From Nitrospirae bacterium JdFR-85 (GTDB lineage: Bacteria; Nitrospirota; Thermodesulfovibrionia; Thermodesulfovibrionales; JdFR-85), in assembly GCA_002011745.1 (NCBI GenBank), contig MTOU01000012.1, forward strand, positions 124,001-188,000: DNA of 64,000 nt, in the 5' to 3' direction. This document shows positions 1 to 64,000 of the stretch, in pieces. The notes beneath the pieces were generated by a model. That model was not told the DNA's origin and did no database searches. It saw only the letters and a program-made list of their open reading frames with translations. The translations under genes and the position numbers were made by a program. The stretch's first letter is position 1. Each line of letters starts with the position of its first letter.

Positions 1-19
1 TTACTTGAAGGAGGTAGCA

Positions 20-1009
20 TTGGATAGGGTACTCAGTGGAATGCAGCCAAGTGGATATCTCCATCTGGGAAATCTTATGGGAGCCCTTAGAAACTGGGTT
101 TCCCTACAGGACAAATATGATTGTTTCTACTTTGTGGCAGACTGGCATGCTCTTACAACTAACTATTCCACTCCTTCAATTATAAAGGAATATACAGAAG
201 ACTTGTTGCTGAATTTTCTTGCAGCAGGGCTTGATCCTAAAAGGTGCACCATATTTGTGCAGTCAAGGGTGCTTGAACATGCTGAACTACATGTGCTTTT
301 AAGCATGATTACCCCTTTAGGCTGGCTGGAAAGGGTGCCTACTTATAAGGAGAAGAAAGAGGAGATAAAGGATAGGGATATTGGTACATATGGATTCTTA
401 GGGTATCCTGTGCTCCAGTCCGCAGATATACTGATATACAGGGCAAAGTATGTGCCTGTAGGAATTGATCAGGTTCCACACCTTGAGATTACAAGAGAGA
501 TAGCAAGAAGGTTTAATTATCTTTATAAGAAAGAAGTACTTCCTGAACCAGAGCCCCTTTTAGCAGAGTTTCCAAAGGTTACAGGTCTTGATGGGAGAAA
601 GATGTCCAAGAGTTATGATAATGCTATATATCTGAATGACCCGCCAGAGGTGGTTGAGAAGAAGATACTCACTATGGTGACAGACACACAAAGGGCAAGA
701 AGAACAGACCCTGGAGACCCTGAAAGATCACCCGTATTTCAACTGCACAAGGTCTTCTCTACTGAAGAGGAGAGAAGGGAGATAGCATCAGGGTGTAGAA
801 CTGCATCCATAGGATGTATAGAATGTAAAAGGGTGTTGATAAAGAATGTTTTTGCTGTACTGGAGCCGATCTGGAAGAAGAGGGATGAGATGAGAAGAAA
901 TCCTGATATCCTTAAGGATGTGGTGAATGATGGTATAAAAAGGGCTACAGAGGTTGCTCGTGAGACAATGCAGATGGTCAGAGATACTCTTGGAATGTAT
1001 TTTATCTGA
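20..1009 (+). CDS. trpS: Tryptophanyl-tRNA synthetase
   Basis: Class I aminoacyl-tRNA synthetase that charges tRNA-Trp with tryptophan using ATP, in the cytoplasm. The HIGH-type signature PSGYLHLGN lies at about residues 10-18 and KMSKS at 194-198. At 329 residues it has the usual length for bacterial TrpRS. I start it at the TTG at 20 because AAGGAGGT sits at 8-15, just ahead of it, and the protein then opens directly with the conserved strand leading to the nucleotide site. The in-frame TTG at 5 lies upstream of that ribosome site and is rejected. Gene is complete. A promoter for clpC follows directly. Confidence 0.97.
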   Translation: MDRVLSGMQPSGYLHLGNLMGALRNWVSLQDKYDCFYFVADWHALTTNYSTPSIIKEYTEDLLLNFLAAGLDPKRCTIFVQSRVLEHAELHVLLSMITPLGWLERVPTYKEKKEEIKDRDIGTYGFLGYPVLQSADILIYRAKYVPVGIDQVPHLEITREIARRFNYLYKKEVLPEPEPLLAEFPKVTGLDGRKMSKSYDNAIYLNDPPEVVEKKILTMVTDTQRARRTDPGDPERSPVFQLHKVFSTEEERREIASGCRTASIGCIECKRVLIKNVFAVLEPIWKKRDEMRRNPDILKDVVNDGIKRATEVARETMQMVRDTLGMYFI

Positions 1010-1011
1010 AG

Positions 1012-1041
1012 TTGACAATAGAGGTTTAAAACAATTATTAT
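1012..1041 (+). promoter_or_regulatory. Sigma-70-type promoter for clpC
   Basis: TTGACA at 1012-1017, an 18-base spacer and TATTAT at 1036-1041. It begins 2 bases after the trpS stop and would give a leader of roughly 65 bases before the clpC ATG. No CIRCE-like inverted repeat is evident in that leader. Confidence 0.6.
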
Positions 1042-1111
1042 TTTTTAGAAGGTCCTTAAAGTGGCTGATAAGAAAGGCACAGGTTTTTTAAAATTCATAG
1101 AGGAGTAAAAT

Positions 1112-3568
1112 ATGTTTGAAAAATTTACAGAGAGAGGAAGGAAGGTAATAATATATGCTAAGGAGGAGGCGGAGAGGAGACAGAATGATTATCTTGGTAC
1201 TGAGCATCTGCTACTTGGAATAATAAGAGAACCTGATGGACTTCCTGTTATAATTCTCAAAAAGATGGGTATCTCCATTGAGCAGGTAAGAATGGAGGTT
1301 GAGAGAAATCTTCCTCCTGCTACAAATGTCCTTTCCTTTGGAGATATCCCCTTTACTCCACGGGCTAAGAAGGTTCTTGAACTGGCTATAGAGGAGGCAA
1401 GACTACTTGGGCATAATTATATAGGAAGTGAGCATCTTCTTCTTGGACTGATAAGAGAGGATGAAGGGATTGCTGGGAAGATCCTGAGAAACCTTGGTGC
1501 AAACCTGCTTGGTGCCAGACAACTTACTATAAACCTCTCCATGTCCATGGGAACACAGCAGTCCCGTATGCGGGAAAGAAAGACTCATACACCTGCCCTT
1601 GATGAGTTTGGTAAGGATCTGACAGATCTGGCCCGTAAGGGTAAACTTGATCCTGTAATTGGTAGAGAACGAGAGATTGAAAGGGTTTTACAGGTGCTTG
1701 GAAGAAGGATGAAGAATAATCCTGCTCTTATTGGAGAGCCTGGTGTTGGTAAGACAGCTATTGTGGAGGGTCTTGCTCAGAAGATAGTGGCTGGTGATGT
1801 GCCTGATCAGTTACTTGGTAAAAGGATTATCTCTCTTGATCTGGGGGCACTAATTGCAGGCACCAAATATAGGGGTCAGTTTGAGGAACGCCTTAAGGCG
1901 ATAATGAGAGAGATTACCCAGTCAGACAATATAATCCTCTTTATAGATGAGCTTCATACCCTGATCGGAGCAGGTGCTGCTGAGGGGTCCGTGGATGCAT
2001 CAAATATGCTGAAGCCTGCACTGTCAAGAGGAGAGATTCAGTGTATTGGTGCAACAACAGTTGATGAGTATAGAAAGTACATAGAACGCGATGGTGCCCT
2101 TGAAAGGAGATTCCAGCCTATTTATATAGATCCACCTACTGTTGAGGAGACAATAGAGATCCTGAATGGTCTGAAGAGCAAATATGAGGCACATCACAGG
2201 GTAAAATACAGTGCTGAGGCTATCAATGCAGCAGCAAAGCTTTCTGACAGATATATCTCAGAACGTAACCTGCCTGACAAAGCGATTGATGTTATTGATG
2301 AGACTGGCTCCAGAATTAAACTAAAGAGATACACACCTCCCCATGAACTAAAAGAGATCGAGCAGGAGATGGAGAGACTCGCAAAGGAAAAGATGTTGTA
2401 TATAAAACTTCAGGATATAGAGAAGGCGGCAGCTATAAGGGGAGAAGAGGAGAAGCTGAGGAAACTTCATGAGCAGATTCATAAGAAATGGCGTGACAAT
2501 CTTACAAAAGAGATACCTATCATCAGTGCAGAAGATATAGCTTATACAGTATCTAAGATGACAGGCATTCCTCTTATAAAGGTTGAGCAGGAGGAGTCTG
2601 AGAAACTCCTGAAGATGGAAGAGGAACTTCACAAAAGGATAATTGCACAGGATGAGGCAATAAGGGCGGTCTCGAGGGCAATAAGGCGTTCAAGGACTGG
2701 GATAAAACCGCGGAAGAAGCCGATAGGTTCGTTCCTATTCCTCGGGCCTACAGGAGTTGGCAAGACAGAGCTTGCCAAAGCACTGGCAGAGTTTCTGTTT
2801 GATAATGAAGATGCGCTTATTAAGATTGATATGTCAGAGTATATGGAGAGATTCAATGTATCCAGACTCACAGGAGCTCCTCCCGGCTATGTAGGTTATG
2901 AGGAGGGTGGACAACTGACAGAGCAGGTGAGAAAGAAGCCCTATTCAGTGGTCCTTTTTGATGAGATAGAGAAGGCTCATCCCGATGTGTTCAATATTCT
3001 TCTTCAGGTACTGGATGAGGGTGTGCTTACGGACAGTATTGGTAGGAAGGTGGACTTTAAAAATACTGTTATTATCATGACATCCAATCTGGGTGCAAGA
3101 ATTATACAGAAGGCGACTCCTCTTGGTTTTCACCGTGATTCTGAGGAGGACCTCTATGCAAAGATAAAGGAGAATGTCCTGAATGAGTTGAAAAAGACCT
3201 TTAATCCTGAGTTCTTGAACAGGGTTGATGAGATTGTAGTGTTTCATCCTCTTAATAAGGAGCATCTCTTCTCTATTATTGATCTATTGATTGAGGAGAC
3301 AAACAAACAGCTAATTGAGCATGAGTTGATAGTGGAACTCAATGATGAAGTGAAAGAATGGCTTGTGGAGAAATACTATCAGCCCGTATATGGAGCACGA
3401 CAGATGAGAAGGGCAATACAGAAGGAGATAGAGGATTACCTCTCAGAAGAGATCCTTAAAGGGACATTTGCTGGTGCTAATAAGGTTATGGTTGTGATGG
3501 AGGATGGAAAGCCTACCTTTAAGGTGGTCCATCCTGAAGAAGAGATGCTCACCTCAGGTGTGAATTAA
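1112..3568 (+). CDS. clpC: ClpC-type AAA+ unfoldase
   Basis: Hsp100 unfoldase that threads proteins into the ClpP protease in the cytoplasm. The 818 residues show, in order, an N-terminal double Clp repeat (about 1-140, with two copies of the GTEHLLLG / GSEHLLLG motif), AAA+ domain 1 with Walker A GEPGVGKT near 208-215, a middle region containing a UVR-like segment near 430-465, and AAA+ domain 2 with Walker A GPTGVGKT near 545-552. The UVR segment and short middle domain indicate ClpC rather than ClpB or ClpA. The start follows GAGGAG. No mcsA, mcsB or ctsR lies beside it, so regulation probably differs from that in Bacillus. Confidence 0.95.
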
Positions 3569-3639
3569 TTCTTTTCATAATATCTTCACACTCTCCTGAT
3601 ATAGTGAAATAATATGGAGTAGGAAGGAGGTGTGAAGTA

Positions 3640-4035
3640 ATGATAAAAAGGGGTTTTATAACCAGTATATTGGTTGTAGTGGTTGTTTTCTCCTCTACTG
3701 TAGTATTTGCAACCAGTGGACGGTTTGATTTTTCTCTTAGAAGAGGGGAGACAAGGAAGACGGTTTCTCCTGAGAGGTATTTAGATCCTGTAGTAAGAAA
3801 GGCATACATGGTGGCACGAGAGATACCTTGGGTTTTGGACAGTATATACTGTTACTGTTTCTGTGAAGAGTCTCCTGCTTTCAGACACAAGAGTCTCCTT
3901 TCCTGTTATACTGATGATCATGCTGCTCAGTGAAGCATCTGTCTCGGGGAGGCCCTTAGGGCTTCCGAGCTTTTCAGAAAGGGATACTCAGTTAAAGAGA
4001 TCAAGAACATAGTAGAAACTGAATTCAAAAGATGA
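3640..4035 (+). CDS. Candidate selenoprotein, PCYCGC-family, exported, with in-frame UGA (Sec98)
   Basis: An ATG at 3640 after AGGAAGGAGG begins a protein with a signal-like hydrophobic segment (about residues 5-24) and then the pattern of the PCYCGC family: CYCFC at 71-75, H83, SLLSC ending at C89, and DDH at 92-94. At 3931-3933 a UGA falls exactly where the family has its next conserved cysteine. Read through, it gives U98-S-I-C101, a UxxC redox-like motif, and the family's normal C-terminus (GYSVKEIKNIVETEF) to a stop at 4033-4035. Readthrough makes the gene end in an ATGA overlap with the thioredoxin gene, as coupled operon genes do. A strong hairpin follows the UGA at 3943-3969. The PCYCGC assignment rests on motif recall and the Sec reading is inference; a nonsense mutation or sequencing error is the alternative. 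Confidence 0.72.
3943..3969 (+). promoter_or_regulatory. Candidate bSECIS hairpin
   Basis: The segment starts 9 bases after the UGA. CTCGG at its 5' end pairs with CCGAG at its 3' end, and GCCC pairs with GGGC near the top, closing a loop of about 3 bases (TTA), with a few mismatched or bulged bases between. The apical loop is about 22 bases from the UGA, inside the 16-37 base range I recall for bacterial SECIS elements. The loop as drawn lacks the guanosine usually wanted in its first two positions, so the exact fold is uncertain. Confidence 0.5.
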
Positions 4036-4529
4036 AATATCGGGGAGTTATTCTCTTTACATTACTTGTTGTAGGTCTGTTTCTTATTCTATTGAGTCAG
4101 AAGGGCAGGGTGCTTCAAGCCCCTAAGGTGGCAGAGGGGCTTGAGGTGCCTTCTTTTAAAGTAGTAGATAAAAATGGAGTGGAGTACACAAAGGAGAATC
4201 TGCGTGGCAAAACGGTTTTCTTACATTTCTGGGCCTCGTGGTGTAAAGAGTGCCGTAATGAGATGCCAGAAATTGTGAAACTCTACGAGAGGAAGAAGTC
4301 TGACCCAGATTTTGTTTTTCTTGGAGTAATATATCGAGAAGACCCCATAAAGGCAAGAAAGTACTTACAGGAGAATGGATATGATCTACCAATATTTGTA
4401 GACCCTGATGAAAACACTGCAAAGGCATTCGGAGTTACAGGAGTTCCTGAAACATACATTATTGGTCCTGATGGTGTGCTGGAGAAGAAGGTGATAGGAC
4501 CTCTACGATGGGGAGATTTTCCCATATAA
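4032..4529 (+). CDS. TlpA/ResA-like thioredoxin-fold protein
   Basis: Membrane-anchored or secreted thiol-disulfide oxidoreductase of 165 residues. An N-terminal hydrophobic helix (about 5-21) precedes an AhpC/TSA-Redoxin fold with active site WC71-K-E-C74 in the context WASWCKECRNEMPE, and the cis-proline loop GVPET further on. It overlaps the upstream UGA-containing gene by four bases (ATGA), so the two are probably translated together. A reductant for the neighbouring CxxC/UxxC protein is a reasonable guess. Family members act in cytochrome c maturation or in reducing periplasmic disulfides; nothing here decides between these roles. Confidence 0.88.
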   Translation: MKYRGVILFTLLVVGLFLILLSQKGRVLQAPKVAEGLEVPSFKVVDKNGVEYTKENLRGKTVFLHFWASWCKECRNEMPEIVKLYERKKSDPDFVFLGVIYREDPIKARKYLQENGYDLPIFVDPDENTAKAFGVTGVPETYIIGPDGVLEKKVIGPLRWGDFPI

Positions 4530-4541
4530 TAAATAGTTGGG

Positions 4542-5069
4542 ATGGGCAACCCCAAACCACCTGAGAAGGCTATTCTTTTTGCAGGTCTTCTTTATTCAAG
4601 AGAAGAGAGATACACTCTCTCTTTAGAACTACTAAAAAGGCACTTTCCTGATGTGCTCTTTATAACAGATCCATTGGTGTGGGAACATACCGAATACTAT
4701 CGTGAGGAACTTGGTTGGCCTATATACAGGAGGTTTATTACATTTAAGAAGATTATAGATCCCTCGGAAATAGTTAATATAAAACTTCTTACCAATAAGA
4801 TAGAGGAAGAGCTGGCCCAAGATGGGCGCAGAACAGTTAATATTGACCCAGGATATGTGACACTCTCAAAGGTGGTGCTTGCTACTACAAAAAACTATGC
4901 CCACAGGGTGTATCTTGGGAGAGGAATATATGCTGAGGTGACTCTTTACTATAAGAAAGGTGCCTTCAGACCTCATGAATTTACCTATAGAGATTACAGG
5001 ACCGATAAATATATAGAAATTTTTGGAATGATAAGAGAGTCTCTGAAGGATTTAGTTGCCAGCACTTAA
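4542..5069 (+). CDS. DUF4416 family protein
   Basis: A 175-residue soluble protein that opens with PKPPEKAILFAGLLYS and carries the internal block NIDPGYVTLSKVVLATTKN, which I associate with DUF4416. The family is uncharacterised and common in Nitrospirota and Desulfobacterota. No catalytic motif stands out and no signal peptide is visible. It follows the thioredoxin gene by 12 bases and probably shares its transcript. Its 3' end overlaps the convergent proS gene by 18 bases. Confidence 0.75.
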   Translation: MGNPKPPEKAILFAGLLYSREERYTLSLELLKRHFPDVLFITDPLVWEHTEYYREELGWPIYRRFITFKKIIDPSEIVNIKLLTNKIEEELAQDGRRTVNIDPGYVTLSKVVLATTKNYAHRVYLGRGIYAEVTLYYKKGAFRPHEFTYRDYRTDKYIEIFGMIRESLKDLVAST

Positions 5070-6740
5070 ATATTCAAGTATCCTTCCAGGTGCCTCCTCT
5101 GTATTTATCATAATCCGTTCTTTTGTCCTTCTTTGTTTTATCTCCACCTTACCCTCTTTTAAACCCTTTTCACCAACAATTACCTGCAGAGGAATACCAA
5201 TGAGGTCAGCATCCTTGAATTTTACGCCTGCCCTTTCATCTCTGTCATCAATAATAACATCGGTGCCTTTCTGCAGAAGGCTTTTGTAGATATCCTCTGC
5301 CACAGAGACCACCTTTTCGTCTTTTATATTGAGTGGGAGTATGATTACCTGAAAGGGGGCTATACTTAAAGGCCAGATTATACCATCTTCATCGTGGTTC
5401 TGTTCCACTGCAGCTGCAGCCACCCTTGCAGGTCCGATTCCATAGCTGCCCATGATTATAGGTTTCTCTGTGCCATCTTCGTCGAGATAGGTGGCTTTGA
5501 GGGGTACTGAATACTTGGTGCCCAACTTGAAGATATTACCAATCTCTATAACCCTTTCTATTCTCAGAGGTGAGCCGCAGCGGACACATCTGTCTCCGGC
5601 CTTTGCAATATGGAGATCTACCCATTCTGCATCAAAGTGTACCCCTGGCCTCAACCCCTTAAGATGGTAGTCCTTTTTGTTAGCACCACTCACATACACC
5701 CCTTCTTTTAGTGCTTCATCAGCTAAGATTCTTATTGAATGTCCATGGGGTCCTATAAAACCTGCCTCCACACCCAGAGTCTCAATAACCTCCTCTCTTG
5801 AGGCAGCCCTGAACTCTCCTATAATCCTCTGAAGCTTTTTCTCCTGTAGGTCTTGGTCTCCCCTTATAAGTACAAGTACAGGACCTGAGTCGGATATATA
5901 GAGAAGACTCTTAATAAAATATTGAGATGGAATCCCCAGAAACTCTGAGACTTCCTGTACAGTTCTCTTCTCTGGAGTATAAACTTCTTCATAGGCCCAA
6001 TCATCGAACTTTACTTCTTCAGGGACACTCTTTGCCAGCTCCACATTTGCAGCATATCCACATCTGTCACAGAGTGCCACATCATCCTCTCCTGCAGGAC
6101 TTGGTGCCATGAACTCATGAGCCATAGCACCTCCCATCATACCCGGGTCTGACTCTACCTGATAGTACTTAAGACCACACCGCTGGAATATCCTATTGTA
6201 GGCCTCTATATGAACCTGGTATGACCTTTCGAGGCCCTCTTCATCTCTGTCAAAGCTGTACGAATCCTTCATTATAAATTCTCTTGTCCTCATAATACCG
6301 CTTTTTGGTCTTGCCTCATCACGTAATTTGGTCTGTATCTGGTACCATATCTGGGGGAGATCTCTGTAGGACTTTATCTCTCTTGCAGCAAGCCATGTCA
6401 TTATCTCCTCATGGGTCATCCCAAGACACATATCCCTTCCTGTACGGTCCTTTAGTCTGAACATCTCATCTCCAATCTCATACCATCGTCCTGTCTTCTG
6501 CCAAATCTCTGCAGGATGAAGTACAGTCATAAACAGCTCTTGTGCCCCGATTCTCTGCATCTCTTCCCTTATAATTTTATTTATTTTCTCCATCACCCTC
6601 CATCCAAGAGGTAGAAATATATAAAGACCTGAAGCGAGTTGTCTTATAAATCCACCCCTGAGAAGCAGTTTATGGCTGACAGCCTCAGCCTCAGAAGGTG
6701 TTTCCCTTAGTGTAGGGATAAACATTTTAGAGAAACGCAT
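5052..6740 (-). CDS. proS: Prolyl-tRNA synthetase
   Basis: Class II synthetase of 562 residues, the bacterial-type ProRS. The N-terminal part carries the class II core (for example LPLGWRVMEKI and the TRGREF-like motif MRTREFIMKDSYSF). A central insertion of about 150-170 residues (roughly 230-390) corresponds to the YbaK-like editing domain that clears Ala-tRNA-Pro. Motif 3 appears as GSYGIGPARVAAA and the anticodon-binding domain fills the C-terminus. GGAGGTGTT precedes the ATG. It is convergent with the DUF4416 gene and lies downstream of yedF. Confidence 0.96.
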   Translation of the reverse strand: MRFSKMFIPTLRETPSEAEAVSHKLLLRGGFIRQLASGLYIFLPLGWRVMEKINKIIREEMQRIGAQELFMTVLHPAEIWQKTGRWYEIGDEMFRLKDRTGRDMCLGMTHEEIMTWLAAREIKSYRDLPQIWYQIQTKLRDEARPKSGIMRTREFIMKDSYSFDRDEEGLERSYQVHIEAYNRIFQRCGLKYYQVESDPGMMGGAMAHEFMAPSPAGEDDVALCDRCGYAANVELAKSVPEEVKFDDWAYEEVYTPEKRTVQEVSEFLGIPSQYFIKSLLYISDSGPVLVLIRGDQDLQEKKLQRIIGEFRAASREEVIETLGVEAGFIGPHGHSIRILADEALKEGVYVSGANKKDYHLKGLRPGVHFDAEWVDLHIAKAGDRCVRCGSPLRIERVIEIGNIFKLGTKYSVPLKATYLDEDGTEKPIIMGSYGIGPARVAAAAVEQNHDEDGIIWPLSIAPFQVIILPLNIKDEKVVSVAEDIYKSLLQKGTDVIIDDRDERAGVKFKDADLIGIPLQVIVGEKGLKEGKVEIKQRRTKERIMINTEEAPGRILEYLSAGN

Positions 6741-6829
6741 AACACCTCCCTACGGAAGTAGTGGTTTAGAAAAGCCCAGAAACAACTTTGAAGATATATT
6801 TTAGGTAGTTATATTCCGTGGTGTCAAAT

Positions 6830-7414
6830 CTAAATCCAGACCACCTTTTTGAAGTCCTTGATACCTTCAACTATATGGTTTGTGGTTCCCCTGTAGCCAA
6901 CCTTGAGTTCTGATTCAAGATTGTAGTACTTAAGGCATGTTCCACAGGAGTATATCTCAACTCCCATTCCTTCTATCTCCTTCAGAAGAGCAACGGTTTC
7001 TTCATTAATAGTGGTTAATTTTACCCCTGCATTTAGGAAGAAAATCATCTCTGGTAGTTCCTTTGTGACTTTTAGAGTCTCAAGAAAACCCTTCATGAGG
7101 ATTCTACCTATCTCTTCCTCCTTGCCAAGAGTGTCTGTGCCAATTATAATTAATGTCTCTCTCTTTTTGTCTTTCTCAGTATCCTCTATAGGTGAGCAGA
7201 TATAACCCTTAGTGATTTTTATCCTCCAGTAATTGTCTTCTGGTATAACTTCTGAATCCATACCATTCTTATTGGCAAATCTTTGAAGATTCTTCACTGA
7301 GGCATCATTGTCAACAAGTATCTCTACAGTCCCCTCTTCTATTGTATTTAATACCTCTTCTGCCATTGTTACTGGCTTTGGACATCCAAGTCCTCTCGCA
7401 TCTATACTTATCAT
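6830..7414 (-). CDS. yedF: Selenium metabolism protein YedF (TusA domain plus DsrE-like domain)
   Basis: Residues 1-70 form a TusA-like sulfur-carrier domain with the active-site motif GLGC11PKP. The rest is a DsrE-like domain with a CGxC motif (C157-G-T-C160). This two-domain architecture matches the selenium-associated YedF family (TIGR03527), found in genomes that use selenium, although its biochemical role is not settled. I use the ATG at 7414 (MISIDARG) because GGGAGGC lies six bases ahead of it; an upstream ATG at 7438 has no such site. The family assignment agrees with the two candidate selenoprotein genes in this window. The 200 bases between this start and the terminator at 7612 are AT-rich and show nothing else I recognise. 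Confidence 0.86.
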   Translation of the reverse strand: MISIDARGLGCPKPVTMAEEVLNTIEEGTVEILVDNDASVKNLQRFANKNGMDSEVIPEDNYWRIKITKGYICSPIEDTEKDKKRETLIIIGTDTLGKEEEIGRILMKGFLETLKVTKELPEMIFFLNAGVKLTTINEETVALLKEIEGMGVEIYSCGTCLKYYNLESELKVGYRGTTNHIVEGIKDFKKVVWI

Positions 7415-7611
7415 CTGTTTGCCTCCCAAAAATTTCAATAAAATAATATATATTTTAACTATTGTATATATTTATAAATCAAATAGATATTTCCGATATA
7501 TTGTTAGAAATCTATAGATCAAATATAATCACCAGTATCCAACAAGGGCTAAAATTTTTTTGTATTGCAAGGGGTTATAGGATTTAACCATCGACAATAG
7601 GTTAATACCAT

Positions 7612-7637
7612 AAAAAATGCTGCCCAGAGGGGGCAGC
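7612..7637 (-). terminator. Rho-independent terminator (reverse strand)
   Basis: On the reverse strand GCTGCCC and GGGCAGC form a 7-bp GC-rich stem (7619-7637) around a 5-base loop, followed at once by ATTTTTTA (7611-7618). This is a textbook intrinsic terminator. No gene lies between it and the promoter at 7674-7702. Confidence 0.8.
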
Positions 7638-7667
7638 AAAGTTTATAGGGGAGGTAACGAGGCGCTT
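7612..7667 (-). ncRNA. Putative small RNA or attenuated leader of yedF
   Basis: A strong reverse promoter (7674-7702) and the terminator above leave room for a transcript of about 56 bases with no start codon of note. It contains the stretch TTACCTCCCC, which is complementary to Shine-Dalgarno sequences, and a second C-rich run inside the terminator stem-loop. It could be a free small RNA acting on ribosome-binding sites, or the terminated leader of yedF, whose start lies about 200 bases further on. I match it to no riboswitch class that I know. Confidence 0.45.
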
Positions 7668-7673
7668 ATATAT

Positions 7674-7702
7674 TTTATATCATAACTTTGTCTTTTTGTC
7701 AA
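7674..7702 (-). promoter_or_regulatory. Strong sigma-70-type promoter (reverse strand)
   Basis: On the reverse strand there is a perfect TTGACA (7697-7702), a 17-base spacer and TATAAA (7674-7679). Predicted start of transcription is near 7667. It drives the short transcript ending at 7612 and, by readthrough, possibly yedF. Confidence 0.7.
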
Positions 7703-7840
7703 GAAAAAAATAGGAGGTAATTTGTTAATTATAATTTTAGATATTTTATATTTCAATAACTTTTTGTGATAAGGGTTTAAGGTTCTTGTCTAAGAGGTTT
7801 TGCACTGGAGTCAGCCTGTAGATTGAAGGGGTGGTAAAGT

Positions 7841-7870
7841 TTGACAACCTCTCTTTTTATATGCTATGGT
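7841..7870 (+). promoter_or_regulatory. Promoter giving a possibly leaderless def transcript
   Basis: TTGACA at 7841-7846, an 18-base spacer and TATGGT at 7865-7870. Only five bases separate the -10 box from the def ATG at 7876, so transcription would start at or next to the initiation codon. There is no Shine-Dalgarno sequence before that ATG. Confidence 0.5.
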
Positions 7871-7875
7871 TTTTT

Positions 7876-8385
7876 ATGGCTGTAAGGGAGATAAAGAAGT
7901 ATCCTGATCCTATTCTGAAGAAGAAGGCTCTGCCTGTGAAGAATATTGATGGAGCCATCCAGAGACTTATTGATGATATGCTTGATACCATGTACAGTGC
8001 TCCAGGAATTGGTCTTGCTGCCCCTCAAGTGGGTGAATCAAAAAGGATTATTGTGGTAGATGTGAGTGCAAGGGAGGAAGGACGCCCACTGATCATTCTC
8101 ATAAATCCAGAACTGATAAAGGCTGAAGGTAAGGTTGAGTCAGAGGAAGGCTGTCTCAGTGTGCCTGGTTATGTCTCAAAGATACACAGGGCAGAGAGGG
8201 TTTTTGTTAAAGGGCTTGACAGGGAAGGAAGACCTGTTGAGATTGAGGCAGATGGGCTACTTGCAAGGGCGCTCCAGCATGAGATAGACCATCTGAACGG
8301 AATACTCTTTATTGATAGGATGAGCCCCATTAAGCGTGAGTTCTTCAAAAAGCGGTATTTAAGAAGGTTAAAGGCTAAAGTTTAA
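7876..8385 (+). CDS. def: Peptide deformylase
   Basis: Metalloenzyme that removes the N-terminal formyl group from nascent proteins. All three family motifs are present: GIGLAAPQ, EGCLS and HEIDH, whose Cys and two His bind the metal. From the ATG at 7876 (MAVREIKKYPDP) the protein is 169 residues, normal for the family. An in-frame GTG at 7831 would add 15 residues unlike the family, so I reject it. The fmt gene follows after 5 bases, the usual def-fmt pairing in which formylation and deformylation enzymes are made together. Confidence 0.96.
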   Translation: MAVREIKKYPDPILKKKALPVKNIDGAIQRLIDDMLDTMYSAPGIGLAAPQVGESKRIIVVDVSAREEGRPLIILINPELIKAEGKVESEEGCLSVPGYVSKIHRAERVFVKGLDREGRPVEIEADGLLARALQHEIDHLNGILFIDRMSPIKREFFKKRYLRRLKAKV

Positions 8386-8390
8386 CAGAG

Positions 8391-9311
8391 ATGGCAGTTG
8401 TATTCTTCGGCACTCCTGATTTTGCAATTCCCACCCTTGAGGCGCTGTACAATACAGGAGAAGAGATAGCCCTTGTGGTAACACAACCTGACAAAGAGGC
8501 TGGAAGGGGACATAGACTGACGCCACCTCCTGTTAAGGTATGGGCAGAACAGAAAGGTCTCAAGATTTTGCAGCCAAATAGGATAAGAGAAGACTCCTTT
8601 ATAGAGATGCTCAAAGATATAGAGCCTGAGTTTATTGTGGTTGTTGCCTATGGGAAGATTCTTCCAGCAGAGGTGCTTTCAATCACCAAGTGTATAAATC
8701 TTCACGCCTCTTTACTACCCAAATACAGAGGAGCGGCTCCCATTCAATGGGCACTGATAAATGGTGAGACAGAGACTGGAGTGACCACAATGTTGATGGA
8801 TGAGGGTCTTGATACAGGTGATATTCTTCTTCAGAAAAGGATTGAAATAAAAGAGAATGACAATACACTGACCCTTTCAGAGAGGCTATCAAAAGAAGGT
8901 GCCATCTTGATGGTGGATACACTGAGAGGATTGAGAGATGGAAGTATCACACCTGTACCCCAGAAAGGTCCATCCAGTTATGCTCCTCCACTTAAGAAGT
9001 CTGACGGAGTGATCCACTGGCATATGCCTGCAGTGGAGATTAACAACAGGATAAGGGGGCTTTACCCTTGGCCCTGTGCCTATACATTCGTGGATGGAAA
9101 GATGTTAAAAATTATAAAGGCCAAGGTGCTTGAGGGCTCTGGTGAACCCTCGGTGGTAGTAAAGAGGGACAAGTCAGAGCTTGTAGTGGGCACTGGAAAG
9201 GGGCTTCTCAGTCTCCTTCTGGTACAGCCAGAGGGCAAGAAGGTGATGGACATAAAGGCATATCTTCAGGGCAGAGGTAGATCAATTAAAGTAGGTCACA
9301 GGCTCGGATGA
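8391..9311 (+). CDS. fmt: Methionyl-tRNA formyltransferase
   Basis: Formylates Met-tRNAfMet using 10-formyltetrahydrofolate. The 306 residues begin with VVFFGTPDFAIP and contain the catalytic-site block LLPKYRGAAPIQWALINGE, with the Asn and His of the active site in CINLHASLLP. The C-terminal domain is of usual size. It lies 5 bases downstream of def and overlaps the DUF116 gene by four bases (ATGA), so def, fmt and the DUF116 gene form one operon. Confidence 0.97.
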   Translation: MAVVFFGTPDFAIPTLEALYNTGEEIALVVTQPDKEAGRGHRLTPPPVKVWAEQKGLKILQPNRIREDSFIEMLKDIEPEFIVVVAYGKILPAEVLSITKCINLHASLLPKYRGAAPIQWALINGETETGVTTMLMDEGLDTGDILLQKRIEIKENDNTLTLSERLSKEGAILMVDTLRGLRDGSITPVPQKGPSSYAPPLKKSDGVIHWHMPAVEINNRIRGLYPWPCAYTFVDGKMLKIIKAKVLEGSGEPSVVVKRDKSELVVGTGKGLLSLLLVQPEGKKVMDIKAYLQGRGRSIKVGHRLG

Positions 9312-9829
9312 GTTACAGATTCCTAAGAGGTCTCCTTTTGAAGGTGCTTTATCCCCTTAGTATGCTTCTGAGTTCTTTCAGAAAGAGCCTTAGAGAGAGT
9401 ATGCAGAGGTGGATAATAAACCTTAATAATAAGCTGGTTATCAAAGAGGGACCCAGGACGAAGAGGATACTATTGCTGCTGCCTCACTGTCTTCAGATTG
9501 ACAAGTGTGATATCAGGTTAACTCACAATATTTACAACTGTAAGAGGTGTGGCAGGTGCGAGATCAAAGACCTTATAGAGATTGCAGAGGAGTATAACCT
9601 AAATCTCTTTGTTGCCACAGGTGGAACACTGGCAAGAAGAATCGTGAGGGATGTCCATCCTGAGGCGATAGTAGCAGTCGCCTGTGAGAGGGACCTCTCC
9701 AGCGGTATTGCAGACACCTATCCACTGCCTGTGATAGGTATACCCAACGAGAGGCCTTTTGGTCCCTGTCTTAATACCAGGGTCTCTCTTGAAAGGGTTA
9801 AAGAGGCTATAAGGGTGCTGGCATCTTAA
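9308..9829 (+). CDS. DUF116 family protein
   Basis: A 173-residue protein with an N-terminal hydrophobic or amphipathic region (about 1-30) and then a cysteine-rich segment: LPHCLQ, CD, C-x2-C-x2-C (NCKRCGRCE) and, later, VACERDLSSGI. This is the pattern of DUF116, a family without an established function; the clustered cysteines suggest a metal or iron-sulfur site. It is translationally coupled to fmt. Many DUF116 genes are found beside fmt in anaerobes. Its last four bases overlap the end of convergent polA. Confidence 0.8.
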   Translation: MSYRFLRGLLLKVLYPLSMLLSSFRKSLRESMQRWIINLNNKLVIKEGPRTKRILLLLPHCLQIDKCDIRLTHNIYNCKRCGRCEIKDLIEIAEEYNLNLFVATGGTLARRIVRDVHPEAIVAVACERDLSSGIADTYPLPVIGIPNERPFGPCLNTRVSLERVKEAIRVLAS

Positions 9830-12450
9830 GAATGTGCCTCTGCCCAGTTTTTTCCTGTGCCGATCTCCACCTTGAGGGGTACAGATAGTTTCACCACAGA
9901 CTCCATCTCTTCTTTAACCATCTCCTTTACATAAGATAATTCCTCTTCGTGGACCTCAAATAGTAACTCATCGTGGATCTGGAGTACGAGACCGCTCCTG
10001 AGGCCCTCAGAACGGATCCTTCTGTAGATATTTATCATAGCCATTTTTATGATGTCTGCAGCCGTGCCCTGCACAGGCGTGTTTATAGCGAGTCTCTCAC
10101 CGAGAGACCTTTCTGAGGCTACTGGTGAATGTAGCTCCGGAATATGTCTTTTTCTACCAAACAGTGTTCTCACATAGCCAAGCCTCTTTGCCTCCTCAAT
10201 TATTCTGTCTGCATATGCCTTCACTCCAGGATAGGTCTCAAAATACCTCTCAATAAACTGTCTTGCATCCTCAATGGATGTCCCTGTCGCCTCTGACAGC
10301 CCAAATGGTGAGATCCCATAGACAATACCAAAGTTTACTGTCTTGGCCAGCCTTCTTATATCTTGGGTCAGTTCATTCTCCTGAAGACTGAAGAGTTCCA
10401 TTGCTGTCTCTGAATGAATATCTCTTTCTTCAATAAATGCCCTTCTCATCTTTTCATCGTTACTCAGGTGTGCAAGGATTCTGAGTTCTATCTGAGAGTA
10501 ATCTGCGCTCAACAGTACATGACCCCTGTCTGCAATAAAGACCCTACGGATTCTCTCCCCCCATTCACCCTTGATTGGTATGTTCTGGAGATTGGGTTCG
10601 CTGCTACTCAGCCTGCCTGTAGAGGTTGCTGTCTGGTTGAAAGTAGTGTGGATTCTGCCTGTCTCAGGGTTAATCATTCTCTGCAGGGCGTCCAGATAGG
10701 TGCTTTTGAGCTTGGCAAGCCCCCTCCACAACAGGAGCTCCTTGGGGAGTTCGTGGACTCTGGCAAGCTCCTGTAGTACTGACATGTCTGTTGAGTAACC
10801 TGTTTTGGTCTTCTTTAGAGGTTTCAGACCAAGTCTGTCAAAGAGTACCTCACTCAACTGGCGTGGCGAGTTTATATTGAACCTCGTACCCGCAAGTCTG
10901 TATATTTTTTCTTCTGTCTCCTTCATCTGCTCATTCACCTCCTGTGAGAGCCTTCTGAGGGCGTCTCTGTCTGCTTTTATCCCCTTGAGTTCCATGCTTG
11001 CGAGCACCTCTATTAATGGCATCTCAATTTTGTAATACACCTCCTGGAGTCCTTCACTCCTGAGGTTTCTGAAGATGATGTCTCTCAGGTTACTGATAAC
11101 AACGGTCTCAGCTACTAAGGCATCTCTGAGCTCTTCCAGGGGTAGTTCAAGAAGCTTTTTTTTACCAAGCTTCTCCTTTATAGAGGGTATTTTTAAGGAG
11201 AGGTACTCAATGGCAAGGTCTTCCAGTTCATGCTCTGGCCTGTTTGGATTCAGAAGCCAGGAGCCTATCATTACATCTTCAAGCAATGCACTGATTCCAA
11301 GTCCTCTTTTTAAGAAGGGTTTAATACACTGCTTCAGATTGTGTCCTACGAGCCTTTTATGTCTGTCTTTCAGAAAGGGTGACATCTCCTTTACAAGGGT
11401 ATCAAAGGAGATACCCTCCTCTGTTAAGAGGTTTTCTTTTATAACGGGCATATAAAATATGTTCTCTCTTTCGTCTGAGATGGTGAGACAGAGGAGGTCC
11501 GTATCCTTTGCATAACACCTCAGGGTAAGACGCTCCTTTACTGTAGAGAGAACCTCTTTCAGTTTTTCTGGTCTGTAAATACTCTTGAAGTCCTTTTTTA
11601 TTTTTGCTGTAGGGATGAGTTTTAGTAAGCTGCCAAACTCAAGTTCTCTGAATAGCCTCAGCAGTTCATTCCAGTCTGGCTCATGTAGAACGCACTCTTT
11701 TAAGGAAAAACTTAGAGGCACCTCTTTATCCAAGGTGGCTAATTCAAGGCTCATCAGAATAGAGTCTCTACTCTCCTGGATCGCCTTCTGGAGCTTTTGT
11801 CTTCCTGCAACAGAGGGATTCCGCAGTAACTCTGACAGACTGAACCTTGAGAGCAGCTCCTTTGCGGTCTTTTCTCCCACTCCTTTGACTCCGGGAATGT
11901 TGTCAATGGTGTCTCCTGTGAGGGCCATAAACTCTGGTATCCTCTCAGGAGGCACGCCGAACTTTTTCATTATGTACTTCCTGTCAATCACTCTATCTTG
12001 TACAGGATCGTATATCTTCACCTTGTCGTTCACTATCTGAAGCATATCCTTGTCAGCAGTTACTATGTATACATCTATGCCCTCCTCTGCTGCAGCAGAT
12101 GCAATGGTGGCAAGAATGTCGTCTGCCTCATACCCCTGTATCTCGTATGTCTTTATCCTGAGTGCATTTACTATTTTTCTTATGTAGGGTATCTGCAGGA
12201 GGAGACTGTTTGGTGTTTCTGGTCTCTGTGCCTTGTATTCCTCGTAGACTCTGTGCCTTTTGGTTGGAGCAGGAGAGTCAAAGGCTATGGCTAATGCATG
12301 AGGAGCTCTTTTCCGTATAAGCTTCAGGAGCATGTTTGTAAATCCATACACTGCATTGGTGGGGAATCCACGGCTGGTACTGAGTCCTTTTATAGCATGG
12401 AAGGCCCTGTAGATATAAGAGTTTCCGTCAATCAGGTAGAGATCGGCCAT
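9826..12450 (-). CDS. polA: DNA polymerase I
   Basis: Family A polymerase of 874 residues for gap filling and primer removal. The 5'-3' exonuclease domain occupies about 1-290 (LIDGNSYIYRAFHA, EGYEADDILAT-type metal motifs). A 3'-5' exonuclease-like domain follows at about 300-470, and the polymerase domain at about 480-874 has motif A (SADYSQIELR), motif B (RRLAKTVNFGIVYG) and motif C (QIHDELLFEV). The exonuclease motif that should read DxE near residue 310 is not there (LRCYAKDTDLLCL instead), so proofreading is probably lost, as in Taq and Bst polymerases. It is convergent with the DUF116 gene. Confidence 0.96.
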   Translation of the reverse strand: MADLYLIDGNSYIYRAFHAIKGLSTSRGFPTNAVYGFTNMLLKLIRKRAPHALAIAFDSPAPTKRHRVYEEYKAQRPETPNSLLLQIPYIRKIVNALRIKTYEIQGYEADDILATIASAAAEEGIDVYIVTADKDMLQIVNDKVKIYDPVQDRVIDRKYIMKKFGVPPERIPEFMALTGDTIDNIPGVKGVGEKTAKELLSRFSLSELLRNPSVAGRQKLQKAIQESRDSILMSLELATLDKEVPLSFSLKECVLHEPDWNELLRLFRELEFGSLLKLIPTAKIKKDFKSIYRPEKLKEVLSTVKERLTLRCYAKDTDLLCLTISDERENIFYMPVIKENLLTEEGISFDTLVKEMSPFLKDRHKRLVGHNLKQCIKPFLKRGLGISALLEDVMIGSWLLNPNRPEHELEDLAIEYLSLKIPSIKEKLGKKKLLELPLEELRDALVAETVVISNLRDIIFRNLRSEGLQEVYYKIEMPLIEVLASMELKGIKADRDALRRLSQEVNEQMKETEEKIYRLAGTRFNINSPRQLSEVLFDRLGLKPLKKTKTGYSTDMSVLQELARVHELPKELLLWRGLAKLKSTYLDALQRMINPETGRIHTTFNQTATSTGRLSSSEPNLQNIPIKGEWGERIRRVFIADRGHVLLSADYSQIELRILAHLSNDEKMRRAFIEERDIHSETAMELFSLQENELTQDIRRLAKTVNFGIVYGISPFGLSEATGTSIEDARQFIERYFETYPGVKAYADRIIEEAKRLGYVRTLFGRKRHIPELHSPVASERSLGERLAINTPVQGTAADIIKMAMINIYRRIRSEGLRSGLVLQIHDELLFEVHEEELSYVKEMVKEEMESVVKLSVPLKVEIGTGKNWAEAHS

Positions 12451-12459
12451 TTAAGGATG

Positions 12460-13371
12460 CTACTCTTCTTCCTTTTTTATAACCCTGTGTCCACCAAACT
12501 CTGCCCTCAGTGCAGCGAGTACCTTTTCTGAGAAAGGCTCTTCCTGTCTTGACCTGAATCTTCTGAAGAGGCTTAAAGCGATTGTACTCACTGGAACCTC
12601 TATATCAACTGCCTCTGTAACCGTCCATCTGCCCTCTCCTGAGTCTTCTACATAGCCTTTGATATTTCTCAGTTCAGGGTCTTGTCTGAGTATCCTCTCA
12701 ATGAGTTCAAGAAGCCATGACCTTATCACGCTGCCTCTCATCCATACCCCTGCAATATCTGCCAGATTGAGCTCCTTCTGGTAAGGAGAATTCCTGAGTA
12801 TCTCAAATCCCTCTGCATATGCTTCCATCAACGCATACTCTATACCATTATGAATCATTTTTACATAATGGCCTGCTCCTGAAGAACCACAGTAGAGAAA
12901 TCCACCCTCAGAAGTAAGACTCTCAAAAACAGGAATAACCTTTTTGTATACCTCATAATCACCACCGATCATGAGACAGAAACCCTCTTCAAGCCCCCAT
13001 ATACCGCCACTTACTCCTATATCAAGAAAGTGGATGCCCTGCTGATGGAGTATCTCTGCCCTTGAGATTGAATCACGATAGTGAGAATTTGCACCGTCAA
13101 TGATGATATCGCCCCTGCTTAGTAGCCCAGAAAGGGTCTCAATATGTTCACCAGTCACCCTTCCTGCAGGAAGCATCAGCCAGACCAGCCTCGGGGGTTC
13201 AAGTTTACTGACCAACTCTTTGAGACTGTACGCAGCAGTTGCCCCTTCCTCCTGTAAGGTTTCTGTTTTTGAGGGTGTTCTGTTGTAGGCGACGACTTCG
13301 TGTCCGTGTCTCAGGAGTCTTCTTGCTATATTCATCCCCATTCTTCCAAGTCCTATGATGCCTATTCTCAT
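12460..13371 (-). CDS. gnd: 6-phosphogluconate dehydrogenase, short (GndA/YqeC-like) type
   Basis: Oxidative decarboxylation of 6-phosphogluconate to ribulose 5-phosphate. The Rossmann motif GLGRMGMNIARRLL opens the protein, and the catalytic region has GVSGGIWGLEEG and HYVKMIHNGIEYA, with the Lys and Asn of the active site. At 303 residues it belongs to the short, often NAD-dependent group rather than the roughly 470-residue E. coli type. It overlaps the upstream 88-residue gene by four bases (ATGA) and lies 9 bases ahead of polA, so these form one reverse-strand operon. Confidence 0.9.
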   Translation of the reverse strand: MRIGIIGLGRMGMNIARRLLRHGHEVVAYNRTPSKTETLQEEGATAAYSLKELVSKLEPPRLVWLMLPAGRVTGEHIETLSGLLSRGDIIIDGANSHYRDSISRAEILHQQGIHFLDIGVSGGIWGLEEGFCLMIGGDYEVYKKVIPVFESLTSEGGFLYCGSSGAGHYVKMIHNGIEYALMEAYAEGFEILRNSPYQKELNLADIAGVWMRGSVIRSWLLELIERILRQDPELRNIKGYVEDSGEGRWTVTEAVDIEVPVSTIALSLFRRFRSRQEEPFSEKVLAALRAEFGGHRVIKKEEE

Positions 13372-13634
13372 CTGTCCTCCTCAGAAATACTCTCAACTAA
13401 CTGCCATTCGGCAAAACCTGGTTTCCTTTCACTCAGTCTTACTGATTTCTGGACAACCCTCTCAATGGTTGGATGTGTCTTCACCGTAGTGTATGCCCTT
13501 ACAAGATTGGCAACAGTAGCCTCCTGTAGAATTATCTCTCTGCCATCCTTCAGTCTGAGGATTGTCCTCAAATGTCTGTGTCCTTCAGGAACCTCTATGA
13601 TAAGTTCATCTATGTCCTCGTTCTTAATTACCAT
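13368..13634 (-). CDS. Small conserved-looking protein of unknown function
   Basis: An 88-residue soluble protein that I do not recognise. It is rich in Glu and Arg, has no cysteines or membrane segment, and looks like a compact alpha/beta domain: IDELIIEVPEGHRHLRTIL, then GREIILQEATVANLVRAY, then a helical tail. The ATGA overlap with the 6-phosphogluconate dehydrogenase gene shows that it is translated. An uncharacterised partner or regulator of that enzyme is possible, but nothing in the sequence proves it. Confidence 0.7.
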   Translation of the reverse strand: MVIKNEDIDELIIEVPEGHRHLRTILRLKDGREIILQEATVANLVRAYTTVKTHPTIERVVQKSVRLSERKPGFAEWQLVESISEEDR

Positions 13635-13693
13635 TCTGTATCTGAAAGCTTAGAGATGCTAAGGACAGAGGTTAAATACTCAGATGTTTCCAT

Positions 13694-13999
13694 TCAAATC
13701 TCTCTTAACCTCTGTAGATACTCCTCCCATTCAGTAGGAAGGAGATATCTCTTTTTGTTGTTGCATTCCTTACAGGCTGCAACTATGTTTGACTTTGTAC
13801 TCTTACCCCCCCTTATTAGGGGGACGATATGATCCATGGTGATCTCACTGGCAGGTACTCTTCTGCCGCAGTAATAACATATACCCTTCTCTTTCTTCTT
13901 CCTCCACCATCTTGTATTTTTCAGTTGCTGGGCCTTGAGGCGTTCCCTTTTTACCTCTTCCTCATTCACCTCTGGTATGAAAAGATATTTCCTCTCCAT
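13694..13999 (-). CDS. HNH endonuclease domain protein
   Basis: A 101-residue protein with a single HNH/McrA-type nuclease fold. CYYC and CKEC are the two zinc-binding pairs, and MDHIVPLIRGGKSTKSNIVAA carries the catalytic His and the Asn. Small stand-alone HNH proteins of this kind are widespread; substrates are mostly unknown. It is divergent from the dCMP deaminase gene. A possible -10 box (TATTAT on the reverse strand) lies six bases before the ATG. Confidence 0.85.
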   Translation of the reverse strand: MERKYLFIPEVNEEEVKRERLKAQQLKNTRWWRKKKEKGICYYCGRRVPASEITMDHIVPLIRGGKSTKSNIVAACKECNNKKRYLLPTEWEEYLQRLREI

Positions 14000-14017
14000 T
14001 GTGATATAATATCATAA

Positions 14018-14036
14018 CTTCAGAGGTTTTCTGAAG
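14018..14036. promoter_or_regulatory. Inverted repeat between divergent genes
   Basis: CTTCAGA and TCTGAAG form a perfect 7-bp inverted repeat with a 5-base centre, in the 67-base gap between the HNH gene and the deaminase gene. It could be an operator shared by both promoters. There is no T-run on either side to make it a terminator. Confidence 0.35.
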
Positions 14037-14066
14037 GAAGCACTCTGTACAGGCTGGTTTAATTTA

Positions 14067-14591
14067 ATGGACGACAATCGTAGAAAGAAGGCAAACTTAA
14101 GACCCTCCTGGGATGAGTACTTTCTTGAGATTGCCAAGGTCGTTTCCACGAGGGCAACCTGTCTGAGAAGAAGATATGGTGCTGTTATAGTGAAGGACAA
14201 TGTGATCGTGAGCACCGGATACAATGGCTCCCCAAGGGGTGCTGTAAACTGTATAGATTCTGGAGTATGTAAGAGAAAAGAACTTAATGTGCCCCCGGGG
14301 CAGAGGTACGAGCTCTGCGTGGCGGTACACGCAGAGCAGAACGCTATAGTCAATGGCCCACCTGAGAGAATGAAAGACGCAACAATTTATATAGCAGGCT
14401 TTGAGGCAGACGGCTCCCTTGCAGACGGGCGTCCATGTCTTCTCTGTAGAAGAATGATCAGAAATGCCCAGATCTCAAAGGTCGTTTATCTAAGCAGAAA
14501 CGGTGAGATAGTAAGGGTGGACAAGCTGGAAGAACTGGAAGAAGTTGATACAGTTCCTACGCCTCTGTTTAAGAATCCAGAAGATTCATAA
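14067..14591 (+). CDS. comEB: Deoxycytidylate deaminase
   Basis: Zinc enzyme converting dCMP to dUMP for thymidylate synthesis. The 174 residues contain the deaminase signature HAEQNAI (zinc His and catalytic Glu) and PCLLC (two zinc Cys), plus TGYNGSPRG, which binds the nucleotide in the dCMP deaminase family. No Shine-Dalgarno sequence is obvious before the ATG. The 3' end overlaps the convergent PUA-like gene by six bases. Confidence 0.92.
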   Translation: MDDNRRKKANLRPSWDEYFLEIAKVVSTRATCLRRRYGAVIVKDNVIVSTGYNGSPRGAVNCIDSGVCKRKELNVPPGQRYELCVAVHAEQNAIVNGPPERMKDATIYIAGFEADGSLADGRPCLLCRRMIRNAQISKVVYLSRNGEIVRVDKLEELEEVDTVPTPLFKNPEDS

Positions 14592-15059
14592 CAGTTCTGA
14601 ACTTACCATCGCCTCTGTTCTTCCCTTAGGAAACTGATGCCTCAGAATCCCCTTTCTATATAACCCGCATCCGAGAACCCTTCTGTTGTATCGGAGTATT
14701 ACATACCCATCTTCCACAGAAGGATACTCCTTCTCAATGTAGCCCTCCTTTAAGAGTTTTATCAGTTCATCCCTGCTAAGCTCAATAAAATTCTTTGTTG
14801 CATTTCTGCCGATTATCTGGAGGCCGTATGTGGTGGGCTTGAATCCATTGTTGAGCTTTCTCAGTATCCTGATACCCAAGAAGTCAAACCTCTTCAGAGC
14901 TGTAAGCTTTAGATACTCCTCCTCAGGGCACCTTGAGGAGACCATCCAGATACCCTTGTTACTCTCAAAGAAGAGATATTCTTTGAATTCTTCTTCGGAT
15001 ATACCAAATCTTTCTTTAAAGTATGTAATAACCTTCTCTCTGTCTGCTAACCTAAGCAT
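14586..15059 (-). CDS. PUA-like RNA-binding domain protein
   Basis: A 157-residue protein. Its C-terminal half (VLGCGLYRKGILRHQFPKGR) resembles the PUA-like domain at the end of RsmF-type rRNA cytosine-C5 methyltransferases, where a GWGK...KNxxPKG pattern occurs. The methyltransferase domain itself is absent. The N-terminal half (FKERFGISEEEF, then an RNA-binding-like strand pattern) is consistent with a stand-alone RNA-binding protein. Specific partner or target unknown. Assignment is by pattern only. Confidence 0.55.
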   Translation of the reverse strand: MLRLADREKVITYFKERFGISEEEFKEYLFFESNKGIWMVSSRCPEEEYLKLTALKRFDFLGIRILRKLNNGFKPTTYGLQIIGRNATKNFIELSRDELIKLLKEGYIEKEYPSVEDGYVILRYNRRVLGCGLYRKGILRHQFPKGRTEAMVSSELL

Positions 15060-15131
15060 GGGATATTTTATACAAACACAAATTATTTAGTATATGTGCA
15101 TAAAATGCAAAAGATTCTTTAGAATAAAATT

Positions 15132-15332
15132 ATGATAAAGGTGGTTTTACATAATGGCAGAACGGAGGAGATTGAAGGTCCAAAACAGGTGAGGCAGATT
15201 CTTAAGGAACTCGGCATCCTGGAGAATACTGTGCTTGTGGCAAGAGGAGAAGATCTCCTTACACCTGACAGGATAGTCCAGGATGGGGAGATTATAGAGT
15301 TGATACCTGTTATTAGTGGAGGCTTCTTATGA
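15132..15332 (+). CDS. ttuB: TtuB-like ubiquitin-fold sulfur carrier
   Basis: A 66-residue beta-grasp protein of the ThiS/MoaD/TtuB group, which carries sulfur as a C-terminal thiocarboxylate. The line-up with Thermus TtuB is good in the part I recall (VARGEDLL, then GEIIELIPVISGG). The next gene overlaps it by four bases and is the TtuA thiolase, so the job is almost certainly supplying sulfur for 2-thioribothymidine in tRNA. Unusually the chain does not stop at the diglycine but ends GGFL, so two residues would have to be removed before activation. No E1-like activating enzyme is in the window. Confidence 0.85.
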   Translation: MIKVVLHNGRTEEIEGPKQVRQILKELGILENTVLVARGEDLLTPDRIVQDGEIIELIPVISGGFL

Positions 15333-16237
15333 AGTGTAGGGTCTGTAAATCATTGGCAGTCATTTCATTGCCTCGTCATAACAGTGCCTTCTGTAAAGAG
15401 CACTTTTTTGAGTTCTTTTATAATCAGGTAAAGAAGGCGATAAAGGAGTTTAGGATGTTCAGACCTTCAGAGAGGATACTTGTATGTGTCTCTGGTGGAA
15501 AGGACAGCCTAAGCCTATGGCATGCCCTTACAGTGCTTGGATATCCTGCAGATGGGTTATACATTGACCTTGGTATAGGAGGTTACTCTGAGAAGTCAAA
15601 AGAGATGGCTGAGAAGATGGCTAACTTGCTCGGCAGAAGACTTATTATTGTGGAGTTTGGTCGTGAATATGCTCCTGTAAATGTGGTGGCCAAAAGGGCG
15701 AGAAGGTCTGAATGTTCTGCTTGTGGTACTATAAAGAGATACTATTTTAACAGGGTTGCATTAGAGGAGGGATATGATGTTGTGGCTACAGGCCATAATC
15801 TCGATGATGAGGCAGCCAGGTTGCTTGGTAACATTCTGAGATGGCATATACCTTTTATTGCAAAACAGTTACCAGTGTTAGAAGAGGAGAATGAGCTAAA
15901 GAAGAAGGTTAAGCCGCTCTGTAGACTTACTGAACAAGAGATTGCTGCCTATGCCTTTCTGAATCGGATAAGTTATATAAGAGATGAGTGTCCCATGAGT
16001 CAGGATTCAACAAGCCTCCTCTACAAAAGGGCACTGAATCTGATAGAGGCAGAAAGTCCTGGAACTAAACACTTTTTTTATCTCGAATTTCTCAAACAGA
16101 GGGATATCTTCTCGGTATCTCCCACAAACCATGATAGGACAGGAATAAAAAGGTGTGAGATCTGTGGAAGTGCCTCCCAGACTGATATATGTTCCTTCTG
16201 TAGGCTGGTCAGTTATCTTCAGCCTCTGAAGACATAG
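15329..16237 (+). CDS. ttuA: tRNA-5-methyluridine(54) 2-sulfurtransferase TtuA
   Basis: PP-loop ATPase that replaces O2 of T54 in tRNA with sulfur, stabilising tRNA at high temperature. The N-terminal zinc finger is CRVC...CKEH; SGGKDS is the PP-loop near residue 53; ECSACG and the Cys of RDECP correspond to the cluster-binding cysteines of Thermus TtuA; a second zinc finger CEIC...CSFC closes the 302-residue chain. ATGHNLDDEA is also conserved. It is translationally coupled to ttuB and its end overlaps the convergent secretin gene by 29 bases. Confidence 0.92.
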   Translation: MKCRVCKSLAVISLPRHNSAFCKEHFFEFFYNQVKKAIKEFRMFRPSERILVCVSGGKDSLSLWHALTVLGYPADGLYIDLGIGGYSEKSKEMAEKMANLLGRRLIIVEFGREYAPVNVVAKRARRSECSACGTIKRYYFNRVALEEGYDVVATGHNLDDEAARLLGNILRWHIPFIAKQLPVLEEENELKKKVKPLCRLTEQEIAAYAFLNRISYIRDECPMSQDSTSLLYKRALNLIEAESPGTKHFFYLEFLKQRDIFSVSPTNHDRTGIKRCEICGSASQTDICSFCRLVSYLQPLKT

Positions 16238-18251
16238 GGATTACTTCTGATTCCTCGCTTCTGTTTTTATTGTTTTTCTTTAAGAGTTTCTGCAGGCTCC
16301 TTAGCCTTCTCTGAAACTCTTCAGTAATCACATCTGCCTCTGAAATATCCTTTATAACATGAGGTGTTATTATTACAATTAATTCAGTCCGTTTCTTTAT
16401 ATCTTTTGTATATCCAAACAGGTAACCAAGTAAAGGGATATCACTTAGCAGAGGTATTCCCTCACGGGTTGATTCATTGTTTTCTTGGATCAGGCCTCCC
16501 AGTATTATACTCTGACCATCTTTGACAACCAGATTTGTCTCAGTAGAACGGGTGAATATTACAGGAGATTCAACCCCTTCGGTTATGGGTTGTCTAACGT
16601 CTGATACCTCTTGGCTTATATCAAGGGCTACCAGCCCTCCTTCATTGATCTGGGGTTTTACTTTAAGAATCACCCCGGTGTCTCTGTACTGGATTGTACG
16701 TTGGATGTTTGTGGTGCCGGTTACATTTGTCTCTGATGTAACAATTGGTACCTGATTGCCCACCTGTATCTTTGCCTCTCTGTTGTCTGAGACAAGTATA
16801 TGTGGTGAAGAGAGTACATTCAATTCTGATTTTGTAGACAAGGCCTGCAGAAGCCCTCTTATGGCTTCTGCAGAGTCTACTGCTGCAAAAGTAAAGCCTG
16901 CTGTTGATAGAGGATTAGTAGGGTCAAAGGTGAGTGTAGGAGCTCCTGAGACTGTAAAGCCTGTTAGAGAGGTGTTATTGATAGTGAAGGAGGATTTCAG
17001 AAACCACTCCACACCGAACTGGAGTTCATCTGTAAGAGAGACCTCCGCAATTATTGCCTCGATGAGCACCTGTCTCGGTACCACATCCAGTTTTTTTATC
17101 ACATCTTCAATCATTGCATAATCTCTTGGTGTGGTGAGTATTATCAATGAGTTTGTGATTTCATCTGCAAATATCTTTGTCCCTGGTGTTACAAGTGGTT
17201 CTTCAAGGGGAGATGATATTGTCTGTTTTGTTGTTTTCGGAGTAGTAATCCTTTTTGTTTTATTACTCTTATCAGTTTTTAACCTGCTTTTTGGGTTTTC
17301 TGTTGTTGTAGTGGTTCTTTTTGTGGTGCTTCCTGTATGAAGGAATAGTTGTTGTAGTATTTCTGCTACATGTTCTGCCTTTGAGTTCTGAAGTGGATAC
17401 ACATATATCTTAGGACGTGCACTCTCAAAAGTGCTGTCAAGCATCTGTATCCATTTTTCTATCTCTTTTAGATACTTTTCAGAAGGTGCAACCACAAGTA
17501 TGGAATTTAGCTTTTCTATTGGTATGAATCTTATCTTTAGGGATTCTCTATCAGTGGTAACAAATATTGGGAAGGCTGCCTGTAGGTTTTCTAACACATC
17601 CCTTACATTGAAGTTCTTAATTACAAACATCTTTACTTTGGTGTCCCTAAATAGCTCATCATCGAAGGTCTGTACTATCTTAAGAAGCCTTCTTATATTT
17701 TCGTCTGTATCAGACACTATTAGACAGTTTTTGTTAGGAACTTCTGTAATGGTGGCTCCCTTTGAGAGAAAGGGTTCCAGTATCTGTTTCATTTCAGAGG
17801 CAGTAACAAAATTAAGGGGAATAATCTGGATCATTGTCTTTCCTTCAACCTTAAGGGCCTCAGGGCTTCTTCCAAACTCTATATCTACTGGTTCATGGAT
17901 ACTCTGCTTTAGAGGGATTATTCTATAAAGACCATTCTCCTCCATAATCCCTATGCCATTGAGTCTGAAGATTGTCGAGATAATCGGAAGGAGATTTTCC
18001 CTTTTTATAGGACTTACTGAACGAAAGGTTATCCTTCCTCTGACCTTGGGGTCCACCAGATAGTTTACCTTCAGAATCTCTCCAAAAATGGTATGAATTA
18101 CCTCATATATATCTGCATCATCAAAATACAGACTGATGCCACTGTCTTTTTTAGATTCATGTTGTGCTGCTGGAAGGTTCTTTATGGATAAGGAGAATAG
18201 AAAGAGTAACAGTACTGTAAAGAATGCTACTAATGTAGACTTTTTTTTCAT
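16209..18251 (-). CDS. gspD: Secretin, GspD/PilQ type
   Basis: Outer-membrane channel subunit of a type II secretion or type IV pilus system. The 680 residues have a signal peptide (hydrophobic 7-25), an N0 domain (about 40-110), two or three N1-N3 ring domains, a Thr/Lys-rich linker near 320-350 and a C-terminal secretin domain that contains QVLIEAIIAEVSL, VLSSPHILVSDN, VGNQVPIVTS and IILGGLIQEN. Domain order fits GspD better than PilQ. No other secretion or pilus gene is in the window. It is convergent with ttuA and stands alone with AT-rich sequence upstream. Confidence 0.92.
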   Translation of the reverse strand: MKKKSTLVAFFTVLLLFLFSLSIKNLPAAQHESKKDSGISLYFDDADIYEVIHTIFGEILKVNYLVDPKVRGRITFRSVSPIKRENLLPIISTIFRLNGIGIMEENGLYRIIPLKQSIHEPVDIEFGRSPEALKVEGKTMIQIIPLNFVTASEMKQILEPFLSKGATITEVPNKNCLIVSDTDENIRRLLKIVQTFDDELFRDTKVKMFVIKNFNVRDVLENLQAAFPIFVTTDRESLKIRFIPIEKLNSILVVAPSEKYLKEIEKWIQMLDSTFESARPKIYVYPLQNSKAEHVAEILQQLFLHTGSTTKRTTTTTENPKSRLKTDKSNKTKRITTPKTTKQTISSPLEEPLVTPGTKIFADEITNSLIILTTPRDYAMIEDVIKKLDVVPRQVLIEAIIAEVSLTDELQFGVEWFLKSSFTINNTSLTGFTVSGAPTLTFDPTNPLSTAGFTFAAVDSAEAIRGLLQALSTKSELNVLSSPHILVSDNREAKIQVGNQVPIVTSETNVTGTTNIQRTIQYRDTGVILKVKPQINEGGLVALDISQEVSDVRQPITEGVESPVIFTRSTETNLVVKDGQSIILGGLIQENNESTREGIPLLSDIPLLGYLFGYTKDIKKRTELIVIITPHVIKDISEADVITEEFQRRLRSLQKLLKKNNKNRSEESEVIPMSSEAEDN

Positions 18252-18328
18252 TTACACCTCACCCTTTAATTGTAGGTATATTCTGATAAATAAACCATTG
18301 TAGTATATAATATTTACCATGTTAAATG

Positions 18329-18811
18329 CTACAGGCTTCTGAATCTTTCTGTATTAATATGACATATTGCAAGTGCAAGGGCATCGGCTGAATCAGTCTT
18401 TGGCTGCTCTGGTAACCTGAGGATATTCTGTACCATCTTTTGTATCTGATTCTTGTCTGCTCTGCCATATCCTGTTACTGCCTTTTTTACTTCATTTGCA
18501 CTGTACTCTGTAATCTTTATTCCTTCTTCTGCAAGACATAATAATACCACTCCCCTGGCGTGTCCAAGATTTAAGGCTGCTTTTACATTTCTTGCAAAGA
18601 ATACCTTCTCTACAGCTGCATACTCAGGAGAGAACTCTATAAGAATCTTTTTTAGTTCTCTATAGAGTATTCCGAGCCTTTTGGAGAGATCTTCCTTCTT
18701 GGGAAGGTTCAGTATTCCAGAAGTTATATGTCTGAGACCATCTGTCTCCTTCTCCACAATACCATATCCACAGGAGAGAGTGCCTGGGTCAATCCCTATT
18801 ACTCTTAACAC
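18329..18811 (-). CDS. ruvC: Holliday junction resolvase RuvC
   Basis: Endonuclease that cuts Holliday junctions, partner of RuvAB. It opens with VIGIDPGTLSCGYGIV, carrying the first catalytic Asp, and continues with the conserved blocks EKVFFARNVKAALNLGHARG and TDSADALALAICH, with the later acidic residues. 160 residues is the normal length. The start overlaps the last base of gmhA, so the two genes are coupled. ruvA and ruvB are not in the window. Confidence 0.96.
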   Translation of the reverse strand: MLRVIGIDPGTLSCGYGIVEKETDGLRHITSGILNLPKKEDLSKRLGILYRELKKILIEFSPEYAAVEKVFFARNVKAALNLGHARGVVLLCLAEEGIKITEYSANEVKKAVTGYGRADKNQIQKMVQNILRLPEQPKTDSADALALAICHINTERFRSL

Positions 18812-19395
18812 TACTGCTTCCTTGGAAGTTCAAATAGATACTCCTCTACCATCTGGCATAGCAGATGACCAAGCATAATATGAGTTTCCTGGATACGGGG
18901 TGTCTCATCTGAAGGTACTACAAAGGCATAATCAGACTTAGAGACCATTCTTTGTCCATTTTTCCCAGTAAAGGATATTCTGAGGAGTTTTTTCTTCTTG
19001 GCAACGTCAAGGGCCTTTAGTATATTCTTAGAGGCACCACTTGTACTAATTGCAATTATTACATCGCCTTCTTCAGCAAGTGCCCTCAGTTGACGGGCAA
19101 ATACCTCTGAGTAGTCGTAATCATTTGAAATAGAAGTAAGAACAGCAATGTCAGTATTAAGAGAGATTGCTGGCAATCCAGGTCTTTCCCTCTGGAATCG
19201 GTTAATGAACTCTGCTGCAATATGTGATGCATCAGTGGCTGAGCCTCCATTACCAAAAAGAAAGAGCTTCTTTCCTTCATCAAATGCATCTGCTATTATT
19301 TTTGCCACTTCACAGATCTTTTCTGCATTCTCCTGAAAGAATATACGTTTTACCTCAAGACTACTGTTGACTATATGCCTTATCTTCTCCAACAT
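18811..19395 (-). CDS. gmhA: Sedoheptulose 7-phosphate isomerase
   Basis: SIS-domain isomerase, first step of heptose synthesis for lipopolysaccharide, which fits a Gram-negative envelope. The fold shows GNGGSATDASHIAAEF, SISNDYDY and ISTSGASKNIL, then ETHIMLGHLLC with the active-site His. I start at the ATG at 19395 (MLEKIRHIVNSS), which gives 194 residues, the family length. A longer open frame to 19476 only covers the lipoprotein gene in another frame. No strong ribosome site precedes it, so coupling to the overlapping lipoprotein gene is likely. Confidence 0.9.
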   Translation of the reverse strand: MLEKIRHIVNSSLEVKRIFFQENAEKICEVAKIIADAFDEGKKLFLFGNGGSATDASHIAAEFINRFQRERPGLPAISLNTDIAVLTSISNDYDYSEVFARQLRALAEEGDVIIAISTSGASKNILKALDVAKKKKLLRISFTGKNGQRMVSKSDYAFVVPSDETPRIQETHIMLGHLLCQMVEEYLFELPRKQ

Positions 19396-19531
19396 TCCTG
19401 TAAACCTTACAATAAGATTTGGTCTCCTTAGAGTATTCATCAAGTGTTGGTGGTGCCTTTCTACCACAGGATACAACCATTATAGCCACCACGAGCACTA
19501 TGAATGCCTGTCTTAAAGGAGTTTTTTCCAT
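19361..19531 (-). CDS. lptM: LptM-like small lipoprotein
   Basis: A 56-residue open frame whose ATG lies inside the argH stop region (19-base overlap) and whose end lies inside gmhA (35-base overlap). It has a hydrophobic signal (VLVVAIMVV) followed by a lipobox at SCGRKAPPTL. The lipidated Cys followed by Gly, basic residues and prolines is the hallmark of LptM/YifL-type lipoproteins, which assist assembly of the LPS translocon LptDE. A small lipoprotein directly after argH is a common arrangement in other bacteria. It is easily missed because of its size and the double overlap. Confidence 0.75.
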   Translation of the reverse strand: MEKTPLRQAFIVLVVAIMVVSCGRKAPPTLDEYSKETKSYCKVYRNVGEDKAYSQQ

Positions 19532-20883
19532 CTCTTAATCTGCCTTTTTATCTCTGCTGGTGATGTCCCCCCTCTTGATATACGGGCACTTACAGCCCTT
19601 CGGAGTTCAATATATCCATATACATCCTCTTCTATTTTAGATGAAAACCTCTGTAATTCATCAAGACTTAAGCTGTCAAGATTTACTCCTTTATCCATGG
19701 CATATCTGACGATTTTCCCTACTGTCTCATGGCTTTCTCTGAAGGGCATACCTTTTTTAACAAGATACTCAGCGAGATCAGTAGCAAGAGAGAAACCCTC
19801 TGGTGCGGTTTTTATCATCCTTTCTGTATTGAACTTCACTTTCGGTAGCATCTGGATTAATATCTCAAGACACTCCTTTAGTGTATCTACAGTATCAAAA
19901 AGGGGTTCTTTATCTTCCTGCATGTCTCGATTGTATGTAAGAGGAAGGGCCTTCATGGTGGTAAGCAGTGATACAAGGGCTCCATAAACCCTGCCAGTTT
20001 TGCCTCTTATCAGTTCCAGTACATCAGGATTCTTCTTCTGGGGCATAATGCTTGAGCCGGTTGTAAAGGCATCAGGCAGCTCAACAAAGGAAAACTCTAC
20101 TGTTGTCCAAAGAATCAACTCCTCTGCTAAACGGCTAAGATGCATCATAATTATTGCAGAGGTTGAAAGGAATTCAAGTATAAAATCCCTGTCTGATACG
20201 GCATCCATACTATTTTCTGATATACTGTCGAAACCAAGAAGCTTTGCTAAATAGGCCCTGTCTATAGGAAGGGTGGTACCAGCAATGGCACAGGCCCCCA
20301 GAGGTAGAGTATTAACCCTCTTAATACTATCAGATAGCCTCTCTCTGTCCCGCTGAAACATCTCTACATAGGCAAGCATATGGTGTCCAAGGGTGACAGG
20401 TTGGGCCCTCTGTAGATGGGTATAACCTGGCATTATGGTTTCTAGATGTTTCTCAGAAATATTAAGAAGCTGTCTCTGTAGTTTCTTTATGAGATTGATA
20501 ATGTTTTTGATCTCTTCCCTTAGGTAGAGCCTCAGATCGAGAGCAATCTGGTCATTTCTGGATCTGGCAGTATGGAGTTTGCCTCCAGTAGGTCCAATTC
20601 TTTCGATCAAGGCACTTTCTATATTCATATGCACGTCTTCCAACTCTTGTCTCCACTGAAATCTTCCCTCTTCAATCTCCTGTGCTATCTCTTTAAGTCC
20701 CTTAACTATCTTTTCTTCATCACTTCTTGAGATAATACCTTTTCTGGCGAGCATTCGGGCATGGGCAATACTGCCCTTGATATCATATCTCCAGAGCCTA
20801 TGATCAAAAGAGACAGACTCTGTGAATCTTTCCACCACTTTCGCTGTCTTCTGTCTGAATCTTCCACTCCAAGGCTTTTTCAT
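19513..20883 (-). CDS. argH: Argininosuccinate lyase
   Basis: Last step of arginine synthesis, splitting argininosuccinate to arginine and fumarate. The 456 residues show the superfamily signature GSSIMPQKKNP (the flexible catalytic loop), the N-terminal block KPWSGRF and PGYTHLQRAQPVTLGH with the catalytic His. Length is normal. It heads a reverse-strand run argH, lptM-like, gmhA, ruvC with overlapping ends. Confidence 0.97.
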   Translation of the reverse strand: MKKPWSGRFRQKTAKVVERFTESVSFDHRLWRYDIKGSIAHARMLARKGIISRSDEEKIVKGLKEIAQEIEEGRFQWRQELEDVHMNIESALIERIGPTGGKLHTARSRNDQIALDLRLYLREEIKNIINLIKKLQRQLLNISEKHLETIMPGYTHLQRAQPVTLGHHMLAYVEMFQRDRERLSDSIKRVNTLPLGACAIAGTTLPIDRAYLAKLLGFDSISENSMDAVSDRDFILEFLSTSAIIMMHLSRLAEELILWTTVEFSFVELPDAFTTGSSIMPQKKNPDVLELIRGKTGRVYGALVSLLTTMKALPLTYNRDMQEDKEPLFDTVDTLKECLEILIQMLPKVKFNTERMIKTAPEGFSLATDLAEYLVKKGMPFRESHETVGKIVRYAMDKGVNLDSLSLDELQRFSSKIEEDVYGYIELRRAVSARISRGGTSPAEIKRQIKRWKKLL

Positions 20884-20937
20884 GATGTTTAATATATTAC
20901 CTGAAACTTCTTGTTAATTGGTAGCTCATATTTTGGT

Positions 20938-21669
20938 TTAAAATCTAAACTTACTTAATGGGAGATAATATTTTGCATCTGGGATATCAAATCCCCCTTT
21001 GATGGTATTTTTGGCCTTTTTTATATTCAACAATTTAATATTAATCTCTGAATACAGCACATGAATAGTAAAATCCAAGGGGATTCCATTCTCTAAATCC
21101 TTTATCTCGATCCAGTATTCATCTTTATCTGAGCCTTCTGGATAAAAGACTATGCTGTTTAGTTTCATACTATGGCTATTAAACTTATAGATTGCCCTAA
21201 GAACCTTATTTTCATCATAGAGAAATACCCTTAATACATCTTCTCTCTCCACGGTTGTCTTTTCTATTGAACTGAGCCCTTTTGGCAGGAGTGTAGTAAA
21301 TGGGAGATCTCCCAAGAATACAGTGTCTCTGGATGGCATATAGATATATGTCCTTCCTTTATTGAATACTATTTCCATATAGGCGTGACCAAAGGGGCTG
21401 TAAAGTCTTATTATGAATTTTGAAGAATCCCTATAAAGAAGGCTTCCTGTATAAACACCTGCATTCTCTCCTTTTTTGAATAGAGATACTTTTACAGAAG
21501 CTAAGAAAGGTTCCTCTGTAAGGGATATCCTTTCCAGCAGAGCCTTTATATCTTCATCGCTGAGGTAACTTTCTTTTCTTATAAACTCTTGAGGTGCGCA
21601 CCCGGTTATAAAGATAAATGTGGATAGAGAAATTAAATACACAAGAATTTTTAAAGGTACCCTTGTCAT
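20938..21669 (-). CDS. LolB-like / DUF4292 outer-membrane lipoprotein
   Basis: A 243-residue lipoprotein: hydrophobic signal about 8-22, lipobox ending FITGC24APQ. The body is an all-beta, LolA/LolB-like fold of the DUF4292 type: YTGSLLYRDSSKFIIRLYSPFG is followed by strands ending near DIPDAKYYLPL. These proteins probably bind lipid tails or lipoproteins at the outer membrane; a direct LolB role is inference. It is 2 bases downstream of trmI and so in the same transcript. Confidence 0.7.
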   Translation of the reverse strand: MTRVPLKILVYLISLSTFIFITGCAPQEFIRKESYLSDEDIKALLERISLTEEPFLASVKVSLFKKGENAGVYTGSLLYRDSSKFIIRLYSPFGHAYMEIVFNKGRTYIYMPSRDTVFLGDLPFTTLLPKGLSSIEKTTVEREDVLRVFLYDENKVLRAIYKFNSHSMKLNSIVFYPEGSDKDEYWIEIKDLENGIPLDFTIHVLYSEINIKLLNIKKAKNTIKGGFDIPDAKYYLPLSKFRF

Positions 21670-21671
21670 CT

Positions 21672-22454
21672 TCAGAACCTCTGGGGTACTCTTGCAAATA
21701 CGAGATATCCCGTATGGCCAGAGATTTTGTCAACGGGTCTTAGTCTCTCTGGTACAGGTTTGTATGGTCTATGAATCATCTCTTCAACCTCTATATTGAA
21801 GAAGCCTTTTTCTTCTAAGCTTTTCAGTAACATTGTTACTTGGTTAGTGGTAGGCATTATAAATCCCACCGGTGATGTCTTCTTAACCACCTTTTTAAGG
21901 ATTTCGAGACACTCCCAGGGTTCCCTCATATCAATAAAGGCTACATCAAAGTCTTCCTCATCAGGACCCTCCAATAGGTCCTTGTGTTTGATAATTACAT
22001 GCTCTTGCAGAGATGCCATCCTGAGATTTTCTATTGCGATTTTTATAAATCTCTCCTCTTTCTCATAGGCATATATTACACCATCAGGCCTGATGATATT
22101 CGCCATTACTATACTCATTGCTCCACTGCCAATACCTGCTTCAAGGACCTTCATCCCAGGACAGAGCCCCAGTTTAAGGGCTATATATCCAGAGTCTTTT
22201 GGATACACTATCTGGGTCTTCCTCTTGATACCAAACATTATCAATTCATAAAAGGTAGGTCTTACTATCAGGTACTCATGACCCTTATGTGTAGTGACCT
22301 TGTCACCAAATACCCTACCGATTATATCTTCATGCTTTATTATCCCCTTATGAGTTGTGAAAGTCTCTCCCTTTTTTAAGAGAAGATAGAATGAGTTTTC
22401 CTCGTCCCTTAGGTTTACTGTATCGCCCTCAGATACCACTTCTTTTAGTGCCAT
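21672..22454 (-). CDS. trmI: tRNA (adenine-58-N1)-methyltransferase TrmI
   Basis: SAM-dependent enzyme that makes m1A58 in the T-loop of tRNA. The 260-residue chain has a small N-terminal beta domain and a Rossmann methyltransferase with motif I VLEAGIGSGAMSI, YEKEERF, and DVAFIDMREPWE, the last close to the active-site pattern of the TrmI family. I use the ATG at 22454 because AGGAGG lies eight bases before it; the upstream ATG at 22484 has no site. In Thermus the m1A58 mark promotes the 2-thiolation made by TtuA, which is also encoded in this window. Confidence 0.92.
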   Translation of the reverse strand: MALKEVVSEGDTVNLRDEENSFYLLLKKGETFTTHKGIIKHEDIIGRVFGDKVTTHKGHEYLIVRPTFYELIMFGIKRKTQIVYPKDSGYIALKLGLCPGMKVLEAGIGSGAMSIVMANIIRPDGVIYAYEKEERFIKIAIENLRMASLQEHVIIKHKDLLEGPDEEDFDVAFIDMREPWECLEILKKVVKKTSPVGFIMPTTNQVTMLLKSLEEKGFFNIEVEEMIHRPYKPVPERLRPVDKISGHTGYLVFARVPQRF

Positions 22455-22573
22455 AGTTTTTTCCTCCTTTTTTGTCCAAAGCATATTTTACAATTTTAAG
22501 AGGTGATGATAGAAGCCTTCTTAAGCTTTTCAGAAAAGGTTCAGTTATTTCCAAGAAGTTAATCGATCTTTGT

Positions 22574-22579
22574 TATAAT
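22574..22579 (+). promoter_or_regulatory. -10 box close to trpC start
   Basis: A perfect TATAAT eight bases before the trpC ATG. The upstream -35 region is weak. Transcription would begin within about two bases of the start codon, and no Shine-Dalgarno sequence is present, so the mRNA may be leaderless. Confidence 0.4.
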
Positions 22580-22587
22580 TTTATGCT

Positions 22588-23376
22588 ATGAGTATTTTGG
22601 ATGAAATTGTGGATACAAAGAAGAGGCGGTTGAAGGAGACGAAGGTTTTGTTGCCCTTTAGTGAGGTTAAGGCAAGAGCCCTTGACAGAAGGCCCACAAG
22701 GAGCTTTTTGTCTGCCATCAGAAGGAAAAGAAATGAAAGAATCAGATTTATTGGGGAGTTGAAGAAGGCTTCACCATCAAAGGGGCTTCTTCGTGAGGAT
22801 TTTGTTCCCTTAGAGATTGCATCCCTTTATCAGCAGAAAGGTGCATCTGCAGTATCTGTTATAACTGAAGAAGACTACTTCCAGGGCTCTATCCAGTATC
22901 TGAGAGATGTAAGCAGGATTTTAAAGATTTCAGTGCTTAGAAAGGATTTTATATTCGATGATTACCAAATCTATGAGACTTCTGCATTTGGGGCGGATGC
23001 AGTGCTCCTCATAGCGGCAATCCTAAGTCGAACTCAGGCTGAGGAACTCTATCATCTCGCCTCTGAAATCGGGCTGGATGTGCTTTTTGAGGTTCATCAC
23101 TGGAAGGAGTTGGATATGGTCTTGTTAGTTGACCCACCTATAATAGGTATAAACAACAGGGATCTGAAGACATTAGAGGTGGATGTCAATCGGACCTTAG
23201 AGTTACTAAAGGATATCCCTGAAGACAAAGTGATTGTAAGTGAGAGTGGGATCAGTACTCGAAAGGATGTAGAACTGTTTCAGAGCACAAGAGTAGATGC
23301 CCTTCTTATCGGAACAGTTTTTATGAAAGCAGACTCAATTGAGAATAAGATTGAAGAACTGTTTGGTAGTTCTTGA
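22588..23376 (+). CDS. trpC: Indole-3-glycerol phosphate synthase
   Basis: Forms indole-3-glycerol phosphate in tryptophan synthesis. TIM-barrel enzyme of 262 residues with the conserved blocks FIGELKKASPSKG (catalytic Glu and Lys), VSVITEEDYFQGS, LRKDFIFDDYQIYE, GINNRDLKTLEVD and VSESGIST. It is monofunctional. No other trp gene adjoins it, so the pathway genes are dispersed. Initiation may be leaderless (see the -10 box at 22574). Confidence 0.97.
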   Translation: MSILDEIVDTKKRRLKETKVLLPFSEVKARALDRRPTRSFLSAIRRKRNERIRFIGELKKASPSKGLLREDFVPLEIASLYQQKGASAVSVITEEDYFQGSIQYLRDVSRILKISVLRKDFIFDDYQIYETSAFGADAVLLIAAILSRTQAEELYHLASEIGLDVLFEVHHWKELDMVLLVDPPIIGINNRDLKTLEVDVNRTLELLKDIPEDKVIVSESGISTRKDVELFQSTRVDALLIGTVFMKADSIENKIEELFGSS

Positions 23377-23491
23377 TATTTCTTAGACTTCCTGCTGTGT
23401 TTTGTGTTATGATATTGGCCGAAAGAAGGTAGGATGAACCCCTAAAATCTGAAACCTTTCGAATGATGAATACAAGGAGATTTAAATATTA

Positions 23492-24463
23492 ATGAATGTA
23501 CTGATAACTGGAGTTGCTGGCTTTATTGGATACAAGGTAGCAGAGGTGCTGTTGGACAAAGGGGAATCTGTTATCGGAGTGGACAATATTAATGACTACT
23601 ATGATCCAAGACTGAAGCACTGGAGACTGAAGCAATTAAATTCCTTTAAAAAATTTATCTTTTATAAGGGTGATATTGCTGACTTCTCTTTCCTGCTGAG
23701 TATCTATGAGAAACATTCCTTTGATGCAGTAATAAACCTTGCAGCAAGGGCTGGTGTAAGGGCCTCTGTAAAGGACCCCTGGATATATCTTGAGACAAAT
23801 ACCAAGGGTACTCTGAATCTCCTTGAATTATGCAAGCAGACTGGAATAAAAAAATTGATACTCTCTTCTACCTCAAGTATATACAGTCTGAATGAGGTTC
23901 CCTTTAGGGAGGACTTCAAAACAGACCTTCCTATCTCACCTTATGGTGCTACCAAGAAGGCTGCAGAGGTATTATGTTACAACTATCACTATCTTTATGG
24001 TATTGATATTATCATCCCAAGATACTTCACAGTTTATGGTCCTGCAGGGAGACCAGATATGAGTGTGTTTAAATTTATAAAGAGAATAGATGCTGGTCTG
24101 CCTGTGCCCGTTTATGGTGATGGCCATCAAAAGAGGGATTTTACCTATATTGATGACATTGCTGAGGCTACTGTTGGGTGTCTAAAGTTGTCAGGGTATG
24201 AATTGATAAATCTTGGGAATGATAATCCTGTAGAGTTACTCTATGTTATAGAGTTGATAGAAAAAAATCTGAATAAAAAAGCCAGAATAGAGCACCTTGA
24301 AAGGCATCCATCAGATATAGAGATTACATGGGCGGATATCAGCAAGGCAAAACAGTTGCTTAACTGGTCGCCAAGTATTAAAATAGAAGAGGGCATCTCC
24401 AGAACTGTTAAGTGGTATATTGAGAATAGAGAATTTGTTCGGTCTTTAAAGGAGGAGGAATGA
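23492..24463 (+). CDS. NAD-dependent sugar-nucleotide epimerase (UDP-glucuronate 4-epimerase-like)
   Basis: Extended SDR enzyme of 323 residues. The NAD-binding GVAGFIGYKVAE (GxxGxxG) is at the N-terminus; LSSTSSIY supplies the catalytic Ser; the catalytic pair is in SPYGATKKAAE (YxxxK). IINDYYDPRLK-like residues after the Rossmann start (NINDYYDPRLKHWRL) are typical of UDP-glucuronate 4-epimerases. It probably makes a sugar precursor for capsule, LPS or O-antigen. Its end overlaps the next lipoprotein gene by four bases. Exact substrate cannot be fixed from sequence. Confidence 0.88.
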   Translation: MNVLITGVAGFIGYKVAEVLLDKGESVIGVDNINDYYDPRLKHWRLKQLNSFKKFIFYKGDIADFSFLLSIYEKHSFDAVINLAARAGVRASVKDPWIYLETNTKGTLNLLELCKQTGIKKLILSSTSSIYSLNEVPFREDFKTDLPISPYGATKKAAEVLCYNYHYLYGIDIIIPRYFTVYGPAGRPDMSVFKFIKRIDAGLPVPVYGDGHQKRDFTYIDDIAEATVGCLKLSGYELINLGNDNPVELLYVIELIEKNLNKKARIEHLERHPSDIEITWADISKAKQLLNWSPSIKIEEGISRTVKWYIENREFVRSLKEEE

Positions 24464-24891
24464 AAAATTTAAAGTTTTTACTTGTCTTAATAGTGGTTCT
24501 ATTTCTGTCTATAAGCTGTGGGGGCAAAAAAGAAGTAAAGCCCCAGCCTCCCGAGGCAAAGAGGGCAGAAGAAGGGTTGAAAGTGATAGAGAAGATAAAG
24601 GAGTATTACATCTCTAAGGACTTAAAGAAGATAAAGGCCCTTACAACTCCGAAGGGTTATCTTGCTTTTATTGGAGACATTAAGGAATTCGAAAGTGCTA
24701 CCCTTGTATTTACACCTCGATGGGTAGATATAGAAAGAGATGAGATGACACTTTATATTGATTGGTCAGGGACGTGGATTGTTAAAGGAAAAGAATATAA
24801 AAGAGAAGGGCTTGCTGCCTTTAGGCTTATAGGGAATCCTCCTCTTCTGGAAGAGATTCTGAGAGCCAATCCCTTCGCAGAACCTATGTAA
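24460..24891 (+). CDS. Small lipoprotein of unknown function
   Basis: A 143-residue protein with a signal peptide and lipobox (FLSISC20GGKKEV), then a Pro/Lys/Glu-rich linker and a compact domain with a helix ([22 protein letters not shown]) and alternating strands ending [19 protein letters not shown]. The shape is like NTF2/SnoaL-type small domains in secreted lipoproteins, but I do not recognise the family. It is translationally coupled to the epimerase gene (ATGA). Its end is 1 base from the convergent fmdB-type gene. Confidence 0.65.
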
Positions 24892-24892
24892 G

Positions 24893-25108
24893 TTATTTAC
24901 AGGTTTTGCAGGCGGCGCTGCTGCTACTGCAAGTAGAACATCCTGAAGTTCCGGCAAAGGGCTTTTCAACCCCGCTCATTCCGAAAACAGAGAACTTTTT
25001 TGTTATATCTTTACTGTTGCACTTAGGACATTCTACCTCTGTACTGCCAAAGACGAGTTTCTCGAACTCTTCACCACATTTGTCACATCTGTATTCATAG
25101 ATTGGCAT
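24893..25108 (-). CDS. FmdB-type zinc-ribbon protein
   Basis: A 71-residue protein opening [16 protein letters not shown], the family signature, with a zinc ribbon from C-x2-C and CPKC. After it comes a Gly/Ser/Cys-rich tail with CSTC and CKTC. Start chosen at 25108, where AAAGGAGG precedes the ATG; the longer open frame to 25156 is not supported. Family function is unsettled although often described as regulatory. The four extra tail cysteines may make a second metal site. Confidence 0.88.
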
Positions 25109-25215
25109 AACAAACCTCCTTTGTATATTGTAGATATTATAGATCCAAATTATCAACCTGATTTTGTTATTATTTCTGGCTTTGGAGATAAATTGACTTA
25201 TTTGAATATTAAAAA

Positions 25216-25224
25216 TGCTATAAT
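25216..25224 (+). promoter_or_regulatory. Extended -10 promoter for the binding-protein/kinase operon
   Basis: TGCTATAAT: an extended TGn followed by a perfect TATAAT. A TTGACT lies 20 bases upstream, a longer gap than usual, but extended -10 promoters tolerate weak -35 elements. It precedes the 25270 gene by about 45 bases. Confidence 0.5.
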
Positions 25225-25269
25225 TGTAGAAAAAGTTTTCATTTAATCCTTACTTAGAGAGGCAGAGAG

Positions 25270-26211
25270 GTGACAGAGAAGGTTAGAAAACTGTCTGTTG
25301 TAGTGTTTCTGGTATTTCTTTTTAATTTTTTATTTTCTGTAGAATCTACAGCGGAAGAAAGGGTTGTGGGTGTAGTATTTTCTGCTGATATTCCTGTTTA
25401 TCATGAAGTTCATAAAAAGTTTTTAAATAAACTGAGAAAAACGGGTTACACCAAGAAGATCAAGTTTCTCTATCAGAAGCCCAACCCTGACAGCCTCGCC
25501 TGGAGTAACGCTGTCAGAAAGCTGATAGCTTATGATGCCACAATCCTTATTACTTATGGTTCAGGTGCCACGGAGGCTGCCACTTATGAGACTGCCAATA
25601 TCCCTATCGTGTACACCCTTGTATATGATCCTGTAAAGTCAGGCATTAAAGGTCGTAATCTCTACGGGGTTGGATATTCAATACCTGTTACGAGTCTGCT
25701 TAGGTATCTGAAGAGAACAACAGATGTAAAAAAATTGGGAGTACTTGCTTCAGAGATTGAACCCTCCTCAAAGACCCAAGCAAAGCATGTATCAGATGCG
25801 TGCAAAGATTTCAATATGGAAAAGGTATTACTAAATGTTAAAAATGAAGAAGAGATAAGAATAAAATTGAAGCTATTCAGCTTTGATGCATTGTTTATAA
25901 CCGATAGCGCATTGTTGGCTAAATCAATTACCAGTATTTTCAGAATAATAAACGAAAGATCAATACCCATTGTGAGCACTATACAGGGCACAGAAGATTA
26001 CAGCCTTATAAATCTCCATCCTGATATAGATGAGATTGCAAATGCACTTTATAGAACATTTCTTAAGGTTATAAAAGAGGATCGAAAAGTTAAGGGGAAG
26101 AGAGAGATTGTACAGAGAAGCAAACTCATTTATAACATGAAGATCTCAAAGAGACTGGGATTGCAACCCTCAATCCAACTTATTACAGGGGCTGACAGGA
26201 TTATAAAATGA
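25270..26211 (+). CDS. ABC-transporter-type substrate-binding protein (TrpX/DUF534-like)
   Basis: A periplasmic binding protein of 313 residues beginning at a GTG after AGAGAGG. Signal peptide of about 27 residues (VVVFLVFLFNFLFSVESTA). The body follows the type 1 periplasmic fold of the TrpX family: VGVVFSADIPVYHEVHKKF, then ATILITYGSGATEAA and IPIVYTLVYDPVKSG. No permease or ATPase gene follows; instead the next genes are a PhnD-like binding protein and a histidine kinase, so it may bring a ligand signal to the kinase rather than import a nutrient. Confidence 0.82.
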   Translation: MTEKVRKLSVVVFLVFLFNFLFSVESTAEERVVGVVFSADIPVYHEVHKKFLNKLRKTGYTKKIKFLYQKPNPDSLAWSNAVRKLIAYDATILITYGSGATEAATYETANIPIVYTLVYDPVKSGIKGRNLYGVGYSIPVTSLLRYLKRTTDVKKLGVLASEIEPSSKTQAKHVSDACKDFNMEKVLLNVKNEEEIRIKLKLFSFDALFITDSALLAKSITSIFRIINERSIPIVSTIQGTEDYSLINLHPDIDEIANALYRTFLKVIKEDRKVKGKREIVQRSKLIYNMKISKRLGLQPSIQLITGADRIIK

Positions 26212-27086
26212 AAAGAGTGATTAAAGGCATATTAGTATCTGTTTTCTCACTTATGGTTATCTTTAATGCCTATGCTCAAGACCATACACTCCTGATAGGG
26301 CTTATACCAGAGCAGAACATCTTTAGACAGTTTCAGAGATTCTTACCACTTACTGAGTATCTTTCAAAAAAGATTGACAGGGAGGTAAAACTCACCATCC
26401 TTAGTCGATACGGAGATATAATTGATAGGTTTTCTTCAAGAAATATGGATGGTGCATTCTTTGGAGTGCTTACTGGTTATCTCGCAATTAAAAAGATGGA
26501 TGTAGAACCTTCTGTGGTACCCATAGAGTTGGATGGTTCTTCAGAGACCTCTGGCTATATAATCGTCAGACGAGACAGTGGAATAGAGAGTGTAAAAGAT
26601 ATGCAGGGAAAAGTCATAGCCTTTGTAGACAGAGCCACTGTGAGAGGATATCTCTTCCCAATAATCTATTTTAAAAGACACGGAATAAATGACATCAAAA
26701 CCTTTTTTAAGGAGTTCTATTTTACAGGCAGTAATGATGCCTCTGTTTACGCAGTAGTGGATGGGAGGGCAGATATAGGATGTGTAAAGGCTAATATATA
26801 CGAGGCGATACTTGCCAGAGACCCTACATTGAGAAAAGAGTTGAAGATAATAGCAACTTCACCTCTTATGCCTCTCAGTGTTCTCTGTCTAAAGAAATCA
26901 CTTCCCGAGAAACTAAAGACCAAGATAACAGAGATACTTTTAAATATGAAAAATGACAAGGAAGGAAAAGAGGTGTTAAAAAGGATGGAACTTAAAGGGT
27001 TCAGACGGGCTTCAATGAATGACTTTAAAGTGGTAGATGACATCTTTAGAGAACTGAATATAGACCCTGAAACATACAGATACTAA
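26208..27086 (+). CDS. PhnD-like phosphate/phosphonate-family binding protein
   Basis: A secreted 292-residue type 2 periplasmic binding protein. Signal peptide about 1-24 ending AYAQD. Family blocks include LIGLIPEQNIFRQFQRFLPL and GAFFGVLTGYLA, and ASVYAVVDGRADIGCVKANI. PhnD-like proteins bind phosphonates, phosphite or, as stand-alone sensors, other small anions. It overlaps the upstream binding protein gene by four bases and is followed, 17 bases on, by the histidine kinase, which indicates a sensory unit. Confidence 0.85.
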   Translation: MKRVIKGILVSVFSLMVIFNAYAQDHTLLIGLIPEQNIFRQFQRFLPLTEYLSKKIDREVKLTILSRYGDIIDRFSSRNMDGAFFGVLTGYLAIKKMDVEPSVVPIELDGSSETSGYIIVRRDSGIESVKDMQGKVIAFVDRATVRGYLFPIIYFKRHGINDIKTFFKEFYFTGSNDASVYAVVDGRADIGCVKANIYEAILARDPTLRKELKIIATSPLMPLSVLCLKKSLPEKLKTKITEILLNMKNDKEGKEVLKRMELKGFRRASMNDFKVVDDIFRELNIDPETYRY

Positions 27087-27103
27087 AAAGAACATAGAAA
27101 CCT

Positions 27104-29045
27104 ATGAGAAACAGGATTATCAAATATCTCTCAATTATATTTATCTTTTTCTCTATGGGAGGTATTATTGCTTTTATATCCACACAGAGGGTTACATCTG
27201 ACCTTAAGGTTCTCATAAATCTCCATAGAGTAGAGACATTCAGACAGGACCTGATTATTAATATAAAAACGGTTCAGAACAATCTCTTCACCATAGGCAC
27301 CACCTTTGGTCCAGAGCTTGATATTATAGTGGAGAATGTCCTTTCTCTGGACAAGGCCGTCAATCGTTGCTTAGAGTGTCACCATTCTTCAGAGGTGACT
27401 GGTAAACTGGATAGACTCAGGACCCTTGTAGAAAAATACAAGGATGCCCTTAGTGCCTTTATAACTACTACTGCAAACCCGGAAAGGATACACCGACTGA
27501 AAGAGGTAGCAGCCGAGATAGGTAATCTGCTCCTGCAGGATGCGGAGGAGATGACATACTTTGCCCATCAGAAACTCCAGTACAAAACAGAGAAAGCTAT
27601 AGAGAAAGTTAATAAAATCAGAGAGCTGCTGATATTGGTTCTCTTTATCACAATGATTTTTGGATTCTTTACTGCGATGGCCCTTACAAGGGATATTGTG
27701 AGACCCATAGAGAAGTTGAGGATAGCCGCAGAAAAGGTGGCCTCTGGAGAACTGGGATACTCTGTGGATATATCAGATCCACCAGAGTTTGCCCATCTGG
27801 GAGAGTCCTTCAATAAAATGAGCCGTTCTTTAAAGGAACAACAAGAGAAGACCTTAGAGTATGTGTCCAAGCTCCGGGAACTTCATAGAATTACTCTTTC
27901 GATGCACTTAGTAACAGAGAAAAAAAATATTATAAATGAGTTTGTTAAAGGTGTAGTAGATGTAATAGATGCAGATGGTGTGCTTCTTTTTCTCTACAAC
28001 CCAGATCATGATTTATTCTCCTTAGAACAATTTATAACAAAGAAAAGCTATTTAAAAAGAAAGGAGATTAAATACAGTGGAGAGATAATAAGAAAAATTT
28101 ATCAAGGATGTGGGAAAAAGGCGACCATGCTTTATAAGAATGAAGAAGCACTTCGTGCCTTTTCTGAAGACAACTTTGAAGCAGAAAATCTATATGTATT
28201 GTGGATAAAGCATAAAAACAAGTTGAGCGGATTTCTATTAATAATTAATGTAAAAGGGACGATTACAGGTGAGGATACAAGGATTCTAAGTATAATAGCA
28301 AACAACTTTGCTGTTGCTATAGAAAATACACTTCTGTATGAAGATATTAAACTACAAATGAAAAATCTCAAAGAGACACAGGATCAGCTCATTCAGGCTG
28401 CAAAACTTGCAGCAATTGGTGAGCTTGCTGCTACTGTGGCGCATGAACTCAATAACCCTCTTACTACAATACTTGGATACACAGAGTTGATAAAGGAGGA
28501 AGAGATTTCAGAGACCATTAAAAAAGATCTTGATATAATAGAGGCCGAATCTCTGCGGGCAAGGGATATAGTAAGACAGTTGTTGGAGTTCTCAAGGAAG
28601 AGACCTCTTCAGCTAACAGAGCTTGACATCAACGAGACCTTACAAGAAGTGATAAAGTTTCTTTCTCCAAATATCAAGAAGTCCTCGATTAAACTACTAA
28701 CAGAATTTAGTCCTTTACCAAATACATTGGCTGATAAAGATCAGATAAAACAGGTGTTTCTGAATCTAATTAACAATGCTGTACAGGCTATGCCAGAAGG
28801 CGGGGTTTTGACAATAAAGACAGGGTTGCAGGATTCAAACATATTTATTGAAGTAAGTGATACAGGTATAGGTATACCCGAGGATATTTTACCAAGAATA
28901 TTTGAACCCTTCTTTACCACCAAGAAAGAAAAAGGCACAGGCTTAGGACTCTCTATTAGTTACAGAATAATAGAGAGTCATGGAGGCAAGATATACGTAA
29001 AAAGTCAGAAGGGTAAAGGTACCACTTTTAAGGTGCTCTTGCCCA

Positions 29046-29062
<17 letters not shown>
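27104..29062 (+). CDS. Sensor histidine kinase with periplasmic CxxCH haem motif
   Basis: A 652-residue membrane kinase. TM1 about 9-26; periplasmic helical domain about 27-165 with C89-L-E-C92-H93, a c-type haem attachment motif; TM2 about 170-190 (LLILVLFITMIFGFFTAMAL); HAMP about 191-245; GAF-like domain about 260-410; HisKA with H-box VAHELNNPLTTILGY; HATPase with N, G1 (DTGIGIP), F and G2 (GTGLGLS) boxes. No response regulator gene adjoins it. Two binding-protein genes precede it, so a periplasmic ligand, redox state or gas could be the input. It is convergent with the DtxR-type gene and overlaps its end by 17 bases. Confidence 0.92.
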
Positions 29063-30983
<1,921 letters not shown>

Positions 30984-31073
30984 TTTGTCTCCTTTCTTGT
31001 TTTTATAATGTGAAAAACCTTAGCTTATTAATTATATAATAAATTTATAGCCTAAATGTGAAGGAGGATAAAA

Positions 31074-31727
31074 ATGGGCACAACATATCTGTTTTTTATA
31101 ACGGGTATTGTTGGAGGAATATTAATATTTCTTGTTCTTATAAAAAGATCAACCCTTAAAAGGATCTCTGGTGAAGAGTATGTATTATCCGTACCCCTGT
31201 TTGGTATCATTTTAAGGACTTCTCTAAAAGAATACCAAGGATTATTTACAGAGGAGTGGATACAGCTTAAGAAAAAACTCCAGAAGATCGAAGGACTAAT
31301 TGATGTTGAGAAGATGTTCAGATATGCTGATCAGTATGGTATTGATTATATCGGTTTTGAAGGAGACAGACCTGATGGTTCATGGAGCACAGGTAAGTTT
31401 GCCTTCTGTAACATGAGCCAGAGTCATAAGAGACCTTACTCTGTGTATCTGAATCCAGAGCTTGATCTGGAGGCTGTATCACACAAACTCTCAAGGGAAC
31501 TGAATGTTAAACTCAATACCTCAGATGTCTATCCCTTTCTTTTTCTCCATGAAGTTGGTCATACTTCAAAGGCAGGAAATAAAAATTTTTTTGCTGCTGT
31601 GCTGACCCATACAATATCTGGTGACAGACATTCCATCAATAAGAGGCTCGAGCTATTCAGATTAAAAGGCAAAATAGAAAAATACGCCGATAGATTTGCC
31701 CTAAAGGAGCTGGAGAATTTCAGATGA
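31074..31727 (+). CDS. Membrane-anchored zincin-like protein (HEVGH)
   Basis: A 217-residue protein I do not recognise as a named family. An N-terminal membrane helix (about 5-23) is followed by a soluble domain with H159-E-V-G-H163, the zinc-binding motif of zincins, in the context YPFLFLHEVGHTSK. About 40 residues later KYADRFALKEL could provide the third ligand or the Asp/Glu. A small membrane-tethered metalloprotease is the natural reading. Start follows AAGGAGG. It overlaps the next gene by four bases (ATGA). An AT-rich -10-like TATAAT at 31035-31040 precedes it. Confidence 0.6.
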   Translation: MGTTYLFFITGIVGGILIFLVLIKRSTLKRISGEEYVLSVPLFGIILRTSLKEYQGLFTEEWIQLKKKLQKIEGLIDVEKMFRYADQYGIDYIGFEGDRPDGSWSTGKFAFCNMSQSHKRPYSVYLNPELDLEAVSHKLSRELNVKLNTSDVYPFLFLHEVGHTSKAGNKNFFAAVLTHTISGDRHSINKRLELFRLKGKIEKYADRFALKELENFR

Positions 31728-32470
31728 AGGTAACAGTGCTTGGCAGTGGCACCTGTGTTCCGTCTCTGAAGAGGGCATCACCTTCGTATTTGATAGAAAC
31801 AGGAAGACATAAATACTTAGTTGACTGTGGAAGTGGAACCCTGATACAGCTATTGAGAGCAGGTCATGATTATAGAGACATAGATGGGGTATTTATAACC
31901 CATGCCCACTCTGATCATATCTCAGACCTCATGCCTCTGATTCATGCCCTTGTTGCTGCTCCAGGAGTCAGGAGAAAGAAGCCTCTTCTTATTGTTGCTC
32001 CCCATAAAGCAATCACTTTTTATCAGGAATGTTTACTGTTTCTGATAAGAAAACCAAAGGGGTTTGTTATCGAGACATTGATTCCTAAGGAAAAGATAAT
32101 GGTCGAAGAAAATATGCTATACTCGATTAAGACAATTCATTCAGATGACAGTGTGGCCTATAGGTTTGAGTCCTCTTCAGGGTCAGTTGTATTCACTGGT
32201 GATGCTGATTATTCTGATGCCCTTGTAGATTTCTCTCGAGGTGTAGATATCCTTATTGCAGACTGTTCCTTCCCAGATGAGATGAAGGCACAGGGTCATA
32301 TGACCCCGAGAGAATGTGGTATTCTTGCTAAAAAGGCAGGGGTTAGAACGCTTGTGCTGTCTCATATCTATCCTGTAGGTGTATCAGATGATATATTGCT
32401 TAGACAGTGTTCCAGTGTTTTTAAAGGTATGATCCTGATTGCCCATGATCTAATGGAGATAACCCCTTAG
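31724..32470 (+). CDS. Metallo-beta-lactamase-fold hydrolase, RNase Z-like
   Basis: A 248-residue single-domain MBL protein. It starts VTVLGSGTCVPSLKRASPSYLIE, has the metal motif THAHSDHISDL (HxHxDH), VVFTGDADYSD and DCSF, and a late His in LSHIYPV. This is closest to the RNase Z/arylsulfatase-like branch. Whether it processes tRNA 3' ends or hydrolyses a small molecule is open; the exosite arm of true RNase Z is not evident. It is translationally coupled to the membrane zincin gene. Confidence 0.82.
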   Translation: MKVTVLGSGTCVPSLKRASPSYLIETGRHKYLVDCGSGTLIQLLRAGHDYRDIDGVFITHAHSDHISDLMPLIHALVAAPGVRRKKPLLIVAPHKAITFYQECLLFLIRKPKGFVIETLIPKEKIMVEENMLYSIKTIHSDDSVAYRFESSSGSVVFTGDADYSDALVDFSRGVDILIADCSFPDEMKAQGHMTPRECGILAKKAGVRTLVLSHIYPVGVSDDILLRQCSSVFKGMILIAHDLMEITP

Positions 32471-32623
32471 GTCTAAATTCGCCCAGAGTTTATCTATTAT
32501 TCCTTAAACAGATTTGAGGCAGCCCCTCTTTATGTTAGATATAATTTGACCAGAATCAATCATGGATTTAGGTATTGAGAGTTGCTGGCATACCATGGGT
32601 GATACAGGTTAAAATATAATCTT

Positions 32624-33307
32624 ATGGATGAGGAGATAATAAAACTTGTGAATATAAGAAAGATATACTTTTTAGGAAAAGTTTCTATCGAAGTTCTAAA
32701 AGGTATTGACTTAACGGTGAAAAAGGGAGAGTTTGTTGCTATAATGGGACCTTCGGGTTCTGGCAAGTCTACTCTGCTGAATATTATAGGATGCCTTGAC
32801 AGACCTACAGAAGGAAGATATATCCTTGAAGGGGTTGAGGTAACAGAGCGGGATGATAGAGAGCTGGCCGAGATAAGAAATAGAAAGATAGGGTTTGTCT
32901 TTCAAAGTTTCAATCTCTTACCGAGAATGCCTGCATGGAAGAATGTGGAGCTTCCATTGATATATACGGGGGTTAATGCCAGAGAGAGAAAGGATCTGGC
33001 AATGAAGATGCTTGAGAAGGTAGGTCTTCTTGAGAGGGCTGAACATCGGCCATCTGAGCTGTCTGGAGGCGAGCAGCAGAGGGTGGCAATAGCAAGGGCC
33101 CTTATAAATACTCCCTCTGTTATACTTGCCGATGAACCTACTGGCAATCTGGACAGTAGATCAGGTCATGAGGTGATGGAGATATTTAAAAGTCTGAATA
33201 AAGAAGGGGCTACAATAATCCTTGTTACCCACGAGAGGGATGTAGCTAAATATGCAGAACGGGTTGTAACAATAAAGGATGGGATTTGTCAAGATGGATG
33301 TTTTTGA
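32624..33307 (+). CDS. ABC transporter ATPase, MacB/LolD family
   Basis: ATP-binding subunit of 227 residues with Walker [11 protein letters not shown]-loop [12 protein letters not shown], signature [15 protein letters not shown], Walker [10 protein letters not shown] and the H-loop VTHE. The [13 protein letters not shown] block is typical of MacB/LolD-type ATPases that power lipoprotein, peptide or toxin export. The partner permease overlaps it directly. No Shine-Dalgarno sequence is clear before the ATG; a TATAAT ends three bases upstream, too close to serve this start. Confidence 0.95.
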
Positions 33308-34499
33308 GACAATCCTCATCTCCTTTGATGCATTAAAGACGAATAAGATGAGGTCTGCACTTACAATGTTGGGTATAATTATTGGTGTCTCTGCTGTTAT
33401 ACTTTTGGTTTCAATAGGTGAAGGTGCGAGGCAGTATATAAAAAGGGAGTTCGGTTCCTTAGGCACCAATATACTTATAGTTGTGCCAGGTAAGACCGCT
33501 AAAGAGGGCGGTATGCATATGGGTACGTCAGCAGTAAGGAAGCTCGTCTATGATGATGCCCTTCTTATTAAAAGACGATCTGCTCATATAAAATATGCTG
33601 TTCCTGTGATTGTTGGTACCTCATGGGTCAAATACAGGGGACAGAGCAGGGATACCTATATTGTAGGGGTAACTGAGGAGTACTTTCCAGCGAGAAATCT
33701 GAGAGTAGAGCTTGGTAGAAGTCTCAATACAGATGATGTTCAGATGAGAAGAAGAGTATGTATCCTCGGCAGAACTGTTAAGAGAGACCTTTTTGGAGAC
33801 AGAAATCCCTTAGGTGCATTTATTAAGATAGGAGATGGGAGATATAGGGTGATAGGGATAATGAAAAAGAAGGGGGTCACCCTTGGTTATGATCTTGATG
33901 ATGTAGTGTTTATCCCCACAACTGCTGCATCAGAACTCTTTGATACAGATGCACTCTTTAATATCACTGTAAAGGCTCGGAGTGCAGAGGTGGTTGAAGA
34001 GGCAAAGAGAGATATAAAGAATATCTTGAGGAAAAGACATGCAGGCAGAGAAGACTTTACTGTACTAAGTCAGGATGAGATGCTTGATGTGATGGGTAAA
34101 GTGCTGAGTATTATGACTGCTGTACTGGCTGGTATTGCAGCTATCTCACTTGTAGTTGGTGGAATAGGAATTATGAATATAATGCTTGTGTCTGTCAGAG
34201 AAAGGACAAAAGAGATAGGTATTAGAAAAGCTGTAGGAGCAAAGAACAGAGATATCCTCTTTCAGTTTTTAACAGAATCTACAATACTGAGTCTTACTGG
34301 TGGTGGAATAGGGGTAACAGCGGGTGTAACAATAGCAATGCTTATACCTCGATTCATTTCTTTCTTACCAGTAGAGGTTGCCTGGTGGAGTGTGATAGTG
34401 GCTTTTGTATTCTCTGGGATGGTGGGAATATTCTTTGGTGTTTATCCAGCAAGAAAGGCTGCCCTGTATGACCCTATTGTTGCTCTGAGATACGAATAA
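33294..34499 (+). CDS. ABC transporter permease, MacB/FtsX family
   Basis: A permease of 401 residues with one N-terminal TM (about 17-40, SALTMLGIIIGVSAVILLVSIG), a large periplasmic MacB-type domain, and three C-terminal TMs (ending GVYPARKAALYDPIVALRYE). The core family pattern is present. I use the ATG at 33294 ([11 protein letters not shown]), which matches the family start; 33279 would add five residues. It overlaps the ATPase gene by 14 bases and touches tamB, placing a lipid/lipoprotein-type exporter with outer-membrane assembly genes. Confidence 0.93.
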   Translation: MDVFETILISFDALKTNKMRSALTMLGIIIGVSAVILLVSIGEGARQYIKREFGSLGTNILIVVPGKTAKEGGMHMGTSAVRKLVYDDALLIKRRSAHIKYAVPVIVGTSWVKYRGQSRDTYIVGVTEEYFPARNLRVELGRSLNTDDVQMRRRVCILGRTVKRDLFGDRNPLGAFIKIGDGRYRVIGIMKKKGVTLGYDLDDVVFIPTTAASELFDTDALFNITVKARSAEVVEEAKRDIKNILRKRHAGREDFTVLSQDEMLDVMGKVLSIMTAVLAGIAAISLVVGGIGIMNIMLVSVRERTKEIGIRKAVGAKNRDILFQFLTESTILSLTGGGIGVTAGVTIAMLIPRFISFLPVEVAWWSVIVAFVFSGMVGIFFGVYPARKAALYDPIVALRYE

Positions 34500-37400
34500 T
34501 GAAAAGGATAGTATTTTATATTTTGCTACTGTTTATAATCGGAACCATCTCTTTTTTTTATTTATATGGTAGGTCCGAGAGTGCGTCCAAGTATCTAAAA
34601 CATATGCTCCTGCCCCGTATCTCTGAGGCCCTATCACTTAATGTTGAGGCAGAACGGATCTATATCAATCCCTTTCCACTGATGCTGGGTATTGAAGGCC
34701 TGGAGTTTAGTTCCAATACAGATGTTCCCTTAGGTAGCATTGAGAAGATAAGACTTTATATCAGCTATTCTGCTCTACTGCAGAAGATGGTTAGGATAAC
34801 ACGAGCAGAGCTATCTATAATGAGACTAACCTCTACAGAGCAGAGGATCGAGAAAGACCTTCTTGGTCTCATACCTGTGCAAAAAAGGGCTGGATTGCCC
34901 GTATTGGGTAGAACCAAAGACCAATGGCAGATTGTGGTTGATAGAATAGTATTTCGTAAAGGATATATATATATAAAAGGAGAAGGTCTTTCACTTAATG
35001 CAGAGGATATTTGGGGAGAGTTTAGCCTTCGTAAGAAAACCCTATCTCTTGGTATAAATTTCTTGACACTCAGACATAGAAAAGGTGAATTCAGAGGTAA
35101 AACAGCGGGAGAACTCTTCTTTAAAGACGGACATGTCTCAGTAAACAGGCTCTTTGTCTCCTCAGAAGACTCTATTGTAAGAGTAAAAGGAGATCTATAT
35201 ACTAACACTCTGACGATGGATTTAGATGTAAAAGGGAAAGTGTTTGTGGAGAGACTCCTGCAGTGGCTTGGAGAAGATGAGCCTATCAGAGGGCCTGTTA
35301 CCTTTGCTGGTATTATTAAAGGTCCGCTTAGGGCTCCTATGCTTAAACTCAAGGCAGTGATGGAGAAAGGATTTCTTTATGGAGTGGATGTTGATGAGGT
35401 GAGATGTAAGATAGGGTATAAGAATCATAGAATGAGGTTCTATGAGGGAAAGGTTAAGGCATACAATGGGAAAGCAATTGCTGAGGTGAGTATTAACCTT
35501 CCTAAGGTTACATGGTATGAATTGAGGGTTTTAGCAGAGGGTCTTGACAGCACCCCACTGCTAAAACTGATGGGATGGGACCCTGGTCTGAGAGAGGGTA
35601 AAGTTTCAGGTGTTCTTACCTCTGAGGGGAGAAAACTAAATCCTAAAGGATTCTTCTCGTACCATACACCACCCCAAGAGAATCCAGATAGAGTTATAGA
35701 CAGGATTACAGATATCAGTGGCAGATTTTATAAAAAGGGAGAACTGTTAATACTTGATGAGCTTAGTATAGCTGGTGAAGGCGCTATGATTAAAAGCAGA
35801 GGTCTTGTAGATCTTGGGAAGGATAGAATTTATATGAATGGTACCCTCTTTGTTGAAGAGCTGAGGAGAGTATTTAAAAACATTAATGTAGAAGGAAAAG
35901 GAAGTATTGATATCACTGTTGGAGGCAGACTCTCCTCTGCTGATATATATGCTATGGGAAAGATATCCAACTTTAGATTCAGAGGAAGGGATTTTGGTTC
36001 CTTTGAGTTCAAGACGAGATACAGAGAAAGGTTTATACTTATAACCGAACTCTCAGGAAGGGATAAAAATAGAAGATACTCCTTCAGAGGTCTTATTAAC
36101 ACAGGCACTGACAGGTTATTTGAGTTTGATGATCCTACTCTGTCTCTTTTTGTTAATATCGAGGGCTTTCCAATAGGTTATCTTGAAGAAATAGCATCTC
36201 TTAATACTGAAGGGGTTGATCTAAAAGGCAGATTTAACTATAAAGGAGAGATTACTGGAAGTATAAAGAATCCTGTTTTTAGAGGTAGAATCTCCGCTGA
36301 GAGTCTAAAAGCAGACAGCACAACCATAGGAGACCTACAGGCAGATTTTATGCTTAAAGACTCTCTGCTTGTAGTAAAGGAGTTTACTCTTAAGAGAGGT
36401 ATCTCCTTTATCAAAGGAGACCTTAGAATACAGAACAACCATATAGATTCAGGTAGAATAGAATTCCTCTTGGGTGAGGATGTTCTCTCCATGAATTTGC
36501 CTTTTTCTGTAAGGCTTGAAGGTAGTAGTGTTATCAAAGGACCTCTAAAATCTCCTTCTATAGAAATAGATGCGGAGGTTAGGGCTAAGGATATAGAGAA
36601 AAATTGGGTAAATATCGGTAGTATCAAAGGTAATATGACTCACCTGAAAGGAGATTTCTCTGGCAGTTTCTTAAAAGAGAGAGTAGATATGAAGGGGAAG
36701 ATCAGTATAGAGAAGAGGATTATTTGGGCAATGGTTTTTTTGTTTAAGAAAGACAGCTATGAAGATTTTCTCCTTTCCTTCAGTAGCGCTCTTCCAGAAG
36801 ATTTCTTCTTGGTAATGGGAGGTAGAGTGGAAGTAAAAGGAATAAATGGAGACATTACTATGATTACAGGTCTTGATACTCTCCAGTTTACTCTTTTCGA
36901 AAGGACGGTTATTAATGAAGGTCCTATTGTTTTTAGATATGAGAACAATAAAGTAAGTATAGAACAAGTAAAACTGAGGTCAGGTCCTGCAGTACTCCAA
37001 TTAGCAGGGTATTTTATCCCTGACAGAGAGATAGAGGTGACAATATATGGTACCACTTATCTTGCTCCTTTTAAACCATTCTTTAAAAAGCTGGAGTATC
37101 TAAGAGGGCACTCTGAATTTGTTTTTTCTATAACAGGTACCTGGGATTCACCTCTGATTAATGGAGGTATCTCCTTAGAGGATGCTTCCTTAGAGTTCAA
37201 AGGCATACGAGGAAGGATTACAGGTATAAATGGGTATGCCTATGTGGATGAAAATAGACTTGTTGTAGAGGAACTAACTGGTAGATTTTCAGGGGGTAGT
37301 TTCATAATAAAGGGTGGAGGGAGGTTTGAAGGCATTTCGCTGAGAAGATATACCTTTGAGTTTTCTACAGAGAAGATGATACTCAGACCCTTTGACGGCC

Positions 37401-38302
37401 TGAATGCAGATATATCAGCAGAACTTCTAATTACAGAGAGTAATAAAGAGACCCTCGTGAGTGGTGATATAAGGATTTTGAGGGCAAGGTTTACGAGGAA
37501 TATCGATTGGAGGCAGATGCTTCTTAGTAAAAAGACTCCTATGGTGACAGCTAAGAATGAAAGACTTAGGAGTGTTTCACTTAATATCAGCATCTCTGGA
37601 GAGGATAATATTATAATTGACAATAATATAATTAGCGCACCTGCGAGGGTAGACCTTATTCTGACAGGCACTGCCTATTCTCCCACCCTCTTAGGAAGAG
37701 TTGAACTGCTTGGAGGTAAAGTATTTTTCAGAAATAATCAGTTTACTGTGGTGAATGCGTCTGCAGACTTTACAGAGCCAACAGAAATAAATCCCTATAT
37801 AGATATTACTGCAGTTACTTCTGTAAAAGGCTATAACATAACTTTGAATCTTAATGGCTATATAGATGAATTCAATCTATCCCTTAGTTCAGAGCCCTCA
37901 CTGGATGAGGTGGATATCCTGAGTCTTCTCACAGTAGGAAGCCTCTCTTCAGGAGTAAAGGGGCTTGAAGGAGGAATTGGCGCCTCAGAGGCAACAATGT
38001 TCATTACAGGAAAGCTGCAGGAGACACTTCAGGAGAGACTCCGCAGCCTTACAGGATTTGACAGAATTGAATTAGAGCCTTCCGTGATAGAGACTACCGG
38101 AACCCTGGGGCCAAGAGTGACAGTATACAAGAGGCTTCTTTCAGACAGACTCTATGTTACTTATACCACAACAATCGGAGCAGAAACAGAACAACTACTT
38201 AGAGTAGAGTTTCAACTCAGCAACAGGGTCTCTCTGGTGGGTGAGAGGGATGAGCTGGGCCTTATTGGTGGAGACATTAAGTTCAGACTGGAGTTCAGAT
38301 GA
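34499..38302 (+). CDS. tamB: TamB-like (AsmA-like, DUF490) envelope protein
   Basis: A 1267-residue periplasm-spanning protein. An N-terminal TM (about 4-24) anchors it; a long run of repeating beta strands follows, with RGK, GKGSI and GRF turns, the groove-forming architecture of AsmA/TamB proteins. The C-terminal TamB domain (about 1000-1267) ends near FRLEFR and contains SLLTVGSLSSG. These proteins move phospholipids between membranes and, with TamA, aid outer-membrane protein insertion. It overlaps the next BamA-family gene by four bases, giving a tamB-tamA-like operon. Confidence 0.88.
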   Translation: MKRIVFYILLLFIIGTISFFYLYGRSESASKYLKHMLLPRISEALSLNVEAERIYINPFPLMLGIEGLEFSSNTDVPLGSIEKIRLYISYSALLQKMVRITRAELSIMRLTSTEQRIEKDLLGLIPVQKRAGLPVLGRTKDQWQIVVDRIVFRKGYIYIKGEGLSLNAEDIWGEFSLRKKTLSLGINFLTLRHRKGEFRGKTAGELFFKDGHVSVNRLFVSSEDSIVRVKGDLYTNTLTMDLDVKGKVFVERLLQWLGEDEPIRGPVTFAGIIKGPLRAPMLKLKAVMEKGFLYGVDVDEVRCKIGYKNHRMRFYEGKVKAYNGKAIAEVSINLPKVTWYELRVLAEGLDSTPLLKLMGWDPGLREGKVSGVLTSEGRKLNPKGFFSYHTPPQENPDRVIDRITDISGRFYKKGELLILDELSIAGEGAMIKSRGLVDLGKDRIYMNGTLFVEELRRVFKNINVEGKGSIDITVGGRLSSADIYAMGKISNFRFRGRDFGSFEFKTRYRERFILITELSGRDKNRRYSFRGLINTGTDRLFEFDDPTLSLFVNIEGFPIGYLEEIASLNTEGVDLKGRFNYKGEITGSIKNPVFRGRISAESLKADSTTIGDLQADFMLKDSLLVVKEFTLKRGISFIKGDLRIQNNHIDSGRIEFLLGEDVLSMNLPFSVRLEGSSVIKGPLKSPSIEIDAEVRAKDIEKNWVNIGSIKGNMTHLKGDFSGSFLKERVDMKGKISIEKRIIWAMVFLFKKDSYEDFLLSFSSALPEDFFLVMGGRVEVKGINGDITMITGLDTLQFTLFERTVINEGPIVFRYENNKVSIEQVKLRSGPAVLQLAGYFIPDREIEVTIYGTTYLAPFKPFFKKLEYLRGHSEFVFSITGTWDSPLINGGISLEDASLEFKGIRGRITGINGYAYVDENRLVVEELTGRFSGGSFIIKGGGRFEGISLRRYTFEFSTEKMILRPFDGLNADISAELLITESNKETLVSGDIRILRARFTRNIDWRQMLLSKKTPMVTAKNERLRSVSLNISISGEDNIIIDNNIISAPARVDLILTGTAYSPTLLGRVELLGGKVFFRNNQFTVVNASADFTEPTEINPYIDITAVTSVKGYNITLNLNGYIDEFNLSLSSEPSLDEVDILSLLTVGSLSSGVKGLEGGIGASEATMFITGKLQETLQERLRSLTGFDRIELEPSVIETTGTLGPRVTVYKRLLSDRLYVTYTTTIGAETEQLLRVEFQLSNRVSLVGERDELGLIGGDIKFRLEFR

Positions 38303-40998
38303 GCTGTTTTGATAAAACCAAGGCAGTACGGTTTTTAATATTGTTGTTTCTTCTTCTGTCTTGTAGTTCTCCTGGCTCATGGGCCTTTAACAGTAACAAC
38401 TCAAGAGAGGTATTTATTAGTGAGATAAAAATTAAAGGGCTACATCTATGTTCAGAAAGAGAGTTTTTATATCTTCTGGGAATTAAAAGAGGTGTAAGTA
38501 TCAGAACAGATGAACTGAGTTTTGCAGTAAAGAGGGCATTCAGAAAGGGTATTTTTGAGGATATAGTTATAGAATATGAAGCAGAGACTTTGATAATAAC
38601 AGTGAAAGAGAAGAGGTTTATATGGAAGATAGAGATAAAAGGAAATACTGTACTTACAGATAGTTATATAAAGAGGGGGTTGATACTCAAGGAAGGTGAA
38701 CCATTGAGACCCAAGATATTAAAAAGGGCAAAAGAGAGGTTATATGAATATCTGAAAAACTCTGGTTATCCCTCTTCAGTTATAGAGATGGAGGTTAAAA
38801 AAGGGCCCAACCCTTCCTTGGTTATCTTAAAGATAACAGTGGAAGAAGGTCATCCATTGGTTATAGATAAGATAATAATCAATGGGGTTTCAAAGAAACT
38901 AAAAGATAAGCTTAAAATAAGGCCTGGTGAGGTATATAATTTAGATAAAATACAAAAAGGGCTTGCAAACTTAAGAAGATATCTTAAGTCTCTTGGTTAT
39001 TACAATCCGAAAGTGGGTCCACCGGTGTTTTCAGATGGGGTCTTAAGGATACCTGTTTCTACTGGTGAAAAAATGGTTGTGTTTTTTAAGGGAAATGCCA
39101 AAGTAAGTGATTCCATATTAAAAAAATTAGTGATGGAGAGCGATTTTGTAGAGATAAATGAGGAGACGGTTCAGTCTTTTGCTGATGAAATACTTAAATT
39201 TTATACAAACAGAGGATATCTTGAGGCCCAAGTAGCACCTGTAGTACAGAAGAAGGAGGGATTGGTCAAGATAGTATTTTTTATCAATGAAGGAGAGAGA
39301 TTTATTGTCAGGAGTATAAGGTTTATTAACTCAAATCTTCCTGAGAAAATACTGAAAGAGGTGCTGAACCTTAGGGAAGGTGAAGTGTACAGCCCAAAGA
39401 AGTTTGAGACAGACAGAAATAGTATAATCGCCCTTTATAGGGGACTTGGATTTATGGATGCCACAATTGAGGAGGCTGATGTGGATATTAATTCATCTCA
39501 GAGAAGTGTTGACATCACCTTTAAGATAAATGAGGGACGACAATATTATATCGGGAGGATTGCAGTTAAAGGTAATAGAATTATCTCCGAAAAGGAGATA
39601 CTCAGTTCCTTTGGCATAAAAGAGGGAAAGATATATAATGAGATTGATCTTCTCGATGGAAAGAAGAGGGTGCTCAGGATGTACAGACAGAAGGGATTTA
39701 TTAATATTTCAGTAGACATAAAATCTGATTTTGATGGACAGGAGGTCATTGTCACCCTTGAAATAAAAGAAGCAACACAGTATAGCCTTGGTAAGGTTAT
39801 TGTGAGGGGGAATTTATTAACCAGGTCAGAGGTGATACTAAGAGAGGTTAAATTGAAAGAAGGAGAGACTCTGAATCTGGAAATATTGCCTGAGATATCA
39901 AGAAGGCTCTATCAGACTGGTCTGTTTAAAGATGTGGATGTGAAACTCTTAGATGGGGGAGACAACAGAAAAGATATTCTAATCAGCCTTAAAGAGGCTA
40001 ATCCAGGTTCATTAGAGCTTGCAGTAGGATATGGAGAATATGAGGAGTTTAGAGCAGCATTTGACTTGAGCTATAAAAACCTTTGGGGTATGAACAGGAT
40101 CGGTAGGATAAGGGTTGAGCTTAGTGGAGTAAAAAAGAAGATTATAGTTAGTTATACGGAACCCTACTTTAGAGGTAGAGAGATTGTTTTGAGAAGTACT
40201 TTTTCTGGTGAATTGAGAGAAGAGAGGAATATTGATACAGGAGAAACAAAGTATAAGATTAGAAAATACTCTTTTGAATTATTAACAGAAAGAGAGCTTA
40301 GAGATAACCTAAAGGGTAGTCTTAAATACGAGTATTCTGTAGTAAAGACTTTTGATATAAGGCCAGATATAGTGCTTTCAGAAAAGGACAGAGGATATCT
40401 ATCAATAAGTAGCATTACTCCAGCAGTGCTTTATGATACAAGAGACAACCCCTTTAATCCTCGGAAGGGTTTTCTTGCTGGTGCATCTTTGAAGCTTGCG
40501 AGCACCTATTTTTTAGGTGAGACAGATTTTATTAAATTGAGTCTATTCTGGAGCTACTATAGGACGGTTACAGAAAGGTCAGTGCTTGCCCTTTCACTAA
40601 AAGGCGGTTTTGCTCAAGGCTATCGCAAGACAGTTGATCTACCAATAGTTGAGAGATTCTTTCTGGGAGGAAGAAATAGTGTACGAGGATTTCCACAGGA
40701 TAGTCTTGGTCCCAAGGGTGAAGATGGTAACCCTACAGGAGGTAATGCATTCTTACAGGGTAATCTTGAGCTTAGAACAGATGTTGGGAAAGGATTTGGG
40801 ATAGTCTTTTTTGTTGATACAGGAAATGTATGGAGAAGAATTGATGATATTGATATGACCCTCAGATATACTGCTGGAGTAGGGATCAGATATAATACCC
40901 CTGTGGGTCCTCTAAGGATCGACTATGGGCATAAGCTGGACAGAAAACCTGGAGAGAGTTCAGGAGAATTTCACTTCAGTATAGGCCATGCCTTCTAA
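38299..40998 (+). CDS. BamA/TamA-family (Omp85) outer-membrane protein, seven POTRA repeats
   Basis: An 899-residue Omp85 protein with a signal peptide (about 12-30). Seven successive POTRA-like openings are visible: IKIKGLHLC, IEIKGNTVL, IIINGVSKK, VFFKGNAKV, IRFINSNLP, IAVKGNRII and VIVRGNLLT, spanning about residues 35-560. The C-terminal 330 residues are the barrel, with RNSVRGFPQDSLG carrying the conserved RGF of strand-linking loop 6. BamA has five POTRA domains and TamA three, so this is a larger variant. Its operon position after tamB suggests a TamA-like role, but it could be the main BamA. Confidence 0.9.
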   Translation: MSCFDKTKAVRFLILLFLLLSCSSPGSWAFNSNNSREVFISEIKIKGLHLCSEREFLYLLGIKRGVSIRTDELSFAVKRAFRKGIFEDIVIEYEAETLIITVKEKRFIWKIEIKGNTVLTDSYIKRGLILKEGEPLRPKILKRAKERLYEYLKNSGYPSSVIEMEVKKGPNPSLVILKITVEEGHPLVIDKIIINGVSKKLKDKLKIRPGEVYNLDKIQKGLANLRRYLKSLGYYNPKVGPPVFSDGVLRIPVSTGEKMVVFFKGNAKVSDSILKKLVMESDFVEINEETVQSFADEILKFYTNRGYLEAQVAPVVQKKEGLVKIVFFINEGERFIVRSIRFINSNLPEKILKEVLNLREGEVYSPKKFETDRNSIIALYRGLGFMDATIEEADVDINSSQRSVDITFKINEGRQYYIGRIAVKGNRIISEKEILSSFGIKEGKIYNEIDLLDGKKRVLRMYRQKGFINISVDIKSDFDGQEVIVTLEIKEATQYSLGKVIVRGNLLTRSEVILREVKLKEGETLNLEILPEISRRLYQTGLFKDVDVKLLDGGDNRKDILISLKEANPGSLELAVGYGEYEEFRAAFDLSYKNLWGMNRIGRIRVELSGVKKKIIVSYTEPYFRGREIVLRSTFSGELREERNIDTGETKYKIRKYSFELLTERELRDNLKGSLKYEYSVVKTFDIRPDIVLSEKDRGYLSISSITPAVLYDTRDNPFNPRKGFLAGASLKLASTYFLGETDFIKLSLFWSYYRTVTERSVLALSLKGGFAQGYRKTVDLPIVERFFLGGRNSVRGFPQDSLGPKGEDGNPTGGNAFLQGNLELRTDVGKGFGIVFFVDTGNVWRRIDDIDMTLRYTAGVGIRYNTPVGPLRIDYGHKLDRKPGESSGEFHFSIGHAF

Positions 40999-42268
40999 GG
41001 ATTCAGCAGCCGTTGTTTTTTACATAACAAGACAGAATAGATACAGTTTTAATGCAATTATAGGAGCATCTGAAGAAATACTCAAATCCAATAAAATCAA
41101 ACCATATTTTATTACTGATAGAATAGAACTCCTTACAGAATTAAGAGAGATACAGCAGGTGTACAGTAAAGCAATACTCTGCATCTCTTTCTTTACCGCA
41201 CAGGTATGGGAAACGGAGAGTTTGATAAAAGAGGTCCGTAACCTTTGCAGAGACAGAGTAATTATAGTAGCAGGAGGGCCTCATCCCACAGGTGCTCCAG
41301 AACAGGTTCTCTCTATGGGTGCTGATATTGTGGTAAGAGGAGAAGGCGAAGAGACGATTGTCTTTTTATTAAGAACTCTGGCAGATAACCTGTTAATATA
41401 TGGGATTAGAGGTATATCCTATTGCAGAGAAGGTGAGTATATATTTACAGGCTGGGCATCTCCAGTAGATATCGAAAAGGTTAGCCCTTTTTCCTTTAGA
41501 TTTGGTTTTGTCGGCCCCTTAGAGATAACAAGAGGATGTCCCTTTAAGTGTCATTACTGTCAGACACCTTATCTTTTTCGTGGACCAGTAAGACATCGGA
41601 GTATTGACACCATCTTAAAATATATATCCCTTCTTAAGAAAAGAGGTTTAAGAGACTTTAGGTTTATATCACCCAATGCCCTTTCTTACGGCTCCTTGGA
41701 TGGCAGGAGTATGAATTTCCAAGCTATAGAGGAGCTATTGTCCAGGATGCGGAGAATATTGGGAGAAAAAAGGAGAATATTCTTTGGCACCTTCCCTTCA
41801 GAGGTAAGACCTGAGCATCTGACCGAGGAGGCACTGGAGATTATAATACGTTACTGTGACAACAGGAATATTGTTATAGGGGCTCAGTCAGGCAGTCAGC
41901 GGGTGTTGGACCTTTGCAGAAGAGGGCATACTGTAGAGGATGTGGTAAGGGCAGTGGAGCTGACAAAAAAGTTCGGGTTGGTAGCAAATGTGGATTTTAT
42001 ATTTGGACTGCCTGGGGAGACCGAGGAAGATCAGAAACTTACTGCGAAGCTGATGGAAGAGCTTGCTTCTAAGGGAGCCAAAATCCATGCCCATACCTTT
42101 ATGCCTCTGCCACAGACACCTTTTAGGGGCTCCTCTGCTGTTCCAATTACTGATACCTTGAAAAAAACAATTAACAAACTACTACCAGTAGGTAAACTCT
42201 ATGGTAATTGGATGAAACAGCAAGAAATATCAAAAAGGCTTGAGAGCAACTTTATAGAGAAAGGTTAA
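40988..42268 (+). CDS. B12-binding-domain radical SAM protein
   Basis: A 426-residue protein. Residues 1-150 form a cobalamin-binding-like domain (IIVAGGPHPTGAPEQVLSMG, lacking the classic DxHxxG). The radical SAM motif is CPFKCHYC in EITRGCPFKCHYCQTPYL, followed by SAM-binding GGxD-like and late RAVELTKKFGL blocks. The order fits the TIGR04013 group (MJ_1487-type), whose reaction is unknown. It overlaps the upstream Omp85 gene by 11 bases, so it may share its transcript, though a functional link is unlikely. Confidence 0.85.
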   Translation: MPSKDSAAVVFYITRQNRYSFNAIIGASEEILKSNKIKPYFITDRIELLTELREIQQVYSKAILCISFFTAQVWETESLIKEVRNLCRDRVIIVAGGPHPTGAPEQVLSMGADIVVRGEGEETIVFLLRTLADNLLIYGIRGISYCREGEYIFTGWASPVDIEKVSPFSFRFGFVGPLEITRGCPFKCHYCQTPYLFRGPVRHRSIDTILKYISLLKKRGLRDFRFISPNALSYGSLDGRSMNFQAIEELLSRMRRILGEKRRIFFGTFPSEVRPEHLTEEALEIIIRYCDNRNIVIGAQSGSQRVLDLCRRGHTVEDVVRAVELTKKFGLVANVDFIFGLPGETEEDQKLTAKLMEELASKGAKIHAHTFMPLPQTPFRGSSAVPITDTLKKTINKLLPVGKLYGNWMKQQEISKRLESNFIEKG

Positions 42269-42278
42269 GTATTTGTTT

Positions 42279-42659
42279 CTAAGTTCCTTGAATTTCTTGA
42301 ACCTCCCAATTTTCATCAACCCACAAGCCTATTATTTCTAAATTTTTGTATTGCTGCCGAAGTAGTTGTATTGCCTTTTGGATATGTACAATCTGTTCTT
42401 CTTTAGAGGCTGTATTTTTTGTACAATCATAATGGCCGACAATAGCGACTCCCACAGAATTATGATTTTCGACCGAAATCTTCAGTTTTTCAAGAATTGA
42501 CCGAACTAAGACATGGTCTTTCTGTTCTGACAAAATCAGGTTTGGCCCTGCTTCAGTAATAGAGTCTACAAAATCCACATTAAACCTTTTTAACAGATAT
42601 TTGATTACTGGTAATTGAACTCGTCCATCCATACAATTAACAACTGTACAAAATCGCAT
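42279..42659 (-). CDS. Small beta-carbonic-anhydrase-like protein
   Basis: A 126-residue protein with the metal and catalytic pattern of beta-carbonic anhydrases: C9-M-D11-G-R13 (Cys ligand plus the Asp-Arg pair) and, later, GH76YDC79 (His and Cys ligands). The usual enzyme is about 170-220 residues, so this is a short variant that lacks some of the flanking helices, and the active site may be altered. The second Zn-binding half (GHYDCTKN) is clear. Start follows GGAGG on the reverse strand (CCTCC at 42667-42671). No other gene of CO2 metabolism is near. Confidence 0.7.
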   Translation of the reverse strand: MRFCTVVNCMDGRVQLPVIKYLLKRFNVDFVDSITEAGPNLILSEQKDHVLVRSILEKLKISVENHNSVGVAIVGHYDCTKNTASKEEQIVHIQKAIQLLRQQYKNLEIIGLWVDENWEVQEIQGT

Positions 42660-43069
42660 ATTTTTTCCTCCAAAGATAAAAAATTACAAGTTTAGCCCAC
42701 TCATATAAAGGATTTTTTCATGTAATTAAAATATTTTGAAACAAAAATTATAACAAAAATTTTATAATCTATCCTACATTAACCGCTGGAGTATTTCATG
42801 AGCATCAAAAGAGGACCACCTATTACCAGAGCTACTTCACGGGATGTTATGCCCAGTTCCTTTTTTAAATCATTCATGGAAAATTTCTTTAAATGTGTAT
42901 GAGGTTTGCGTAATTACCATCCAAACTTTGTTTTGAGGCAATCAGGGCAAGGTTAGGAAACTTGGAGTTGTCTATGTCTATGAGATTAACTCTCATTAGA
43001 CGTCTTTTATCTTATAGATAGCAGTGTCTTAAGTAATATTGCGTCTTGGGAATGTGTTAAAATAACGAT
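42660..43069. other. Intergenic stretch, AT-rich, no gene identified
   Basis: About 410 bases between the carbonic-anhydrase-like gene and the nucleotidyltransferase remnant. The only coding-like piece is a reverse-strand open frame of about 32 residues from the ATG at 42877, with a helical, Lys-rich start (MNDLKKELGITSREVAL). I do not recognise it and call no gene. A TAAAAT-type -10 lies near 43056 before the next open frame. The rest looks like degraded DNA. Confidence 0.4.
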
Positions 43070-44041
43070 ATGGATGGGGTCCTTAGAAAAGAACACCTTG
43101 CTTACTATCTCGACGTGTTAAACAGGTTGAACAGACCTTCTTTGTCAGAGGCCGAGAAGAAGGACTTCGTTGCCATAGTTACCCTGTTCTATGAGGTTTT
43201 GCCAGACAGGGAAAGGATTCCTCGGGAAGTGGTTGACACTGCCTTTAGGTTGAGGACGATCTTGAAACCCAGACTTCGTGCCTGTGGTTTTGAATTTAGC
43301 AATTATGATTCTGACTATGGCGAGGTTTCCAAAAACCTGTATAAAGACGTGGACGAAAACGTAAGTACGGTTTTGAAGTTGAGTTATGCTTACCAGAGAT
43401 AAAAATAGAGCGGTTGATACAAGAGCTCGGAGAGTTTTTAGACGAAAACGGAATTTCAGAGCCTCTTGAGATCAGGTTTGTAGGAGGCACTGCCGTTGCC
43501 TCTACGGTGGTGAAAGCACTCTGGACGTGGACTTTGACTTTCGATGCAGAAGCAAGGTTAGAGTAGCAACTTTGCTCGACGAGTTTTTCCGTTTAAAGGG
43601 CGTTCCTGTGGACTTTTCTGAAGACGTTACGCACTGGTGGATGGTCAGCGTGAGGAGGGACAGATTTCCCTCAAAACTTTACCTTACCAGGAATCAGATA
43701 GTGTTTAAGATAGCACATCCGCTTGAGATTTTGAGCAAGAAACTCTGTCGATACTACCAAAAAACCTAAACGACGCCATCTTTCTCGTAGAGAAGTTTAG
43801 ACTTACCCTTGATCAGCTTTTGAGCGTCGTGGAGTACGCCGTTCTGGACAGTCCCGTGTCAGAACAGATGTTTATGTTTAGAAAGAATGTCGAAGACTTT
43901 TTGCGGAACTACTCGAGGAAGCTGTGGAAGGTGCCTGAAGAAGAAAGCCTTAAGGTACTGGAGGAGGTCTGGACGAGAGCAATTTCGAGAAAAGAGAATC
44001 TTTCTGAAGTTCCATCTGTAGTGCGGAAAAGGCAGAGGTGA
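43070..44041 (+). pseudogene. Frameshifted nucleotidyltransferase (AbiEii/MNT-like) and preceding open frame
   Basis: Four pieces in different frames read as a disrupted locus. 43070-43402 encodes a 110-residue protein of unknown family. From about 43380 a second frame reads EIRFVGGTAVAS, the start of a nucleotidyltransferase-like domain; it shifts frame near 43500 into GGESTLDVDFDF (the metal-binding DxD), and again near 43750 before a helical tail (LSVVEYAVLDSPVSEQMF) to 44041. An intact AbiEii-type enzyme would need those frames joined. The locus is adjacent to the CRISPR array and looks like a decayed defence or toxin-antitoxin gene. Whether the 43070 piece is an intact neighbour is uncertain. 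Confidence 0.6.
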
Positions 44042-44261
44042 GGCCAGGAGGAGTCAGGTCAGACATCGGCAGGGCTTGAGATCTTCAAAATCGTGGTCAA
44101 AAAGACGAGCTCCTTTCGTGTCGAAGGCTTGACGAAGCGTCCTGAGACTTTCTTCTGAAGGTCTTAATGTAACCGTAACGCCATTTTTGCTTCTGGTGTT
44201 TTCTTCGAAACGTTCTGCTCTTTCGTAGAGGTCGGGATGTTTCTGCTATAGGTCTTTCCAC
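44042..44261 (-). pseudogene. Degraded coding remnant beside the CRISPR array
   Basis: On the reverse strand one frame of about 60 codons looks protein-like (ERAERFEENTRSKNGVTVTL and RPSEESLRTLRQAFDTKG) and ends near 44055. Upstream it runs into stops or into the array. I do not recognise the family. It may be the 5'-truncated tail of a gene cut by the array or by a deletion. Confidence 0.3.
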
Positions 44262-44615
44262 CTTTATATCCCACATAGTTCAAATAAAACGGAAGAAGAT
44301 TTTGTCTTCCTCCTGAAGAAAGATTGGTTTATATCCCACATAGTTCAAATAAAACACATGCCTCCGCACTCCACTTCTTTAAGCAATTAGAGTTTATATC
44401 CCACATAGTTCAAATAAAACATGGTACTCCCCTCCATCTACTTCTATCGTCTCCACGTTTATATCCCACATAGTTCAAATAAAACATATGGACATTTATT
44501 AGAATATGCTGGTATTGAAACGTTTATATCCCACATAGTTCAAATAAAACAAGGGGGCTTGGTTGAAGGACGACTTTCTCTCCCTCGTTTATATCCCACA
44601 TAGTTCAAATAAAAC
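44262..44615 (-). CRISPR. CRISPR array, 6 repeats of 29 bp, 5 spacers of 36 bp
   Basis: Repeats start at 44262, 44327, 44392, 44457, 44522 and 44587, giving an exact 65-base period. In crRNA orientation (reverse strand) the repeat begins GTTTTATTTGAAC and ends GGGATATAAAC. Five copies are identical; the one at 44262 has a mismatch in its terminal base, as the oldest, leader-distal repeat often does. The AT-rich leader and a -10 box lie at the 44616 end, so transcription runs leftwards. All spacers are 36 bases and differ from one another. It is short for a complete type I system, so acquisition may be recent or the array shrunken. Confidence 0.97.
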
Positions 44616-44824
44616 CCCCCTTTCTATTACAATAATTATATCACATTTGGAATGATTGGTTTTTCAATATGTTGAGCTAAAAATGGATGATTTGTGTGAG
44701 TTTATAAAAATAAATTTTTTGCAGCAAACCTTTGGTTGTATTTTCAATTTTCATACAAAATAGCCAAAAATGTTAATGATATCAACACTGTTTGAAAAAA
44801 CTCAAAAAGAAGTTCACTGCAACC
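44616..44824 (-). promoter_or_regulatory. CRISPR leader with extended -10 promoter
   Basis: About 210 AT-rich bases between the array and cas2. On the reverse strand TGATATAAT (44635-44643), an extended -10, sits about 20 bases from the first repeat, so pre-crRNA would begin roughly a dozen bases before it. The segment also holds the sites expected for spacer integration, but I cannot define them by eye. Confidence 0.6.
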
Positions 44825-45091
44825 TTAAAGGAAGTGGTCAGTCATTTCTTTTTCTATCCCCAACACCATCTTCGCACAGTTGTGACGATTGTCTATCTGG
44901 TAAAAGTATACTGAATCTTCTTCATGATTGATTATCTCAAGTAGTTCATTTATGCATTGTTGAAGCTTTCCTATCCCTATCTCTCCTTCAAACACAGAAT
45001 TCTGAACCCACATGAAATATTTTTTAAGGGTTTTTCTAACCTTATTAACTCTTTCTTCTGAGATATCATATGTGATTATAAAGTAAGGCAT
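44825..45091 (-). CDS. cas2: CRISPR-associated Cas2
   Basis: Spacer-acquisition subunit of 88 residues with the Cas2 start YFIITYDISEERVNKVRKTL (Asp of the ferredoxin-like first strand), FEGEI and the small C-terminal strand. Two Cas2 and four Cas1 form the integrase. It is 6 bases after cas1 and is the last gene before the leader and array. Confidence 0.95.
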   Translation of the reverse strand: MPYFIITYDISEERVNKVRKTLKKYFMWVQNSVFEGEIGIGKLQQCINELLEIINHEEDSVYFYQIDNRHNCAKMVLGIEKEMTDHFL

Positions 45092-45097
45092 ATATTA

Positions 45098-46108
45098 TTA
45101 CCACCATGCTTTAAAGGGCTTATAAAGATCATCTTGAAGAAAGTGTTTTATTAATTTATAACACTCAAGCCGTATAAGCATTCTATACGAAACCTTACGT
45201 CTAAGTTTACGGTGTTTTATAGTGGTGTTCAGTTTTGCATCAAGCTCTTTTAAGAACTTTTTTCTGCCTTCAGGTGTAAGATAACAATAATTTACATCTT
45301 CGTCAAAATCCTCGAGTTTCAATATTCTATTATTTACCAATCTAAATATTACAGGATCTACTATAAGTGGTTTAAATATCTCTGCAATGTCAAGACTCAA
45401 TGAATATCGTCTTTGGCTTGGCTCGTGAAGATAGCTTACTGTTGGATTCAGTTGAGTATGATAAATTTCAGTAAGTATCGTTGAATACATTACAGAATTA
45501 CCGAAAGAAATCAGAGCATTTACAGGATTTGTAGGAGGTTGTTTTTCTCTTTTTTTCATATTAAATCTTCCACCAAATATGAAGTTAAATGCTTGATAGT
45601 AACTTTCTCTTGCTCGTCCTTCACATCCCATAAGTTCACTGATATTATCTATCTCAAATGCCCTGTTCAGTTCATGTTGGATTAACTTCTGAAATTCTTC
45701 GGTTTTTTTGTAATTTCTGAGGTTCCTGAGCATGTGGAAGATTCCGCCCTCCACAAAACTCACAGCAAGATAGAATCTTTTTTCGTTGTCAAGATAATAC
45801 TCAACTTGTCTGACAGTTAATTCTCCAGATACATTTCTGTCTCTTGGCATAAAGCTACCTGTATAAAAGCCATAATAGTTGTATACATGTACTGTAATTC
45901 CTTTCTGTGATAAAAAGTTTAAGAGTTTTGTGTTCAGCTCAATCTCTCCGAATATATGAATGGCAGTGATATCTTCAACAGGAATAGCCCTTCGCTGACC
46001 TTCCTCATTCTCAATATAGACTGTATTGTCTTTTCGTTTTAGTCTTCCGTTTGAGAATATGTAATACATCCGTCCCATATTTGAATTATATCTGAGTACA
46101 TAGGACAT
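45098..46108 (-). CDS. cas1: CRISPR-associated Cas1 (type I-B-like)
   Basis: Metal-dependent integrase of 336 residues. An N-terminal beta domain is followed by the helical catalytic domain: the Glu in GCEGRARESYYQAFN, the His in SYLHEPSQRRYSLSLD, and the acidic residue in DIAEIFKP. These are the conserved Glu, His and Asp that bind Mn. The pattern is the Hmari/Tneap (type I-B) group. It lies with cas2 downstream, and no cas4 fusion is present; cas4 is a separate gene 2 kb away. Confidence 0.96.
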   Translation of the reverse strand: MSYVLRYNSNMGRMYYIFSNGRLKRKDNTVYIENEEGQRRAIPVEDITAIHIFGEIELNTKLLNFLSQKGITVHVYNYYGFYTGSFMPRDRNVSGELTVRQVEYYLDNEKRFYLAVSFVEGGIFHMLRNLRNYKKTEEFQKLIQHELNRAFEIDNISELMGCEGRARESYYQAFNFIFGGRFNMKKREKQPPTNPVNALISFGNSVMYSTILTEIYHTQLNPTVSYLHEPSQRRYSLSLDIAEIFKPLIVDPVIFRLVNNRILKLEDFDEDVNYCYLTPEGRKKFLKELDAKLNTTIKHRKLRRKVSYRMLIRLECYKLIKHFLQDDLYKPFKAWW

Positions 46109-46170
46109 CTAATGGGGTATACAATGTTTTAATCTCAAATTAAGAGCTTTCAAAATTGATAGGAAGAACC

Positions 46171-46851
46171 ATGGAATTCATAGTGCCCGACCATTACATA
46201 TGGTTTGTGAAAGGGCTAAAACCTCTCATCATTGAGATAAACCGAGCTCTTAAGGAGAAACCTCTACCAAAAGGCAGCCCTCATGATATCTTTAGTGAAT
46301 CCTATTTGTTCAGATGGTTAAGAGAATTAGAGAGGATATTTCTTAACATTAAAGAGGCTATAAATAGAACTGGCAAAGTTTTAGCCTCTTCAGAACCGGT
46401 AAAGAGAGATGAAGTAGAAAAGTCTGTACAGGAAATAAGGATTTTGGTGAAGAGGTTCGTTCATCTATTTCATACACTTTGGCAGAAACCCTTTCCAGAA
46501 GGATTTGAAGAAGGACAACATCTGTTTTCGGCACTGTTTGAAAAGCCTTTAAATGATTTAAAAGAGTTTTTTCAGAATGTAGTAAACATCGTAGAAAATC
46601 CTGAAGATGCAGTAAAAAGTAACGGTAGTACTACTTTTGAACTTGTGCTTGTACTCAAAATAGACAAAGAGGCAGAGGCATTCCATCAGTGGTGCCACAA
46701 GATGTCAGATGCTTTTACCATTGTTACTGCTTTTGTAAGAAATTCCTACTCAGATAGAAAGCGATTCTACTTAGATTTAAAAGAGTCCCTTCGTCTGATC
46801 TGTAGAGGGCTTTCCATTATCTTGGCTTTATGTTGTCTCTTTTTTGATTAG
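46171..46851 (+). CDS. Unknown helical protein in the cas cluster
   Basis: A 226-residue protein not recognised, in the opposite orientation to the cas genes on either side. It begins MEFIVPDHYIWFVKGLKPL after AGGAAG, and the ATG at 46171 is preferred to the TTG at 46156. It is rich in aromatic residues and helices, with conserved-looking WHK-type elements (FHQWCHKMSDAFTIVTAF) and a hydrophobic C-terminus (LICRGLSIILALCCLFFD) that could be a short membrane anchor. It may be a cas ancillary gene, a toxin or an unrelated insertion. The region between it and the WYL gene (46852-46981) is AT-rich with nothing else seen. Confidence 0.6.
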   Translation: MEFIVPDHYIWFVKGLKPLIIEINRALKEKPLPKGSPHDIFSESYLFRWLRELERIFLNIKEAINRTGKVLASSEPVKRDEVEKSVQEIRILVKRFVHLFHTLWQKPFPEGFEEGQHLFSALFEKPLNDLKEFFQNVVNIVENPEDAVKSNGSTTFELVLVLKIDKEAEAFHQWCHKMSDAFTIVTAFVRNSYSDRKRFYLDLKESLRLICRGLSIILALCCLFFD

Positions 46852-46981
46852 AAAACAGACTGTGGTAACCTTAAATGGCCAGATTCATTTTGTGTAAGGA
46901 CTGTCTCGTTGATTGTATTTTGACAAAGGTTAATAGCAAGTTTAAGGCAAGTTTAGGATCAGTGAACAATTTATTGCCAAT

Positions 46982-47959
46982 ATGATAAAATTTTCTATGG
47001 GGGCGAGAAATGTCTATGAGCGTATCCTCTGGTTTGACAGACAAGTAAGAAGAGGTAGATATCCTAATGCAACTAAGCTTGCCAGAGAATTTGAGATTTC
47101 AACCAAGACCGCCCAAAGAGACATTGAATTTATGCGTGACAGACTCTTTTTCCCTCTTAAGTATGCTCCAGATCGCAAGGGTTACTACTATACTGACGAA
47201 ACCTTTATATTTCCACTATCTTTTCTTTCTTCATCAGAAATAACAACACTTTTAATTGCAAAGAGACTGTTGGAGGAGATGGCAGAAGGGGCATTTAAAG
47301 AGGAGATAAACAGATTTTTCTCAAAGTTGTTTAATGTAGTGGATAAAACTGTTTCTATTCCAATAGAAGACCTCTTTTCAGTTGAGATACCTGAACATAC
47401 TATTACTCCGGAAAAAATATTTAAACAAGTGGTTTATGCATGTATAAAAAGGCTCAGGCTAAGATTTACTTATTATTCACCTTCAAAGGACGAGATTACT
47501 AATAGAACTGTTGATCCCTATCATCTACTTAATTATTCTGGTACATGGCATCTGATCGCATATTGTCATCTAAGAGATAAGATAAGAGACTTTGTCCTTG
47601 CAAGGATGAAAGAAGTTACCATTTTAAATGAAGAATTTGTGCCTAACCCTTTATTTGATCTAAAGGAATACCTTGGTTCTGCTTTTGGTATTTTTAAAGG
47701 AACAGCAACAGAATGGGTTGTACTGAAGTTTTCTCCAAGAATGGCAAGATGGGTGAAGCATCAACTCTGGCATTCAGAACAACGGATTGAGGAGAATCCA
47801 GATGGTTCAGTAATAATAAGTTTTCCAGTGGCAGACTTGAGAGAAATAAAAATGGAGGTGCTCAAATACGGTGCTGAAGTTGAGGTGATAGAGCCTTTAA
47901 GACTGAAGGAACAGATTTTAAAAGAGGCAAAGGCGATAGTGGACATTTATAAGAAGTAA
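46982..47959 (+). CDS. WYL-domain transcriptional regulator
   Basis: A 325-residue regulator: N-terminal HTH (about 20-75, with ARNVYERILWFDRQV and STKTAQRDIEFMRDRL) and a C-terminal WYL domain (about 150-230) with LRFTYYSPSKDE, DPYHLLNYSGTWHLIAYC and DFVLARM. WYL proteins sense nucleotides or nucleic-acid signals and repress cas genes in several bacteria. It is transcribed away from cas1-cas2 and is convergent with cas4, so it could control the whole locus. Both 46982 and a downstream ATG (MGARNVYE) are possible starts. Confidence 0.9.
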   Translation: MIKFSMGARNVYERILWFDRQVRRGRYPNATKLAREFEISTKTAQRDIEFMRDRLFFPLKYAPDRKGYYYTDETFIFPLSFLSSSEITTLLIAKRLLEEMAEGAFKEEINRFFSKLFNVVDKTVSIPIEDLFSVEIPEHTITPEKIFKQVVYACIKRLRLRFTYYSPSKDEITNRTVDPYHLLNYSGTWHLIAYCHLRDKIRDFVLARMKEVTILNEEFVPNPLFDLKEYLGSAFGIFKGTATEWVVLKFSPRMARWVKHQLWHSEQRIEENPDGSVIISFPVADLREIKMEVLKYGAEVEVIEPLRLKEQILKEAKAIVDIYKK

Positions 47960-47968
47960 TCTCTTTCT

Positions 47969-48547
47969 TCAGACCCAGCAAAATTCATAATAAGAACACT
48001 TCTTACAGTAGGGTTTCCTCTTTGCCTGTGGTGGATTCTTCAAGGATATTATCTCCTGAACCCTTCTGAGGTCTTCTTCTACGCCCCGTTCAGCCTCCTC
48101 TGTAAGCACCACTTCCTCGCGCCGCCTCATTTTTGGATAGTTAATAATGCCTTTCTTCTCTACTCCGAGTCTTTTCAGATAGTAAAGATAATAGAGAATC
48201 TGAGCCCTATCAGCTTCTTGAAGTTTATTGGAATACTTTATTTCTCTGATAGTATCCTTGTCCATGATATCTATCCTTATCAGATTATCAATAAGAACAT
48301 CTCTTGTCTGCTGTCGTAGATAGGAGTATTCACCGAGTAACTTTCCAAGAAGCACTTTATCAGATGTCTGCTCCATACCGATTCCCCTATCAAAAAGCCA
48401 AAGTTTCCGTTCACAAATGTGGAGATAGTTTATTCTGACTCCAGTAGTCTTGAGAGATTGAAAGTCTAATGATTCTTTAACAGCCTCTTCTAAGTGTTCA
48501 GATGCCTTTTTTAGTTTTTCAAGTGAATACCTTAATTCCTCTTTCAT
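47969..48547 (-). CDS. cas4: CRISPR-associated Cas4
   Basis: Iron-sulfur nuclease that trims prespacers. 192 residues with YLHICERKLWLF (first Cys and the helix that follows), DIMDKDTIREIKYSNK with the nuclease Asp and Lys motifs, and C-terminal CKKCSYYEFC, which gives the other cluster Cys residues. It is separated from cas1 by the WYL gene and the unknown gene. It is convergent with the WYL gene (10 bases apart). Confidence 0.9.
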   Translation of the reverse strand: MKEELRYSLEKLKKASEHLEEAVKESLDFQSLKTTGVRINYLHICERKLWLFDRGIGMEQTSDKVLLGKLLGEYSYLRQQTRDVLIDNLIRIDIMDKDTIREIKYSNKLQEADRAQILYYLYYLKRLGVEKKGIINYPKMRRREEVVLTEEAERGVEEDLRRVQEIISLKNPPQAKRKPYCKKCSYYEFCWV

Positions 48548-48620
48548 ACAGAACTTTCTCTATCTTTAGGACTATTTCTATGAATCTGCTATCAACCTCG
48601 TCAAGATTTATGATTTCCAT
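48519..48620 (-). CDS. Possible small protein between cas3 and cas4
   Basis: A 33-residue open frame (MEIINLDEVDSRFIEIVLKI) whose ATG at 48620 follows GAAGG by eight bases. It overlaps the first 29 bases of cas4 in another frame. The same frame is open upstream for about 30 further codons to a stop near 48708, without an obvious start. It looks protein-like, but no homologue comes to mind. It may only help translate cas4 by coupling. The other bases in 48621-48737 show no other gene. Confidence 0.3.
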   Translation of the reverse strand: MEIINLDEVDSRFIEIVLKIEKVLYERGIKVFT

Positions 48621-48737
48621 GGTAGATACCTTCAGTTTATCATATTTCAAAATGCAACGAGTTCTTGTAGAGGTATATTTTTTCTTTTCAGAAAGCCTTT
48701 TGGTAAGTAGTCAGTAAGTCTCTACTTCTTATCGTTC

Positions 48738-51317
48738 TCATTTAAGATACCCTTTCTCATTGTCATAATTACCTGTACCCACATATATATCAGATAACCA
48801 GTTCCTTAATCTTTTATAATTCTCACTTGATAGATCTGGAATCTCTACCAGCCAATGATAAACGGGAATTAGAAAATCTTCAATATAGGAGTGAAGTACA
48901 TATTTATTTAATACATTTTTTTTAAATTGTGTATAGTTAATTTTAGTATGTGTGTTTACAAATTTTTTTATATCTTTTTTAAATTTCTCTTTCTGATTCC
49001 CTGCAATAATCGGAATTGTGTATATCTCTCTAAAAAGCCTCTGGGCATCTTTCTTTCTATTTGAAACATATCCTGCATCAAGTATGTTAAGTGTGGTGTA
49101 GAACTCGTCCATATAATAAGAACAATTTGCTATCATATCCAAGATTTCATAGCATTCTCTTACAAGTATTTCTTTGTCTTTTTCTGATATTAAAAAAGAT
49201 TTATAAGTTCTCTTTCCTTTGCCTTCTTTTATTTTAAGATTTCTTAATATAGTATTAAACTGTTTGTCCATCTGTTCTCGTTTCTTTCTGAGGCTATTTT
49301 TAGAATTACTGATTTCTTGCAGTTTTCGCTTAATCTTTTCAACTTCATCACTCTTCAATGCTTTGACCATCTTTGCAATCAGCATTAATGAAATAAACAA
49401 AAGATCTTTGGAATAAACTCTACCTTCTCCTGACTCTATTTCCAGAGAATTTCTTTTTGTAAAGCAGATATAAACATTTGGGTCATCGTTATATCTAAAC
49501 TCTTTAACTTTAACATAACTTACTCTTCTAAGCACTCTTCCCATTCTTTGAACAAGATAATCTAAGGGTGCTATCTCAGTGAAAAGAAGATCAGCATCAA
49601 TATCAAGAGACGCTTCTACAACTTGAGTAGCTACAAGTATTTTCCCGTTCTTCTCATTATCAGGCTTTGGATTTTTGAATTTATCATCTATTATTTCCTT
49701 TTCTCTTATCTGTCTCTCCGATAAAGAGAATTGAGAATGTAATATTTTAAGATAGAATTTATCGTTACATAACGACCTTAATTTATCGTAAATATTCTGT
49801 GCCTTCTTGACAGTGTTAAGAATTACAAGAACTCTTTTGCCTTTTTGGGCATGACCAGTAATCTCATTTATAACTTCATCTGATTCAATATCTATATCTC
49901 TCAAAACTATTCTATGTTTTTTAAAATTTTCAAGTCCTTCATATTTATTTATCAATTGAAAGGTACCACACCGATTTTCTATATTTCTTTTAACGAATTC
50001 TGGCAGGGTAGCGGTCATTAAAAGAAATCTTCCGCCCATCTTTGTAACTTCTTCAATCATCTTTATAATAATTGCACATGCTTTCGGGTCATAAGCCTGA
50101 ACCTCATCAATTACCAAACGAGAAGTTCCAGCTGGCAGGAAAATCTTTTCATATCCAGGATATTGAAGTGCTGATGGAAAAATCTGGTCCCCTGTTGAAA
50201 CAAGAAAGGGATAGGATAAATGGCGTGCAAGTTCTAAAACTCTCATCAACTCGGTTTCTTCACCTGTCCAGGATAGTCTGTCTATTTCTCTTTTTTCAAT
50301 CTTTTCATAAATGTAAATATCGGCATCTGAATGAAGAAGCCCAGTTTTATTAAAAGAAAATATATCTCTTGCTCTCTCATAAAGAGAGTTAACCGCCGTT
50401 CGTAACGGTAAGGTAAAAATAGTCTTTTCACCAGCAGACCATAGGAAAGCAAATTCTGTCTTGCCACTTCCTGTTGGTGCAACTAATATTAGAGATTTAT
50501 TCCATAGGTCATTTTTCCGAATTTCTTCTAACTGCCAGCATTTTCCTCCTTTGCTTTTAATGTTTTTATCAATTAACTGTATTACTTTGTCTTTAATTTC
50601 TGGTTCGATTTCTATCTTTAAGTCCAACATTTCCTCTTTTTGGATGAAAGAAACAAAATGATCTAACCTTAAAAGTGAACCAAGTAATATCCTAAGTTTT
50701 TTGAAGGTGTCATCTGATATTTCTATTTTACTTGGTAGAGAAGTTATAAGATATGGCAAAAATAAAATCTCTGAAAATTTCTTCCCTTCGACTATTTCTT
50801 CTGCAAGTTCTTTATTAAATCCAATTAATGAATGGTAGTCTAAAAAACTTTCATCATTGAATTCATTTTTAAGATTCTGCAGCAAACTATCTCTTAGTTC
50901 GTGATCTTCTAATAATATCTGTAATGCCTTTTTCAGCTCTCTACTGGAGAAGTTAACCAACTCTTCAAAATTCTCACGCCAATGATGAAAGGCAACTGCA
51001 GTAAATAACAACTTTTGTTCGTCTTCATTATAAATTCTTCTTTGAAGTTCTTTTTGATTTATCCAGAATATAGAAAAGATAGAATGAGGTATATCAGGGA
51101 AAGGAATATTGGGGTTATATTGCCAGTTTCTTACACTTATCTGAAAGGATGGGGATACTTTACCAAGGTCATGGCAAAAAGCAACTATTTTTAATAGATT
51201 GTAAAAAAGATTATCTTCAAGATAAGTTGTCTTGGCTCTTAATACTTCTAATTGTTCTAAAAGTCCTTTTGTATGTTGAGAAAGCGTAATTCTTTTTTCA
51301 CTTTTTGCAAGTATCAT
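48738..51317 (-). CDS. cas3: CRISPR-associated Cas3 (HD nuclease-helicase)
   Basis: The effector nuclease-helicase of type I systems, 859 residues. An N-terminal HD nuclease (FCHDLGKVSPSF near residue 50) is fused to a superfamily 2 helicase: Walker A APTGSGKTE near residue 280, Walker B DEVQ instead of DExH (VIDEVQAYDP), SAT-like motif LMTATLPEF, VATQVVEASLDIDADL, and QRMGRVLRR. The C-terminal accessory domain follows. Cascade recruits it to unwind and degrade target DNA. It overlaps cas5 by 20 bases. Confidence 0.95.
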   Translation of the reverse strand: MILAKSEKRITLSQHTKGLLEQLEVLRAKTTYLEDNLFYNLLKIVAFCHDLGKVSPSFQISVRNWQYNPNIPFPDIPHSIFSIFWINQKELQRRIYNEDEQKLLFTAVAFHHWRENFEELVNFSSRELKKALQILLEDHELRDSLLQNLKNEFNDESFLDYHSLIGFNKELAEEIVEGKKFSEILFLPYLITSLPSKIEISDDTFKKLRILLGSLLRLDHFVSFIQKEEMLDLKIEIEPEIKDKVIQLIDKNIKSKGGKCWQLEEIRKNDLWNKSLILVAPTGSGKTEFAFLWSAGEKTIFTLPLRTAVNSLYERARDIFSFNKTGLLHSDADIYIYEKIEKREIDRLSWTGEETELMRVLELARHLSYPFLVSTGDQIFPSALQYPGYEKIFLPAGTSRLVIDEVQAYDPKACAIIIKMIEEVTKMGGRFLLMTATLPEFVKRNIENRCGTFQLINKYEGLENFKKHRIVLRDIDIESDEVINEITGHAQKGKRVLVILNTVKKAQNIYDKLRSLCNDKFYLKILHSQFSLSERQIREKEIIDDKFKNPKPDNEKNGKILVATQVVEASLDIDADLLFTEIAPLDYLVQRMGRVLRRVSYVKVKEFRYNDDPNVYICFTKRNSLEIESGEGRVYSKDLLFISLMLIAKMVKALKSDEVEKIKRKLQEISNSKNSLRKKREQMDKQFNTILRNLKIKEGKGKRTYKSFLISEKDKEILVRECYEILDMIANCSYYMDEFYTTLNILDAGYVSNRKKDAQRLFREIYTIPIIAGNQKEKFKKDIKKFVNTHTKINYTQFKKNVLNKYVLHSYIEDFLIPVYHWLVEIPDLSSENYKRLRNWLSDIYVGTGNYDNEKGYLK

Positions 51318-52131
51318 TACCCTTAGTTCTCCCGATTAATTTTGAACATATTATAGGCACATTTTTGTCAACATAGCATTCCACACTTTTGGAAAGATTT
51401 CCCTTCTCAAAAAGTTTTACTATTGCAAATTCATCAAAGCTCCGCTTATTATCTACTATAGAGTATATGGTTGGTAATCTCACCATATTACCTTGAAGAT
51501 TTTTAAAAAATGTCATATAGTTATCAAATACAATAAGGTCCTTCTCAACATACGCAGGGGATGGTATCCAGCAGTAATATGGGATTTTGAAAACCTTGCT
51601 TTTTTGTAGTTCTTCTATAAGATTGATTTCTTGAAAAATTAACCAGTCTTCAGCTCTACCCAAATGTATAACGGAATTACATTTTATTGGGTTTTTAAAA
51701 GCATTTTCTATTTCTTTGAGAAAAGAATAATCTTTGTGATAAATATAAATGTATATATTCACATTATGAAGTACATCCACTGTTAAAGGCATCTGACCTC
51801 CTGGATGCTGTACTACACTATCCAAAATCCGATTATAAGGGGTATGGAATTTTGACTTGTGACTATCTCTTTCAAGATTTCTAAACCAGATATATTCTTT
51901 TACTATAGTCTCAAAGTCCCCATATATTCCGATAGAAAGCCCTTCCACTAATTCTTTCAGTTGTCTGTCCTCTTCCCATTTTGTAATACCTGTTCTTATC
52001 CCCATCATATTGCAGATTAATCCTTTAACAGTAGACAACGGAGGAATTGGATAAGTGAATCTTCTCTGGTAACTAAAAGGTATTCTATAATGAGCACTGG
52101 GTTGATATATATGAATTTTTAGAACCTTCAT
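51298..52131 (-). CDS. cas5: CRISPR-associated Cas5 (type I-B)
   Basis: RAMP subunit that caps the 5' handle of crRNA in Cascade. 277 residues starting MKVLKIHIYQPSAHYRIPFS and PIPPLSTVKGLICNMMG, the typical Cas5 opening (RRM strand, then PP/S-x-S turn). The rest contains GDFETIVKEYIWFRN and, after a variable part, a C-terminal strand pair. It is 3 bases downstream of cas7. Confidence 0.9.
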   Translation of the reverse strand: MKVLKIHIYQPSAHYRIPFSYQRRFTYPIPPLSTVKGLICNMMGIRTGITKWEEDRQLKELVEGLSIGIYGDFETIVKEYIWFRNLERDSHKSKFHTPYNRILDSVVQHPGGQMPLTVDVLHNVNIYIYIYHKDYSFLKEIENAFKNPIKCNSVIHLGRAEDWLIFQEINLIEELQKSKVFKIPYYCWIPSPAYVEKDLIVFDNYMTFFKNLQGNMVRLPTIYSIVDNKRSFDEFAIVKLFEKGNLSKSVECYVDKNVPIICSKLIGRTKGNDTCKK

Positions 52132-52134
52132 TTG

Positions 52135-53577
52135 TTACTCACTGAATCCAAGGGCCTCTAAAAATTCTTTCCAATCAGTGTAGTATTTATCCTTAGGTGG
52201 TTTCCCCTCAAACTTATTTTTTATATCTTGAATGTATATCAGTTTTTTATCATTTCCATCTCCAAGTATATAACAATTATTTAGGGCTTCGGGATAAATT
52301 CTGCCAAGTTCCACAAAGGGATGGAACACGGGCACTGGTATCTCAAGTCCTGCTGCAATTATAAATTCAGGAATAATTCCATAATTTTCACCACTGGAGT
52401 GATATATAATTCCATTTTTTAAGATTTCAAAAATCTGTTGTAATCTTTTTACTTTAATTTTATCATTTACTCTAAAAATAGTTTTTTTGCCTGAATCTTC
52501 TGTTTTAATCGTTATCTCACATTCACCTATGTTAGTACACTTTACTTTATACTTCTCTTCTTCTTCATTAACTTTATCAGCCTTAATAGAATGAGTTAAT
52601 ACCAATGATAAAGTTAAGTGCTTTTTATCAGAATCATAAGAGTATTTCCCAATTGTAAATCTATAAATATTTTCTTCTTCATCCAGCTCAAATTCTTCCT
52701 CATAAATCTTGAAGGAAGGCTTGCTGCTCTTTTCTTTTTTACCTGTTTTTTCTTCTTCCTCTTTCTTTTCTTTTTTTACGATGTATTTCTTTTTAAAAGT
52801 TATATACCTTTTCTCTTCCCGATTCTTGGATTTTTCGGACTTTTCTTCCATCAAATCCATACTTACAATACACGACAAGCCTTCAATTTTTATCTCGTGT
52901 TCACCAATTTTATAAACCGGTTCATCCTCAGCTTTTTCAACATCTTTCAGAATAATGTCAGAACCTTTTTCAGATAAAAATAATGACAATGTTTTTGTAG
53001 TGTTATCATAATTATAATCCTTTATCCACCATTCATCTTGTCCAAGTTTATCAACATCTATGGTAAATGTAACTTTGAAATAAGATTCTTGTTCTTCCTT
53101 ATTAACAGGATTAGGATTAGCTCTGCATCTACTTGCAATATCATGATTTGCATTAAATTGCATATCTCCTTCCCAAGGTTCAAGCGCAACTGCTTTGGTT
53201 ATACCAACAGGTGCTTTTCGTGTTATACTGGTTTGCCCACCAATTGTAAACATATAGCCAAAAGCATCAAGTTCAGCATGGGTAATGATATTGGCCCTTC
53301 TTAAGTCAAATTGAACCACTTTATTGTTTCCTGCACCTGACTCAAAAGTAGGAGCAGGTTCCCAGTCGTGAGGATATCTTTTGTTGAGAGTATGAAAAAG
53401 ATAATGTCTCATTGCCTCTCTTGAAAGATAACTTACCGTCACGGTTCCATATCGTGTTAGTTTTTTTATTGAAGGAATATTGCCACCTATCTTTTCATCA
53501 CGATTCAGGGCAGACGCTTCAAATATCATTGTAAAAGTTATACCTTTTAAATCCTTTCTTAACCCTACCTTGCCCAT
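52135..53577 (-). CDS. cas7: CRISPR-associated Cas7 (Cst2/DevR type) with large charged insertion
   Basis: Backbone RAMP of Cascade. The first 180 residues follow Cst2/DevR-type Cas7: GITFTMIFEASALNRDEK, ..LSREAMRHYLFHTL, and AFGYMFTIGGQTSITRKAPVG. The chain is 480 residues, whereas the group usually has about 300. The extra material lies at about 180-390, with a very Lys/Glu-rich block at 243-290 (for example KKEKKEEEEKTGKKEK). The C-terminal part (FVELGRIYPEALNN-like) returns to the family. The insertion could project from the Cascade backbone; its function is unknown. Confidence 0.88.
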   Translation of the reverse strand: MGKVGLRKDLKGITFTMIFEASALNRDEKIGGNIPSIKKLTRYGTVTVSYLSREAMRHYLFHTLNKRYPHDWEPAPTFESGAGNNKVVQFDLRRANIITHAELDAFGYMFTIGGQTSITRKAPVGITKAVALEPWEGDMQFNANHDIASRCRANPNPVNKEEQESYFKVTFTIDVDKLGQDEWWIKDYNYDNTTKTLSLFLSEKGSDIILKDVEKAEDEPVYKIGEHEIKIEGLSCIVSMDLMEEKSEKSKNREEKRYITFKKKYIVKKEKKEEEEKTGKKEKSSKPSFKIYEEEFELDEEENIYRFTIGKYSYDSDKKHLTLSLVLTHSIKADKVNEEEEKYKVKCTNIGECEITIKTEDSGKKTIFRVNDKIKVKRLQQIFEILKNGIIYHSSGENYGIIPEFIIAAGLEIPVPVFHPFVELGRIYPEALNNCYILGDGNDKKLIYIQDIKNKFEGKPPKDKYYTDWKEFLEALGFSE

Positions 53578-53578
53578 C

Positions 53579-54115
53579 TTATTCCTCCTTTATGTTTGTT
53601 ATCCCTGCCAGAAAGGCATATATAAATGCTTTGAATTGCTCAATATTGTACTCGTTTTTCAAGGCATCAATAATTTCCGAAGGAACAGGTTTTCTCTGAG
53701 CAACATAAGTTCTAACTATCGTCTGAACAACCATATCTTTTTTCCCAAGTCTTGTTAATTCAAGTATTCTTAATGCTTGTCCCTTAAAAGCATTTTTTAA
53801 TCCACTGTCGTATGTAGTTTCGTAGCCTCGCTGCTTCAATCTTTCTAACAAAAAGTCTGGCTCCTTTGATTTAATCTGTGAGATAAGAAAGTTAATCTTA
53901 CGAATATTTTCTTTAGTATCACTAGAGGTTATTCTTTCCTGTTCTAATTCCTTTTTTACACACTCAATCTTTTTTAAAAATTCTCTTATTTCTTCACCTC
54001 TAATAAATATCCCTATCACTTTTTTTACATCTTCATACCATTCATCAAGATTTGTAGGGGAAATGCTCTCATAAAGACGTCTCAATAAATCCTCAATCTC
54101 CTTATAAATACTCAT
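53579..54115 (-). CDS. Small Cascade subunit-like protein (Cas11-like)
   Basis: A 178-residue helical protein with no motif of its own. Its last 70 residues (RILELTRLGKKDMVVQTIVR, then QRKPVPSEIIDALKNEYN and FKAFIYAFLAGI) resemble the C-terminal end of Cst1/Cas8b proteins. It overlaps the cas8 gene by four bases (ATGA), with its own AGAGAGG ribosome site. In other type I-B systems Cas11 is made by internal translation of cas8b; here it seems to be a separate gene. Assignment is from position and C-terminal pattern. Confidence 0.6.
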   Translation of the reverse strand: MSIYKEIEDLLRRLYESISPTNLDEWYEDVKKVIGIFIRGEEIREFLKKIECVKKELEQERITSSDTKENIRKINFLISQIKSKEPDFLLERLKQRGYETTYDSGLKNAFKGQALRILELTRLGKKDMVVQTIVRTYVAQRKPVPSEIIDALKNEYNIEQFKAFIYAFLAGITNIKEE

Positions 54116-55173
54116 AATTCACCTCTCTTGTTAAGAGTTTCAATTCTTGTATAAAGTTCAGGTAATATTAGAGATAGGTTATTTAAAGATCTTCTGTCCT
54201 TATTAACCAAGGCTGATAAATACTTATCATCAAAAGAATTTGATCCACCGATGGAGTATTTGAGTATTTTCTGGGAAATCACAAGCAGTTGCTTGTAATC
54301 TCTTTTAAGTACAATGTCTAATATCATTGGTTCACCTGTTCTGGATATAAGTGATGAAATTTTTGGATTGAGCAGTATTCTTGTAACATCTATTGGTAAT
54401 GAATAAGAATCTATCTTACCGCTTCTGATGATAACCATCTCTATGTTCATCATTGTCCATGTGCCAAATGTAGCATAGATTCTTTGAGAAAACTCTATTA
54501 GGCTTAAACCAAGAATTCTTCTAACTGAGTATTCTTTCCATTTGTCAAGAACCTCTGAGGCAAACTTATTAAGAAACCAAATCATTTTGAAGGAAGGTGC
54601 ATTAATGAAAATCTTGCCATCATTAGTAGGAATTAAGGAGATATGATGATGAATAATAAGATATATACACAGTGGACATAGGTAGAAATCATTATTGCAA
54701 CTCCAGAACGAGTTAGGCATATCTCCCAAAGATGGGGCTAACAATTGAGAATGCATCATGTTAAATATTTGTCTTGTTGACAAAAATTCTTCTATCTCTT
54801 TATCAATTTTGTTAAAAGCTAATTTAGAACCACATAAACGACAAGAGTTATCATTGTTGTTATTAAATATTAAGTTCCTATATAAAAGCTCTACAAATTT
54901 CCTTAAAGAATTTTCATCTTTCTGCTTTCGAGAAGGGTTAATAAAATTTTTATATATTGAGTTTCCTATTATAGGAGGCTTATCATTGTGATACTTGTAA
55001 AACCATTTTAGTGCTTGCGAATTTTTGAATATTTTCATATCAACTTTGACCGTTCCATCATCTTCAAGCCATTCTTCAATCTTGAATCTTCCTATATCTG
55101 AACAGACCCTCAACAGCCCCACTACCCCCGCATTATAAAGCCAATTTGATGGATAGAGTCTAATGGTTTCCAT
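54112..55173 (-). CDS. cas8b: CRISPR-associated Cas8 (Cst1-type), short
   Basis: Large subunit of Cascade, responsible for PAM recognition, 353 residues. It opens ETIRLYPSNWLYNAGVVGLLR, typical of Cst1. A zinc ribbon is formed by CRLCGSK near residue 118 and CPLC near 170. The rest is helical, ending in KRGEL. Cst1/Cas8b proteins are often 450-600 residues; together with the next gene (178) the length is about 530, so this looks like a Cas8 split into two polypeptides. Confidence 0.8.
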   Translation of the reverse strand: METIRLYPSNWLYNAGVVGLLRVCSDIGRFKIEEWLEDDGTVKVDMKIFKNSQALKWFYKYHNDKPPIIGNSIYKNFINPSRKQKDENSLRKFVELLYRNLIFNNNNDNSCRLCGSKLAFNKIDKEIEEFLSTRQIFNMMHSQLLAPSLGDMPNSFWSCNNDFYLCPLCIYLIIHHHISLIPTNDGKIFINAPSFKMIWFLNKFASEVLDKWKEYSVRRILGLSLIEFSQRIYATFGTWTMMNIEMVIIRSGKIDSYSLPIDVTRILLNPKISSLISRTGEPMILDIVLKRDYKQLLVISQKILKYSIGGSNSFDDKYLSALVNKDRRSLNNLSLILPELYTRIETLNKRGEL

Positions 55174-55282
55174 TCCCTCTCTCCCGAAATTTTTCTAATT
55201 TATTCTAAGCTGTTATGTGCCTCAATAGGTGTCATAGGTTTTAAAGTCCTTATGAATTGTTTGAGTAGTTTTAATTGCTACA

Positions 55283-55390
55283 GCCGTTCAAACAGTTTGA
55301 GCCGTTTGAATCGTTTGAGCTGTTCAAACAGTTTGAGCCGTTTGAATCGTTTGAGCCGTTTAAACCGTTTGAATCGTTTGAGCCGTTTTA
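55283..55390. repeat. 9-bp tandem repeat block, left side of the four-helix-bundle gene
   Basis: About twelve 9-base units of the type CCGTTTGAA / TCGTTTGAG, in nearly perfect 9-base register. Two units are reversed (CTGTTCAAA). The block reaches the stop codon of the four-helix-bundle gene at 55388. With the right block (55872-56000) it brackets that gene. The 80-odd bases from here to cas8 (55174-55282) show nothing else. Confidence 0.92.
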
Positions 55391-55852
55391 GTTATCTGTT
55401 TTATTCTTATCTTTCTCAAATTTCCTTAAAAACTCCTCTACCTCCTCTCTCATGGTCTTATACCGTACTTTATATTTTTTACCTTTGTATCCACTTCCTT
55501 TAAGGTATTCCATAAAGTTGTTTATCATTACAGAAAGTCTCTTGAATTCGTTAATCAGTGCCTCTGCCTCTTTCTTGTGTATATATCCCTGGTCCAGAGC
55601 GACATACAGTTGAGAACGGACCTCTCCACTTGAACCCTTTGCGATTGAGAGAAACTGTAAGAATTCCTGATTGCCTCCCCTTTCAAAGCCCTCTGCAATG
55701 TTAGACATTACCGATACGGATGCCCTTCTTATCTGGTCACAAAGGCCAGGGTCTTTTGAGAATCTTCTGTCTGAAGTAAGGTCATAAATCCTTTTCGTTA
55801 GCCTTCGTGCCACCTTCCAGATCTCAAGGTCTTCAAAGTATTTGATGCTCAT
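55388..55852 (-). CDS. Four-helix-bundle (S23/TIGR02436-type) protein
   Basis: A 154-residue, all-helical protein: [19 protein letters not shown] opens helix 1, then [20 protein letters not shown] with the conserved NIAEG, and [19 protein letters not shown]. This is the family of proteins encoded in 23S rRNA intervening sequences and similar cassettes. Its relatives include the avd proteins of diversity-generating retroelements. The biochemical function is unknown. It lies inside the cas operon between cas6 and cas8 and is flanked by 9-bp tandem repeats, so it looks inserted. Start at 55852, after GGAGCC. Confidence 0.9.
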
Positions 55853-55871
55853 GGAGGCTCCTTTATGTTAA

Positions 55872-56000
55872 AGTTTGAACCGTTTGAGCTGTTTGAATCG
55901 TTTGAACCGTTTGAACCGTTTGAGCCGTTTGAGCTGTTTGAACCGTTTGAACCGTTTGAGCCGTTTAAACCGTTTGAATCGTTTGAGCCGTTCTAACCGT
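55872..56000. repeat. 9-bp tandem repeat block, right side of the four-helix-bundle gene
   Basis: About fourteen units of the same 9-base motif (GTTTGAACC, GTTTGAGCC, GTTTGAATC), extending over the cas6 stop codon at 55993-55995. The last codons of cas6 (ING) are therefore made partly of repeat. Units match those at 55283-55390, in direct orientation. Confidence 0.92.
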
Positions 56001-56841
56001 TTATTATATCTATCATCCCAAACCCCTGGCCTGTTCTGAGTCCTATGCCTGTCTGATACAGGAGTTGCAGGTCTTCTGGGTCACCACGGAGGCAGAAGGT
56101 GCCCTTGTAGGTGGTAAGCACCATATAGGGTCTTCCAGTATGCCGCCAGAACTCCTTAAGGGCATGTTTGACCCCCACCTTCTCAACACTCAAAGGTATG
56201 AACTCCAATGGCCTTCTTAATCCATAACCCCTTATGTCTCTGAGTATCCTGTGCTGTATCTCGTTCAGATGGTGGTTGAACCTCTCAAGCTTCTGGGAGT
56301 CTATGGTCCTGCCGTCCTCTTTAAATATCTCTATTGGTCTGTCATGCTCATCCTCTACAGAGATATAGGAAAGGGTCTTAAACAGAACCTCATCCCTGTT
56401 TATCTTTCTCTCATTCAGCATAGAGATCTTTCCAATCTGAACTTTTTCAGTATCTTCATTAGTTGAAAGAAACTTGAAAAAGTCTAATTCCTTTATCTGG
56501 CAGAGTCCGTTGTAGAGATTTATCATAAACTCATAATCAGAAGATGAGATAAAAAGACAAAAGTATCTACCACTGGCTGGATAAAACACCGTATCCTCAA
56601 CCATCAGGTCTTCATTTAAGAAGAGATAGAACTTCTCTCTGTTTTTTATATATTCAGAAGGGATGTAGAGGCTGAATGAGAAGGGTTTGGTCTTTTTGGA
56701 GTATATTGAGGATTTATCTGGAAAAAGAAGGTCTTTGTAATTGCCGTCTGCCCGGTTGAGTGCCTCCTTTATGAGTGCCATAAGGCGGTGTCTGTAGATA
56801 ATGGGTAATCTGCGGAGGTTAAGATCTACTTTTATTCTCAT
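55993..56841 (-). CDS. cas6: CRISPR-associated Cas6 endoribonuclease
   Basis: Cuts pre-crRNA at the repeats. A 282-residue double-RRM protein that ends GIGLRTGQGFGMIDI, the glycine-rich Cas6 loop. The start, MRIKVDLNL and IYRHRLMALIKEAL, is the usual first strand and helix, with the His of the helix a candidate for catalysis. Its last codons coincide with the repeat block. The promoter at 56891-56919 would drive cas6 and the downstream cas genes. Confidence 0.9.
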   Translation of the reverse strand: MRIKVDLNLRRLPIIYRHRLMALIKEALNRADGNYKDLLFPDKSSIYSKKTKPFSFSLYIPSEYIKNREKFYLFLNEDLMVEDTVFYPASGRYFCLFISSSDYEFMINLYNGLCQIKELDFFKFLSTNEDTEKVQIGKISMLNERKINRDEVLFKTLSYISVEDEHDRPIEIFKEDGRTIDSQKLERFNHHLNEIQHRILRDIRGYGLRRPLEFIPLSVEKVGVKHALKEFWRHTGRPYMVLTTYKGTFCLRGDPEDLQLLYQTGIGLRTGQGFGMIDIING

Positions 56842-56890
56842 CTTTCCCTCCTTGGGAGTTTATTATAACAGGCCATCTAAGGTTTATTCT

Positions 56891-56919
56891 ATTATACAGT
56901 ATTACCCAATAGGTGTCCT
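56891..56919 (-). promoter_or_regulatory. Promoter of the cas6-cas3 operon
   Basis: On the reverse strand: AGGACA at 56914-56919 (4 of 6 to consensus), a 17-base spacer and a perfect TATAAT at 56891-56896. Predicted start near 56885; the cas6 ATG follows AAGGAGGG about 44 bases on. Confidence 0.55.
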
Positions 56920-56974
56920 ATAGGCTTCTGTATCTGACCTTCAAGGGCTCTATTCGTTGTATAATATTCTTTGT

Positions 56975-57244
56975 ATGAAGGGGCTTAGGTGGAGAAGGAC
57001 TGATGAAGGTGTGGTGCTTAATGTGAGGGTACAGCCAAAAGCATCAAAGGCTGAGGTTGCAGGTGTCCATGAAGGGAGGCTAAAAATAAAGGTCACCTCG
57101 CCGCCTGAGGATGGAAAGGCAAACAGGGAGGTGATTAAACTGCTTGCTGGGCATTTTGGTGTGAATAAGTCCTCTATAAGGATAATAAAAGGTGAGACCT
57201 CCAGGGATAAGGTTATTGAGATTAAGAATCTGAAGGAGATATGA
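56975..57244 (+). CDS. DUF167 family protein (YggU-like)
   Basis: An 89-residue alpha/beta protein with the DUF167 core: VVLNVRVQPKASKAEVAGVH, then LKIKVTSPPEDGKANREVIKLLAGHF and a C-terminal strand with KGETSRDKVIEI. Function unknown. The ATG at 56975 gives the family start; it has no clear Shine-Dalgarno and sits nine bases after a perfect TATAAT (56960-56965), so its mRNA may be close to leaderless. It overlaps ribD by four bases (ATGA). Confidence 0.9.
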   Translation: MKGLRWRRTDEGVVLNVRVQPKASKAEVAGVHEGRLKIKVTSPPEDGKANREVIKLLAGHFGVNKSSIRIIKGETSRDKVIEIKNLKEI

Positions 57245-58329
57245 TGAAGTTTTCAGAGAAGGATGAGTTTTATATGAAAAGGGCCCTTGCGCTTGCTAAG
57301 AGGGCTCAGGGACATACAAGTCCCAATCCTATGGTGGGTGCTGTGCTGGTGAAAAGGGGAAGGGTGATTGCTGAGGATTATCACAGAAAGGTGGGCACTC
57401 CCCATGCAGAGGCACTGGTGATTGAGAAGGCAGGAAAGAGGGCCAGAGGCGCGAGCCTTTATGTAAGTCTTGAACCCTGCTGCCATACAAAAAAGAGGAC
57501 CCCTCCCTGTACAGAAGGGATTATAAAGGCAGGTATAAAGCGTGTGGTTGTCTCAATGGTTGACCCTAATCCACAGGTCTCTGGAAAAGGTATCAATCGC
57601 CTCAAAGAGGCAGGGATTGAGGTTCAGTGGGGTCTGTTAGAGGAGAAGGCAAAGAGGCTCAATGAGGCATATGTTAAATACATTACCACAGGAAGGCCCT
57701 TTGTTACTCTGAAGGTGGCAATGAGTCTTGATGGAAAGATCGCCCTGCCCACAGGGGAGTCAAAATGGATCACCTCAGAGGCATCCAGAAAGATGGTTCA
57801 TAGAATGCGTGCTGCCTCTGATGCCATACTTACAGGAATTGGTACAGTAAAGGCAGATGATCCCTTGCTTACGGCCCGTATAAAGGGAGCTAAGTCTCCT
57901 ATAAGGATTGTTATTGATCCTGAGTTGGATATAAGCCCTGATGCAAGGGTGCTTGAGACACCTCCTCAGACGATACTGGTTACAAAGGTGAAAAACCACA
58001 ACAGGATAAAGAGGCTTTATGACAGAGGTGTAGAGTTCCTCTTCTTTGACGGAGAACTTGACTTTGGATGGTTGATGGAGGAACTCGGCAGAAGGGAGAT
58101 AACCTCGGTGATGGTTGAGGCTGGTTCAACCCTGCCCTCGTTTATGCTTAAGGCAGGGGTTGTGGATAAAGTCGTCTTCTTCATAGCGCCTATTATAATC
58201 GGTGGAAGAGATTCCTATCCTGCCATAGGAGGACCAGCCTGTGAAAGGCTGAGCAAGGCATTCTCTTTAAAGAAGTTGATGATTAGACGCGTAGGTCCTG
58301 ACATAATGGTGGAGGGATATCTGAGGTGA
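57241..58329 (+). CDS. ribD: Bifunctional riboflavin biosynthesis protein RibD
   Basis: Deaminase plus reductase in riboflavin synthesis, 362 residues. The N-terminal deaminase domain has THAEALVIE-type HAE (here TPHAEALVIE) and EPCCHTKKRTPPC, the zinc Cys residues. The C-terminal reductase domain (about 150-362) has VTLKVAMSLDGKIALPTGESKWITS, and EAGSTLPSF near the end. Length is normal. The start can be either of two adjacent ATG codons at 57241/57244; ATGA overlap with the DUF167 gene. Confidence 0.95.
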   Translation: MMKFSEKDEFYMKRALALAKRAQGHTSPNPMVGAVLVKRGRVIAEDYHRKVGTPHAEALVIEKAGKRARGASLYVSLEPCCHTKKRTPPCTEGIIKAGIKRVVVSMVDPNPQVSGKGINRLKEAGIEVQWGLLEEKAKRLNEAYVKYITTGRPFVTLKVAMSLDGKIALPTGESKWITSEASRKMVHRMRAASDAILTGIGTVKADDPLLTARIKGAKSPIRIVIDPELDISPDARVLETPPQTILVTKVKNHNRIKRLYDRGVEFLFFDGELDFGWLMEELGRREITSVMVEAGSTLPSFMLKAGVVDKVVFFIAPIIIGGRDSYPAIGGPACERLSKAFSLKKLMIRRVGPDIMVEGYLR

Positions 58330-60272
58330 ATTTAGAAATACTGAGAGAGTACTTTGTTGAAGGTGGAAGACTCTCAAGGTGTTTCTCTTCGTATGAGCCG
58401 AGGATTCAGCAACTCAGAATGTCTGAGGCTGTTTTGAATGCCCTTAGTGCAGGTGAGAACCTGATTGTGGAGGCACCTACAGGAGTAGGAAAGAGTCTTG
58501 CATATTTGGTGCCCCTTGCAGGACTTATCATGGAGGATGAGATTGAGAGGGCCGTGGTTTCTACATATACTAAGACCCTGCAGAGGCAGCTTGTGGAAAA
58601 GGACATACCCTTTCTTAAGCAAACATTATTCCCTGAGCTTACATATACCCTCTGCCTTGGTAGTGAAAATTATCTCTGCCTTAGAAGGTTCAACCTCACA
58701 GTTCAGCACGGGTTGTTTGACCTGCCTGATGACGGCTACCTCTCAGAGATACTCCGGTGGTCAACCACCACAGAGACGGGTCTATATCTTGAGATAATGC
58801 CTCCTACAGGTGTATGGATGAAGGTCTGTCGTGAGCCTGACCTCTGTCACGGAAGGGCCTGCAAATACTATAGTAACTGTTTTTATCAGAAAGCGAAGGA
58901 GAGAGAGAGAAAATCAAGACTTTTGGTTGTTAACCACCACCTGTTTTTTGCGAATATGGCATCTGGATGGAATGTCCTCTCTGAGTTTTCTCATGTTGTT
59001 TTTGACGAGGCCCACGAGGTGGAAAGGGTGGCTTCTGATTACCTTGGCATAGAGGTCTCAAATACAAGGCTTAAGTACATTCTGGACTCTGTGCTGAGCC
59101 AAAGGGGTAAGGGGATTTTAACGAGGGCTAACATTTCTCCTGAAAGGATGCAGATATTCAAGAACACCATTGAAAGGGTAAGGATGCAGGCAGAGAGTTT
59201 CTTTTCAAGGCTTTCAGAGCACCTTGGCAATGAGAAGGCAGTGAGGATAAAGACTCCTGGAGTCTTTGTTGACATTGTATCAGAGCATCTTGATGCCCTT
59301 GCAGAGGAGTTGTGTGAGTTGGCTGTTGAGTCAGAGGATGAGGAGCTGGCGAGGGACTTGAGGGCAGTATGCCAGAGGTGTCGTGATTATATTGACTGCC
59401 TCGCTGTGGTGCTGAATCAGGAACTGGATGGTTATGTGTACTGGGCTGAGCAGGAGGGCAGAAGGCTGAGACTGGTAGCTACACCCTTGGAGCCATCAGA
59501 GATCCTGAGTTCACAGCTCTTCAGCGTTGTTGAGTCTTCGGTTCTTACCTCTGCCACCCTTACAGTTGGTGGCTCTTTTAGATACATAAAGGAGAGATTG
59601 GGACTTAAGGATGCAGAGGAGTGTATGCTTTCGTCACCTTTCAGATACGATGAGAATGTCCTGCTTTATGTGTCAGAGTCTGTACCTGATCCTGACTCTG
59701 AGGATTACCCAGAGGTACTTTCAAGGGAGATTCAGGAGCTTCTTGAAATTACCCATGGCAGAACACTGGTGCTTTTTACGAGTTATTCTCTCTTGGAGGA
59801 GGTACTTTACAGGGTTAAAAGTTCTTTAGTTAATATCCTAAGGCAGGGTGATGCAGACAACTACAGACTGATTGAAGAGTTCAAGGCCAGAGAGGATACA
59901 GTATTATTTGGTACATACTCATTCTGGCAGGGTATTGATATACCTGGGGAGGCACTGCAGTGTGTGATTATTACGAAGCTTCCCTTTTCTGTGCCCACAG
60001 AGCCTGTTGTGGAGGCGAGGATGGAACTTCTTGCTATGAAGGGACTTGATCCATTCTATTATTTTCAGGTGCCACAGGCGATAATAACATTCAAACAGGG
60101 TTTCGGGAGGCTGATCAGGACCTCTACAGACAGAGGAGTAGTAGCAGTGCTTGACAGCAGGGTGCTCCGTCGGTCATATGGCAGGATGTTTCTCAATTCA
60201 ATACCAGAGGTGGAGTTTACAACTGACAGACAGAGGGTGAGAGAGTTTTTCAGATACAGCATGGTGAGGTAG
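58326..60272 (+). CDS. DinG/XPD-type ATP-dependent helicase with iron-sulfur cluster
   Basis: Superfamily 2 5'-3' DNA helicase of 648 residues. Walker A APTGVGKSLAYLVPL near residue 52; DEAH box FDEAHEVERV; cysteines C, C, C, C spread in the region from SENYLCLRRF to CKYYSNCFYQ, a probable 4Fe-4S cluster that lies between motifs I and II; and QGFGRLIRTSTDRG as motif VI. DinG-type enzymes help resolve R-loops and G-quadruplexes. GTG start at 58326 overlaps ribD by four bases. It is not a Rad3 homologue in the usual sense. Confidence 0.9.
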   Translation: MNLEILREYFVEGGRLSRCFSSYEPRIQQLRMSEAVLNALSAGENLIVEAPTGVGKSLAYLVPLAGLIMEDEIERAVVSTYTKTLQRQLVEKDIPFLKQTLFPELTYTLCLGSENYLCLRRFNLTVQHGLFDLPDDGYLSEILRWSTTTETGLYLEIMPPTGVWMKVCREPDLCHGRACKYYSNCFYQKAKERERKSRLLVVNHHLFFANMASGWNVLSEFSHVVFDEAHEVERVASDYLGIEVSNTRLKYILDSVLSQRGKGILTRANISPERMQIFKNTIERVRMQAESFFSRLSEHLGNEKAVRIKTPGVFVDIVSEHLDALAEELCELAVESEDEELARDLRAVCQRCRDYIDCLAVVLNQELDGYVYWAEQEGRRLRLVATPLEPSEILSSQLFSVVESSVLTSATLTVGGSFRYIKERLGLKDAEECMLSSPFRYDENVLLYVSESVPDPDSEDYPEVLSREIQELLEITHGRTLVLFTSYSLLEEVLYRVKSSLVNILRQGDADNYRLIEEFKAREDTVLFGTYSFWQGIDIPGEALQCVIITKLPFSVPTEPVVEARMELLAMKGLDPFYYFQVPQAIITFKQGFGRLIRTSTDRGVVAVLDSRVLRRSYGRMFLNSIPEVEFTTDRQRVREFFRYSMVR

Positions 60273-60300
60273 AAAATTCAATAAATAAAGGAGGAAGAGG

Positions 60301-61356
60301 ATGGTAAGGTCAGTTGAATGGAAAGAGGGTAAAGTAAAGATACTGGATCAGAGCCTGTTACCTGAAGAGGTGAGTTATATTGAGTGTGACCATTATGAGA
60401 TGGTTGCTGATGCTATCAGGACCCTGAAGATAAGAGGGGCCCCTGCTATCGGGATCGCCTCTGCAATGGGCCTTGCCCTTGCAGCACAGGATATAAAGGC
60501 AAAGGACTTTGATACCATCTACAGGGAGTTAAAGAAGGTTGCCGATGTATTCATTTCAACAAGACCAACTGCTGTTAATATAAAATGGGCTATGCAGAGG
60601 ATGCTCAAACTGCTGAAGAACCACAGGCAGGAGAGCATAGAAAGGTTGAAGGAACTGCTTGTTGAGGAGTCAAAGAATATCTTAGAGGAGGATATAGAGG
60701 TGAATAGGGCTATAGGAGTCTGGGGAGCCCAGTTTATAAGGGATGGAGACACTGTTCTTACACACTGCAATGCAGGTGCCCTTGCTACAGGTGGCTATGG
60801 GACTGCTACAGCACCGATTCTTGTTGCAAAGGAGCAGGGCAAAAGGGTGAGGGTGATTGCAGATGAGACAAGGCCTGTTCTTCAGGGTGCGAGGCTCACA
60901 ACATGGGAGTTAATGCAGGCGGGCATTGATGTGACCCTTATTACTGACAACTCAGCAGGGGCCTTGATGCGTAAAGGTGAGATAGACCTCTGTATAGTGG
61001 GTACAGACAGGACAGTACTGAATGGAGATGTGGCAAACAAGATTGGTACATATACAGTGGCTGTACTCGCAAAAGAGAATGGTATCCCTTTTTATGTGGC
61101 TGCTCCATTGAGCAGTATTGACCCTACTATACCTTCTGGAGAGTTGATCCCTATAGAAGAGAGACCTCCAGAGGAGGTGACTACGATTAAAGGCAGAAGA
61201 ATAGCACCTGAGGGGGTAAAGGTGATTAATCTGGCCTTTGATGTCACCCCTGCAAGATACATAACAGCCATAATTACTGAAAAGGGTGCCTTCAGACCAC
61301 AGGACATCAGGAAGCTGTTTATGGAAGGAATCAATCTATCGGAGATAAGGCTCTGA
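60301..61356 (+). CDS. mtnA: Methylthioribose-1-phosphate isomerase
   Basis: Converts methylthioribose-1-phosphate to methylthioribulose-1-phosphate in methionine salvage. The 351 residues include [36 protein letters not shown] with the catalytic Cys, and [19 protein letters not shown] with the catalytic Asp. Length is right. The start follows GGAGGAAG. The gene overlaps nothing upstream (28 bases from the helicase) and is one base from the ZIP gene. Confidence 0.95.
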
Positions 61357-61357
61357 G

Positions 61358-62074
61358 GTGTATTCCCTCCTTGTGGCATCGGTGCTAGCAATGGTATCTG
61401 CCCTTTTGGGAGGACTGACCAATATCTGGGGACTATCTGTACACAGAGAGGCACTCCGATTCTCCAATGGCTTTTCTGCAGGGCTCTTGATCAGTATCTC
61501 CCTTGTTCATCTGCTCCCTGAGTCATCCCTTGAGATTAATTATCCCTATGCCCTGATAGGCTTTTCTCTCTTTTATATGATTGAGGGGATTACCAGGAGT
61601 GGTGCCTGTACTGAGCAGGGATGTGATAAAAAGCATACCTCAGGAGGACTGGTTGCCTGGTCAGGGATGAGTTTTCATGCCCTTGTGGACGGTATAGCCA
61701 TGGGTGTGGGTTTTACTGCATCAGAGAGACTTGGTTTCCTTATTGCCCTGGCAATACTCATTCATAAAGCACCTATAGGTTTCTCGCTCTCTGGTATACT
61801 CTCCTCCAGAGGTTATAAGAGAGCTCAGGTTGTGAGGCTCTTGGTCTTGTTCTCAATGCTCACTCCTCTGGGAGCTATTTTAAGTGGATACTTTATCTCA
61901 ATTAATATCTCAGTGCTCAAGGCTGCACTCGCGTTCTCAGGAGGAACCTTCTTACATATCTCTATATCTGAACTCCTCCCACAGGTGCATAATCAGAGGA
62001 GTAGATCTGTAGTGGTGTATGTTATTGCAGGAATGGTGGCAGGGGTTCTGCCAAGGGTGATTGGCATTGAATAA
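61358..62074 (+). CDS. ZIP-family metal transporter
   Basis: A 238-residue membrane protein with about eight helices. The central helix contains HALVDGIAMGVGF and later HKAPIGFSLSG, the His-rich ZIP metal-binding signatures, and a final SISELLPQVHNQR. ZIP proteins import zinc or iron. Start at the GTG at 61358, two bases after the mtnA stop. Metal specificity cannot be told from sequence. Confidence 0.85.
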   Translation: MYSLLVASVLAMVSALLGGLTNIWGLSVHREALRFSNGFSAGLLISISLVHLLPESSLEINYPYALIGFSLFYMIEGITRSGACTEQGCDKKHTSGGLVAWSGMSFHALVDGIAMGVGFTASERLGFLIALAILIHKAPIGFSLSGILSSRGYKRAQVVRLLVLFSMLTPLGAILSGYFISINISVLKAALAFSGGTFLHISISELLPQVHNQRSRSVVVYVIAGMVAGVLPRVIGIE

Positions 62075-62076
62075 TC

Positions 62077-62934
62077 TTAGTAGACCATTCTGAGTGCCTT
62101 TCTCTCAAGCCTCACCTCTGCTGGTCCCTTACCAAAATAATCACCGTCTATTTGGATATGGGGACCGCCCTCTATCAGTACTCTGTCTGAAGAGGTATAG
62201 ATCAGGTCTTTATACCTGAGGTGTCTACCTAAGAGTACGCCACCCACATATCTGAGGATATCCTTTCTTGAGCCATTTGGCATGATGCATACATAGAGGA
62301 TGTCAGAGAAGGGCGAGGCATCAGGGCAGACCTTTAAGTTCCCTCCATAACAGGCAGAATTACACACAATTGCGGTGTAACACTCATACTCATCCTTGTC
62401 TGTCTTTACAGAGAACTTCTTTAAGCCTCCCCCTATCCATACCTTCAGACCACTTAGTATATAAGCACCTTTACCAGATAATCTCTTCAGGGTACTGTTG
62501 AGGCCGTACACTGTCTCTCCATCAAACCCTGCTCCTGCCATAAGCAGAAAATACCTATTGTTTATAATTCCGAGGTTAAGCTCCCGTACCTTGCCTTTCA
62601 GAATCTGCAGTGCAGCTCCTTCATAGTCTTCGATTATATTGAGTTCCTTTGCTGCCACATTGGTTGTACCTGCGGGGATAAACCCTATGGATGTCTCGGT
62701 TTTTGCCACCCCATTTATAGCCTCATTGAGAGTGCCATCCCCTCCTACCACAACCACGAGTCTCTCCCCCTTGGTGGCAAGTTCTCTACAGATCCTTTCA
62801 GCATCACCACGGGCTTCTGTATAAAGGAGTCTCACCTCTGAGAATTCATTCTTAAAGAACCTGATAGCATTCCTCAGTCTTCTCTCAGAGTATCTCCTGG
62901 CTATAGGGTTAACAACCACATAAAGCGATGACAT
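62077..62934 (-). CDS. Diacylglycerol kinase catalytic-domain (YegS/LCB5-like) protein
   Basis: Lipid-kinase-fold protein of 285 residues. It begins SSLYVVVNPIARRYSERRLR and has VVVGGDGTLNEAINGV (the GGDGT nucleotide site) and FIPAGTTNVAAKEL. Family members phosphorylate diacylglycerol or related lipids. Start ATG at 62934 follows AGGTGG and overlaps the bioW end by 26 bases; the 62967 start has no support. It is convergent with the ZIP gene (3 bases apart). Confidence 0.88.
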   Translation of the reverse strand: MSSLYVVVNPIARRYSERRLRNAIRFFKNEFSEVRLLYTEARGDAERICRELATKGERLVVVVGGDGTLNEAINGVAKTETSIGFIPAGTTNVAAKELNIIEDYEGAALQILKGKVRELNLGIINNRYFLLMAGAGFDGETVYGLNSTLKRLSGKGAYILSGLKVWIGGGLKKFSVKTDKDEYECYTAIVCNSACYGGNLKVCPDASPFSDILYVCIMPNGSRKDILRYVGGVLLGRHLRYKDLIYTSSDRVLIEGGPHIQIDGDYFGKGPAEVRLERKALRMVY

Positions 62935-63700
62935 GTTCTGGTTCCACCTCTCCGTGGAATTCACCAAGTCTGTTTATCATTACAGGGGTCCTTTCTAAAT
63001 ATTCAATAATCTCTTTTGGATTACAGTCCTCATCCACAAAGAAGACCCTACCCCCTTTTAAAGATCCCTCCTCTTTTATCATTGGGACCCTTATATATCC
63101 CACCTTGGGGGAGGAGAGATAGCCTGTGGTGTAGTAAGGATCATCAGATACACATATCTCTCCGATCACCGAAGGAGCTGATGCCACTTTTGAGGCAAGA
63201 ATAAGTGCCTCTTTGACTACTGTTATGTTCACACCCATCTCATCCAGTATCCTGTTGAGTCTTTCTTCTGCCTCCTTTGTTATACCAAGTCTTGTTGCCC
63301 TTACGCCTCTTCTGGTATCTGGTTCTACTCTCCTGGCATTTATTGCTGTCATAAGAGAAGCCCCTCTCATCTGTTCTGTATGGATAATCTCCTCTGCCTT
63401 CTGTACTGCATCTACAGAGATACCCAGCCTCTGTAGTGCCTTTCTTATAAAATTCCAGGCATCAGCATGACTCTGGAGTTTTATGGTATAAACAGGAAGT
63501 GAGCTTATATAGAGCGGTGGCTGTTTTAACTCCTCTATGGTAATATGAATAGTGTCTGGTCTACCTCGGCTGTGGTTAAGCGCCCTCTTTATGAACGCTT
63601 CAGCCTTCTCAAGTATATCCTCTTCAGGTACGATAGCCTCTGCACCTGAGATGTGTCTTTCAGCCTCTTCTGCCCTCATTCGTATGCTCCAGAAAGACAT
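62909..63700 (-). CDS. bioW: 6-carboxyhexanoate--CoA ligase (pimeloyl-CoA synthetase)
   Basis: Activates pimelate with CoA for biotin synthesis. The 263 residues open SIRMRAEEAERHISGAEAIV, the BioW N-terminal signature, and include RALNHSRGRPDTIHITIEEL and RRGVRATRLG. True start is the ATG at 63700. A longer open frame extends to 63853, but its first 51 codons are the antisense of the tRNA-Leu gene and are not coding. No bioF, A, D or B is in the window. Confidence 0.88.
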   Translation of the reverse strand: MSFWSIRMRAEEAERHISGAEAIVPEEDILEKAEAFIKRALNHSRGRPDTIHITIEELKQPPLYISSLPVYTIKLQSHADAWNFIRKALQRLGISVDAVQKAEEIIHTEQMRGASLMTAINARRVEPDTRRGVRATRLGITKEAEERLNRILDEMGVNITVVKEALILASKVASAPSVIGEICVSDDPYYTTGYLSSPKVGYIRVPMIKEEGSLKGGRVFFVDEDCNPKEIIEYLERTPVMINRLGEFHGEVEPEHVIALCGC

Positions 63701-63765
63701 TTCTTTATCCTTAAATCCTCTTGACTCCTGATAAGTCTTTATGATACTTTGAAAATAGAGACGGT

Positions 63766-63852
63766 GCCGAAGTGGTGGAATTGGTAGACACGCAAGATTC
63801 AGGATCTTGTGGGGGCAACCCCGTGGGGGTTCGAATCCCCCCTTCGGCACCA
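63766..63852 (+). tRNA. tRNA-Leu (CAG)
   Basis: 87 bases including the encoded CCA. Acceptor stem GCCGAAG pairs with CTTCGGC, followed by discriminator A and CCA. Anticodon stem CAAGA/TCTTG closes the loop TTCAGGA, anticodon CAG. A long variable arm (GGGGGCAACCCC) marks a class II tRNA, and the T-arm carries GTTCGAATC. It reads Leu CUG. Confidence 0.96.
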
Positions 63853-63868
63853 TGAATAATATTATGTT

Positions 63869-64000
63869 TCAGAAGCTCCTTCTGCCCTCCAGTGCCTTTG
63901 ATACAGTTACCTCATCAGCAAATTCTATATCTCCTCCCATGGGCAGTCCATAGGCGATCCTTGATACCACAACACCAAGAGGCTTCAGCATATCTCTTAT
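63869..64000 (-). CDS. recR: Recombination protein RecR, 3' end only
   Basis: The window ends inside this gene, so only the last 43 codons and the stop are visible. The residues [20 protein letters not shown] and [14 protein letters not shown] match the RecR C-terminus, part of the Toprim domain. RecR works with RecF and RecO in gap repair. The rest is upstream on the reverse strand, beyond 64000. Confidence 0.9.

Follow-up and report, generated by a model that had tools for sequence, protein, structure and literature searches.

Within the window analysed here (a stretch of 64,000 nucleotides), the gene under study extends from 3640 to 4035 on the plus strand. Its ATG start codon at 3640 is preceded by an AGGAGG ribosome-binding site, and its frame contains a TGA at 3931-3933, corresponding to residue 98, after which it stays open for 33 codons up to the TGA at 4033-4035. 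Under the standard code this gives a 97-amino-acid ORF, whereas read-through yields a product of 131 amino acids carrying the motif U98-S-I-C101. On inspection, the N-terminal sequence (MIKRGFITSILVVVVVFSSTVVFA) looks like a signal peptide. With the Pfam model PF13798 (PCYCGC family; cut-off 25), 45.4 bits are obtained for the read-through product and only 21.1 for the 97-amino-acid one. Column 98 as well as C71, C73, C75, H83, C89, H94 and C101 are invariant in an alignment of 47 sequences in which U was written as C.

The stop codon overlaps the ATG at 4032 of the following gene as ATGA (4032-4035). This gene (4032-4529, plus strand) encodes a membrane-anchored, TlpA/ResA-like thioredoxin of 165 amino acids with a WCKEC active site, matching AhpC-TSA with 76.9 bits and Redoxin with 70.8 bits. 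It shares the membrane anchor, the thioredoxin fold and the CxxC motif with TlpA/ResA-type thioredoxins, but lies under the curated cut-offs of the ResA (87.4 versus 170 bits) and DsbE models. A preliminary description of this locus had reported an in-frame UGA inside an otherwise intact PCYCGC-like protein, the same seven Cys and His positions and the ATGA overlap with a TlpA-like gene; sequence and PF13798 score agree with it on all of these points. Elsewhere in the window (44262-44615 and 45098-56841), CRISPR repeats (Rfam CRISPR-DR43) adjoin minus-strand ORFs that read as cas genes.

Decoding of the in-frame UGA

Of 396 genomes of the phylum that were searched, 82 gave matches; 80 related loci were compared together with their flanks. 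The column of residue 98 holds TGA in 61 of the 80 loci, TGC or TGT in 18, and NGA (with an ambiguous base) in one, so that UGA recurs at this exact position far beyond chance; the preliminary description had named Cys at position 98 of homologues and UGA in related genomes as signs that would support its reading. Likewise, only TGA, TGC/TGT and the one NGA occur in 50 named loci from GTDB genomes, a set which overlaps with the 80 and whose hosts are Nitrospirota (mostly Thermodesulfovibrionia), Desulfobacterales, Syntrophus and Myxococcota-type "Deltaproteobacteria". The coding region past the UGA (3934-4032, plus strand) is under purifying selection: for its 33 codons the median pN/pS was 0.21, with values below 1 in all 820 pairs of Sec forms.

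Downstream of the UGA, a SECIS-type hairpin is located at 3948-3966 on the plus strand, consisting of an 8-bp stem (GGAGGCCC/GGGCUUCC) closed by a UUA loop. When the Sec forms are aligned gap-free from the UGA, this conserved stem spans positions +17 to +35. In 75 distinct Sec sequences 91% of the stem cells are paired, versus 45% in 25 Cys sequences, and sliding the partner strand by one base lowers the pairing of the Sec forms to about 63%. Stem pairs vary compatibly, for example with A-U for G-C at pair 20/32 in 12 sequences. Against synonymous-codon shuffles that preserve both the encoded protein and local codon usage, the Sec forms (n=75) had a mean z of -2.87 and the Cys forms (n=25) one of -0.40, with -3.2 for this gene and -2.4 for the homologue of the Olavius Delta 1 symbiont. 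Sec forms have the hairpin and Cys forms lack it, which ties it to selenocysteine and not to the protein sequence. Plain dinucleotide shuffles, in which coding is ignored, gave an unexceptional z of -0.64 for the hairpin of this gene, and an Rfam search found no known RNA at the locus. Bacterial SECIS elements usually have a G among the first two loop bases, a secondary feature that is not decisive; most relatives have UGC or UGA loops, while the UUA loop of this gene lacks a G near its start. A strong hairpin had been described before as starting 9 bases after the UGA. Its presence downstream of the UGA holds, but the conserved stem begins 14 bases past it, and the outer CTC/GAG pairs, which start at 9 bases, fall outside the conserved fold.

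The same genome encodes SelA (621 bits), SelB (395 bits), a tRNA-Sec with anticodon UCA, SelD (325 bits; with an in-frame TGA of its own) and a formate dehydrogenase FdhA with a TGA, so that the search for selA, selB, selC and selD proposed in the preliminary description has found all four components. Among the relatives, selA is present in 59 of the 61 genomes with a TGA form versus 7 of the 17 with Cys forms only (Fisher p 8e-7), a contrast to which phylogeny contributes. The two TGA-form genomes without a selA match (G350 and G041) are both incomplete assemblies. A YedF-like ORF with TusA- and DsrE-like parts is located in the window at 6830-7438 on the minus strand, which fits selenium use.

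Because the column is exclusive to UGA and Cys, the hairpin is confined to Sec forms, the codons past the UGA are under purifying selection and the Sec machinery is complete, the gene is assigned to the selenoproteins, as the preliminary description had proposed. Judged from sequence comparison, it is very probable that the UGA at 3931-3933 is read as selenocysteine. One could instead take this codon as an ordinary stop or a sequencing error, leaving a truncated pseudogene or a protein of 97 amino acids; the standard code does give such an ORF, and truncated copies occur in a few relatives. Neither a stop nor an error, however, would turn up again and again in a single column whose only other codons are for Cys, and here 61 related loci share the UGA, with a constrained frame and a conserved hairpin behind it. 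We therefore reject this possibility, which appears extremely improbable. Just as improbable, and likewise rejected, is a reading by a general suppressor or by codon reassignment (e.g. UGA as Trp) that would do without Sec machinery: nothing specific speaks for it, no relative has Trp at this position, where Cys (TGC/TGT) is found instead, and there is a full set of Sec machinery together with a dedicated hairpin.

Some relatives deviate from the common form. In loci L069, L078 and L085 the Sec gene is truncated or decayed but still situated ahead of efflux genes, which suggests recent loss. Locus L074 (genome G172) carries a Cys form nested in a Sec subfamily, and the genome still has selA; it is likely a Sec-to-Cys reversion, although its branch is very long. 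In L106 (G272) two in-frame TGA codons give UNLU (UxxU), with selenocysteine predicted at both redox positions.

Family membership and gene neighbourhoods

Residues 38-129 match the NCBIfam model NF041379 ("OS_HP4_CYCXC, CYCXC family (seleno)protein") with 115.2 bits (cut-off 90). A 2026 review (PMC13188914) lists "CYCXC family protein (hypothetical protein OS_HP4), PF13798, UxxC", credited to Zhang & Gladyshev 2007; according to this credit, the Olavius algarvensis Delta 1 symbiont was the first source of OS_HP4. OS_HP4 is also listed with UxxC in a 2022 review (PMC9312934). The suggestion in the preliminary description that this could be a new selenoprotein family thus has to be given up: the gene is a well-supported new member of the known CYCXC/OS_HP4 family. 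Our literature search for "PCYCGC" together with "selenoprotein" found no paper because the names used in the literature are OS_HP4 and CYCXC.

The gene has the domain, the UxxC motif and the Cys/His positions in common with the CYCXC/OS_HP4 family, but represents another subfamily and another host, a Thermodesulfovibrio-related member of the Nitrospirota. The Olavius Delta 1 homologue is 45% identical over 102 residues and likewise carries TGA at this position, but the overlap with a TlpA gene is not seen there. With regard to PF13798, the read-through product is well above the cut-off (see above), but its motif is YCYCFC and not PCYCGC; Bacillus-type PCYCGC members are lipoproteins with Cys (PMC13068155).

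Neighbourhoods were classified in the 80 loci, 38 of which belong to the subfamily of this gene. The exact 4-base overlap with a TlpA gene was found in seven of the 80. Five of these are Sec forms (L047, which is this gene, L056, L079, L082 and L094; 5/38 of the subfamily) and two are Cys forms (L108 and L113), with a DsbD_TM/CcdA-type transmembrane protein encoded next in L108. In the protein tree, which has few columns and many unresolved forks, the five Sec forms are placed outside the main Cus cluster, and several gains or losses would be needed. The coupling to a thioredoxin gene pointed out in the preliminary description hence recurs in several lineages. That the TlpA-like product of the next gene could serve as the reductant, as also suggested there, is a plausible inference and kept at this strength because only a minority of the relatives have a TlpA neighbour.

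Most close relatives are found in a Cus-type copper/silver efflux setting. An outer-membrane efflux gene is nearby in 22 of the 38 subfamily loci, and same-strand neighbours are of the CusB type in 18/38 and of the CusA type (RND) in 17/38. A YtkA gene is near in 15/38, and genes for a copper-type P-ATPase or a YHS-domain protein accompany several loci. Beside the locus of this gene itself there are no copper genes. Other Cys forms occur in operons with a BlaI-type repressor, a BlaR1-type peptidase, a TPR protein, a thioredoxin-like protein, ResB, ResC and TlpA. A second Sec subfamily (GAGUxxCQ), the usual one within the taxonomic family of this organism, is not tied to any one context, but often has a histidine kinase/response regulator pair nearby. 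A literature search for copper efflux and selenoproteins brought up nothing on the CYCXC family among the titles and abstracts listed, and the gene context (TlpA overlap here, Cus-type operons in close relatives) may be unreported.

In 16 loci, a small exported Cys-rich protein with the motif PYGxxCPLCGxYGYC and no Pfam match is encoded near the CYCXC gene, usually directly upstream or within less than 1 kb (e.g. L068:9194-9517, minus strand, and L103:7575-7895, plus strand).

Structure and proposed function

AlphaFold2 predicts with confidence a domain made up mostly of helices (mean pLDDT 85; mostly above 90 from residue 31 on), in which U98 lies directly ahead of the helix 99-113. A search by sequence found no solved structure for this protein, and none of the Foldseek matches to folds in the PDB was significant. 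Rank 2 went to the N-domain of E. coli CcmH (PDB 2kw0), with E 3.0 (not significant) and TM 0.53 by target. The profile of the whole family aligns to CcmH with a probability of 84% (hhalign; P 8e-6) in a 34-column stretch at CxxC and GxSxxEI, whereas the best of 46 control families reached 25% and reversed profiles stayed below 1%. CcmH (PF03918) has in common with the CYCXC family the CxxC followed by a helix, GxSxxEI and a further helix, as well as export, and the Cys forms occur in a cytochrome c gene context; the CYCXC family differs by its extra CxCxC and His cluster and by the lack of an hmmscan match to the CcmH family. We therefore treat the relation to CcmH as a lead and not as membership. 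The genome of this organism has no CcmH match. Several Nitrospirota (L220-L225, L227 and L231) encode a CcmH-like protein in which CPCECP...C...SC replaces the usual CxxC.

We propose that the product is a small selenoprotein of the CYCXC/OS_HP4 family that is exported to the periplasm. SelB and tRNA-Sec would decode the UGA at 3931-3933 by means of the hairpin at 3948-3966, a step that is well supported, on sequence grounds only. Sec98 and Cys101 would make up a UxxC redox pair where a helix begins, beside the invariant cluster of four Cys and two His (C71, C73, C75, H83, C89 and H94). The thiols of the protein are probably kept reduced by the TlpA/ResA-like thioredoxin, whose gene is translationally coupled, and the protein itself probably handles thiols and/or a soft metal, e.g. 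Cu(I), in the periplasm, as we infer from the gene neighbourhoods. We give such a redox or soft-metal role, with reduction by TlpA, about an even chance.

If the protein mainly bound or delivered Cu(I)/Ag(I) in the periplasm, selenocysteine would be a metal ligand and the protein not a thiol oxidoreductase. A metal could be bound by the CxCxC, the two His, the further Cys, U and the last Cys, and at most subfamily loci the gene is part of a Cus-type efflux or CopA operon that also encodes Met-rich YtkA and YHS-domain proteins. On the other hand, this gene and the basal lineages are paired with TlpA and have no metal genes, Cys forms are found beside cytochrome c biogenesis genes, and selenocysteine is usually a redox residue; we regard a mainly metal-binding function as possible, yet on the unlikely side. 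Those Cys-form operons, with ResB, ResC, TlpA, a DsbH/Trx7-type protein and a CcmI-like TPR gene, would fit a CcmH-like thiol reductase in cytochrome c maturation, for which the profile alignment, above its controls, and the Foldseek rank of the E. coli CcmH N-domain also speak. The Foldseek match is not significant, however, Pfam CcmH was not reported for this protein at E <= 1, and a test for a CcmH-like bridging family gave no bridge (2.8%). Moreover, the resemblance is short and centred on the CxxC, and Res or Ccm genes are absent beside the locus of this gene, so that we hold a function in cytochrome c maturation to be unlikely.

Returning to the redox or soft-metal role with TlpA as reductant, one may tentatively go further, to a scenario that we consider rather doubtful: this lineage would have one half of a translationally coupled selenoprotein-thioredoxin pair, whereas sister lineages would have been recruited to copper/silver efflux operons, selenocysteine serving periplasmic soft-metal handling on a CcmH-related scaffold.

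Under standard annotation the gene would end at residue 97. With its read-through product, a poorly understood selenoprotein family gains a clean, computationally well-supported member, and the CYCXC family gains testable leads: a fixed TlpA partner, the connection to Cus efflux operons and perhaps a remote relationship to CcmH.
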